A DNA stretch of 64,000 nucleotides, taken from assembly GCA_013216135.1 (NCBI GenBank), contig JABSOS010000014.1:1-64000 (forward strand), given 5' to 3'. Numbering within the stretch: the first letter of the stretch is position 1; the number at the start of each line of letters is the position of its first letter. Positions 1 through 64,000 of the stretch are shown in pieces. Made by a program: the position numbers and the translations under genes. The notes under the pieces are model-generated. The model worked only from the letters and a program-made list of their open reading frames with translations, was not told where the DNA came from and did no database searches. The DNA comes from Candidatus Caenarcanales bacterium (lineage in GTDB: Bacteria > Cyanobacteriota > Vampirovibrionia > LMEP-6097).

Positions 1-122
1 TTAGCTTATATTTTGATAATTTACTGTATTTAAGCATATTCCAGACTAGTTAGATTTATTTTAACTGGTCTAGAGCCCTAGAAATTTGGGACAATGATCT
101 TCAAGAAATAAACAAAGACTAT

Positions 123-410
123 ATGAAGTCACTAGAAGAGCTTATAAATAATAAAGTAGTCAGTATAAATCCAAATATTGTTCAACCTGAACCCAAAAAT
201 AAAGAAGAGGAACTTAGATCTAACATTTTCAAAAGCCTAGGAACAGTTATAAGTCAATGCATACCGAAACTTCCAAATAATATTAATCACAAAGATCTAT
301 TAAAGAAATCAATAACGTTAATAGATAATTTAAGCCAAGACCTAAAAAACCTACTTCATTTCAAATTTCCAGAAGAAAAAACACAAAATCTAGCTAAAAG
401 TACTAGTTAA
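123..410 (+). CDS. hypothetical protein (95 aa)
   Basis: Complete ORF in the track; no recognised domain. Confidence 0.45.
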   Translation: MKSLEELINNKVVSINPNIVQPEPKNKEEELRSNIFKSLGTVISQCIPKLPNNINHKDLLKKSITLIDNLSQDLKNLLHFKFPEEKTQNLAKSTS

Positions 411-444
411 TCAAGATCAGGGCATATTATTTATATACAAATAA

Positions 445-2145
445 ATGTCATTTAAAACACTAATTGAGATGTTCGAGTATAATGTCACTAAGTTCGGCAA
501 AAAGACGCTTGCGCACTCAAGATTAATTAGTGCAAATGGTGATATCTTTGATGAAAAACATTCATGGAATGATATTAAAGATCAAAGTAAAAGACTTGCC
601 TGCTCTTTAACTAAATTTGGTGAAAATACCGGCAAGCATATTGCGATTTGGGCGGACAACTCTTACAGATGGATGGTTGCAGACCTAGCTATTATGTACT
701 TGGGCGCAGTTAGTTTAAACCTCGCCCCTTCAGATACTAATTTAAATATAGCTTCTGCCTTAAAAAACTGTGACGTTAATACCATTTTCATCGGTAATAC
801 CAAATTATTAAATAAGCTCATAACATTAATTGCAGAGTATCATCTTCCTATCCGCAATATAGTACTTTTAGATTTTAGAGTAAATAAAGTTGAGAATAAC
901 TCCAGATCAATCAGTGTATACTTTTGGGATCAATTAATGGCTCAAGAAACTAGTGCTGGAAACTTGAATACCGCTTCCTACCCAATTGACACAAATTTCC
1001 CAGCAAGTACCGTTATGAATTCAGGTGCTAAAAATTCCTGCAAGCTAATTCCTCTTAGTCATAAAAATATAATTTCAAATATAGAATCCTTGGCTAAAGA
1101 TTTAAAATATAAAAAAAATGATAGTGTTTTAAGTTGTCATTCCTTATCTGACATCTTCAACAAAAATATCGCCTACTATTCAGCAATTTATGCTGGTGCA
1201 AGCTTATTTTTCCCACTTGACTCACTGAACTTTTTCTATGAACTAGCTTACAAGAACGTTAGTATAGCTTGCATAAACCCAAAAGACCTCGCTGAATTAG
1301 AAGAAAATATTAGTCTTCAACTTGAAAAAGATGGCTTTCTAAACTTCTTACTAAATATTCCTATAATCTCTTACTTTGCACAATCAGGACTAAAGAAAAG
1401 CCACGCTAATAATTTAAAATATTTTATCTGTTCAGGGGCTTATCTTCCAGCCTATCTTGATAACAATATGAGGCACTATGGCTTTAAGCTTAGACAAAGC
1501 TATGGCACTACTGAATGTGCTGGACCAATCTCCATTACAACTCCAAATCAAGCAAATAACATAGGAAAAGTTCTAAGTTGCTTTGAATGGAAAATGAATA
1601 ACACTGGAGAATTAGAAATTTCCAGCACAGCTATCACTCATGGCTACATAAATTCAAGTGAGTATGAAGCTGAATCATTTTATTCTACAAGTAGTAGTCG
1701 CTGGTTTAGAACGGGTGATATTGTTTCAAAAAATGGAAATGGGAACTTGGTTTATTTAGGCAAAGCCTGCGAGCAAGTTTTAAACAGTCAAGAAAAATCT
1801 GTTTCACTCAGCAAAGCTGAAAAAATGCTTAGAAACTTTGAGTATATCGACGATGTTTTAATTGTCGGGGAAGAAAAGCCTTTCATCTCAGCGTTAATAA
1901 CCATCAGAGATGAAAGATTTAGAAAGCTTTTCAAGAAACTTGATAAATATTCCATTAGACAACAATGCGAAAAAGCTATTGATCAAATAAATAAATCTCT
2001 TCCAGAAAATGAACGAGTAAGAAAGTTTGCAATATTAGATCAGTCTTTAAGAACGAACAAATCAGAACTAAGTCCTAATAAAAAAGTTAGACGAAAAGTG
2101 ATTGAAGCAAGGTATCAAAGCACAATAGATAGCTTCTATGAATAG
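445..2145 (+). CDS. divergent AMP-binding / long-chain acyl-CoA synthetase-like protein, probably catalytically degenerate
   Basis: Overall colinear with the FadD-like protein at 41378-43177 (N-terminus, 'QSYGTTECAGPISITT', 'RWFRTGDIV'), but the AMP-binding P-loop is replaced by 'NSGAKNSCKLIPLSHKN'. Confidence 0.82.
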   Translation: MSFKTLIEMFEYNVTKFGKKTLAHSRLISANGDIFDEKHSWNDIKDQSKRLACSLTKFGENTGKHIAIWADNSYRWMVADLAIMYLGAVSLNLAPSDTNLNIASALKNCDVNTIFIGNTKLLNKLITLIAEYHLPIRNIVLLDFRVNKVENNSRSISVYFWDQLMAQETSAGNLNTASYPIDTNFPASTVMNSGAKNSCKLIPLSHKNIISNIESLAKDLKYKKNDSVLSCHSLSDIFNKNIAYYSAIYAGASLFFPLDSLNFFYELAYKNVSIACINPKDLAELEENISLQLEKDGFLNFLLNIPIISYFAQSGLKKSHANNLKYFICSGAYLPAYLDNNMRHYGFKLRQSYGTTECAGPISITTPNQANNIGKVLSCFEWKMNNTGELEISSTAITHGYINSSEYEAESFYSTSSSRWFRTGDIVSKNGNGNLVYLGKACEQVLNSQEKSVSLSKAEKMLRNFEYIDDVLIVGEEKPFISALITIRDERFRKLFKKLDKYSIRQQCEKAIDQINKSLPENERVRKFAILDQSLRTNKSELSPNKKVRRKVIEARYQSTIDSFYE

Positions 2146-2146
2146 C

Positions 2147-4087
2147 TTAATTAGACTTAAAAAGCTTTGCATTATCCTTATCACCAAGTGAAATAAAGAA
2201 ATCAAAAGCTTTTTGCTTAGCCTGTTCTGTAGAAATATTAGTTATATGATAAATATCATTAGGTTGATAAGACATACTATTAGACTCATAGACAGTGATA
2301 GCCTCTTTCATTTTCAAAAAGTAATCTTTTGTCTTCTCCAAGTATTCTTTTTCTTTTTTATTCTTATAAATAAAAAATTTCATATTCAAATCTGCTAAAT
2401 AATAAAGTGTTTTCCAAGAGATATCTAAAATAGATTCATTTGCAAAATACTCATAAGATCTCTCCAAGTGATCTTGAGCAATAGGATAAGTATGTTCATT
2501 TAACACAGCAGGGTTTAGAATCAAGATCCCAATAAGTGTCTCAGTAATTGCATTCTGAAGATTTGCATTAATACTTTTAAAAATTTTCTTAGCTTTAATT
2601 AAAGAATTTAGAGAGTCTTCAAACTTTCCGATGTTTGCAAAAAGGTCTCCCATAGCTTGATAGATATTAGCTTCACCAAGTTTATTTTCATGTTCTTTAA
2701 AAAGATCAATTGCTTTTTCAAAGTAAGCTATAGCTTCAGCAAAATTTTCTTCATTCAAAGTGTGCTTTTTAGCGTGAATATTAATGATTCCATAAGCAAG
2801 ATCAACATACTTACTGGCGATTTCTTCATGATTCCCTAGCTTAGATGCAAGTTTAATAATTTCCTGAGCTTTAACAGTTAAATCTTCAAGATTCCCTTCT
2901 AGAAGTAGTTCCTGGAAACGGATATTTTCCGCTTGAAGTAAATGATGGAATCTTTTTAAATCACGAAACTGTTCACAGGATTGATCTATAATTTCTTTAA
3001 TCTCTTCAGTATCACCACCAGTTTTAATCTTAATACCAGCAAATATTTGTACAGCTTGAGCTTGGAAGAACTTAGGAACTTTAACACCAAGCAGCTTTTT
3101 AGATAAACTATCAATCTCATCGTATTTTCCTTGAATTGAAAGTAGTGAAAGTTCTTGAATGTCTACATTTAATCTATCAAAAACACTGGTTTGTTTATTT
3201 TTCTCTTTAGCTTTGGAGAGATAAAGCTGAGCGTCTTTTAAGTTTCCATTTATCAGTGACTGAGAAGCCAATATTGAATTAATTAAAGCTAAAGCGATAT
3301 TATTTTCGACTTGGCTATAAAGATTAATAGCTTTACTATAGTATTCTTCCTCCGAAAATTCGTTAGCGTAGAACAAATAAACTTCAGCCAAACCATTTTT
3401 GTTCTTTTCTTTCCCAAAAAGGATTTCAGCGTCTTCCGCAGCTTCTCTATCCTTAGTAACAAGAGATTTTAACAAAAACAATTTAGCTCTAGTAGAGTCA
3501 TACTCTGCTTTTTCAGCAAGTTTAATTAAAGTATCAATTTGTTCAAGACTAACAACAGAAACTAAGTCTTTACTTAGATGAGCGTCCTGCAAAGCAATTT
3601 CAACAGACTTTGCAAAAGTTAAAATAGCAAAGTCAATCTTCCCTTCATCTATTAATTCTTGGAAAGCTTCTTCTAAAAGTTGGTCTGGATCTTCATAAGC
3701 ATCAATAGCTTCAACATATGAAATTCCCCAGTAAACTTTAGATAGTAGACATGAAAAAGCTTTGTAAATTTTACTTGAAGTATCAGACTTAAATCTAGTA
3801 AGAAGAGGTCTTAAATCACCTTCAATTAAAAATTCTAAAAATACTTTAAAGCCACTATATTTTTTTGAATATTTTAAAAGGTCATATGCATCATAATATT
3901 TACCTTGTTTTAAAAGTATTTTTGCTTTAAATTCATTAGCCTCATAAGTTTCTGAATCATTAGCAGCAGCTAAAATTAAGTCATCACATACTTCTAGAGC
4001 TTCTAGAAAATAATCTTTATAAAAATAATCCCAATATTTCTCTATTAAAGAGTTTCGTAGTTCTGACTTATTAAATTCTCTTGACAT
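2147..4087 (-). CDS. TPR-repeat protein
   Basis: 646 aa helical repeat protein with TPR-like segments such as 'AIAYFEKAIDLFKEHENKLGEANIYQAMGDLFANIGKFEDSLNSLIKAKKIF'. Confidence 0.75.
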   Translation of the reverse strand: MSREFNKSELRNSLIEKYWDYFYKDYFLEALEVCDDLILAAANDSETYEANEFKAKILLKQGKYYDAYDLLKYSKKYSGFKVFLEFLIEGDLRPLLTRFKSDTSSKIYKAFSCLLSKVYWGISYVEAIDAYEDPDQLLEEAFQELIDEGKIDFAILTFAKSVEIALQDAHLSKDLVSVVSLEQIDTLIKLAEKAEYDSTRAKLFLLKSLVTKDREAAEDAEILFGKEKNKNGLAEVYLFYANEFSEEEYYSKAINLYSQVENNIALALINSILASQSLINGNLKDAQLYLSKAKEKNKQTSVFDRLNVDIQELSLLSIQGKYDEIDSLSKKLLGVKVPKFFQAQAVQIFAGIKIKTGGDTEEIKEIIDQSCEQFRDLKRFHHLLQAENIRFQELLLEGNLEDLTVKAQEIIKLASKLGNHEEIASKYVDLAYGIINIHAKKHTLNEENFAEAIAYFEKAIDLFKEHENKLGEANIYQAMGDLFANIGKFEDSLNSLIKAKKIFKSINANLQNAITETLIGILILNPAVLNEHTYPIAQDHLERSYEYFANESILDISWKTLYYLADLNMKFFIYKNKKEKEYLEKTKDYFLKMKEAITVYESNSMSYQPNDIYHITNISTEQAKQKAFDFFISLGDKDNAKLFKSN

Positions 4088-4374
4088 CCAGCTAATTCTT
4101 CTTTAAACCTTAATCTAGTGGTTTCAAAACTCAATATACCACTAAGGAAGTCAGCTGAACAATCTTTAATATTAGATAGTTCATACATTAAGATATCTTC
4201 ATCAATTTTCGAGAATTTTTTTACGATACTGAGCTTTCTAAAGTTTGCTTTACAAATTTCAACTAAATTTTCTTCACTGTCTAAAACTTCATTTTGAGTT
4301 TTTAGATCTTCGATACACTGATTATATGTAGCCAAAGAATTCACATTAGACATCATTGTTTTCTGTTTTTGCAT
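4045..4374 (-). CDS. hypothetical protein
   Basis: 109 aa ORF overlapping the start of the TPR gene by 43 bp; the overlap suggests translational coupling. Confidence 0.5.
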   Translation of the reverse strand: MQKQKTMMSNVNSLATYNQCIEDLKTQNEVLDSEENLVEICKANFRKLSIVKKFSKIDEDILMYELSNIKDCSADFLSGILSFETTRLRFKEELAGCQENLISQNYETL

Positions 4375-4381
4375 AGGGCCG

Positions 4382-4400
4382 CTTAACCTTTTCTTAACCT
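4382..4400 (+). promoter_or_regulatory. Pho-box-like tandem repeat CTTAACCT-TTT-CTTAACCT
   Basis: Two identical 8-mers with 3-bp spacer (11-bp period) in the divergent intergenic region upstream of a sensor kinase; matches the form of the cyanobacterial SphR/PhoB box. Confidence 0.45.
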
Positions 4401-4515
4401 TTTTTATTATTCTAGCATACCCCTCGAGAAAAAGTCAATACGCTTTCGCACTGGTATCAAAGTAAGTCCATTTTCAACTTGAAATTGAGTCTAAATATTC
4501 AAAATTAAGGGTAAA

Positions 4516-6414
4516 TTGCAGTTAGGGATGCTCGAAGAAAATACAGTTTCAAATAAAAGCTTAGATGCCTCAAATCTAATGCAGCTGTTTAATCTAAGTA
4601 CAGACTTGATGTGCACAGCAAGTACAGAAGGTTATTTTTTGGAATTAAATACAGCTTGGGAACAGGCGCTTGGGTATACACGAGATGAGTTAAAAGCCAA
4701 GCCCTTTGTAAATTTCATACATGAAGATGACCGCATAAGAACGCTCGATGAAACAAAAAAGCTATTTAAAGATAACTACAGAAGTATCAACTTTATTAAC
4801 CGCTATATAAAGAAAGATGGATCTATAATTTACCTTTCCTGGAGGGCTTCTTTACTGAAAGAAGAAAATATTTTAATTGCCACAGCTGATGATGTTACTG
4901 AAATAGAAATTCATAAAGAAAATCTCCTAAAAGTAAAGAATGAATTAGACAATAAACAAAAAGTACTTCAAGTAATTCTTAATCATATGCCTAACTACGT
5001 TTTCTACAAAGATTCAGAAAACAAAATCCTCTTTGCAAATAAAGCTGCTGCTAGCTCGATGGGATTAAATCCAGATGAAATGGCTGGAAAACATACCCGA
5101 GAGTTTTTCCCAGAACAAGCTGGGCAATACTACAGTGATGATTTAAAAGTAATTAATAATAAAAAACCCCGTTTAGGCATAGAGGAAAAATACATAGATG
5201 CTTCTGGTGAAACGAGATGGATTCGAACAGATAAAGTCCCTATCTTTAATAAAGAAGGGGAAGTTAAAGAACTAGTTGCAATTGCAACTGATATCACCCA
5301 GCAAAAAATCGATGCACAGTCAATTGAGGATCAGAATAGAAGTATCAATCATATTCTCAGAGGAGCGAAGCTCGGCTACTGGGAACTTGAAAACCAAAGT
5401 GGAGAAATGAAATTAGACGAAATCTGGCTTAGTATGCTCGGTTATGAAAAAGGTGAAGTCTATGAAAATATTGAATCTGTAGTTCAGTTAATTCACCCAG
5501 AAGATAAACAAAGAGTTTTAGAGAAGTGGGATGAACACGTTCAAGGGCATAGTCCTCACTTCGAATCTGAATTTAGAATGCTTCATAAAAATGGTTCTTG
5601 GCTTTGGATTCTGGATAAAGGCTTAGTAATTTCTCACGATGACTATAATCTTCCAATAAAATCAATCGGGATTCACCAAGATATAAGCTTTATGAAAGAA
5701 GCTGAAGAAGCTCTACAGAAGTCAAATGAAGAATTACTTAGAAGTAATAAAGAGTTAGATGACTTTGCGCATATTGCTTCACATGACTTGAGAGAACCTT
5801 TAAGGGGAATGCACTATAATGCAAACTTTTTACTTGAAGATTACTCTGATTTAATCGATGAGAAAGGAAAAGGTAGACTTGAAAGGTTAATTTTCCTTAG
5901 CCAAAGAATGAACAAGCTTGTAGATGACCTATTATTCTTTTCCAGACTAGGGAAAGGGGAAATCGGGAAACAGGAAGCTGACTTAAATGAGATCGCAGAA
6001 GATGTAATTAATTCTTTAAGTCATGACCCTAAAGTTGAAATCAAAATTTCAAATAAATTACCAAGCCTAGTATGTGACAAAGTGAAAATAAACACTCTTT
6101 ACCTCAATTTAGTTCAAAACGCTATTAAATATAACGATAAAGAAAAAATTGAAATTGAAATAGGCTCTAAGAAAAGCCCTGAGGGTAAAGATATTCTTTT
6201 CGTTAAAGACAATGGCATCGGTATCGCAGAGAAACACTTTGATGAAATTTTCAAAATTTTTAGACGAGTAGTAAAAAAGGACGCCTATGGTGGTGGAACG
6301 GGGTCTGGCTTATGCTTCGTTAAAAAAATTATAGATTTACATAAAGGAGATATCTGGGTAGAATCTCAACTGCAAGAAGGAACAACATTTTTATTCACAT
6401 TGTGGAATAAATAA
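4516..6414 (+). CDS. multi-PAS sensor histidine kinase
   Basis: Three PAS/PAC-like segments, H-box 'FAHIASHDLREPLRG', N-box 'LNLVQNAIKYN', G1 'VKDNGIGI', G2 'GGGTGSGLCFVKKI'. TTG start has AAGGG upstream; the alternative ATG is at 4528. Confidence 0.93.
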   Translation: MQLGMLEENTVSNKSLDASNLMQLFNLSTDLMCTASTEGYFLELNTAWEQALGYTRDELKAKPFVNFIHEDDRIRTLDETKKLFKDNYRSINFINRYIKKDGSIIYLSWRASLLKEENILIATADDVTEIEIHKENLLKVKNELDNKQKVLQVILNHMPNYVFYKDSENKILFANKAAASSMGLNPDEMAGKHTREFFPEQAGQYYSDDLKVINNKKPRLGIEEKYIDASGETRWIRTDKVPIFNKEGEVKELVAIATDITQQKIDAQSIEDQNRSINHILRGAKLGYWELENQSGEMKLDEIWLSMLGYEKGEVYENIESVVQLIHPEDKQRVLEKWDEHVQGHSPHFESEFRMLHKNGSWLWILDKGLVISHDDYNLPIKSIGIHQDISFMKEAEEALQKSNEELLRSNKELDDFAHIASHDLREPLRGMHYNANFLLEDYSDLIDEKGKGRLERLIFLSQRMNKLVDDLLFFSRLGKGEIGKQEADLNEIAEDVINSLSHDPKVEIKISNKLPSLVCDKVKINTLYLNLVQNAIKYNDKEKIEIEIGSKKSPEGKDILFVKDNGIGIAEKHFDEIFKIFRRVVKKDAYGGGTGSGLCFVKKIIDLHKGDIWVESQLQEGTTFLFTLWNK

Positions 6415-6425
6415 ATTAGGTTGAT

Positions 6426-6845
6426 ATGTTTTTAAGCGTGAAGTACAAACCACTATTAGTAGTAGAAGACAGTGAAGATGATTACGAATTCATCGAAAGG
6501 GCTTTTGCAAAATCAAAAATTCCTTGTGAGCTGCATCACTGCGATGAAGGTAGAACAGCAGTTGAATTTTTAGATGGAAATATAATTCCTTCAATGGTCT
6601 TATTAGACTTGAACCTACCTGGGGTAAGTGGTTACCAAATTTTAGAAAAAATCAAATCTACTGAAAAATTAAGGTCTGTTCCTGTAGTAGTTTTCTCCTC
6701 TTCATCAAATGAAACAGATATCGAAGAGTGCTATAAATTAGGTGCAAACTGCTATATACAGAAACCAGTTGACTTTAAAAAATTCAATGCAACTTTAGAA
6801 ACAGTAAAAAGATTTTGGTACGAAATCGCGAAATTACCTATCTAG
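6426..6845 (+). CDS. single-domain response regulator (Rcp1-like receiver)
   Basis: 'VVEDSEDDYEFIERAF', 'MVLLDLNLPGVSGYQIL', 'VVVFSSSSNETDIEECYKLGANCYIQKPVD'; directly downstream of the kinase. Confidence 0.93.
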   Translation: MFLSVKYKPLLVVEDSEDDYEFIERAFAKSKIPCELHHCDEGRTAVEFLDGNIIPSMVLLDLNLPGVSGYQILEKIKSTEKLRSVPVVVFSSSSNETDIEECYKLGANCYIQKPVDFKKFNATLETVKRFWYEIAKLPI

Positions 6846-6916
6846 AATCTACCTTTCTTATCTTTATAAACCCTTAAACTTTCGAGCTTTTCAGATATAA
6901 TCTTTATTAGAAGCTC

Positions 6917-7699
6917 ATGAACAAATACTCAGTATTATTAATAGAAGACTGTCCAGACTTTACTTATGTAGTAAAAAGATATTTAGAACAATCCAGATAT
7001 TCAATCATAGTCACCAGCGTAGAAACCCTTCGAGAAGCACAAAATATGCTTCAAAGCGCTGCCTACGAATTAATAATTCTTGACTTGAATTTAAGTGATT
7101 CCTATGGAATAGATAGTCTAAATTCAGTATTAAAGCTATCACCTAACACAGCAGTTGTAGTTCTAACAGGACTTGAAGAAGAAGATGTCGGTATTGAAGC
7201 TATTCAACTCGGCGCTCAAGATTTTATTGCCAAAGATAACTTAAATGAATTCAATATCAGACGCATAGCAAAGTACGCCGTAGAGCGGCAGAAGTTAAAG
7301 AACCAAGCAAGTCATTCTTCAAGCCCGAAACAAGCCTTCAAAACCTTTTTAGACCTAGAAAAATATGTTGGTAACCCTAATTACAGCAATGAAACGAACC
7401 ATGCCTACAAAAAATTTATAGAAGCAAGTGTTTTAGAGTCAAAATATAGTGAATTAATCGATAAATCTATTGATAATATTACAAACTACAGAGAATTTAG
7501 TAGTGAAATGGAAGAAGAGGTGAAAGATATCACTAGATTAATCAAAGAAACCGGAGTAGACTCAAACCAATTCGTGCAAATGCATCAAAATATGATTAAG
7601 AAGAAGCTTCAGAACATAGAAGATAGTGAAGCAATTATTCTTCAGAGTGCTTCAAGCGTTGCTCTGTTGAAGCTTGCTTCTAGTTTTTTGGAGAATTGA
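6917..7699 (+). CDS. response regulator with uncharacterised C-terminal helical extension
   Basis: Receiver 'VLLIEDCPDFTYVVKRYLEQ', 'LIILDLNLSDSYGIDSL', 'VVVLTGLEEEDVGIEAIQLGAQDFIAKD'; the ~130 aa C-terminus is not a recognised output domain. Confidence 0.88.
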   Translation: MNKYSVLLIEDCPDFTYVVKRYLEQSRYSIIVTSVETLREAQNMLQSAAYELIILDLNLSDSYGIDSLNSVLKLSPNTAVVVLTGLEEEDVGIEAIQLGAQDFIAKDNLNEFNIRRIAKYAVERQKLKNQASHSSSPKQAFKTFLDLEKYVGNPNYSNETNHAYKKFIEASVLESKYSELIDKSIDNITNYREFSSEMEEEVKDITRLIKETGVDSNQFVQMHQNMIKKKLQNIEDSEAIILQSASSVALLKLASSFLEN

Positions 7700-7805
7700 C
7701 TTATCTTAACAAAGAACCAGATAATTTCAAAAACTTTAGTAAAAGATAAACAAAAGATAAACAAAAGCGCTCATGATTGTTAAAATTTCATTAAGGAGAT
7801 ATATC

Positions 7806-7952
7806 ATGATTGACAATAATGATCAAAATCTTAAAGCAAAGTTGCTAACAAATGATTTTGAAACCATTTATGAGTTATTCATATCGGGGCAAATTTCCTT
7901 ACCGCTTCTAGTAACTCTAATGAAAGAAAGAACTAGTCTATCAGAGAATTAA
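7806..7952 (+). CDS. small ORF, 48 aa (MIDNNDQNLKAKLLTNDFETIYELFISGQISLPLLVTLMKERTSLSEN)
   Basis: Not in the ORF track. AAGGAGATATATC upstream of ATG is a strong Shine-Dalgarno; overlaps the convergent gene's stop by 20 bp. Confidence 0.5.
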   Translation: MIDNNDQNLKAKLLTNDFETIYELFISGQISLPLLVTLMKERTSLSEN

Positions 7953-8805
7953 TCGCTGCGCTTGCAATTCTACTAACGTTATACTCAACATGGAATTGCG
8001 TTAAAAGTGCAAAAGCATCATAACTTTTAAATTCTAAAGCTTCGACAAGAGAATCAGGCGCATAGGCTGAGGCCCTTAGATCATTACTAAGATTTTCTTC
8101 AAAAATCCCTTGATGATGAATGCTAAGCTCCTCGACCTTCTTAAAATCAAGCTCTGGGTAATGTTTACGATAAAGGTCGCCTAATATCGAGTCTTCTTTC
8201 ACCTCCATACCGTGGGTAGCTTCAAAGATAGCGTGATGTTGATTCTGCTCTAGCTTTGAAAAAAACTTTGCTTTTAAAGTTTCTTGAATAAATTCAGGCT
8301 TGTGAACAAAATTAGGGTCACAATGGTTTATCCCAACTTCTTTAACTCTGTGATCACCAGGTAAATCTTGAACTAAAGTTCCTCCAAGAAGAACATTAAT
8401 TAGCTGCATACCACCACAGATAGCAAGTAGTGGTAAGTTTCTTCTAATAACTCCGATTTCTGCCATCTTAAATTCTGTACATTGTCTAAAATTAGCTGGA
8501 TCTTCACAGATTAAAGTACTTGGGTGTAAATCTTTCTCAGAATATGTTTTAGGATGAAGGTCAAACTTATTACCTGGGAGAATTAAAGCATCAGCAGCTC
8601 CCATCTTCTTTTCAACTTCTTTCAAATGAGCTTGTCTTAAATCTTCAATTAAATCTTTATCTAATTGCTTGTCATTCGGTAAAAATTCTAGATCAGGTTT
8701 TGTAGGAATAATAATCGGCTCAGCACCACTTAGCATGACTAACTTAAATAGAAGTTTACAGCCAAGTCTTTCACCGTCACAAGTTATCGCAATTTTACGT
8801 ACTAT
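7933..8805 (-). CDS. class I glutamine amidotransferase / peptidase C26-like (PuuD-type) protein
   Basis: 'ADALILPGNKFDLHP', 'LPLLAICGGMQLINVLLGGTLVQDLPGDHRVKEVGINH'. The track starts at 8736, but homologous-looking sequence 'RKIAITCDGERLGCKLLFKLV' continues in frame to a possible AUA start at 8805. Confidence 0.82.
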   Translation of the reverse strand: MVRKIAITCDGERLGCKLLFKLVMLSGAEPIIIPTKPDLEFLPNDKQLDKDLIEDLRQAHLKEVEKKMGAADALILPGNKFDLHPKTYSEKDLHPSTLICEDPANFRQCTEFKMAEIGVIRRNLPLLAICGGMQLINVLLGGTLVQDLPGDHRVKEVGINHCDPNFVHKPEFIQETLKAKFFSKLEQNQHHAIFEATHGMEVKEDSILGDLYRKHYPELDFKKVEELSIHHQGIFEENLSNDLRASAYAPDSLVEALEFKSYDAFALLTQFHVEYNVSRIASAAINSLID

Positions 8806-8934
8806 ATCTTCCCCCTATAGTATTAATTTCGTCTAATTAATATTATAAAAAATTTAGAATATATTCCAGTATATAAACTTTTATCTTAAGATTTCACTAA
8901 AGTTTTCCGAAATTTAATTTATAATTGATGCTAC

Positions 8935-10506
8935 ATGCCAGATTCAAAGAAGAGAAAGGTTAACTGGAATAAAGAGTTTTTCTCTGGCTTTGTAGTTTTT
9001 TTAGTGGCACTTCCTTTGTCTCTCGGGATTTCACTTGCAACAGGGGCTAGTAGCACCGCAGGTTTAATTTCAGCGATTATAGGTGGTGTAATAGTCGGTT
9101 TCTTTTCAGGTTGCCCCCTTCAAGTAAGTGGACCTGCTGCTGGTTTAATTACGTTAGTAGCAGCAGCTATTAATGAACACGGTATCGAGAATCTGGGGAT
9201 GATAGTGTTTCTTGCTGGAGGAATTCAATTACTCTTCGGTTATTTTAAGATTGGGCAAATATTTAGAGCTGTAGCTCCAGCCATTATCCAAGGAATGTTA
9301 ACTGGAATCGGTATAGTTATTTTTGCAAGTCAGTTTCATTTGATGGTAGATGATAGCCCTCGCAATTCTACTATTCAGAACTTAATTTCTATCCCTGAGT
9401 CGATTATTAAAGGAATTATGCCTCCAGAAGGAGGGGAAACTTATCACCATCTAGCTGCCATCATAGGTTCAGTAACGATGTTAATCATTATCCTTTTTAA
9501 CTTTCTACCGAAAAAATTCAAGGTTATTCCATCAAGTTTAGTTGCTGTAGTTGTAGCTATGTTAATCGCAAATTTAAATCAAATGCCGATAAACTTTATC
9601 CAAGTTCCAAACAACATCTTTTCAGACATTCATATTATTACCCACGCACCGGATTTCAGTAAATTGCTTGATAGTTCTTTCTTGTTTGCGGCTACCATCA
9701 TGGCTTTTGTAGCCAGCGCCGAAACTCTATTAACAGCTACAGCTGTTGATCAAATGCACACGGGAAAACGTACTAGATATAATAAAGAAATTTTTGCGCA
9801 GGGAATTGGAAATATGATTGCAGGAATCCTTGGTGTTTTACCTATTTCAGGAGTAATCGTTAGAAGCGCAACAAATGTTCAAACTGGAGCTAAAACACGC
9901 TATTCAACAATATTCCACGGGATATTAATTCTGATATTCATCTTGATATTCCCATATGCACTTTCATATATCCCGAAAGCTTCTTTAGCAGCGATTCTTG
10001 TTTATACTGGTTATAAATTAATTAACTTTAGAGCGATGAAAACCCTTTTAAATTTTGGTTTCTCTGAATTAATTATCTATTTCATCACAGTCTTTGGGAT
10101 TATTACTCATGGCTTACTTGAAGGTATTCTCATCGGTTTAATAGTTTCTGTCGCGAAATTACTTTACTTAACGACTCACCTTGAAGTGAAAGTAAGAGAA
10201 AAAGAAGACCATATAAAAGTTGACCTTAAAGGAACTGCAAACTTTATTAACTTACCTTCACTTGCTGAAGAGTTCGAGGAAATTCCTCAAAAAGAAATTG
10301 TAAAAATCCACTTTGATAAGCTTAGCTACATTGATCACGCCTGTTTAGACTTTCTTATCAGTTGGGAAAGACAGTATGAAAAACTTGGTGGTAGAGTCTT
10401 TTTAGAATTACATACACTTTCAGATAGACTCTCGAAGTTTAAAGACCCTATAACTGAAGAGAAGAAAAAAATTAAAGAAGAAAACAAGACATCGGAACGT
10501 TCATAA
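8935..10506 (+). CDS. SulP-family anion transporter with C-terminal STAS domain (sulfate/bicarbonate permease)
   Basis: 'FFSGFVVFLVALPLSLGISLATG', 'GCPLQVSGPAAGLITLVAAA', 'LGVLPISGVIVRSATNVQTGAKTRYSTIFHG', STAS 'IVKIHFDKLSYIDHACLDFLISWE'. Confidence 0.93.
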   Translation: MPDSKKRKVNWNKEFFSGFVVFLVALPLSLGISLATGASSTAGLISAIIGGVIVGFFSGCPLQVSGPAAGLITLVAAAINEHGIENLGMIVFLAGGIQLLFGYFKIGQIFRAVAPAIIQGMLTGIGIVIFASQFHLMVDDSPRNSTIQNLISIPESIIKGIMPPEGGETYHHLAAIIGSVTMLIIILFNFLPKKFKVIPSSLVAVVVAMLIANLNQMPINFIQVPNNIFSDIHIITHAPDFSKLLDSSFLFAATIMAFVASAETLLTATAVDQMHTGKRTRYNKEIFAQGIGNMIAGILGVLPISGVIVRSATNVQTGAKTRYSTIFHGILILIFILIFPYALSYIPKASLAAILVYTGYKLINFRAMKTLLNFGFSELIIYFITVFGIITHGLLEGILIGLIVSVAKLLYLTTHLEVKVREKEDHIKVDLKGTANFINLPSLAEEFEEIPQKEIVKIHFDKLSYIDHACLDFLISWERQYEKLGGRVFLELHTLSDRLSKFKDPITEEKKKIKEENKTSERS

Positions 10507-11398
10507 CCTTCTCATGATATATCCCATGCCCCCAGAAACCATCTTCACCAAAGGCTTCACCATGATCTGCTGTTAATATCACCATCGTGTTCTTAGGCAT
10601 AGCATTGAGTAAAGGCTCTAACTGCTTGTCACAATATTCAGCAGCCTCAATCTGAGCTTGATGCAATTTAGCGCCTCGTTCTCTGAGCTCATCAACATCT
10701 TCTACTGGAGGGAAACTCATTTCACCACGAGCCTTGATGCCATACTCTTCTCGATCCTCGCCATAGTGCATATACGGTGAATGAGTTTCAATCAAATTCA
10801 TAAAAGCAAAAAATGGTCTATTATTTAAGTTTTTGTTTAATTTATCAGTGATGTAGCCCGTCTGTTCAGGAAAAGATTGAACACGTTTAAAACTAAAATC
10901 TTGAAAGTTTTTAACTAAAACCTCTTTACTAAACCAAGAAGCAGCTCCTGAACCTACTGTATAGTAACCAAGCTGATTAAAACCATGGATAATATCCTGG
11001 TCACTTGCTGACAAGACTAAAGTTTTATCATCTATCGCTTCAGCTCGAGCTTCGCCTGATTTCCTCATAGTTACAAGCTGTTTATTAAAACGATTCAAGT
11101 ATGGTAGTGGTTCATAAACAATGGGTAAAATCCCTGCAAAAAAAGAAATATGAGAAGGTAGCGTGTATGTAGCTGGAGCCCAAGCGCTATGAATCTTAGC
11201 GTAAGAGTCTAAGACTGGAGTCTTTGCACTCACCAAAGTATCATAACGACAGGAATCATAAACGATCCAAAGATAATTCATCCTCTCAGACTTAGATTCA
11301 ATCTTCTTTAAATTAGAAATAGATTTAGACTTAAAAGAGAAATTATCGATCCCAAATCTAATTTTCTTTTTTATTTTCTTTAGAAGCTTTTGCAGCAT
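10472..11398 (-). CDS. sulfatase / alkaline phosphatase-superfamily protein
   Basis: 'NYLWIVYDSCRYDTL', 'SAWAPATYTLPSHISFFAGILP', 'NTMVILTADHGEAFGEDGFWGHGIYHEKVMNVPM'. Convergent 35-bp overlap with the SulP gene. Confidence 0.8.
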   Translation of the reverse strand: MLQKLLKKIKKKIRFGIDNFSFKSKSISNLKKIESKSERMNYLWIVYDSCRYDTLVSAKTPVLDSYAKIHSAWAPATYTLPSHISFFAGILPIVYEPLPYLNRFNKQLVTMRKSGEARAEAIDDKTLVLSASDQDIIHGFNQLGYYTVGSGAASWFSKEVLVKNFQDFSFKRVQSFPEQTGYITDKLNKNLNNRPFFAFMNLIETHSPYMHYGEDREEYGIKARGEMSFPPVEDVDELRERGAKLHQAQIEAAEYCDKQLEPLLNAMPKNTMVILTADHGEAFGEDGFWGHGIYHEKVMNVPMSCFLL

Positions 11399-11425
11399 TG
11401 CAATAAGGATAGCAAAATATATGCT

Positions 11426-12577
11426 CTAAACAAAAGCAGGAGCAAAATCAACTTTCTCTGAAGCAGCGGTATCAAATGGATTTAAAGCTCTAAATAAATT
11501 AGCAGATGCTTGTCTTAAGTATTTAAGTGGCTGTTCATAGATTTTAACCATATTTGGCTTATGCTCAGCTGCCTGCGATCTAATCGCAAGAGTTCTACTA
11601 GCACTACTGATCATATACTGAACGGCAAGCATAATCTTACTTACTTGCTTAGGTACCTTACCATCAGTAAATCTAACGACATTATCCATTGCATTTTCAA
11701 GCGTGAATCCAAATCCAGAGTGGTTTCTATCAGGGTTATTACTTAAGAATTTATCTCCATCAGAAAGGTATGTCTGGAAGAATCTACCGATAAGAGCCAT
11801 AGGAGTATTTTTAGTAATTTCACCGAGAAAAGACATTGCTCCAGTAGCCGAACTTGCAATCCCTAAGATACCTGAATTCCTAAGCCATTCCATAGCTTCC
11901 TCATCATTTGGATTTTTGAAAATACGCTTGATTTTATCAGTGTTTTGAAACAGTTCACGGCACGAAGTATCAACTAAATCTACAGCTTTATGGATTCCAT
12001 CAGCTAGATTTTCATAACTGGCATTTTTCATATTGAAAACCTCTTCCAAGGTTTCTGCCATATTAGTTAAAAGCACAACTATGCTTCTTCCAAGATAAAT
12101 ATCTTTTACTGGTCTAACCAGAGAATTAAGAATATCTGCTCCACCAGCAACTATTCTTAATAAATCATTTCTCTTGGCTGATTTAATAATCTTTTCTAAA
12201 GCACGGCTTATCAAATCAACTCTAGGCGCCTCATTTAATATCTTTGCTGCTAGTGGGAACTTCTCAAGAAAAGGAGTCGCCATATATGCAGTGAGAACCG
12301 AAGAATTTATCCGCGGGAAGATTATATTTTCTTCTTTCTTTGCAACCTTATCTAAAAAAGTATAGAAAGAATCAGGTAGAGGTAATTCTCTTTTTTTAGA
12401 GAGCTTAACCACTGAATCCAGTAAATTTTCACGCGGCAGCCCATCAATATCCATCTTTGACGACTCAGGAACCAAACTGTCAAATAACTCAAGTTCATTT
12501 GCAGCTAGTAACAATTCCTCGTTTAGGTCTGGATATTGGAAGGTATTTAATGCTTGGCTAGTTTTAGTCGTTTCCAT
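11426..12577 (-). CDS. hypothetical protein
   Basis: 383 aa intact ORF, no recognised domain; TTGTAATACAA palindrome just upstream. Confidence 0.6.
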   Translation of the reverse strand: METTKTSQALNTFQYPDLNEELLLAANELELFDSLVPESSKMDIDGLPRENLLDSVVKLSKKRELPLPDSFYTFLDKVAKKEENIIFPRINSSVLTAYMATPFLEKFPLAAKILNEAPRVDLISRALEKIIKSAKRNDLLRIVAGGADILNSLVRPVKDIYLGRSIVVLLTNMAETLEEVFNMKNASYENLADGIHKAVDLVDTSCRELFQNTDKIKRIFKNPNDEEAMEWLRNSGILGIASSATGAMSFLGEITKNTPMALIGRFFQTYLSDGDKFLSNNPDRNHSGFGFTLENAMDNVVRFTDGKVPKQVSKIMLAVQYMISSASRTLAIRSQAAEHKPNMVKIYEQPLKYLRQASANLFRALNPFDTAASEKVDFAPAFV

Positions 12578-12663
12578 TTATCAGCACAAACATGTATAGA
12601 TAATTGTAATACAAATTAACCAATATTTGAACTAATTCGTAAATCTACTGTAGAATTATATAT

Positions 12664-13335
12664 ATGAAGAAAATTTCAAGTGTGTTTTTAGTAGCTTTGA
12701 CTTTAACAGGTTTTAGTCCTGCATTTGCTGGTGGTTATGCGACTCTAGAACCAGTTAATAGCTCTGCAGAAACGATTAAAGAGCTTGAAGCTGAGCTTGA
12801 TAACTTAAGTAGTAAGCTTAAAGCAGCTAACTCAAAATCACTTAGTTTAGAATCTAAATACGAAAAGAAAATTGCTTACCTCCAAGGTTTAATTGACACT
12901 TTAAAAGCAGAAAAAGGTAATTTAAGTGGTGATGTTTCAACTCTAACCAATGAACTTAATAACTTAAAAGCTTTAAGAGATCAAGAATTAGCTGATAATA
13001 ACTTTTTATTAGATAACTTTATCAGTCCATTCATTACTGCACCTTTGGGTACTGTTCTAGGGGCAGTTAGAGGTGGGGTTTCTAAGTCACTTGACCACTC
13101 AGAAGACTTTACTGATGCTATCGGTTCTGGATTCTTTGCAAACTTAATCGGAAGACCAACTGGCTTTGTAACTGGTTTAGTTACTGGAGTAACTTCTGGA
13201 GCTGCTAAAGGTTTAGTTGACGGTGTTGTTGTAGGTGTTAAAGACCCATTCTCGAAAGAAAGTATCAGCATGGCTGGTGATTACACTGACTTTAACTCTT
13301 ATAAAGTCTTTGGTTCTGACTCTGAGTCAATCTAG
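12664..13335 (+). CDS. secreted/envelope coiled-coil protein with glycine-rich hydrophobic repeats
   Basis: Signal peptide 'MKKISSVFLVALTLTGFSPAFAGG', heptad coiled coil, then 'GRPTGFVTGLVTGVTSGAAKGLVDGVVVG'. Confidence 0.65.
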   Translation: MKKISSVFLVALTLTGFSPAFAGGYATLEPVNSSAETIKELEAELDNLSSKLKAANSKSLSLESKYEKKIAYLQGLIDTLKAEKGNLSGDVSTLTNELNNLKALRDQELADNNFLLDNFISPFITAPLGTVLGAVRGGVSKSLDHSEDFTDAIGSGFFANLIGRPTGFVTGLVTGVTSGAAKGLVDGVVVGVKDPFSKESISMAGDYTDFNSYKVFGSDSESI

Positions 13336-13499
13336 TCATACAAAATCTTAAAATTGTATTACAAAAATAGGCACCCCCAAAAACCTTAAGATAATACCCA
13401 TGGTTGCAGGTACAATTTTAAGACTTTTATATCCTGAAAAAACAAAGAATTTATCAGCTTCTAGTCTTGCTGATAAATCTAGTGCAGACCTATCTTCAG

Positions 13500-13508
13500 C
13501 CCCCCCCC
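13500..13508. repeat. poly-C tract (C9) at a reading-frame break
   Basis: 'cttcag CCCCCCCCC tagaaag'. The ATG-13400 frame ends just after the tract; the downstream frame is open through it. Confidence 0.9.
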
Positions 13509-13593
13509 TAGAAAGAATTTAGTCTCTAAATTAAATGACTTCAGCATAGAGACTAAGAGAAATAATATTCCTCTAAATAAGTATGAAAATGGT

Positions 13594-14685
13594 TTGATCG
13601 CGATCAAACCAGAAGATAGAGGAATAGGATACAGTATTAGGGGTAATATTCTAATACCAGATCCAGAAAAAAGAAAAGATGATCCTTACGAAGCAGAGTC
13701 TTCCTACAAAGATTATATTAATTTAAGTACGATGGAAGAAGTCAGGGTGAAGGCAAAGAACCTAATGCCATTAAAGGAACTAGTTGAGACTAATCAGGCA
13801 GAATTTGGCATCAATTTTCAAGGGTCAGCTGGTGAGCTTAAAGAAATTACACAAAATCAAGAATTAATAGATGCAATGCTTGATAAGCTATACAAAAAAA
13901 ATGTACCTGAATCTGTAATAGCTGGAGAATTATCATCAATAGTAAGTTCAGAAGAAAGTTTAATTAAAAGAGGAGCTATATTTAACTCCTCGCAAGATTT
14001 TTTTGAAACAATGCAAATAATTGACCCTGAGCGTAATCATTTTAATACGAAAGCTATAAAAATAGATCCTAATTCAGGAGCAATAATCGACTCAATAGTA
14101 TCTCATGGCTTGAATAATGGTGAATACTCCGATACCACTTTTAGTGTTAAAAATATTAATGGCAAAATTATATTAAAAATTGACGGTACTGATTTAGCTA
14201 AGCAAAATCGACTAAGTAAAATTAGAAAACATAAACCTTTAATTAATAGTCCTGAAGTGAAATCGATTACAAGTTTTAAAATAGAACCAGGAGACAAAGG
14301 ATGGGTAAGCATTGATCTACAAAAATTACTAGAAGGTAAATTGTCTGATTCAGATATAGTTCATCTTGCTAAAGTCGTTTCAGGAGAAGAACTGAGGAAA
14401 CCAGTAACTATTATTGAGAATGAAACCCCAGTAAACCTCATAATTTCGTTAAAACAGGATTATGATGTTTCAGAAAATAGAGAAATATACAGGGATGGGA
14501 CTAAGTTATACTTTAAACCAAATGAAAATTTGAAGCACCCATATTATGATGATACTCCTGTTAATGCTCCTCCAGTAATGGAAATAACTCTTAGCTCACC
14601 TAAAGAAGAAAATACAGTCTATCCATATATGGAAAACAGCATAAAAGAAGTTCAAAAAGACATAATCAAAGCCATTAGTTCATAA
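13594..14685 (+). CDS. hypothetical protein; probably the 3' part of a gene starting at ATG 13400 and broken by the C9 tract
   Basis: The track begins at an internal TTG. The same frame is open back through 13501, and the 13400 ATG ORF joins it if the tract is 7 or 10 C. Confidence 0.65.
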   Translation: MIAIKPEDRGIGYSIRGNILIPDPEKRKDDPYEAESSYKDYINLSTMEEVRVKAKNLMPLKELVETNQAEFGINFQGSAGELKEITQNQELIDAMLDKLYKKNVPESVIAGELSSIVSSEESLIKRGAIFNSSQDFFETMQIIDPERNHFNTKAIKIDPNSGAIIDSIVSHGLNNGEYSDTTFSVKNINGKIILKIDGTDLAKQNRLSKIRKHKPLINSPEVKSITSFKIEPGDKGWVSIDLQKLLEGKLSDSDIVHLAKVVSGEELRKPVTIIENETPVNLIISLKQDYDVSENREIYRDGTKLYFKPNENLKHPYYDDTPVNAPPVMEITLSSPKEENTVYPYMENSIKEVQKDIIKAISS

Positions 14686-14703
14686 TCTGGGTATAATAAG
14701 ACT

Positions 14704-16467
14704 ATGGATCAAACTATGAACAGTAATGACGCTGCTTATCAGGAGTTTGATGTTGAGGTATTAAAAAATCTTAACCTTGATCCTGAGTATATTAAGAAGC
14801 TTGAAATCATTGAAATTGGTGCCTTAAATGGTGAAATGATCGATAAGACAGAGCATTTTGACGCCTTTTTCCCTAGTATTAAAGAGTTTCTCTATAAAGC
14901 TATTGAATACTCAAAAAAACCTAACAAGACCTTAGACATGGATTTTCTTAACTATGGAATCCAAGTCCAAGAAGAGTTAGGGATAGAGAAAGAAGCGATG
15001 GCAGCTATTCTGCCTTTCTATAACTCTCTTGATAGTAGAACTGGAAGAGATTGGCGTAATGTATTTCCTATAACCCTTTTACCTGCTGTTTTAGGGGCTA
15101 TGGGAGCTTGCTTAATCAACCCCAATTTAGTTACCAGTAAATATGGTAAAAGAGCAAATGAACTTGAAGTTAGAGTCGTTAAATCCCTCGCGAAGATACT
15201 TGGTTATACTGACCTGGAGAAAGTTTCAGGCTTAGCCATCGAAGGTGGAACTAAGGGAAACATGTATGGTTATTTGCTTGGTTTAAATAAAGCTTTCCCA
15301 GATATCCGTGAAAATGGCTTAATGGGTGTAAAACAAGAGTTTAAGTTTATAAACTCACAAAGTGGTCACTTCTCAAACTTCACGACACTTGCAGCGATAG
15401 GCGTCGGGCGCAAAAACGCTTTTAGAATTCCATGTGATGAACATAATGTTATCAACATTAAAATCTTCAAAGAAACCTTAGAAGACTGTGTGAAAAAGAA
15501 TATCATCGTCCCTACTGTTCTAATTACCATAGGTACAACTGACGCTTGTTCCCTAGATAATATTAAAGAAGTTCATGGAGTTATCGAAGAATTTGCTGAA
15601 AAATACCCAGATATGCATCGCCCACATTTGCATGTAGATGCAGCCATAGGCTGGGCTTTTAGCTTCTATAATAACTATGACTTGGAAAAGAACAAATTAC
15701 ATTTCCGTGAATCAATGATAGAAAAGTTAGCTCACGTTCAAAGTGTCTGTCAAAGCTTTCATTTAGCCGATTCTATTACTCTAGATGTCCATAAAACAGG
15801 CTTTGCTCCTTACAGTTCAAGCTTCGTTATCATTAAAAACAAAGACGACTTTAAAACACTTACATGGGATTCTGGAGATTTTAAATACTTCAACCCAGCT
15901 GAATTCATGATTTCACCAGTGTCTTATAGCTTAGAATGTACAAGAAGCTCCTCTGGTGTCTTTGCTACTTCTATGGCTTTAAAAAGTTTGGGAATAGAAG
16001 GCTACCAAACCCTTTTAGGTGCTGGCTTACAGTACACTGAAATCTTAAAAGAAAAGTTTGCAGAGCTAAAGAATGTAGCGGTAGTGAATCCAAATTTAGG
16101 TTTCACATGCTTATTTAGACCTTACCCCAGTTTTGTGAATAACGCTGAAACCCTTATAGAGAAGGAGAAATTCTCTGAAGATTTCCAGTTAGGTTCAAAA
16201 GAAATTACTGAGTATGTAAAAGGCTTGTTTAAATACTGGAAAAACCATAAAAGCCCCAATATCCCGAATGTTGACTATATTGCTTCAGCAGCCTGGGGAC
16301 AGTATGGAGATGGTGATTATGAAATCCCAAGCTGGAAAGCGTATATCCTTAATCCAAGGGCAGGTAAATACATAGACGCTTTCATAAAAGAATTCCTGGA
16401 TATCCGCAATGAGTACGAACACCACTTACCTAAAGAATATTTAGAGAAATTAAAAAGTATTTTTTGA
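14704..16467 (+). CDS. group II PLP-dependent decarboxylase (glutamate/tyrosine decarboxylase-like)
   Basis: 'VDAAIGWAFSF', PLP-lysine motif 'ADSITLDVHKTGFAPYSSSFVII', 'EGGTKGNMYGYLLGLNKA'. Substrate not determinable. Confidence 0.87.
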   Translation: MDQTMNSNDAAYQEFDVEVLKNLNLDPEYIKKLEIIEIGALNGEMIDKTEHFDAFFPSIKEFLYKAIEYSKKPNKTLDMDFLNYGIQVQEELGIEKEAMAAILPFYNSLDSRTGRDWRNVFPITLLPAVLGAMGACLINPNLVTSKYGKRANELEVRVVKSLAKILGYTDLEKVSGLAIEGGTKGNMYGYLLGLNKAFPDIRENGLMGVKQEFKFINSQSGHFSNFTTLAAIGVGRKNAFRIPCDEHNVINIKIFKETLEDCVKKNIIVPTVLITIGTTDACSLDNIKEVHGVIEEFAEKYPDMHRPHLHVDAAIGWAFSFYNNYDLEKNKLHFRESMIEKLAHVQSVCQSFHLADSITLDVHKTGFAPYSSSFVIIKNKDDFKTLTWDSGDFKYFNPAEFMISPVSYSLECTRSSSGVFATSMALKSLGIEGYQTLLGAGLQYTEILKEKFAELKNVAVVNPNLGFTCLFRPYPSFVNNAETLIEKEKFSEDFQLGSKEITEYVKGLFKYWKNHKSPNIPNVDYIASAAWGQYGDGDYEIPSWKAYILNPRAGKYIDAFIKEFLDIRNEYEHHLPKEYLEKLKSIF

Positions 16468-16512
16468 AGCTTTTTATGAGCAATCCTAGTCTCTCAGTGT
16501 AAAATATAAATA

Positions 16513-17040
16513 ATGATTGAAAAAGCTCTTGAGTCAAAAGTACTTTATAAAGGTCGTTTTTTAGATTTTGTTGAAGACCAAGTCGAAATTGAAAACTCAG
16601 GTGGCATAGTAGCACCTAGGCAGTATTTCACACACCCAGGAGGAGTCTGTGTAGTTCCAGTATTAGATGATGATTACTTAGTAATGATTCGCCAATTCAG
16701 AACACCAGTAGGTGAGATTATTTATGAATTTCCAGCTGGGAAAAAAGATGCAGGAGAAGAACCAATGGAAACTGCTGTAAGAGAACTTAAAGAAGAAACT
16801 GGATTTACTGCTGAGACGTGGCTTGATAAAGGATTTATATATCCTAGTCCAGGTTACTGTACAGAACAGCTTCATTTATTTATCGCTAAAGATCTTGCTT
16901 GTGGTGAAGATAACCCAGATGAAGGTGAAATCTTAGAAACATCGATTATTAAAATTCAAGAAGCTATGGATATGGTTAATAATGGACAAATCAGAGATGC
17001 TAAGACTATTTGTGGTTTGTTTTATTTGATGAGTAAATAA
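16513..17040 (+). CDS. NUDIX hydrolase (ADP-ribose pyrophosphatase-like)
   Basis: Nudix box 'GKKDAGEEPMETAVRELKEETGFTA' preceded by 'VVPVLDDDYLVMIRQFRTPVGEIIYEFPAG'. Confidence 0.92.
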   Translation: MIEKALESKVLYKGRFLDFVEDQVEIENSGGIVAPRQYFTHPGGVCVVPVLDDDYLVMIRQFRTPVGEIIYEFPAGKKDAGEEPMETAVRELKEETGFTAETWLDKGFIYPSPGYCTEQLHLFIAKDLACGEDNPDEGEILETSIIKIQEAMDMVNNGQIRDAKTICGLFYLMSK

Positions 17041-17055
17041 AACACATTAGCTTAA

Positions 17056-17904
17056 TTAAACATTTGCTTTAGTACGGTTAAAATTAACAATCTTGTTTGA
17101 TCCATTATCTCTAGTAAGTAATCTATCAAGCGAACTACCTAAGAATTTATTAACTGATCTCAGCTCTTTTCTAACAAGCCCAGCCCTTTCTGCATTTAAT
17201 ATAGCCATAACTAGAGGTACATCTTTATTAGATATTTTCATTTCATCAATAGCTTTCAAAGTGGCTTTATAGGAATCGATGGCTTTATTTTCTGCCATTT
17301 CAAGCATATTTTCCGAAGATTTTTTTGGATCTAAAACAGACTTAACGTCCCCATCTGAAATATCAATTTTAATTAATTCATTAAAATTATTCTCACCAAG
17401 TAAAGAAAGCACTGTCTGTTTATCGGCTGCATAATCACTGGATTGAGAATAAAGATCTAACTCTTGCATCTGCTGTAGGGTTTGATTCGCTGTAATCTCA
17501 GGAGCTTTGTTTAAAGCTAAATACTCTTGACCAACATAAAATAAAGTAATAAGTTCATCTTGATTATACTTATCTTCAAGAGCTTTAGTTAAATTCTGAA
17601 AAGCTTCAAAGGATTTTTTCTCAGTATTAAGAATACTAGATGAGCTTGGCTTAGAATCCATTTTATCAAGTGGTGCAACTTCCTTAAGTACAGTTTGTAT
17701 ATCTGCAGGTGTTTTTGTAAGCTCTCTTAATTTATTTTCTAGACTTATTCTATTATCAGTACTTTGAGACATCTGCTTAACAGCGCTTGCACTAACATTA
17801 TTTAGGTTAAGATCGCCCTTCAGAGCATCTTTAACTGTCCGATTAAAAAAGCTTGGCAGTTTTAATCCATATACCTGCTTAGATTCAACATTTGCAAGTT
17901 CCAT
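17056..17904 (-). CDS. hypothetical protein
   Basis: 282 aa ORF, helical, no recognised domain. Confidence 0.55.
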   Translation of the reverse strand: MELANVESKQVYGLKLPSFFNRTVKDALKGDLNLNNVSASAVKQMSQSTDNRISLENKLRELTKTPADIQTVLKEVAPLDKMDSKPSSSSILNTEKKSFEAFQNLTKALEDKYNQDELITLFYVGQEYLALNKAPEITANQTLQQMQELDLYSQSSDYAADKQTVLSLLGENNFNELIKIDISDGDVKSVLDPKKSSENMLEMAENKAIDSYKATLKAIDEMKISNKDVPLVMAILNAERAGLVRKELRSVNKFLGSSLDRLLTRDNGSNKIVNFNRTKANV

Positions 17905-17910
17905 ATATAT

Positions 17911-18906
17911 TTACAGTATAACATCCTCGATATTTTTGAATAAATCAAACTCATTATGAAGCTCCAGCTCCAGCTCCGCGACGATAAAATACTCTTTATA
18001 AGCTTCAGATATTTTGACATAATCCTTAGCAGTGCAAATCAAATTAAATTCATTTTGCTTTTTAATAAAATGATCAATGTCGCTTTGCGAAAAGCTGTAA
18101 TGATCTGGCAAAGACACTATCTCAAAATCTTCTTCAGACTTTAATTTATAGTTCAATGATTCTAAGCGCTTTTTAAGCATATGAAAGAAACTATCATTAT
18201 CAGCCAAGCCTGAGATTGCAAGAATTTTTTTATCAGGATCAATAAATTTATCAAAATCAAGCTTAAAGCGAATTGATACATTGTCTTTATTCTCAGGCTT
18301 TGAAAGCCATTCTTCATCAACTTTAGAATATATAACTTGATTAACTTTTTCTAGTGCCTCAGGCGATTCACGATAAAAACCTGTCTCATTTACATTTACT
18401 AAAGCAATTTCAAAATCTTTATACAAATCTAAATGCTGCATACCATCATCTAATATAAAAAGATCAATCTTTGGATTGTTTTTCAAAGCCTTTTGAGCAG
18501 CGTCATAACGTTTAGAGCCTATAGCCATACTAAAGTTCTTTTCATTTACAAAATTCTCTAAAATCAAAATCGGTTCATCACCAATAAAATATTTAGGCTT
18601 ATCTTTCAAATATTTTTTTGCCTCTTCACCTTTAATATAAAGAGGTATTTTTCTCTTTGGTATTTTTGATTTATAAGCTCGAGTAAGTATACAAACATTT
18701 TTTTGATACTTCTCAATCAAAGTCTTAGCAAGGTATATAGTAAAAGGAGTTTTCCCTGTTCCACCAAAACTTATGTTGCCTACAGAAATTACAGGGACAA
18801 CAAGTCTTTTCTGTTTAAAGATCTCTCTGCTAAATAATTCCTTTCTAAAAGCATGAATTAACTGATAAGGGTATGAGACTATTTCTTTTAGACTATCTCT
18901 AGACAT
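17911..18906 (-). CDS. lpxK: tetraacyldisaccharide 4'-kinase
   Basis: 'VPVISVGNISFGGTGKTPFTIYLA', 'IDLFILDDGMQHLDLYKDFEIALVN'. Confidence 0.92.
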   Translation of the reverse strand: MSRDSLKEIVSYPYQLIHAFRKELFSREIFKQKRLVVPVISVGNISFGGTGKTPFTIYLAKTLIEKYQKNVCILTRAYKSKIPKRKIPLYIKGEEAKKYLKDKPKYFIGDEPILILENFVNEKNFSMAIGSKRYDAAQKALKNNPKIDLFILDDGMQHLDLYKDFEIALVNVNETGFYRESPEALEKVNQVIYSKVDEEWLSKPENKDNVSIRFKLDFDKFIDPDKKILAISGLADNDSFFHMLKKRLESLNYKLKSEEDFEIVSLPDHYSFSQSDIDHFIKKQNEFNLICTAKDYVKISEAYKEYFIVAELELELHNEFDLFKNIEDVIL

Positions 18907-27332: not shown

Positions 27333-27734
27333 TCAATTTTCCAAATGATTTTTTAAAGCTAAGTAAACATTAGGTTTAAGAACGTGACCATTATCATGAT
27401 GTTCGTTTATAGCATCCATAAAGGTCACACCATGTTCATCTTTATGATTTAGAAGGTTAGCCTGATCACTTCTGGACAACTTATCAAAGCTTGGAAGAAC
27501 AATATTCTTAACAAAATCATCTGCAATACTATTGTTTCTATAAAATGGAGCAAATCCTGAGTATTCTGTAATAGCTCTCAAAAGAGGCATTTTATTAATA
27601 CGAGGATTATCTGGATTAGTACTATGGTTTATATCAACAGTAGAAGCTAAGATTTTTGGATTTGACAAAATAATTTCTTTCAGTCGATCGGTATCACTCA
27701 TTAGAGTTTCTATAGATGTGTCACCAGTATCCAT
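27333..27734 (-). CDS. hypothetical protein with ankyrin-like C-terminus
   Basis: 133 aa; 'LLNHKDEHGVTFMDAINEHHDNGH' resembles an ankyrin-repeat segment. Confidence 0.5.
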   Translation of the reverse strand: MDTGDTSIETLMSDTDRLKEIILSNPKILASTVDINHSTNPDNPRINKMPLLRAITEYSGFAPFYRNNSIADDFVKNIVLPSFDKLSRSDQANLLNHKDEHGVTFMDAINEHHDNGHVLKPNVYLALKNHLEN

Positions 27735-27752
27735 TGACTTTAATGAATTCTC

Positions 27753-27923
27753 TTAGATTTCATTTACCTCACCGATTACAGGATCTTTTAAAGATTGCTT
27801 TCCTAAATTACGAGCTTGTTCAGATGTAAGTCCGTAAGTTGGAACATAGTTTTTATTTGGCACTTGTTTTAAACCTTGGTTTAAAAGATTAAGCGTATTA
27901 AAATTAACATTATTTGTTTCCAT
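27753..27923 (-). CDS. small ORF, 56 aa (METNNVNFNTLNLLNQGLKQVPNKNYVPTYGLTSEQARNLGKQSLKDPVIGEVNEI)
   Basis: Not in track; open from ATG 27923 to TAA 27753, directly upstream of and same strand as 27333-27734. Confidence 0.4.
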   Translation of the reverse strand: METNNVNFNTLNLLNQGLKQVPNKNYVPTYGLTSEQARNLGKQSLKDPVIGEVNEI

Positions 27924-28057
27924 GCATCAAAAGATAACATGTTCTCTTTATTAGATCAGTGAAGTTAATCTTATCTTAACAAAGATCTTGCCCTCTTGTT
28001 TAAGGTAGATCACTGTCAATATTTTAATAAAGTTCTAATTTGTGGTTAATTATATAT

Positions 28058-28528
28058 ATGGCTTTCAAGTTCAAACTTGAAAAAATCTTAAGAATGCGGC
28101 ATGAAGCCGTGCAAGAAATGCTCGCAAAGATACAGGAAATCGAGAAAAAAATCAATGAAACCCGTGTAAATATTAAGGTAAAACACGCTGAAATTAAAAC
28201 CAATCAAGAAGAAATGATAGAGACTAATTATCAATACGCTGAAGGGTATTTAAGAGTTTTAAAAAAATTAAATAAAGAATTTGAAAAATTACATGAAGAT
28301 CTTGCTCAGTTTAAACAAGATCGAGTCCAAGCTCAAAAAGACCTACTTGACGCAAGAATGAAAGCTGAGGCTTTAGAAAAGTTAAAAGAAAAGCAAGCAG
28401 AGGAATACTATGAAGAGGAGAATAGAATTGAGCAACTTGAGACTGATGAAAAAGTTTCATTGAAGTTTGCTACAGATATGCTCAAACGTCAGCAAGAAGA
28501 GGAAGAGGATGACGAAGCTTGGCTCTAG
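28058..28528 (+). CDS. FliJ-like flagellar coiled-coil protein
   Basis: 'MAFKFKLEKILRMRHEAVQEMLAKIQEIEKK', fully coiled-coil; adjacent to FliK-like and FlgE/F/G-like genes. Track start 28040 replaced by ATG 28058. Confidence 0.68.
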   Translation: MAFKFKLEKILRMRHEAVQEMLAKIQEIEKKINETRVNIKVKHAEIKTNQEEMIETNYQYAEGYLRVLKKLNKEFEKLHEDLAQFKQDRVQAQKDLLDARMKAEALEKLKEKQAEEYYEEENRIEQLETDEKVSLKFATDMLKRQQEEEEDDEAWL

Positions 28529-31500
28529 TCACGAAATAGGTGAATTACTAAAGCGGATAAAACAAGAAACTGAGCTTTCCTACGTTAAGCAGGCTTCAGA
28601 ACGCTATTCTCATGAATTCGATAAAATTGCTGATGATTTACTAGATTTCTCAAGCTCATCTTTTAGCAGCCCTGAGGAGCAAAAAAATCTAAGCGTAGAG
28701 AAACTTATATCTGAGTTAATTAATTTCCTGACGAACGCCTTAAATAGAACAGAGAGAATAAGTTTACAACTTAGAGAGTGGTATGCGGCGCATACTCCTG
28801 AAGCCCCACATATCATGCATATCCCACTTCACCCTGCGCATGATTACTCACTGCACCCTGAAGCCCTTAAAAGACTAGGAGCCGATTTTAGTAACTTTCA
28901 AGACTACGATAATTTCTTAAAGAATGTTAGAAACCAAATTGATATTTGTAAAAACTGTAAGTGTCTCTTAGAGGAACAAAAACACTATATTGAGAATTCG
29001 GATCTTAGTTATATAGATATACAGCTAGACCTTCCCGAAAAAGAAATCCTCTTACAAACTCTAAAAGACTATAAGCCAGCTATTGAAAATATTCTAATTC
29101 ACTACCAAAACTTTGGTGATAAACTACCCGGAAACCTTTATGCTGAAGGTGGTTTTATTGGCAACGCTTTCTCTAAAAGCAACATAGCAGCTCTTGAACT
29201 ATATCGAATTAGAAAAATCCTTACTCTAATCCGTGAAGGCATGAGTTCTGACCATCTTCACCTATATCAAAAAGTCTTTGAATCACAAGTTAGACTCAAT
29301 AAACTCTTAAATAAAGCAATAGCAAAGCATGGAGTAGATTCTACTCAAGCAAAGCTTTACAGCGCACAAGCAGAAGCTGCAAGACTTGCTAAAAGATACA
29401 TAGAAGAAGTTCATCAATTAACACAATCAAAATTAACAGTAGATATTAAAGAGGTTGAAACCTGGTTTACCAGGGGTAAAATAAATGAAAAGCACCCTCT
29501 TCACAAAGACAATCCAGACAATATTCTTACCGAGATTAAACGTGACTTTTTAAGTTCAACAAATATTGAAAGAATCCAATCTCTTTATTTAGGGGAAAAT
29601 CCACGTTACCTTAATGCCATAAAGAAAATTTCAAATAAACAAAAATTAATAGAAAAATATATTAATTTCCACCGAGATAACAATATTGATGAATTTGAAA
29701 TAGTTAAAACACTTGTAAACCTTCATCAAAACGGCGGCAGGCTAAGTAAAAGAATAGATTCAAAAATAGTAAGAGAAGCCCTCCAAAATATAGGTATCAG
29801 CAGTTCGTATCTTGATGAAATTCAAACTGAGATTCTTAGAGTCACAAGAATGGATAATGAGCTTTGCTTCAATAAAGTTGTTGACTCACTTTTAAGTTTA
29901 GATCCTAATATTGATGAAGATAAATTTAAGCAATTACTAGCAATCTGGCTAAATGCAAACTACTTTCCTATAAATGAACAAGGTTTCCAAATTCACACAA
30001 GCTTTTTCATAGAAGCGTTTCAAAGAAATGGCATTGCTAGCTATGCTGTTGACTTCTTCATTAATGAATTAAATAATCATCCATTTGAAACTTTAAATAT
30101 TGAAGATATAGAAAAGCTAATCGCTAAATTTGAGAACAAACATGGACCAAATACTGACTATAACAAGATTATAGAAATAGTTGTAAAAGTATGCTTCTTA
30201 TCAACACGCTTAAACTCTCTGAATGTCTACAACCAAGTAACAAAGAAAAGATTTCATTACCATGATCTATTTTTCTCTCAGGGTGGTAAAACCGTTGAAC
30301 AAGTGAAAGCCTGGAATAGTTATCGCTATCTAAGCTGGGCACAGAGTATAACTGAAGAATTTAATACAAACGACGATAAAATGCTCTGGTTACTTTTAAG
30401 TAAAAAACTTAATATTAAAACCTGCTTTAAATGCTTAAAATATCTATCCAGACTGAACCACAGCAGAAATATTCTAATTAAAGATTTAACTAAGTTCGGT
30501 TCAAGCGATGGCTCTAGCCATTTATTTGATATCGAAACAGCTTATTTTGAAAACTTCAAAAATGAAAGTAACATCTCTGCCGTACTCTGTCGTGGCGGCT
30601 CTTACTTCGATGTCCAAGCCATGGATATAATTTGTGAAATTATCCAAATTCAATACGCAGATATTGTTAACTATAAACATAAAAATTTTGCCCAAAGAAT
30701 TGATCAGAGTATTGACTTAGAGTCAGGTTTTCCAAAAACACATATCACATACTTTAATGATCACATTACTAGCCATAATCAGAGCTTGAAATCAAACTCA
30801 GGCGCTCATAGACTATCAAGACAACTCTACTATGCACTCTGGGGAGTAAGGAGTGGCTTATATTACAACTTAAATTTCTTAAAAGAAAAAGATATCATCA
30901 TACTCCTAAGGCAATTTAAACACCTAATGGAATTAGGTGATATTTTAGAAATACTTGTCGCTGAGACAGCTCACAATCAATGGTTTGGAGACATATACGA
31001 ACATTTCCCAATAAAGCTATTAGAAATGAAATGGTTCCAAAAAGTTGGACTACTTAACGGCTATTTTAGAAAAAGTAGTCAAATCCGTGAAGCTTTAGAT
31101 ACATTCTCTTTTCTAGACAAGGACTATCATTTTATTAAGGAAGAAGTAACTCAATTACTTTTAGAGTTTAAAAGTCTTTTCAATAGTGAAAGTAACGATG
31201 AGCAAAGTTTGAAATTTGACTTCAATAAAGACTCTAGACTAAATTCTATAGACTTTTCTTATATATATAAGGTTCTATGTTATAGATTTGATGACTTAGA
31301 AGTGAGTAAAGATCCATTCTTTCAGACACTGATATTCAATCTTTTCAATCTAGAAAATCTAGAGTATTTTCACGAACAAAAGTTTAAACTATCTAGATTT
31401 AATCAAGTAAAGCGCGATAAGTTTGGGATAATTGCTGAATTCTATCGAAACCTCAGTATGAAACTTGATCAACTCGCAAGAAAAATTCAAAGCTCTCCAT

Positions 31501-31628
31501 ATCCAGAGAAATACAGAAATATTGATAATCTTTTTAAAAAAATCAGTAGTTTACTTAGTCAATATGAAAAAGACTTAAATTCACAAACTCAAGCTGAAAT
31601 AGATAGAGCAATTCAAGAATATCTTTAA
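28509..31628 (+). CDS. large hypothetical protein in flagellar locus (~1040 aa)
   Basis: Long intact ORF. Real start probably ATG 28509 (MTKLGSSHEIGELLKR, AAGAGGAAGAGG upstream), overlapping the end of the FliJ-like gene. Confidence 0.8.
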   Translation: MTKLGSSHEIGELLKRIKQETELSYVKQASERYSHEFDKIADDLLDFSSSSFSSPEEQKNLSVEKLISELINFLTNALNRTERISLQLREWYAAHTPEAPHIMHIPLHPAHDYSLHPEALKRLGADFSNFQDYDNFLKNVRNQIDICKNCKCLLEEQKHYIENSDLSYIDIQLDLPEKEILLQTLKDYKPAIENILIHYQNFGDKLPGNLYAEGGFIGNAFSKSNIAALELYRIRKILTLIREGMSSDHLHLYQKVFESQVRLNKLLNKAIAKHGVDSTQAKLYSAQAEAARLAKRYIEEVHQLTQSKLTVDIKEVETWFTRGKINEKHPLHKDNPDNILTEIKRDFLSSTNIERIQSLYLGENPRYLNAIKKISNKQKLIEKYINFHRDNNIDEFEIVKTLVNLHQNGGRLSKRIDSKIVREALQNIGISSSYLDEIQTEILRVTRMDNELCFNKVVDSLLSLDPNIDEDKFKQLLAIWLNANYFPINEQGFQIHTSFFIEAFQRNGIASYAVDFFINELNNHPFETLNIEDIEKLIAKFENKHGPNTDYNKIIEIVVKVCFLSTRLNSLNVYNQVTKKRFHYHDLFFSQGGKTVEQVKAWNSYRYLSWAQSITEEFNTNDDKMLWLLLSKKLNIKTCFKCLKYLSRLNHSRNILIKDLTKFGSSDGSSHLFDIETAYFENFKNESNISAVLCRGGSYFDVQAMDIICEIIQIQYADIVNYKHKNFAQRIDQSIDLESGFPKTHITYFNDHITSHNQSLKSNSGAHRLSRQLYYALWGVRSGLYYNLNFLKEKDIIILLRQFKHLMELGDILEILVAETAHNQWFGDIYEHFPIKLLEMKWFQKVGLLNGYFRKSSQIREALDTFSFLDKDYHFIKEEVTQLLLEFKSLFNSESNDEQSLKFDFNKDSRLNSIDFSYIYKVLCYRFDDLEVSKDPFFQTLIFNLFNLENLEYFHEQKFKLSRFNQVKRDKFGIIAEFYRNLSMKLDQLARKIQSSPYPEKYRNIDNLFKKISSLLSQYEKDLNSQTQAEIDRAIQEYL

Positions 31629-31741
31629 AATTAAGCCCACCTTAACCAATGCTTAACTTAAAAGTTTAAAAATAGACTTATATTGACTAAGTTTTGGTGC
31701 CTTATAACCATTACTTAATCTAACTTACCTACACTAATATT

Positions 31742-32608
31742 ATGAGTAATTTAAACGGATCAACTCTATCAGGTCAGCGTGACCAAAGCCGGGATATAAA
31801 GCAAGAACCCAATAATACGAAAGCTAGAGCTACAAACTCTGGTACTAAGGTCGCAAATGGACAAGCTGGTTTAAATAACAAAAGCTTTTCTCAACAAATG
31901 GCTGAACTTAATGCAAAAGGTGACAATGGTCGCAATAAGCAAAAAATCAATCAGCAGAATTTTGATCCATCAATTGAATTAACAAAGGAAGAGTTTGCAA
32001 AACTTCCAGATGATTTAAAAAATTTATATATAAAAGAAAGACAAAAGAAGTCACAACAACAGCAAAGAATCAGTTCTAATAACGCAGAAGCAAATCCAGA
32101 TGAAGCTGAAGCAATGGAGCAGTCTCACAAAAAAATGGGACAAAGACTTCAAGATAGCCAAAAAGCAATGCAACAGTCTCAAAATCAGCGAATGGTTCAA
32201 AGACAGGAAATGGATGAAGATGCAGTCTATGAAAGCAAACAAGAAAGTATGGCTGATACTGCACAAGATAAACAAGCACAAGTAAATCAAGCAGGAAATG
32301 CTCAGCAACAACAATTAAGTCCAGAAGAGCAAAGAAAACAACAATTAGCTCAGTGGGAGATATTAGCTCCGAGAATTTTAGAAGATGGAAAAAACAAAGC
32401 TATTAGATTAGATATTCCAGATGTGCACGATATTAAAACGATTATCGTAAAAATGCATGGTAACAGCGTTGATATACAAGCTATCGGTTCAAGAGATCTA
32501 GTGAAAATTTTCAAAACTAAAGAAGGAATACTGAGGTCAACTCTTGCCAAGAAAAACGTAAGAATGGGCTCAACAAGAGTTATTGATTTTGAAAAAATGT
32601 TTGGATAA
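31742..32608 (+). CDS. FliK-like hook-length control protein (candidate)
   Basis: Long Q/N/K-rich low-complexity N-terminus and C-terminal 'AIRLDIPDVHDIKTIIVKMHGNSVDIQAIGSRDLVKIFKTKEGILRSTLAKKNV', resembling a Flg_hook domain; followed 5 bp later by a hook/rod gene. Confidence 0.55.
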   Translation: MSNLNGSTLSGQRDQSRDIKQEPNNTKARATNSGTKVANGQAGLNNKSFSQQMAELNAKGDNGRNKQKINQQNFDPSIELTKEEFAKLPDDLKNLYIKERQKKSQQQQRISSNNAEANPDEAEAMEQSHKKMGQRLQDSQKAMQQSQNQRMVQRQEMDEDAVYESKQESMADTAQDKQAQVNQAGNAQQQQLSPEEQRKQQLAQWEILAPRILEDGKNKAIRLDIPDVHDIKTIIVKMHGNSVDIQAIGSRDLVKIFKTKEGILRSTLAKKNVRMGSTRVIDFEKMFG

Positions 32609-32613
32609 AAAAT

Positions 32614-33519
32614 ATGAATAATCTACACCACTTGTCTCAAAACCAAACCCTAAGTTCAACAGAACTTATGTCAACCATTTCTGGAAATATTGCAGGAATG
32701 GGATTAGATGGTCATAGAGCCAAAAGATGGGGCTTTAAAGATTTCATGCATGGCGGCGAAGTAGTCCAAGAAGGCTTCAGTATGAAGCAAGGAAAACAAG
32801 AGCCTAGAATCGGTGAGTGGACTAAGCTTTACATTAAAGGTAAAGGATTCTTTACGGTAAGAGACCCAAATAAAGCTAAAACAATGTACACCAGATTAGG
32901 TGACTTCCACATCGATGGTTCAGGTGACATGGTTACAAAAGAAGGTTTTCTATTAATGGGAACACCACTTGAAGGTTCCTACACTAGACTCAGAAGAGAG
33001 CATAGGTTCAGCCACTATAACACTGACCCTACTAACATGACAGACTTTGCTACAGAGAATGTTTTCAGGTATAACAGCAATGGAGCTGCACAACAACTAA
33101 ATCCGCCGGGTAGACCTATTGGAAATACTCAAACTATCAATGTCGGCTTAGACCCTCGTAATGGTAAGTATTTAGGTTTATACGATGAAATTAAAGTCGC
33201 AGAAGATGGCATCGTCTATGGAAAAGACGGAAACAACTTAGTTTCTCTTTATAAAATCCAACTAGCCAATTTTAATAATGCTGAAGGTTTAACTGATTTA
33301 AAAGACGGTGTTTACTTTGAACCAAATGATAGATCTGGTTTACCGACTCTAGCAAGTACTAATAGTACTATCATCTCAGAGGCTATAGAGAAAAGTAATG
33401 TTTTCAGTAAAGTTGAAGCTCATTACTTAACTGAAGCACAGAGATATTTCCAGTTCTCTACTCAAGCTCAAAAATTAGCAGATAAGATCACTGGTACTGC
33501 GATTGAACTTATTCAGTAG
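32614..33519 (+). CDS. flagellar hook/basal-body rod protein (FlgE/FlgF/FlgG family)
   Basis: 'LMSTISGNIAGMGLDGHRA', 'LYIKGKGFFTVRDPNKAKTMYTRLGDFHIDGSGDMVTKEGFLLMG', 'SNVFSKVEAHYLTEAQRYFQFSTQAQKLADKI'. Confidence 0.9.
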   Translation: MNNLHHLSQNQTLSSTELMSTISGNIAGMGLDGHRAKRWGFKDFMHGGEVVQEGFSMKQGKQEPRIGEWTKLYIKGKGFFTVRDPNKAKTMYTRLGDFHIDGSGDMVTKEGFLLMGTPLEGSYTRLRREHRFSHYNTDPTNMTDFATENVFRYNSNGAAQQLNPPGRPIGNTQTINVGLDPRNGKYLGLYDEIKVAEDGIVYGKDGNNLVSLYKIQLANFNNAEGLTDLKDGVYFEPNDRSGLPTLASTNSTIISEAIEKSNVFSKVEAHYLTEAQRYFQFSTQAQKLADKITGTAIELIQ

Positions 33520-33562
33520 TTTTATCAATACTTTTGTTTCTTAATATACTAGAATATTCTAA

Positions 33563-34057
33563 ATGCCAATCACGGTTATCAATCGAGACGATACAGACAA
33601 GTACCCTTTACGCCCTGAGCTTGAAGAAAATATAGATATCTGCACTTGCGCTGATTGGGAAAAAGTAGCTGAAATCTGCTTTTCTGAGACTGAAATCAAT
33701 GAGCATAAAGAAAAAGAAATATGCCTTAGCTTCTGTTTAGAACAAGAAATTCAAGAATTAAATAAAAATTTCCGCAACAAAGATAAAGTGACAGATGTTC
33801 TTTCTTTTAATAGCGTCGAACCTATTATTGAATTAGAAGGTGAAGAGCTTACACCTCTAGGCGATATCATTATCTGCACAAAACAAGCAGCAAGGCAAGC
33901 TGAAGAGTATGGTTTTAGTCTCAGAAGGGAATTAATCTTTCTTTTTATACATGGAGTCTTGCATTTATTAGGCTATGATCATGAAACTGAAGCAGAAGCT
34001 GAAAAAATGTTTAGAATTCAGAAAAAAGTACTACTAACATATGGTATTTTAGACTGA
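33563..34057 (+). CDS. ybeY: endoribonuclease YbeY
   Basis: 'LNKNFRNKDKVTDVLSF', 'LGDIIICTKQA', 'LIFLFIHGVLHLLGYDHETEAEAEKMF'. Confidence 0.95.
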   Translation: MPITVINRDDTDKYPLRPELEENIDICTCADWEKVAEICFSETEINEHKEKEICLSFCLEQEIQELNKNFRNKDKVTDVLSFNSVEPIIELEGEELTPLGDIIICTKQAARQAEEYGFSLRRELIFLFIHGVLHLLGYDHETEAEAEKMFRIQKKVLLTYGILD

Positions 34058-34058
34058 T

Positions 34059-35468
34059 GTGAAGGTCTTTAATAATTTAACTAATCAATTAGAAAATTTT
34101 GAAACTGTCCAAGAGAACATAGTGACTATTTATTCATGTGGACCGACTGTTTATGATCATTCACATATAGGGCATGCAAGAAGTGCTTTAACTTGGGATT
34201 TACTCGCTAGATATTTAAGATATAAAGGTTATGAAGTTCATTGGATGAGAAATATAACCAATGTCGATGACAAAATTATCAATAGAGCAAAAGAATTAAA
34301 TGTTTCACCAGACACACTATCACGAGAATTCACTTATGAATTCTGGGATGATATGAAGACATTAAATGTATCTTGGCCAGACTTTGAACCGAGAGCGACA
34401 GACTATATCGAAGAGATGATTAAATTCATTGAAGCTTTGATTGAAAAAGGCTTTGCCTATGAAGCAGAGGGGGATGTCTACTTCAAAGTTGCTTTACATA
34501 AGCACTATGGTCAATTAAAAAAACAAAGCATTGAACAGTTAAAAGAAGGTGTTGCAAGAGTTGATGAGAATGATAAGAAAGAAGATCAGCTTGACTTTGC
34601 CTTATGGAAAGCTTTTCCAGATGATCCTAGAACTAGCTTCAAATCACCATGGGGTTATGGTAGACCAGGCTGGCATTTAGAGTGCAGCACTATGATCAAA
34701 TCAATTTTAGAAACTAAGTTCAATGTTCAAACATTAGATATCCATAGTGGTGGCGATGATTTAATGTTTCCTCACCATGAAAATGAATGCGCTCAATCAG
34801 AGTGTCTTACAGGCGAAGCCTTAGCAAAGTACTGGATGCATAACGGTATGGTTATGGTTAATGGAACTAAGATGTCTAAGTCTTTAAATAATTTTATGAC
34901 TATAAAAGGTGCTTTAGAAAATTTCAAACCAAATACGATTAGGTACTTCTGCTTTGCAACTCACTATAAACGCCAAATCAACTTTACAAATGAAGCATTA
35001 CAGAGCGCTGAAAATGGCTTTAATAAGCTTTTCGGTCAAATAAAAGAAAGACTGAATTATTTAAAAAATGAAGGGGTTACATTCAAAGCTGCTGACTTAA
35101 AAGAAAGTCTAAAAGAACAGCTTGATGAAAATCTAATCTCTGAATTTGAAAAATTTATGGATGATGATTTATCAAGTCCACAAGCTTTAGCTTTACTATT
35201 TGAAAACATTAATGATCAAAGTAAGCATGACACTATCATTTACTTACTAAGTGTTCTAGGTTTTGATTTAGTAAATCACGAAAGTGCTTCACAGGGTAAT
35301 AGCAAAGCTTTAGATCAAGCAGTGAAAACTTTAATTGAAATCAGAAATGAAGCTAGAGCTAATAAAGACTTTGCTACAAGTGATAAAATTCGTGATCGCT
35401 TAATTGATGCTGGGATCACAGTTAAAGACTTTAGAGATAAACCTAGTGAGTGGAGCTTTAGTAGTTAA
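34059..35468 (+). CDS. cysS: cysteinyl-tRNA synthetase
   Basis: 'TIYSCGPTVYDHSHIGHARSALTWDLLARYL', 'NITNVDDKIINRA', 'HSGGDDLMFPHHENECAQSE', 'KMSKSLNNF'. GTG start. Confidence 0.98.
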   Translation: MKVFNNLTNQLENFETVQENIVTIYSCGPTVYDHSHIGHARSALTWDLLARYLRYKGYEVHWMRNITNVDDKIINRAKELNVSPDTLSREFTYEFWDDMKTLNVSWPDFEPRATDYIEEMIKFIEALIEKGFAYEAEGDVYFKVALHKHYGQLKKQSIEQLKEGVARVDENDKKEDQLDFALWKAFPDDPRTSFKSPWGYGRPGWHLECSTMIKSILETKFNVQTLDIHSGGDDLMFPHHENECAQSECLTGEALAKYWMHNGMVMVNGTKMSKSLNNFMTIKGALENFKPNTIRYFCFATHYKRQINFTNEALQSAENGFNKLFGQIKERLNYLKNEGVTFKAADLKESLKEQLDENLISEFEKFMDDDLSSPQALALLFENINDQSKHDTIIYLLSVLGFDLVNHESASQGNSKALDQAVKTLIEIRNEARANKDFATSDKIRDRLIDAGITVKDFRDKPSEWSFSS

Positions 35469-35508
35469 TTAAGCTTATCTCGATAACAAACCTCCAAAGT
35501 TTAATAAA

Positions 35509-37365
35509 TTAAATACTAGGAATTTTAAGGTGAAACTTACTTCTAGTTTTATTCTTTTCGTATAGCTTTAACAAAGTTTCCCCAGGGTTTAGCTTGATAC
35601 AAGGGTCAAAATTGAAACCTACTGAAACTGGCATAATAATTGAATTACCTAAGATACCCAAAATTTTATTTTCAACTACAGAAGCAATGCTTTTACCATT
35701 CGTATTAGGACTAATGCAATTGTCTAAAATTGCAAAACGCCTATTTGCATCCATACTGTACCAGATCAAACGATGATAGTAATCAAGGTTTTGGTTTACG
35801 TGAAGTAATAAATTATCAATGTCTAAATCAATATTGTCTTCACTATATGCTTTCAACTTTATTAAGAGTGGCTCAAAAGATCTATTTAAAAGTTTTCCAG
35901 TCAACAAATCTTGATACATTAGAAGCTCACTTAAATCAAACTTACTGAGTTCAATCGGTATAAATAAAGCCTCTCTGACATCAAATAAATCTTGATTAAT
36001 TAAAACATCAGTAAAAGATCTTGCCTTAAATTCTATTTTTTCTTTTATCGATAAAGCTTTTGACTTTTCTTCAATAAAATTAAACGCTCGGTTTAAAATA
36101 TTTGAGCTGTAAACTTGTTCGAATTTTGTATTTGGGTTGGAAGTATTAATGGCAATGCCTGAACCACCTATATAAAAATCACTAAACTTATCATCAAAAA
36201 GCTTTGAACTAAGTGAATAAACATAATCAGAATCAAGGTTTAAACCACTTTCACAAGACCAAGATTCTTTTATTACTAAAACATGACCATGTCCAACTTG
36301 CTTCATTTCAATATTACTTGGTTGCTCAAAACATGAAACAGCCTTAATAAAGTTAGAACTATTCACTTGATCTTCAAAGCCCACATGGGAAGTACGAACT
36401 GCGTAGTAATAGAAAAATTCTTCTTGAATATTTTTAAAAGTTTCATCTTTCACTAAATTACTAAGAGTCTTAGTGGAAACTGATTTGAATATAATACTGA
36501 GATCTGTTTCAATTTCTCCATGAGTACTTAGTTGGATTTTTTTCGCTAAAATTTCATCTGCTGTAAGACTTAAATATACAGTCTTATAACTTTCTTTAGA
36601 AGAATATTTAAAGCTAAAAGAGCCATTTTCTTGAGTGTGGGTGATAGCAATAGCCTTAAATTTACTCTGATCAAAGCGATTACAACTAGTATTCGATCCC
36701 CAAATTACGACAAGTAAGCCTTCTTTAATCTGATCTCCATTTAAAGAAGTTACCCGACCTTTAATTTCTTTTTCGGCTGGTGGTTTTGACTGAAATTGTC
36801 TTCTTGCGTATGTTTTGTTAATCGTATTTATTTTTAACTTTAGAGTTTCTTCATTCTTAGCAAGGTTACTTAAATCATTAAAAGAGTAATGAAATTCCTT
36901 AATATACTCACCTTGAGGTGAATAAACAGTAAGAACTAAATCAGAGGAAGGATCAATATCATTTGCTAATTGAATTACAAATTCACCACTAGGTGCAACT
37001 TCAATCCTCGTAATACTTTCATCAGATTCTGTTTGAGTTTCTTTTACTTTAGAGAGCTTGGTTGAAATCTTTTCTGATTTTCTCTCATCTTCATAACCGC
37101 TGATATCTCTGATATTTTTAATAACATTTAGACTTAGCTTTTTATCATTTAAATCTGCGATTTCATCGTTTGTATAATTCTGGGATGTCACTGAACTTAA
37201 AAGAAACTTTTTACTTTTCTGTAAAAGTTCTCCACTAGACTTAGTTTGCTTAGAAGCTGTTTTATAAGTAAGAGTAAGGTAATAGGATTTAAAGCTTGTC
37301 TTTTCGACAAACCCAGACTCATATTCAAGAAAACCTCTAACTAGTAGCATCTGAACTTCCACCAA
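35509..37365 (-). CDS. large hypothetical protein
   Basis: 618 aa intact ORF. Internal 'KEIKGRVTSLNGDQIKEGLLVVIWG...TQENGSFSFKYSS' resembles a carboxypeptidase-regulatory-like beta-sandwich. Real start may be ATG 37350. Confidence 0.6.
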   Translation of the reverse strand: MVEVQMLLVRGFLEYESGFVEKTSFKSYYLTLTYKTASKQTKSSGELLQKSKKFLLSSVTSQNYTNDEIADLNDKKLSLNVIKNIRDISGYEDERKSEKISTKLSKVKETQTESDESITRIEVAPSGEFVIQLANDIDPSSDLVLTVYSPQGEYIKEFHYSFNDLSNLAKNEETLKLKINTINKTYARRQFQSKPPAEKEIKGRVTSLNGDQIKEGLLVVIWGSNTSCNRFDQSKFKAIAITHTQENGSFSFKYSSKESYKTVYLSLTADEILAKKIQLSTHGEIETDLSIIFKSVSTKTLSNLVKDETFKNIQEEFFYYYAVRTSHVGFEDQVNSSNFIKAVSCFEQPSNIEMKQVGHGHVLVIKESWSCESGLNLDSDYVYSLSSKLFDDKFSDFYIGGSGIAINTSNPNTKFEQVYSSNILNRAFNFIEEKSKALSIKEKIEFKARSFTDVLINQDLFDVREALFIPIELSKFDLSELLMYQDLLTGKLLNRSFEPLLIKLKAYSEDNIDLDIDNLLLHVNQNLDYYHRLIWYSMDANRRFAILDNCISPNTNGKSIASVVENKILGILGNSIIMPVSVGFNFDPCIKLNPGETLLKLYEKNKTRSKFHLKIPSI

Positions 37366-37536
37366 GTATCAAGAAAATACTCAAATCCTTAAGAAAACAT
37401 TATATCAAAATAAGATCGCATTGTTCAAATTAAATCTACTTAAGCTATCATTTTGTAAATTAACTTTAAAAATCCCTAAACATTTGAAAATAAAGTAAGT
37501 AAAAGCCCCACAAAGCAACAAAAATTCGCTAAAATC

Positions 37537-38736
37537 ATGATTCGTATGGTAACTAAATCAAAAGTAGAAACTTCTAAACGTCTTGAAAAGATTCCTCCAT
37601 ATCTTTTCGCAAGGCTTGATGAGAAAAAAGCTGCAGCTATAGCTAAAGGCGTAGATATTATTAACATGGGAATCGGTGATCCTGATATGCCTACTTTCTC
37701 TCCGATTGTAGATACTATGCATGAAGCGATTAATGACCCTAAAACTCATGATTATCCTCCTTACACAGGTACTTTAGAATACAGAAAAGCTGTATGTAAA
37801 TGGACAGCTGAAAAATTTGGTATTCAAGAATTTGATCCGGTAATGGAATGTGTTTCTTCTATAGGTTCTAAAGAAGCTATTCACAACATTTTCCTTGCTT
37901 ATGTTGACGCTGGTGATTACACACTAGTACCTGATCCAGGTTACCCAGTTTATAATACTGGAACTATCTTCGCTGGTGGTACACCTTATAAGATGCCACT
38001 AAAAGCTGAGAATAACTTTTTACCAGACTTAAAAGCTATCCCAGAGGATATCGCAAAGAAATCTAAAATTATGTTCTTAAACTACCCTAATAACCCAACT
38101 AGTGCCATTGCTCCAGTTGAGTTCTTCCAAGAAGCGGTAGATTTCTGTAAAGAACATAATATTTTACTTTGCCATGACATGGCTTACTCAGAAATTACTT
38201 TTGATGATTACCAAGCTCCTTCTGTCTTCAATGCTAAAGGCGCTGAAGATGTGGCTATTGAATTCCATTCTTTTTCTAAGAGTTACAACATGACTGGTTG
38301 GAGAGCTGGATGGGTTCTAGGAAACTCAGCTGCTATCCAAGCACTTTCTCAAGTAAAAACAAATGTAGATTCAGGTATTTTTAAAGCTGTCCAAAAAGCA
38401 TGTTTAACTGCTTTAGAAACTGATCAAAAAACTCTTGATCAAAGAAACTCGGTTTATGATGCTAGAAGAACAGCTATCGTAAAAGGTTTAAGAGAACTTG
38501 GTGCAGAGCTAGAAGCTCCTAAATCATCTATGTTCGTTTGGGCACCGATTCCTAAGTCTTACAGCTCATCTTCTGAATTCTGTGAGAAGTTATTAGATGA
38601 ATGCGGTATCGTAGTATCACCTGGAAATGCATTTGGTGATGCTGGAGAAGGATACTTCAGAATGGCTATGACTACTGATGTAGATAGAGTTGAACTAGCT
38701 TTTACTAGGCTTAAGGAAGCTGGTATTAGTTTTTAA
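37537..38736 (+). CDS. dapL: LL-diaminopimelate aminotransferase / class I aminotransferase
   Basis: 'PPYLFARLDEKKAAAIAKGVDIINMGIGDPDMPT', 'VPDPGYPVYNTGTIFAGGTPYKMPLK', 'LNYPNNPTSAIA', PLP lysine 'EFHSFSKSYNMTGWRAGWVLG'. Confidence 0.88.
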   Translation: MIRMVTKSKVETSKRLEKIPPYLFARLDEKKAAAIAKGVDIINMGIGDPDMPTFSPIVDTMHEAINDPKTHDYPPYTGTLEYRKAVCKWTAEKFGIQEFDPVMECVSSIGSKEAIHNIFLAYVDAGDYTLVPDPGYPVYNTGTIFAGGTPYKMPLKAENNFLPDLKAIPEDIAKKSKIMFLNYPNNPTSAIAPVEFFQEAVDFCKEHNILLCHDMAYSEITFDDYQAPSVFNAKGAEDVAIEFHSFSKSYNMTGWRAGWVLGNSAAIQALSQVKTNVDSGIFKAVQKACLTALETDQKTLDQRNSVYDARRTAIVKGLRELGAELEAPKSSMFVWAPIPKSYSSSSEFCEKLLDECGIVVSPGNAFGDAGEGYFRMAMTTDVDRVELAFTRLKEAGISF

Positions 38737-38765
38737 GATTTGGGAAAGCTCCCAACAACCATAGC

Positions 38766-39227
38766 CTATTGAGTGTCAGTTGTCATTGGCTTTAGAGCTT
38801 GTTCTAATTGTAAAATGTGTGGAAGGATATTTTCTGCAGTTATGAGTGCTCCTGAAATATTTAAATCCTTAAGGGGATTTAAATATTTTAATCCTCTCAA
38901 AGGAACTTCTTTATCTTCATATTGTCTATTGCCATATTTTAGATGTAATCGATTTTTATCGATACTAATTGAATAGTCAATACGATTCTTGGAAAGATTC
39001 TGTATAACTTCACATTCATGACTATCTTTAAAAATAATTTTAGCTGAACATGTAAAATTATTTCGCTCTCCAATTTCGTACTTTATAGGTCCCCAATCTC
39101 CCTTGATATTATTTGCAATTCTTGTTGATATTGCGAAATTTTTAGGTTCTAATATTTTGTGTTCATCTTCAATAGAATTGTTTTGATGATAGTTACAAAC
39201 CTCTTTGAAAATATCTATAAGTTTCAT
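38766..39227 (-). CDS. hypothetical protein
   Basis: 153 aa ORF. Confidence 0.5.
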   Translation of the reverse strand: MKLIDIFKEVCNYHQNNSIEDEHKILEPKNFAISTRIANNIKGDWGPIKYEIGERNNFTCSAKIIFKDSHECEVIQNLSKNRIDYSISIDKNRLHLKYGNRQYEDKEVPLRGLKYLNPLKDLNISGALITAENILPHILQLEQALKPMTTDTQ

Positions 39228-39245
39228 ATCAAATCCTTTAATAGA

Positions 39246-40028
39246 TTAAACCAAAGACTCTTTGACAAAAAATGTATCCTCTACTAACAAAGAGACATCA
39301 TTTGGCTTTGTAAATCCATATTCAGCTGCTTTATCAAAAATATTAGCAAAAAAACTTGATTTATTCGAATCAGCTTCTTTAAAAGCAAGAGCTTCTATAC
39401 TTTGAAAAAATTCAAGACCCAAACGAATAGTTTCCTGACATTGATCAGAGTTCAATTCAGTCATGGGGAAAGAAGCAAGCTCCCCAGTTGTTTCATTCTG
39501 AAGCGTCATTATTGGTTCTGTTTCATTTAATCCAAAATTATTCTTGTATTGATTTTCGGCATCTTTAATCCATTCTAAATGAGTTTGATAATTAAGATCA
39601 TGTAAATTAGGATCAACTTTTTTCAATTCTTCAAAGCTAGGAATTTGTTTTTTTAAAAGACTTATTTGGAAACGCATCGGTCCATAAGCAGTAGAGAATC
39701 TACCATTAGCTGAAACTAAAGCCCTATTCCCCAGGTCATTGTTTCTTATCGTGCTTGACAGTAGTTTGACATCTGACCCATCACTATCATTTATTGAATC
39801 AACTAAGCCCCAAGCTATACCTTGAATTCTGCGCATTTCAGATAAAGGGTTATTTTTATTCATTCCCCATCCCATGCCTAAAAATCTTTTGGGACCAATT
39901 TTTAGTTCGTCTTCCTTATCTTCAACGATAAATGTTACTTTAGGATTTCCATAGTTGCATTCATCAACTTTTCTTTTACCTCCACTTATATATGGGTTAT
40001 TTATCTGATTTTGACTATTTAATTTCAT
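39246..40028 (-). CDS. hypothetical protein
   Basis: 260 aa ORF; GTGTAATACAA palindrome upstream. Confidence 0.55.
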   Translation of the reverse strand: MKLNSQNQINNPYISGGKRKVDECNYGNPKVTFIVEDKEDELKIGPKRFLGMGWGMNKNNPLSEMRRIQGIAWGLVDSINDSDGSDVKLLSSTIRNNDLGNRALVSANGRFSTAYGPMRFQISLLKKQIPSFEELKKVDPNLHDLNYQTHLEWIKDAENQYKNNFGLNETEPIMTLQNETTGELASFPMTELNSDQCQETIRLGLEFFQSIEALAFKEADSNKSSFFANIFDKAAEYGFTKPNDVSLLVEDTFFVKESLV

Positions 40029-40099
40029 CAGTCATAAAGAATATTCGAATCCGTGTAATACAAGGAACTGTCTTCCTGAGTTTTGATAAAATCCTAAAA

Positions 40100-41314
40100 T
40101 CAATTAATCTGATTAATTACATTGAAGATCGGTAAGTACATCGCAACGACAATCGCACCGATAATACCACCAATAACTACGATAAATACCGGCTCCATCA
40201 GTGCAGTTAAAGATTCAACTGCAGAGTCAACTTCATCATCATAGAAATCAGCAATTTTATTTAACATCGACTCCAATTCACCTGATTCTTCACCAATAGA
40301 TATCATTTGAGTAACCATTGGTGGAAAAACATCAGATTCTGAAAGCTTATTACTAATAGCGCTTCCCTCTTCGATATCTTTTTTCACTTTAACAAGTACT
40401 TGCTCTAATAATGCATTATCAATAGAAGCTTTAGTAACATCTAAAGCAGTCGTAATCGCTACACCAGACTCTATTAAAGTCCCGAAAGTCCTTGCAAATC
40501 TAGCAATCGCTACTTTTTGGATTATTGGACCGAAGATAGGGACTTTTAATAGTAAAGAATCGATAGCAAGCCTACCCTCTTCAGATTTATAGTAAGCGGT
40601 AAGACTTGAAGCAATAAACCAAATCAAAGCAACTATAACCAAAACAAAAGGTGAACGTAAAACATTACTTACATTAATTAAAGACTGGGTAAACGCTGGT
40701 AACTCACCACCAGTACTATCAAAAATTGCCGAAAATTTCGGTAAAATGAAAGTTAACATAAACCAAACTACTAAAAATGAAATCACAAGTAAACTCACTG
40801 GGTAAGTGAGAGCTGTCTTAACTTTATTCGTTAATTTATTCCTAGATTCCATAAATCCAGCAACACGGTTGAGAACTTTATCTAGAACCCCACCGATCTC
40901 ACCAGACTTCACCATGGAAATATATAAAGTGTCGAAGGCTTCAGGGAATTTAGCCATTGATTCAGAGAGTGGGACCCCTTGTTCAATATCCTTCTTCACC
41001 TCTTCTAAAATCGCCACTAGCTTCTGATTTTCAGTTTGATCAATTAGAACAGTTAAAACCCTTAAAATCGCGATACCAGCTTCTATCATCGCTGCAAATT
41101 GACGTGAAAAGATAACCATATCTTTTAAACCAATTTTCTTTTCAAAAATATTATTTAAAAAAGGAAATAAAGCATCGTCACTTGAACTAAAAGATATTAG
41201 CCAGAGACCTTTCTGTCTTAATTTATTACGCAAAGACCTTTCATCTAAAGCTTCGACTTCGCCTTTAGACACTTTTCCTCGTGAATCTCTTGCAGAATAT
41301 TTAAAACTCTTCAC
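40100..41314 (-). CDS. type II secretion / type IV pilus inner-membrane platform protein (GspF/PilC)
   Basis: 'FKYSARDSRGKVSKGEVEA', 'FSRQFAAMIEAGIAILRVLTVL', 'ARTFGTLIESGVAITTALDVTKASI', 'VTQMISIGEESGELESMLNKIADFYDDEVDSAVESLTALMEPVFIVVIGGIIGAIVVAMYLPIFNVI'. Confidence 0.95.
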   Translation of the reverse strand: MKSFKYSARDSRGKVSKGEVEALDERSLRNKLRQKGLWLISFSSSDDALFPFLNNIFEKKIGLKDMVIFSRQFAAMIEAGIAILRVLTVLIDQTENQKLVAILEEVKKDIEQGVPLSESMAKFPEAFDTLYISMVKSGEIGGVLDKVLNRVAGFMESRNKLTNKVKTALTYPVSLLVISFLVVWFMLTFILPKFSAIFDSTGGELPAFTQSLINVSNVLRSPFVLVIVALIWFIASSLTAYYKSEEGRLAIDSLLLKVPIFGPIIQKVAIARFARTFGTLIESGVAITTALDVTKASIDNALLEQVLVKVKKDIEEGSAISNKLSESDVFPPMVTQMISIGEESGELESMLNKIADFYDDEVDSAVESLTALMEPVFIVVIGGIIGAIVVAMYLPIFNVINQIN

Positions 41315-41377
41315 TTTCTATATTTTACAGGATATTTGATTGACGATTAATGGGCACAATAATATAGTTGAAGGCAG

Positions 41378-43177
41378 ATGAAATACAAAAGTATTCCTGA
41401 ATTATTTATAACTAAAGCTCAAAGATTCGGTGAGAAGACATTAGTTCGTTACCAGCAGAGAGCTAATTCTGATCTGGAATCAATTAGTTGGAATGAAATT
41501 TATGATCATGTAGAGTCTATCAGCCTTGGCTTAGCCAAGCTTGGCGCTAAAGCCAAAGATAATATCGGGTTACTTTCTATCACTAATCAGAAATGGATGT
41601 GTTGTGACCTTGCGGTTCTAAGCCTTGGTGCTTGTACAGTTCCTCTCTACCACAACTGTTCAGAGGATGCTATTTTCCATATTATTAATCACGCTCATCT
41701 TGATTATGTTTTCGTTCATAATAAAATTCAATTACAGAAAATTAGAACCAATTTTGATAAATTAGAAAATCTAAAATATGTAATCGTCCTAGATGACCGC
41801 GGCGACATTCCTAAAAATCAACCTAGAATCATTACTCTCGATGATATTTTAAGAATTGGTGAAAAAGAGAAAAAAGATAAGCCAAATCAATTTAAAGATC
41901 AAATCAAAAAAATTAATGATGATGATTTAGCCACAATCATTTATACATCAGGAACGACAGGAATTCCTAAAGGTGTACCTTTAACTCACAAAAACTGCTT
42001 ACTTGCAGCATTATCAATCTACGAATACGTTCCGCTGCATGATAAGCATCGCATGCTGTCTTTTCTTCCTTTAGCTCACGTATTTGAAAGAGTTTGTGGT
42101 GAGCTTTATGGCTTAGATCAAGGTTTAACCTTTGTCTATTGCCCAGTCCCAGAAGATATTCCGAAATTACTTCATGCTGAAAAAATCACAATGATGCTAG
42201 TAGTACCTCGTATTTTAGAGAAGATGTACGCCAAGATTATGGGTGAACTTCAAAAGCAACCTGAAATGATCAAAGATACCATTCTCAAAGCCATTGATTT
42301 CGGTATCAATTACCATAAAAAGAAAATAGCAAATAAGCCAATCTCATTCTTAGAAAATATCGCTTATACTACTGCTAAAAAGACATTACTAGCAAAAATC
42401 AAAAATAAATTAGCTCCTCATTTAGAATTTTTCGTTTCCGGTGGAGCTCCACTAAACCATGAGATTTCTTATTTCTTCAAAGCTATTGGCATAGAAGTTT
42501 TAGAGGGATATGGCTTAACTGAAACGGCTGCACCTCTGACTGTTAATCCTTTATTAAGGAATAAAACAGGTACAGTAGGAATACCTTTTGGACACTTCGA
42601 TGTAAAACTGGGTTCAGATAAAGAAATTCTCTGCCAAGGACCTTCACTTTTCCCTGGCTACTATAAAGATGAAGCTGCTACAAATGAATGTATCATTGAT
42701 GGTTGGTTCCATACAGGTGACCTCGGAGAGTTCGATGACGAAGGGTATTTAAAAATCATCGGAAGAAAGAAAGATTTGCTTATCACCGCTGGTGGTAAAA
42801 ACGTTGCACCAACTAAAATTGAACATAAGCTATGCCAAAGCAACTTTATTAATCAAGTCGTAGTTGTCGGTGATAGAGAGCGCTATTTAGCAGCTTTAAT
42901 AGTTGTAGATAAAGACTATCTCTATAAATGGAACGAAGATAGTGACACTAAGTTAGATTTATCAGGAAAACTATCTGAAAGTGGTGACCTGAATGAACTA
43001 ATTAGAGATGAGATAGATAAAAATAGCATCGGTTTAGACAACTATGAAACTATCAAAAAATTTGCAATCCTAGATGAAGAGCTAAGTATAGATGGAGGTG
43101 AATTAACGCCAACAATGAAAGTTAAACGTAATGTAGTTAATGAAAAGTATTCAGAGTTAATAGTTAATTTATTTTAA
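41378..43177 (+). CDS. long-chain acyl-CoA synthetase (AMP-binding)
   Basis: Intact 'TIIYTSGTTGIPKGVPLTHKN', 'EGYGLTETAAPLTVNP', 'DGWFHTGDLGEFDDEGYLKIIGRKKDLLITAGGKNVAPTKIE'. Confidence 0.95.
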   Translation: MKYKSIPELFITKAQRFGEKTLVRYQQRANSDLESISWNEIYDHVESISLGLAKLGAKAKDNIGLLSITNQKWMCCDLAVLSLGACTVPLYHNCSEDAIFHIINHAHLDYVFVHNKIQLQKIRTNFDKLENLKYVIVLDDRGDIPKNQPRIITLDDILRIGEKEKKDKPNQFKDQIKKINDDDLATIIYTSGTTGIPKGVPLTHKNCLLAALSIYEYVPLHDKHRMLSFLPLAHVFERVCGELYGLDQGLTFVYCPVPEDIPKLLHAEKITMMLVVPRILEKMYAKIMGELQKQPEMIKDTILKAIDFGINYHKKKIANKPISFLENIAYTTAKKTLLAKIKNKLAPHLEFFVSGGAPLNHEISYFFKAIGIEVLEGYGLTETAAPLTVNPLLRNKTGTVGIPFGHFDVKLGSDKEILCQGPSLFPGYYKDEAATNECIIDGWFHTGDLGEFDDEGYLKIIGRKKDLLITAGGKNVAPTKIEHKLCQSNFINQVVVVGDRERYLAALIVVDKDYLYKWNEDSDTKLDLSGKLSESGDLNELIRDEIDKNSIGLDNYETIKKFAILDEELSIDGGELTPTMKVKRNVVNEKYSELIVNLF

Positions 43178-43192
43178 GGTATTAATTAATAA

Positions 43193-43405
43193 AAGGTGGC
43201 ATCTAGATTTGCTATTTTCGACTGAAGTCGAGTCAAGCGCATGCTTGCATGCATTTGTGTGCGAAAGTCTTAAACACGGAGTATCCCCGCAGCGAAGCTG
43301 ACAGGGTATTACACAAATCTAGAGAAACACTTTGTGTTTCTGAGCCTTCACAATCAGTGAGTGAAAGCTCTCCCTCCCAAATAGCTCAGGCTACGATGCC
43401 ACTTT
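43193..43405. repeat. highly structured intergenic element (candidate palindromic repeat or ncRNA)
   Basis: Outer helix AAAGGTGGCAT (43193-43203)/ATGCCACTTT (43396-43405), CTAGATTTG (43203-43211)/CAAATCTAG (43314-43322), hairpin AGAAACAC-TTT-GTGTTTCT and a GTATCCC..CAGC-GAA-GCTG..GGGTAT stem. Confidence 0.55.
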
Positions 43406-43412
43406 CGAACTC

Positions 43413-43904
43413 CTAATAACCATACCTATATATTCTAAAAATGTTATTAGACTGAATCTGATTCATATCCATTCTCACTAAGCGTAACTGATAAGGTCTA
43501 CAATCAGCACTACATCTAAGCATGCTTAAATCTACAGGTGAGCCTGGTGGTCCTTCAATTAAAGCAAAAACGTGATTCGCGTCATAAGGTCTAACACTAA
43601 CCCCATCAACAGCAACGATTTTGTCACCGACACGAACTCCAGCTCTTTCAGCAGGAGTATTCGGATAAACTTGAATTACTGTACTTTCAGAATTTTGTCG
43701 ATGTAAGTACTTTACGCCTAATATCCCCTTGTTTGATTTTTCATAAGAAGATTCAGAACTGTTAGCTTGAAGTTTAAAAGTTTGGGCGTGACTACAATTA
43801 AAACTTGAAAATAGCAAGCTTAATAGTAATAAAACTATATATAAGTACTTATCAGCAAATAAGTTATATTTTTTAGCGATTGATTTAGCCTTAGTTCTGT
43901 ACAT
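43413..43904 (-). CDS. PDZ-domain protein with N-terminal membrane/signal segment
   Basis: 'LLGVKYLHRQNSESTVIQVYPNTPAERAGVRVGDKIVAVDGVSV' type PDZ sequence after a hydrophobic N-terminus. Confidence 0.8.
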   Translation of the reverse strand: MYRTKAKSIAKKYNLFADKYLYIVLLLLSLLFSSFNCSHAQTFKLQANSSESSYEKSNKGILGVKYLHRQNSESTVIQVYPNTPAERAGVRVGDKIVAVDGVSVRPYDANHVFALIEGPPGSPVDLSMLRCSADCRPYQLRLVRMDMNQIQSNNIFRIYRYGY

Positions 43905-43972
43905 ACACTAGTCCGCTTATACTATATTCCTCAAAATATTTGAAAATTAACAACAAATACTTGTAGTTAAGA

Positions 43973-43999
43973 CAAAAAAAAGCCCGGCAAAGCCGGGCT
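43973..43999 (-). terminator. intrinsic terminator of rpsD
   Basis: AGCCCGGC-aaa-GCCGGGCT with A-run at the left (T-run on the minus strand), downstream of rpsD. Confidence 0.9.
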
Positions 44000-44025
44000 A
44001 ATAAAATTTAGAATATTAAATCTTA

Positions 44026-44631
44026 CTATCTAGAGTAATACTCAACGATCATGATCTCATTTACAGGAACTGGAATTTCTTTTCTTACAGGAACTTCAAC
44101 TAATTCACCAACGAATGAATCTTTTTCTCTTTTAACATAAGCTAAAGTATCAACCCAGTTCTTCATAGATTCGATAACAGCTGGGATTTTACGAGATTTT
44201 TCTTTAACACTAACTACATCACCAGGGTAAAGTCTGTATGAAGGAACATCTACTTTATAACCATTTACTAAAATATGACCATGAGTAACTAATTGTCTAG
44301 CTGCTGCAGTCGTGTTAGCAAAACCTAATCTGAAAACGATGTTATCAAGTCTAGTTTCTAAAAGTTGCATAAGAACTTCACCAGTAGAACCTTTGCTTCT
44401 TCCAGCTTTATCTACATACTTTCTGAACTGTTTCTCTTGGATAACGCCATAGCTAAATCTAAGCTTTTGCTTCTCAGAAAGAAGGATGCTGTACTCAGAA
44501 GGCTTAGCTCTTCTTTGACCATGCATTCCTGCCTTATATGGTCTTTTTGCAATATCAAAAACAGGCATTCCATTAAGGACTTCGCCGTATCTTCTAGAAA
44601 GTTTATCTTTAGGACCTCTGTATCTAGCCAT
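44026..44631 (-). CDS. rpsD: ribosomal protein uS4
   Basis: '[19 protein letters not shown]', '[56 protein letters not shown]'. Start moved from 44655 to canonical MARYRG. Confidence 0.98.
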
Positions 44632-44744
44632 AGAGCAACAATGATAACTTATCAAGACGAGAAAAGCAAGAGAATTATGTTTTTATTTAATATTTGAAAC
44701 AAGTAGCTAGATTATAGCTATAAAACATGCGTTAAAATAGGAAT

Positions 44745-46271
44745 ATGATGATTAGTAGTGAACTTCAATCTTATGCAGGCTTAACCTGTGACAGTAGAAA
44801 AGTAGCCGAAAATTTTATTTTTCTATGCATAAAAGGAAATAGTTCTGACGGACATGACTACATCGAAAATGCAATCAAATCTGGTGCAAAATTAGTCGTA
44901 GTAGAAGAAGCTTTTATAAATATCCCAGAGAATAAGGAAAAGCTTGAAAAACTTAAAGAAGCAAATCCTGAAATCGAATTTGAAGTGAAGGAAGATAACC
45001 GAGTCACACTGGCTAAATACGCAAACAAATTTTATGGTGAACCTAGTAAAAGCCTTAGCATCTATGGTGTAACAGGAACTAATGGTAAAACGACTATCAC
45101 TCACCTAATTCAAGAACTCTTTGAAGTAAGCGCTGAGCAAGAAGAGTTAAAAAAATGTAGCCTAATCGGTACCATAGGAATTAAAGATCAAAGCTCAGAT
45201 AAATATAATGAAATCGGCAACACCACACCATCTTCAGAGTTTATCCAAGCAGAATTTCAAAGAATTAAAGATAAAGGCATCAAGCTTGCCACTATGGAAG
45301 TAAGTTCTCACGCGCTTGATCAAAAAAGATGTATGGGAATTAGTTTTAAACACGGGATTGTAAGTAACTTAAGTCAAGATCACCTTGACTATCACCGCAC
45401 TATGCAGGAATACATGCTAGCTAAAGCTCAAATCTTTAAACAAGTAACTGACTCAGCAATCCTAAACCTAGACGATGATTACTATGAAGATTTTAGAAGA
45501 GAGGCTGATAATGAAGAGCTTGCGATTTGGACTTTTGGGATAAATTCAGCTGAAGCTGATCTAAAAGCAGAAGATATAAAAATTTCAGAAGCAGGTATTT
45601 CTTACAAGCTTAAGCTAAGTGAAAAACTTCAGGCTAGAGCTAAAAATTACTCTGAAGAAATAGAAATTAAGTTAAAACTAAATGGTACTTTTAATGTCTA
45701 TAACTCACTTGCAGCTATTCTTCTAGGAATACTAGAAGGCTTAAGCCTGAAGAGCGTTGCAGAAAATTCCATAAAATTAAATACCGTGGCTGGAAGATTT
45801 GAAACTATCTTTGAAACTGGAAAACCAACTTGTATAGTGGATTACGCACACAGCCCAGATGGATTGAAAAATATTCTAAAAGGTGCAAGAGACTTAGTGA
45901 ATAATAGTGATAACCTTCAAAACTTAGTCTGTATTTTTGGTTGTGGTGGTGATAGAGATATAACCAAGCGTCCACAAATGGGTAGGATCGCTTTTGATCT
46001 CTCTGACAAGGTTTATGTAACTTCTGATAATCCTCGTAGCGAAAAACCTTCACAGATTATCGCAGATATTCTTACCGGTTTTCCGAGTATGGATAAAACT
46101 GAAGTAATAGAAAACCGTGCTACAGCAATAGCTTCAGCTATCAAAGGCGCTAAAGCTACGGATCTTGTTGTTGTAGCTGGAAAAGGGCATGAAGACTATC
46201 AGATTTTAGGTGATAAGACTATTCACTTTGATGATAGAGAGCATGTTCGGGAAGCTTTAGCTAAGTATTAA
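44745..46271 (+). CDS. murE: UDP-N-acetylmuramoyl-tripeptide synthetase
   Basis: 'GLTCDSRKVAENFIFLCIKGNSSDGHDYI', 'YGVTGTNGKTTITHLIQEL', 'MEVSSHALDQKR', 'VDYAHSPDGLKNIL', 'TSDNPRSEKPSQI'. Confidence 0.96.
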   Translation: MMISSELQSYAGLTCDSRKVAENFIFLCIKGNSSDGHDYIENAIKSGAKLVVVEEAFINIPENKEKLEKLKEANPEIEFEVKEDNRVTLAKYANKFYGEPSKSLSIYGVTGTNGKTTITHLIQELFEVSAEQEELKKCSLIGTIGIKDQSSDKYNEIGNTTPSSEFIQAEFQRIKDKGIKLATMEVSSHALDQKRCMGISFKHGIVSNLSQDHLDYHRTMQEYMLAKAQIFKQVTDSAILNLDDDYYEDFRREADNEELAIWTFGINSAEADLKAEDIKISEAGISYKLKLSEKLQARAKNYSEEIEIKLKLNGTFNVYNSLAAILLGILEGLSLKSVAENSIKLNTVAGRFETIFETGKPTCIVDYAHSPDGLKNILKGARDLVNNSDNLQNLVCIFGCGGDRDITKRPQMGRIAFDLSDKVYVTSDNPRSEKPSQIIADILTGFPSMDKTEVIENRATAIASAIKGAKATDLVVVAGKGHEDYQILGDKTIHFDDREHVREALAKY

Positions 46272-48216
46272 ACTCGGGGTCTTTACTGAAATCTTCATCT
46301 TGGGAAGAAGAATCATTTGCCGTAATTACGGGCTCCTCAAATTCTAGCGGGGTAGTATCCTGTTCGTACTCACTCTGCACCAAGCCTTCACCCTGCTCTA
46401 TCTCTTCAGGTTCATTATTAAGTGATGAAGTTTCTAAAGAATCAGCTTGATTTTCACTAAAATTAGCCTGGTAAGCTTCTTTAACGGTCTTTAAATCCTG
46501 TTTAATAGTTTCAAGAGGATTACTTAACTTCTCAACTACAGTTTGAACATCTTCATTTAAAGTTTTAATTGGAGTTTTAGTCCTTTCCCAAGGGGTACTT
46601 GAATAGATTTGAGAGAAGAATCCTCTAAAACCTCTTTTAGGTTCTTCTTTAGTTTCAGTTCTTTCTATTTTAGCTTCAACGGCTTGTTCTTTATTTTCTG
46701 CCTTAGGCTTTTCTACTTGATCATTAGATTCAGTTTCTCCAAAACTTAAGCGCTGAGTTATACGACTGTCTGCTCCAAAGCGTTTCGCAACTTCTTCATT
46801 ATGCTTACTCTTACCTTCATTTATAAATTCTTTTCCTTGTTGAATGACTTGCTTAATTTGCCTTTGCCCCTCTTGAATTAACCCAGAGCCTTTCTGAATA
46901 ATTTCGTCTCCCCAAGTCGGAACATATGTTCCTTCTTTATTGGGGACTTCTTCTAAGTTCACAGTCATATTTTCTGGACTATTATTTAATGCCGCTGAGT
47001 CATTGTCCCCACCAAGGAACGGGACAAATTCTTCAACCTTATCTTTTATAGCTGTTAAGGGTGAAGTAATAATTTCAACAATACTTGGAGAAGGTTTTTC
47101 TTGATACTCCGATCTTGTTAATTTTCCAGATACTGCTTCTTCACCATAGTAAACTATCTTCCCACCAGGCTTATCTATTGCTAGTAATGGTTCTTCATGG
47201 TTTCCATAAAATATCGAACCTAAAAACTCTTTTCCTTTCCTTAAAAAGCCAACCTGATTCTGTGAATCATCAGAATATTCAATTTCCCCAGAGTAGATTC
47301 CATCAAAGACACCTTCAACATCTTCTTTTACAGTATTTGGAGTAATGGCTTTTCTTGTATACGAATCAATAGGATTTCCACTTATTAAAGCTCCGACACC
47401 AAGAGCTTTAATATAGTTTTTAATCTTAGCTAATGATACTTCTTTCTCAAGTAATGAATAATTCTTTTTAGTAGCAACTGCTTGTTTCTTTTCTTTGGGT
47501 TTTTCTTTTGTTTTCTGAGGCTTAACTAAAACTGCTGTTCTTGAATTACCAGCTTGCTTTTGACTATAGATTGTTTCATCATAAATACTCTCCAAATAAT
47601 CCCTATCAGACTTAGCTCGCTTCAGTATTCCCTCTGTTTTCTTAACTTCATTTTTAGGCTTAGGCTTTTCCTTCGCAGCCTTCTCACCAGGCTTAAATTT
47701 ATCAACCTCTTTCACAAAAGCATCCACAGACTTACCGTTTCTAAGAACCTTTATAAAATTAGTAAAGAAAAAGTCGCGATGCTCTGGATTTCCCTTCGCC
47801 TTCTGAAAAGCTTCCATAATTTTCGGAATGTCCATTTCCTTACCATTTATTTTTAATACTGGTTCTTTGATGTCTTTTAAAGTGATACTGAAATGTGAGC
47901 CATTTTGGACAGCCACTGCTAAATTAGCATAATCTTCCATAGCATCTAGAATCTGTCCCTTAAACTGATCAAAGCCAGGAAAATTAGCGACAACACTAGC
48001 ATCATTTCCTAGTTCTTTCGGAATATCAAAACTAAACTTAATCGGAATAGTTGGAAGATTCGGTCTTGCAATCACTTCCATATCTTTACGTTTAGCTTCA
48101 GCACCTTTTTTACCTTTGGTAAAAGGTAGAAGATTTAACAGCCTCTTACCAAGCCCACCTATCAATTTAAAAGGTGCACCAACGACTTTTCCAGCTGTTT
48201 GTATGCCAAACGCCAT
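46261..48216 (-). CDS. large hypothetical protein
   Basis: 651 aa intact ORF with K/E-rich low complexity; two CGTAWTAC motifs immediately upstream. Confidence 0.6.
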   Translation of the reverse strand: MAFGIQTAGKVVGAPFKLIGGLGKRLLNLLPFTKGKKGAEAKRKDMEVIARPNLPTIPIKFSFDIPKELGNDASVVANFPGFDQFKGQILDAMEDYANLAVAVQNGSHFSITLKDIKEPVLKINGKEMDIPKIMEAFQKAKGNPEHRDFFFTNFIKVLRNGKSVDAFVKEVDKFKPGEKAAKEKPKPKNEVKKTEGILKRAKSDRDYLESIYDETIYSQKQAGNSRTAVLVKPQKTKEKPKEKKQAVATKKNYSLLEKEVSLAKIKNYIKALGVGALISGNPIDSYTRKAITPNTVKEDVEGVFDGIYSGEIEYSDDSQNQVGFLRKGKEFLGSIFYGNHEEPLLAIDKPGGKIVYYGEEAVSGKLTRSEYQEKPSPSIVEIITSPLTAIKDKVEEFVPFLGGDNDSAALNNSPENMTVNLEEVPNKEGTYVPTWGDEIIQKGSGLIQEGQRQIKQVIQQGKEFINEGKSKHNEEVAKRFGADSRITQRLSFGETESNDQVEKPKAENKEQAVEAKIERTETKEEPKRGFRGFFSQIYSSTPWERTKTPIKTLNEDVQTVVEKLSNPLETIKQDLKTVKEAYQANFSENQADSLETSSLNNEPEEIEQGEGLVQSEYEQDTTPLEFEEPVITANDSSSQDEDFSKDPEFNT

Positions 48217-48285
48217 TTCGTATTACATTTTAACATAGCGTAATACGGATTACTTGATATTATCCTGAACCTTCTTTAAATTTCC

Positions 48286-49377
48286 TTAATTTTCGAAAGC
48301 ATCATCAGCTCGAACAGGAATTTCATCTTCCCAAAGTAATTGATAAACCACGTTTAATGCAAGCTCTTGCTGAATCATATCCATAGTCTGCATACTTAAA
48401 GTTAACTGATCGTTGCGCATTTCTTCAACAAATTCACCTAAATCATTAACTAAGGTATCAACCAAGACTATTTCTTTAATATCATTACGATTCAAAGCTT
48501 CTTTGATTTTTCTATAAGTCACGTTATTTGCAGTAACAGCATCGTAGATCTGGAAATTTAAAAGGTTTTTAGTGGTAGGAATCTTCTGAAGATGCTTAGG
48601 GTTTCTCTTTAAGAAGACCACTGTAGGATTCGCTTCATCATCAAAGCTCAAATAATGAGATCCTTGGACCTTTTCATTAATTCTATAAACTAAAGCAGAG
48701 TGAAACTCACGTAAACGCGCTTCACTTTCTTGAAGCATCTCTTTAATATCAGTCAAGGGTGAATCAGAAACTGAAATCTTTAAAGTTTTAACTGCTTCTA
48801 AAGCCTGTTCTATAATTTCCTTAATTACTTTAGGGTTTAAAACACAATCACATGCCTGAATAGCATTATCATAACTTCTAAAATAACTCTGAGAAAGTGA
48901 GCTAACAGCATCCACTCCGTGTAATTTATCACTACCTAAAATCAGTTCACTATTTTTACTGATTTTCTCTAATGCTTCTTTTTCGTTGAGCATTAAAAGT
49001 TTATTTACTTTGGCCGTAAAAGGTCTAGTGTCTAAAGTAAATTTCTTACAAAATACATTCCAGGGCTTGGCTTCTAAAGCAGCACTAACCGCTTCCTGAG
49101 CATCGATAATCTCTTGCTCATTACGCTTTTCAATGCCTTGGATTAATGCTTCTAACTTAGCTGCAAAACTATTAGTTTCTTCTTCTGTAAGCTCTTTAGA
49201 ATAAAGCTTTTCATGAATTAAGAACTTTGCTTTATCAGCTATTTTAAATGGAAGGAAGTGGAAATCATGTGGATTATAGTCATTGAATATATTTGCTAGG
49301 TAGTCGAGTTTCTCCTGTATTTTCATTAGGTTTCTAACTTTTCTCTTTTTAAATAATATAAAATTATTGGAACTCAT
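48286..49377 (-). CDS. hypothetical protein
   Basis: 363 aa ORF, divergent from hisF. Confidence 0.6.
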   Translation of the reverse strand: MSSNNFILFKKRKVRNLMKIQEKLDYLANIFNDYNPHDFHFLPFKIADKAKFLIHEKLYSKELTEEETNSFAAKLEALIQGIEKRNEQEIIDAQEAVSAALEAKPWNVFCKKFTLDTRPFTAKVNKLLMLNEKEALEKISKNSELILGSDKLHGVDAVSSLSQSYFRSYDNAIQACDCVLNPKVIKEIIEQALEAVKTLKISVSDSPLTDIKEMLQESEARLREFHSALVYRINEKVQGSHYLSFDDEANPTVVFLKRNPKHLQKIPTTKNLLNFQIYDAVTANNVTYRKIKEALNRNDIKEIVLVDTLVNDLGEFVEEMRNDQLTLSMQTMDMIQQELALNVVYQLLWEDEIPVRADDAFEN

Positions 49378-49397
49378 AAGCTGATAAACTTTAATTA

Positions 49398-50285
49398 ATG
49401 ATCAGTAAACGTATTATTCCCTGTTTAGACGTAGATAAAGGTCAGGTAGTTAAGGGAGTTAACTTTGTCAATATACAGAAAGCTGGTGATCCTGTCGAAC
49501 TAGCCCGTAAGTACTATGAAATGGGTGCTGACGAATTATGTTTCCTCGATATCACCGCCAGTCACGAGGATCGCAAAGCGACATATGAAATTATAAAAAC
49601 TACAGCGAAAGAAGTCTTTATTCCACTTACAGTAGGTGGTGGAGTCTCTAGTGTAAAAGATGTAGAGAATTTACTCCATGCTGGGGCCGATAAAGTCGGC
49701 ATGAATTCAGGTGCGGTTAGAAACCCTACTTTAATATCTGAAGCAGCGGATAACTTTGGGAGTCAGTGCATAGTTTTAGCTGTTGATGTTAAAAGAAGAC
49801 CTTCTTCTCCAGAAAGCCAAACTAGTCAGAGGTTTTCAGATACAAGGCGTGAAGGTCTTGGGAAAACGGAGTTGACCGGAGCGTCAATGAGTATTTCACA
49901 AAACCTGAACAACACAGTAGATGGAAGCTCTAGCTTGCTTGGATGGGATGTTTATGTGAAAGGTGGAAGAGAGTGTACTGGTTTAGATGCGCTTGAATGG
50001 ATAAAAGAAGCGGAGCAGCGCGGAGCTGGTGAAATTCTTCTAACTAGTATGGATGCCGATGGTAGTAAAGCTGGTTATGATATTGAGCTAACGCGTGCAG
50101 TCTGTGATGCTGTGCAGATTCCAGTTATCGCAAGCGGCGGTGCAGGTAATGCAGATCATGTTATAGATGTTTTAAAAGCTGGTGCTGATGCAGCGCTTCT
50201 AGCTTCGATACTTCACTACGGTGAAACTACTATAGAAGCTATTAAAGAAAAAATGCATCAAGCTTCTGTTAGAACTAGAGTTTAG
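49398..50285 (+). CDS. hisF: imidazole glycerol phosphate synthase cyclase subunit with an in-frame insertion
   Basis: '[20 protein letters not shown]', '[16 protein letters not shown]', '[20 protein letters not shown]', '[13 protein letters not shown]'. 295 aa versus ~253 for typical HisF. Confidence 0.96.
49796..49941. repeat. in-frame insertion in hisF with inverted repeats
   Basis: AAGACCTTC (49796-49804)/GAAGGTCTT (49851-49859); TCAGAGGTTTT (49826-49836)/AAAACCTGA (49900-49908); located between 'AVDVKRR' and '[12 protein letters not shown]'. Confidence 0.6.
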
Positions 50286-51118
50286 ATTCCATAGTTATCT
50301 TTATTTATAGTTACTTCACCTTCATTAGTATTAAGTACTAGATTTCCATCTCCATCAGCTTCTTTGTCAATAGAAGACTCAAAGCCATCGAAAGTTCCAG
50401 CCCCCATATACCCTTGAGCTTGAGCAGGTTTATCCTTATCTACTTCAGGAGTCCTCTTGTCAACAAAAATATATCTAGGATCAGTCTCTCCCTCTAATTT
50501 AAATGAGTATAAATCTCCTGATTGGTTTCCACCAGTGAATGTACCTAAAGCTTTAATATCATTAGCTTGAACCCCATCTCTTTCAAACATTGCAGTTAAT
50601 GAGTTGTAGGTTCTTTCAAATTCAGGTTTAATTGTATTACCTTGCCCTCCGAAAGCATTGTCAACCTCTTGTGTATTGTTACCAAACGTCTTAGGATTAT
50701 TAGCATACTGGAATACTTGATTAGTGGCAGGGTTAAAACCATCACTAGGATTTATAGGTGAAGCACCATTCCCCAGCCAAGTATTCGGATTAGGGTCAAT
50801 AGCATTTTTAAGCTCTAGTATTTGCTCATCAGAATAACCATATTGTTTTTGCAACTTATCATAATCAAGTTCTTTATCTTTAGAGAGAACATTTACTTGT
50901 CTTTTAATATTACTTAAAATATTTTCTTTTTCAAAGCCCTCCGCTGCTCTTAGATCATAGAAATTAGTGTGAAGCCCGATGCCATAGTCTTCTTTTAAAT
51001 TTTCATTATCCGGATTAAATTTAGATTCAATATCAGAACTTATAGGTGAATTATTACTTTGCCCAACAGATAAATCTCTAAGGTCTATTAAACTAATATA
51101 CTTATCTCTTCTTCTCAT
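50282..51118 (-). CDS. hypothetical protein
   Basis: 278 aa ORF, convergent 4-bp overlap with hisF. Confidence 0.55.
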
Positions 51119-51141
51119 ACCTTAATATTGCCAATACTAGA

Positions 51142-51498
51142 TTAAGAACTGGTTAAGTACTTATCATCTTCATTTTGACCTTCTATCTGACTCAATATTT
51201 CATCAACTTGTTCAGGAGAAAAAGCCCAATCTTTTCTTAATAACCTTATTTCCTTTGCGACATCCATTGGATTAACAACTCCTCGGGAATCTAAATCACG
51301 TGAAAGATAAGCTGTTAAATTCTTCAAATTCTGGTTCTTATTACCGTCATTACTATTGTATTTAAAATCATAAAGAAGCACACGCAGCTTTGCGCTATAC
51401 TTTTCATCAAAGTTTTGTGTAGCCTCTGAAGCCACTAATAATTCCTCTGAATTACCATCAAGCTTATGAATCTCCTTTGATCCGGGGTAAACTCTCAT
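51142..51498 (-). CDS. hypothetical protein
   Basis: 118 aa ORF. Confidence 0.5.
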   Translation of the reverse strand: MRVYPGSKEIHKLDGNSEELLVASEATQNFDEKYSAKLRVLLYDFKYNSNDGNKNQNLKNLTAYLSRDLDSRGVVNPMDVAKEIRLLRKDWAFSPEQVDEILSQIEGQNEDDKYLTSS

Positions 51499-51630
51499 TT
51501 ACTGAGCTTGATTGATAGAGAGAATTATAAAACTGATAGTTATCATTAATTCTCATGTACATATTCTCCCCAACTAAAATTAAGCTTGAATAAAGGAAAT
51601 ATTGAATAATTATTAATAAATAAGTTGGAT

Positions 51631-53706
51631 TTATAAAACAGAAGCAGCTAAAGTTATCGCCACATCTTCAACTTCAGGCACATGAGTTCCTTGAAATACA
51701 GTTTTGCTTGCAGAATCAATCATAATACTGCAATAAGGGCAAGCTACAGAAATTTTATCTGGTTTATGCTCATTAAGCTCGTCAAAACGCATTGAATTGA
51801 TTTGACTTCCAGGCATTTCATACCAAATCTGGGCTCCACCACCACCGCAGCAAGTACTTTTTTCTTTTTCATTAGCTACAGCTTTAATTTCAACTCCAGG
51901 AATGCTCTCTAAAATGAATCTTGGTGGATCAAAAACCCTATTATATCTTCCTAAATAGCAAGGATCATGATAAGTAATAGAAGCCTCAACAGTGTTTTTA
52001 GGTATTAACTTAGATTCTTGAATTAATTCAGCAAGAATTTCAGTATGATGGAATATCTCCACTCCTTCTAAACCAAATTCAGGGTACTCATTTTTAAAAG
52101 TATTATATACGTGTGGACACTGAGTAATAATTTTCTTCACACCAAACGCTTTAAAGATTTCAATATTCTCAATCACTATTTCTTGGAACATTGCTTCATC
52201 ACCAGCTCTACGAGCAAGATCACCTGAAGTTTTTTCTTCATTTCCTAAAATCGCAAAGTCAAGTCCAGCTTCCTTAAATAAACGAACATTAGCTTTAGAA
52301 ACATCGATGTTACGAGTATCATAAGCACCAGGACTGCCAACCCAGTAAAGATATTCAAAACTAGCTTCTGTTTTACTTAAATTTGTAAGCTCAAATCCAT
52401 ATTCTTCTTTAAGTGATTCTGTCCACTTCTCTCTTTCACTAGGAGCAAGTCCCCATGGATTAGATTTAGTTCTATAGTTTTTCAAAGTCGCTTGCAAATT
52501 AGCTGGAGCTTGGTTTAGCGCAAGTAAACCTCTTCTCATATCAACAATAGTGTCAACATGCTCTATGAAGATAGGACATTCTTCCACGCAAGCATTACAA
52601 GAGGTACACGACCAAAGTACATCTGGAGAAATAAATTCATATAATTCAGGACTATTTTCTGGATCAGCATCCTTCTGAGCAGATAACTTTTTAATATCTA
52701 AAAACAAATGCTTTGGTGATAAAGGTTTATCAGTATTCTGAGCAGGACAAACTACGTGACATCTACCACAAGCAGTACAAGCTTCACTATCAAGCATTGA
52801 CTTCCAGGATAAATCTGAGTGTTCATAGACACCAGCATTAAAATCCTCTTCATCTATTTCGATACCTTTCTCCTCAGCTTCAAGCATATCTGTTAGCTTA
52901 AAAGGAGTGCTTAATTGACCACGCTCACGATCAGATCTAAAGAAAATAGGAAGTGGTGCAAAGAAAATATGCACAAACTTAGAGTAAGGAATTAAAGCAA
53001 TAAAGGCACATGTAAGCAGTGCATGAATCCACCAGAAAGTAGCGTGAGTATTATGAAGATCTTGCTCAGTCATAAACTGAAAAACTTGAGCGAGAGCGTT
53101 ACCGATAAAAGAGAAATTCTCTTCAACCCTAGTTCCAGCGATTCTCATACCTTCGACAAGGAATCCAGTTAAAGCAAGAGCAAATAAAAAGGCTGGTTGA
53201 ATCCAGTCCATCTGAGTAGCATCTAATCTTTTAGTAGTGAAAATATATCTTCTTAAAGTAAAAGATGTAATACCTACTAAAAGTAAAATTCCACCAATTT
53301 CAGCTCCAAAGCTAACTAGCTTATAGAACGATCCTTGGAAGAAATAAACTTCACTGTGATCTTGATAACCTACTATATTAGTAACTATCCATAGAGTCAT
53401 AAAACCAAGTACAACTGCAATATGAGCTAAACCTGGTGTTCTTTGTGACGCAATCTTCTTCTGCAAAAAAGCGTATTGTAATAAATAAAATAATCTAGAC
53501 CAAAAAGACTTAAAACGAGAGTCATTCTTTAAATCTTTAGCTAGTAAAACCGGTTTTAATTTTTTATAAAGTCCGTATAAAAGAATTCCAGTAGCAATAG
53601 TAATTAATACATAAAAAACAGGTTTGGCAATTGGCGAATCGATATTCCACCATAATTGCCTTGTTTCAAGAGCTATCGCATTGGGAACTATAACTGTAGA
53701 GTCCAC
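51631..53706 (-). CDS. Fe-S oxidoreductase / heterodisulfide reductase-like membrane protein
   Basis: N-terminal membrane helices, two 4Fe-4S motifs 'ACTACGRCHVVCPA' and 'SCTSCNACVEECPI', and CCG domains 'YHDPCYLGRYNRVFDPPR', 'STCCGGGGAQIWYE'. Confidence 0.9.
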   Translation of the reverse strand: MDSTVIVPNAIALETRQLWWNIDSPIAKPVFYVLITIATGILLYGLYKKLKPVLLAKDLKNDSRFKSFWSRLFYLLQYAFLQKKIASQRTPGLAHIAVVLGFMTLWIVTNIVGYQDHSEVYFFQGSFYKLVSFGAEIGGILLLVGITSFTLRRYIFTTKRLDATQMDWIQPAFLFALALTGFLVEGMRIAGTRVEENFSFIGNALAQVFQFMTEQDLHNTHATFWWIHALLTCAFIALIPYSKFVHIFFAPLPIFFRSDRERGQLSTPFKLTDMLEAEEKGIEIDEEDFNAGVYEHSDLSWKSMLDSEACTACGRCHVVCPAQNTDKPLSPKHLFLDIKKLSAQKDADPENSPELYEFISPDVLWSCTSCNACVEECPIFIEHVDTIVDMRRGLLALNQAPANLQATLKNYRTKSNPWGLAPSEREKWTESLKEEYGFELTNLSKTEASFEYLYWVGSPGAYDTRNIDVSKANVRLFKEAGLDFAILGNEEKTSGDLARRAGDEAMFQEIVIENIEIFKAFGVKKIITQCPHVYNTFKNEYPEFGLEGVEIFHHTEILAELIQESKLIPKNTVEASITYHDPCYLGRYNRVFDPPRFILESIPGVEIKAVANEKEKSTCCGGGGAQIWYEMPGSQINSMRFDELNEHKPDKISVACPYCSIMIDSASKTVFQGTHVPEVEDVAITLAASVL

Positions 53707-53745
53707 TAATGGATAATATATCAGTAGTTTAAAAATTACTCAATA

Positions 53746-53868
53746 GGAGACTAGTGTATAACTATAATTTCTTCGTTTTCGTCGTCGTCAAAATCCTCAT
53801 GTAATTCCATTACACTGCGGTTTTTCCTTCTCCTCAGCCTCGAACTTATACGTCATACACTAGTCTCC
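53746..53868. repeat. large inverted-repeat element in divergent promoter region
   Basis: GGAGACTAGTGTAT (53746-53759) and ATACACTAGTCTCC (53855-53868), perfect 14-bp arms; internal TGTAAT-tcc-ATTACA hairpin. Confidence 0.75.
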
Positions 53869-53904
53869 AAATTATTCACGTTGAAAGGAAGACAATAGAT
53901 TAAA

Positions 53905-55869
53905 ATGAATAAAAGAATGAAACCTAGCTTAGTTGAACTTGCAAAAGAAAAAGTCTTAATATATGACGGGGCTATGGGAACGACTTTGTTCACATATGAC
54001 CTAACCGCTGAAGATTATGGCGGGAAAGATCTAGAAGGCTGTCCAGAGAATTTAAATAAGACTAAACCTGAAATGATTCAGGAAATTCATACTAGATTTT
54101 TTGAAGCTGGTGCAGATATTGTTGAAACCAATAGCTTTGGTTCAAGTAAACTTGTCCTCGGAGAGTATGGTTTAGAAGATGAAAGTTATGACATCAGTAA
54201 ACTTGCTGCCACTTTAGCTAAAGAAGTAGCGGATAAATTTACCGAGAAAGAACCTGAAAAGCCTAGGTATATTGCAGGGTCTATAGGACCTGGAACTAAG
54301 TTACCTAGTTTAGGAAATGTTACTTTTGATGCACTAAAAGAATCATATAAACCCCAAGTCGCTGGCTTAATTGATGGTGGAGTAGATGTAATTTTAATTG
54401 AAACTTGCCAAGACCCTCTTCAAATCAAAGCTGTGCTTGCTGCATCATTTGAAGTTTTTAAAGAGATTGAAGAGAAATTTAAAGATAAAAGTGATGAGGA
54501 GCTTCTTAAGGCTTATCCAGCGGCAGTTCTTTTAAAGGATTCGGAAAAAAGAGCAGGGCTTTCTACTAGAATTAAATTCCCACTTCAAGTCCAAATCACA
54601 ATTGAACAAATGGGAACTATGCTAGTTGGTTCAGACTCTTATGCAGCCCTTACAACTATTTCTGCATACCCTGTAGATGCATTCGGCATGAACTGTGCTA
54701 CTGGACCTAAAGAAATGCAAGAGCATCTTCAAAGTATTTCAGAATCTAGTCCATTTATGCTCAGCTGCCTTCCTAATGCTGGAATCCCAGAAAATGTTTG
54801 CGGGCACGCTCACTTTCCTTTAAAGCCTGATGAATTTGCTGAATACATGGATAAATTCGTTAGAAAATACAATATCAGGCTAGTTGGTGGTTGCTGCGGT
54901 ACAAACTACGAACATATAAGTAAACTTGCTGCTGCTGTAAATAAAATCAACGAAGAAAAACTTGCATTTAGCCCGAAAGGAATTTTAAGAGAGGTTGAAG
55001 ACTCTGTCTCTTCCATATACTCATCTGTCTTTATGGATATGGAAACCAAGCCTCTTATTGTAGGCGAAAGAACGAATGCTAATGGTAGTAAGAAATTTAG
55101 AGAATTACTTGCAGCTGAAGATTATGAAGCGATTACTGAACTTGCAAAAGAGCAAGTAGAGGAGGGTGCTCAAATACTAGATCTATGTGCAGCATTTGTC
55201 GGAAGAGATGAAACTCGTGATATGAAAGAAATCATATCGAAGGTAAACACTTCAGTAAATATTCCGATCATGGTAGATAGTACTGAAGCACCTGTTATCG
55301 AAGAATCATTAAAGTTAATCTCAGGAAAAGCAGTTGTTAACTCAGTAAACCTTGAGGATGGAGAAGAAAGAGTCGAATTAATAGCTTCACTTTGTAATAA
55401 ATATGGAGCTGCTCTTGTAGCTTTAACCATAGATGAAGATGGCATGGCGAAAACAGCTGAGAAAAAGGTTGCCATCGCAAAGAGACTCTATGACTTACTT
55501 GTAAACAAGCATGGTATGAGCCCACAGGATATTATTTTTGACACTCTAACTTTCACATTAGGTTCTGGAGATGAAGAATTTAGAACTGCAGGCATCGAAA
55601 CGATTGAAGCGATTAGACAGATAAAAGCTGAACTTCCTCATGTTAAAACCATCTTAGGTGTAAGTAATATTTCATTTGGGTTAGACGCTAGGCTCAGACC
55701 AGCAGTAAATTCAGTATTTATGCATGAAGCCGTAAAAGCTGGACTTGATATGGCAATCGTTAACAACAAAAAGATTCTACCAATGCATAAAATTGACGAA
55801 AATCTTAAAAAACTTTGCTTAGACTTAGTCTATGATAGAAGAGAATATAAGAGCGTAAAACATGCCTGA
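53905..55869 (+). CDS. metH: methionine synthase MetH, N-terminal half (homocysteine + pterin-binding domains)
   Basis: 'LIYDGAMGTTLF', 'GADIVETNSFGSSKLVLGEYGLED', 'LVGGCCGTNYEHI', 'IVGERTNANGSKKFRELL', 'SVNLEDGEERV'. Confidence 0.94.
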   Translation: MNKRMKPSLVELAKEKVLIYDGAMGTTLFTYDLTAEDYGGKDLEGCPENLNKTKPEMIQEIHTRFFEAGADIVETNSFGSSKLVLGEYGLEDESYDISKLAATLAKEVADKFTEKEPEKPRYIAGSIGPGTKLPSLGNVTFDALKESYKPQVAGLIDGGVDVILIETCQDPLQIKAVLAASFEVFKEIEEKFKDKSDEELLKAYPAAVLLKDSEKRAGLSTRIKFPLQVQITIEQMGTMLVGSDSYAALTTISAYPVDAFGMNCATGPKEMQEHLQSISESSPFMLSCLPNAGIPENVCGHAHFPLKPDEFAEYMDKFVRKYNIRLVGGCCGTNYEHISKLAAAVNKINEEKLAFSPKGILREVEDSVSSIYSSVFMDMETKPLIVGERTNANGSKKFRELLAAEDYEAITELAKEQVEEGAQILDLCAAFVGRDETRDMKEIISKVNTSVNIPIMVDSTEAPVIEESLKLISGKAVVNSVNLEDGEERVELIASLCNKYGAALVALTIDEDGMAKTAEKKVAIAKRLYDLLVNKHGMSPQDIIFDTLTFTLGSGDEEFRTAGIETIEAIRQIKAELPHVKTILGVSNISFGLDARLRPAVNSVFMHEAVKAGLDMAIVNNKKILPMHKIDENLKKLCLDLVYDRREYKSVKHA

Positions 55870-64000: not shown

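Follow-up and report, generated by a model that had tools for sequence, protein, structure and literature searches.

The block at positions 43188 to 43414 of the window (the whole 64,000-nt stretch of DNA that was analyzed) belongs to a family of mobile, nonautonomous, palindromic elements, and it is probably a degenerate copy of such an element of the IS200/IS605 type (Y1, HUH; PATE-like). The host is a member of "Ca. Caenarcaniphilales," a nonphotosynthetic cyanobacterium, whose assembly (G000) comprises 3.08 Mb in 52 contigs and is 92% complete; the window lies on contig C6, and the ribosomal protein S4 that it encodes is closest to those of Candidatus Melainabacteria/Caenarcaniphilales MAGs. 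A first-pass annotation had seen an elaborate intergenic structure here and proposed either a novel noncoding RNA (ncRNA) or a palindromic mobile repeat. The second proposal was borne out, as the block is multicopy, dispersed, sharp edged, and demonstrably inserted, and an apparent novel ncRNA is explained as a mobile repeat.

The block is strongly structured, as had been claimed: the plus strand from 43170 to 43430 has a folding energy of −76.9 kcal/mol, shuffles average −56.6 (standard deviation, 4.66; z = −4.35), and none of 200 shuffles equaled it. Every helix named in the annotation was found in the sequence, and the block does lie between convergent genes, which end at 43177 (plus strand) and 43413 (minus strand). 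Its limits, placed earlier at 43193 and 43405, had to be moved slightly outward. The features of this copy and its surroundings are as follows.

41378 to 43177, plus strand: gene for an AMP-binding enzyme, a neighbor convergent with the PDZ-domain protein gene
43188 to 43414, minus strand: mosaic copy of the element, 227 nt, with start AGGAGTTCG and end CCTTTTATT on the minus strand, delimited by alignment with seven full copies
43188 to 43192, minus strand: TTATT at the right end, the putative right cleavage site, belonging to the element
43192 to 43203, minus strand: first arm of helix P1, pairing with 43395 to 43405
43203 to 43322, minus strand: P4 arm, whose outer helix CTAGATTTG/CAAATCTAG encloses the right-end hairpin
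43213 to 43281, minus strand: extra segment of 69 nt within P4, absent from canonical copies
43285 to 43306, minus strand: right-end hairpin CCCTGTCAGC-ttc-GCTGCGGGG, imperfect, helix 8 of the covariation alignment
43307 to 43310, minus strand: AATA at the 5' foot of the right-end hairpin, a guide-like tetranucleotide with a presumed role (cf. PMC5934647)
43323 to 43341, minus strand: P3 hairpin AGAAACAC-aaa-GTGTTTCT, present in the full copies of this genome and absent from relatives of about 160 nt
43342 to 43394, minus strand: P2/P2a arm, 9 nt shorter than in canonical copies
43395 to 43405, minus strand: second arm of helix P1, pairing with the first
43413 to 43904, minus strand: gene for a PDZ-domain protein, a neighbor whose TAG stop codon ends in bases of the element
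43415 to 43419, minus strand: TTATT at the left flank (AATAA on the plus strand), the putative insertion target, kept in the flank

In the stop codon of the PDZ gene, the AG comes from the first two bases of the element; the gene ends in TAT-TAG with the element and would end in TAT-TAA, at the same place, without it. In the search for an empty site of the window copy, the sole S4-locus relative with a PDZ gene (L024) proved to differ in sequence downstream. Beyond the PDZ gene lie rpsD and a Mur ligase gene; the rpsD frame (44026 to 44655 of the window) is listed with a TTG start and extra residues ahead of MARYRGPK, and its true start is probably an internal ATG.

A whole-genome BLASTn search, the check that had been suggested for copy number, returned 14 matches including the block itself, all others being partial. 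In the genome, seven copies are full length (six have exactly 216 nt, the seventh 211 nt), and truncated or divergent ones lie at least on C4, C9, C32, C34 (at 98006 and at 200531), C50, and C51; the flanks of the copies are unrelated to one another. Written in the orientation of the minus strand of the window, the canonical element begins directly after TTATT with AGGAGTTCG-AATA and a 9-bp hairpin (CTCCTTAGC-tct-GCTAAGGAG), followed at intervals by CGAAC and AACAAAAG and then by P1. From P1, the right part continues through P2/P2a, P3, and P4 (AGATTTGC-GTAATA-hairpin-ATA-GCAAATCT) to P1' and CTTTTATT, the right end. Each full copy contains two hairpins with AATA ahead of each, the right one lying within the P4 outer helix, about 27 nt short of the right cut site. 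TTATT precedes the left end of every full copy and is found on both sides of each. Terminal inverted repeats are absent, as the ends, AGGAGTTCG and CTTTTATT, are not inverted copies of each other, and neither are those of relatives. The 216 nt have no conserved reading frame, most copies being closed by stops, and no transposase frame.

Compared by eye with the canonical copies, the window copy is without 49 nt that hold the left hairpin and its AATA, and it is probably immobile, the left hairpin having been lost. Its 69-nt extra segment forms two more hairpins (one with GCATGC, the other with CGACT and AGTCG), and this mosaic state accounts for the elaborate nest seen in the first-pass annotation; the copy at C34:98006 (L017) contains a related segment. 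Copy C12 has the P2/P2a arm swapped for a different, perfect helix of 19 bp. A very divergent copy at C51:101694-101881 (L083) keeps the pairing of P1, P2a, and P3 with other bases and has a plain A/T-rich hairpin where P4 would stand. A partial copy at C50:144865-145013 (L086) carries a long near-perfect palindrome (GAGTTTACAATATTCCGAAGC with GCTTCGGAGTATTGTAAACTC) that resembles the left end duplicated in inverse orientation.

Insertion is evident from the genes in which copies lie, as joining the flanks of copies through a single TTATT restores reading frames. On contig C5 (63215 to 63435; L065/L080), a full element stands in frame, as 72 open codons, within an aminotransferase gene (Pfam PF00155). 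The orthologues from three genomes of the same family (G001, G005, and G007) match residues 2 to 41 and 128 to 474 of the query; the two matches lie only a few residues apart in G005 and G007, and the insert is therefore missing from these orthologues. Copy C11 breaks a long frame, part of which matches DUF3370. Copies C12, C4, and C9 and the window copy are located at or near stop codons, where insertion costs little, since AATAA itself includes TAA. In other genomes, one element lies within a gene for a Y1 transposase of about 310 amino acids, bringing in an in-frame stop (G006:C57; L190, 1466 to 1628), and another (G019) lies directly behind the right end of a further element. We conclude that the element is mobile.

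A covariance model built from the seven full copies (R1) detected multicopy relatives of about 160 nt in other genera, and a model built from those relatives (R2) detected elements in 13 of the 197 genomes of the class, with up to 16 matches per genome. The range is restricted to two families, the window's own (G000, G002, G003, G006, and G008) and f6 (eight genomes); viral contigs, searched with one exact pattern, and plasmids, searched with blastn, gave no match. The relatives begin after TTATT with an AATA hairpin, AACAAA, P1, and P2, continue with P4 and its own AATA hairpin, and close with P1' and TTATT, TCATT, or TTATA. Some have AAAA in place of AATA with the same TTATT site; covariation between guide and site (AAAA with TTTAT) was apparent at first and was broken by other elements.

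The fold is real, and its base pairs covary across copies and relatives. Among the seven full copies, 11 of 72 pairs are changed on both sides, and P1 includes four pairs changed in this way among the host's own copies. The P4 outer helix, in which 43203 to 43211 pair with 43314 to 43322, covaries across genera (helix 7). A model-fitted alignment covers 44 distinct sequences: compensatory changes affect 32 of its 36 pairs, bases pair in 94% of cells, and the covariation score is 0.526, compared with 0.172 for shuffles and at most 0.09 with partners slid. This alignment follows the structure by construction, and relatedness among the sequences raises such counts, but structure-free alignments agree with it.

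The end signature of the element is also that of a resident insertion sequence. A 567-bp IS200 (L058, 1389 to 1955, contig C34; transposase NF033573, E = 3e−37) lies inside a flagellin gene, and its removal from the frame joins REIN to ELLVAQ; this flagellin copy looks broken, as does the IS200 itself. A second IS200 copy is decayed. The right end reads AATACTCCGCAGCTCTGCTGCGGGG-AATCG-TTATT, with the hairpin 5 nt from the cut site, giving the AATA-hairpin-TTATT layout that is common to the element. Its target is TTAAT, not TTATT. When the left hairpin of the element was compared with the IS200 right end, three of the four copies tested did better than all 1,000 shuffles, and the match of the C5 copy was weaker (63 of 1,000 shuffles as good); for the right hairpin and the IS200 left end, 0 of 1,000 shuffles was reached for copy C45 only. 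The IS200 of G018 has a right end of the same layout (AATACCCCGTAGCTTGCTGCGGGG-TTATT) and is matched by R2 (E = 0.0012). Judging from their sequences, both host copies look inactive: the transposase frame of one has stops, and the other, relative to its sister, has a frameshifting 13-nt deletion by which the conserved NQ after the catalytic tyrosine is gone. A Y1_Tnp match occurs more often in genomes with elements (9 of 13) than in those without (11 of 47; P = 0.006). This value carries no correction for kinship and takes as element-free those genomes that the R2 results do not name; G038 and G058 have elements and no Y1_Tnp match.

Single-strand transposition of the IS200/IS605 type is the best-supported mechanism, with the link to a transposase suggested by the common layout of the ends. 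The transposase of IS608 binds hairpins near the ends of that element, and the place of cleavage is set by a tetranucleotide at the hairpin's 5' foot (PMC5934647, PMC6006769). In the proposed mechanism, the top strand of the present element (minus in the window) would become single stranded, for example as lagging-strand template, and fold; a Y1 transposase supplied in trans would grip the left and right hairpins, and the AATA tetranucleotides at their 5' feet would direct the cuts to sites just 3' of TTATT, one in the left flank and one at the right end. Excision would leave one TTATT behind, and the element would reinsert on the 3' side of another TTATT. Its two ends may be held together by P1, a long helix, and by the multibranched core.

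More tentatively, the whole fold, with its three- or four-way junction, could be the working part rather than the end hairpins alone, either because P1 prepairs the two halves in single-stranded DNA and the element so draws its ends together, which we offer as a suggestion for why the core covaries, or because the top strand acts as RNA. If so, it would represent a new transposable-element architecture, conserved in two families of nonphotosynthetic cyanobacteria.

Returning to a Y1 transposase as the mobilizing enzyme, this might instead be a RAYT (REP-associated Y1 transposase) acting on a REPIN-like repeat rather than an IS200 transposase. RAYT-like genes do occur in several element-bearing genomes (G002, G003, G006, G008, G019, and G042), and the hairpin-plus-guide layout is common to REPs (PMC6006769). 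However, the 92%-complete G000 assembly contains no RAYT match, no element adjoins a RAYT gene save for the one inserted inside it, and in G019 and G042 the hairpins found with RAYT genes are of another, GTAG-headed kind, which makes this explanation unlikely. In those two genomes, the RAYT-like genes L149, L151, L148, and L153 are each followed by a GTAG-footed hairpin (GTAGRGAC with GTCYCTAC), and this is a separate REP system in family f6.

That the block is a functional structured RNA, namely, a host ncRNA or cis-regulator kept in several copies for the function of its fold, appears quite improbable. The strong covariation of the whole fold, core included, both within the genome and across two families is what such an RNA would show. 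The wobble pairs of the relatives also lean mildly to the top strand (39 G-T versus 15 A-C cells), but those of the host's own copies have no strand preference (14 versus 11), and wobble bias therefore does not decide which strand folds. Against an RNA function, copies interrupt genes, stand in frame in an enzyme gene, or lie at stops beside unrelated genes, always with TTATT boundaries; a host ncRNA, the other proposal of the annotation, is thus unsupported. The remark that no known RNA was recognizable holds true, as no Rfam family matches the block, and at both curated and permissive thresholds the element gave chance matches only; neither an Rfam hit nor a single-copy sequence devoid of covariation was found. 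A TnpB omega RNA was also rejected, as there is no partner TnpB and no PF07282 match in G000. As a separate observation, a fluoride riboswitch (RF01734, 40.4 bits) is present in G042 (L104, 2471 to 2547).

If the element were a miniature inverted-repeat element (MITE) moved by a DDE transposase that duplicates a 5-bp target of fixed sequence, the TTATT on both sides of each full copy would be accounted for, and these copies alone could not settle the question of target duplication. The relatives do: among 39 tabulated elements, the left site is TTATT in 35, whereas the right end is TTATT in 26, TCATT in 5, and TTATA in 4, varying by subfamily while the left site remains TTATT. The right TTATT is therefore not a target duplication but behaves as expected for a site owned by the element, and with terminal inverted repeats absent as well, a MITE is very unlikely. 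A bidirectional terminator between the convergent genes is hardly credible, for even though A and T runs border P1 and this copy stands at the end of the PDZ gene, where it may have a secondary terminating effect, a terminator scan gives one weak internal site and other copies lie within or upstream of genes, in keeping with the earlier remark that the structure is too elaborate for a terminator. An autonomous IS200/IS605 element was rejected, as there is no tnpA frame within the element, and so was an integron attC site, whose core-site motifs were not seen on reading by eye.

The element family is apparently undescribed, as the titles and abstracts of open-access literature on Melainabacteria repeats and insertion sequences and on Caenarcaniphilales do not describe it. 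Vampirovibrionia (Melainabacteria) thereby gain a family of hitchhiking elements, in which a 216-nt palindromic element can enter a protein gene as open codons and which provides a natural set of covarying folds with which to ask to what extent DNA structure is read in single-strand transposition.

Among known systems, the Rickettsia palindromic elements, which come from an unrelated taxon, resemble the element in being palindromic repeats able to enter protein genes without loss of frame. REP, BIME, and REPIN sequences with their RAYT (TnpA-REP) are likewise dispersed extragenic palindromes with a hairpin-foot tetranucleotide (PMC6006769, PMC8266576), but the guide of the element is AATA rather than GT[AG]G, the element is much longer and has fixed ends, and its own genome has no RAYT while those of its relatives carry other REPs. 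With IS200/IS605 elements (IS608 and ISDra2; PMC5934647), it shares same-strand hairpins near both ends, the 5'-foot tetranucleotide, a left hairpin lying about 14 nt inside its end, and an AT-rich target of fixed sequence on the 5' side of the left end, with a distinct right-end cleavage sequence; it differs in having neither tnpA nor tnpB, a right hairpin about 27 nt inside, and an internal P1 joining the halves. Closest are the PATEs of Haloquadratum walsbyi, which have no inverted repeats, target duplication, or transposase and carry IS605-like near-terminal palindromes (PMC3119063). The family shows most of the defining traits of PATEs: both are too short for a transposase and lack terminal inverted repeats and target duplication, both have near-terminal palindromes resembling those of resident IS200/IS605 elements, and both occur in terminal-only and core-deleted versions beside resident transposases that are mostly broken (PMC3119063). 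Unlike PATEs, the element comes from an unrelated taxon (the cyanobacterial phylum) and has as its core a conserved three- or four-way-junction fold that covaries across two families. The right palindrome of a PATE lies close to the right end, whereas that of the element lies well inside, about 27 nt from it, and is enclosed in the long P4 stem; we therefore file the element as a variant of the PATE type.
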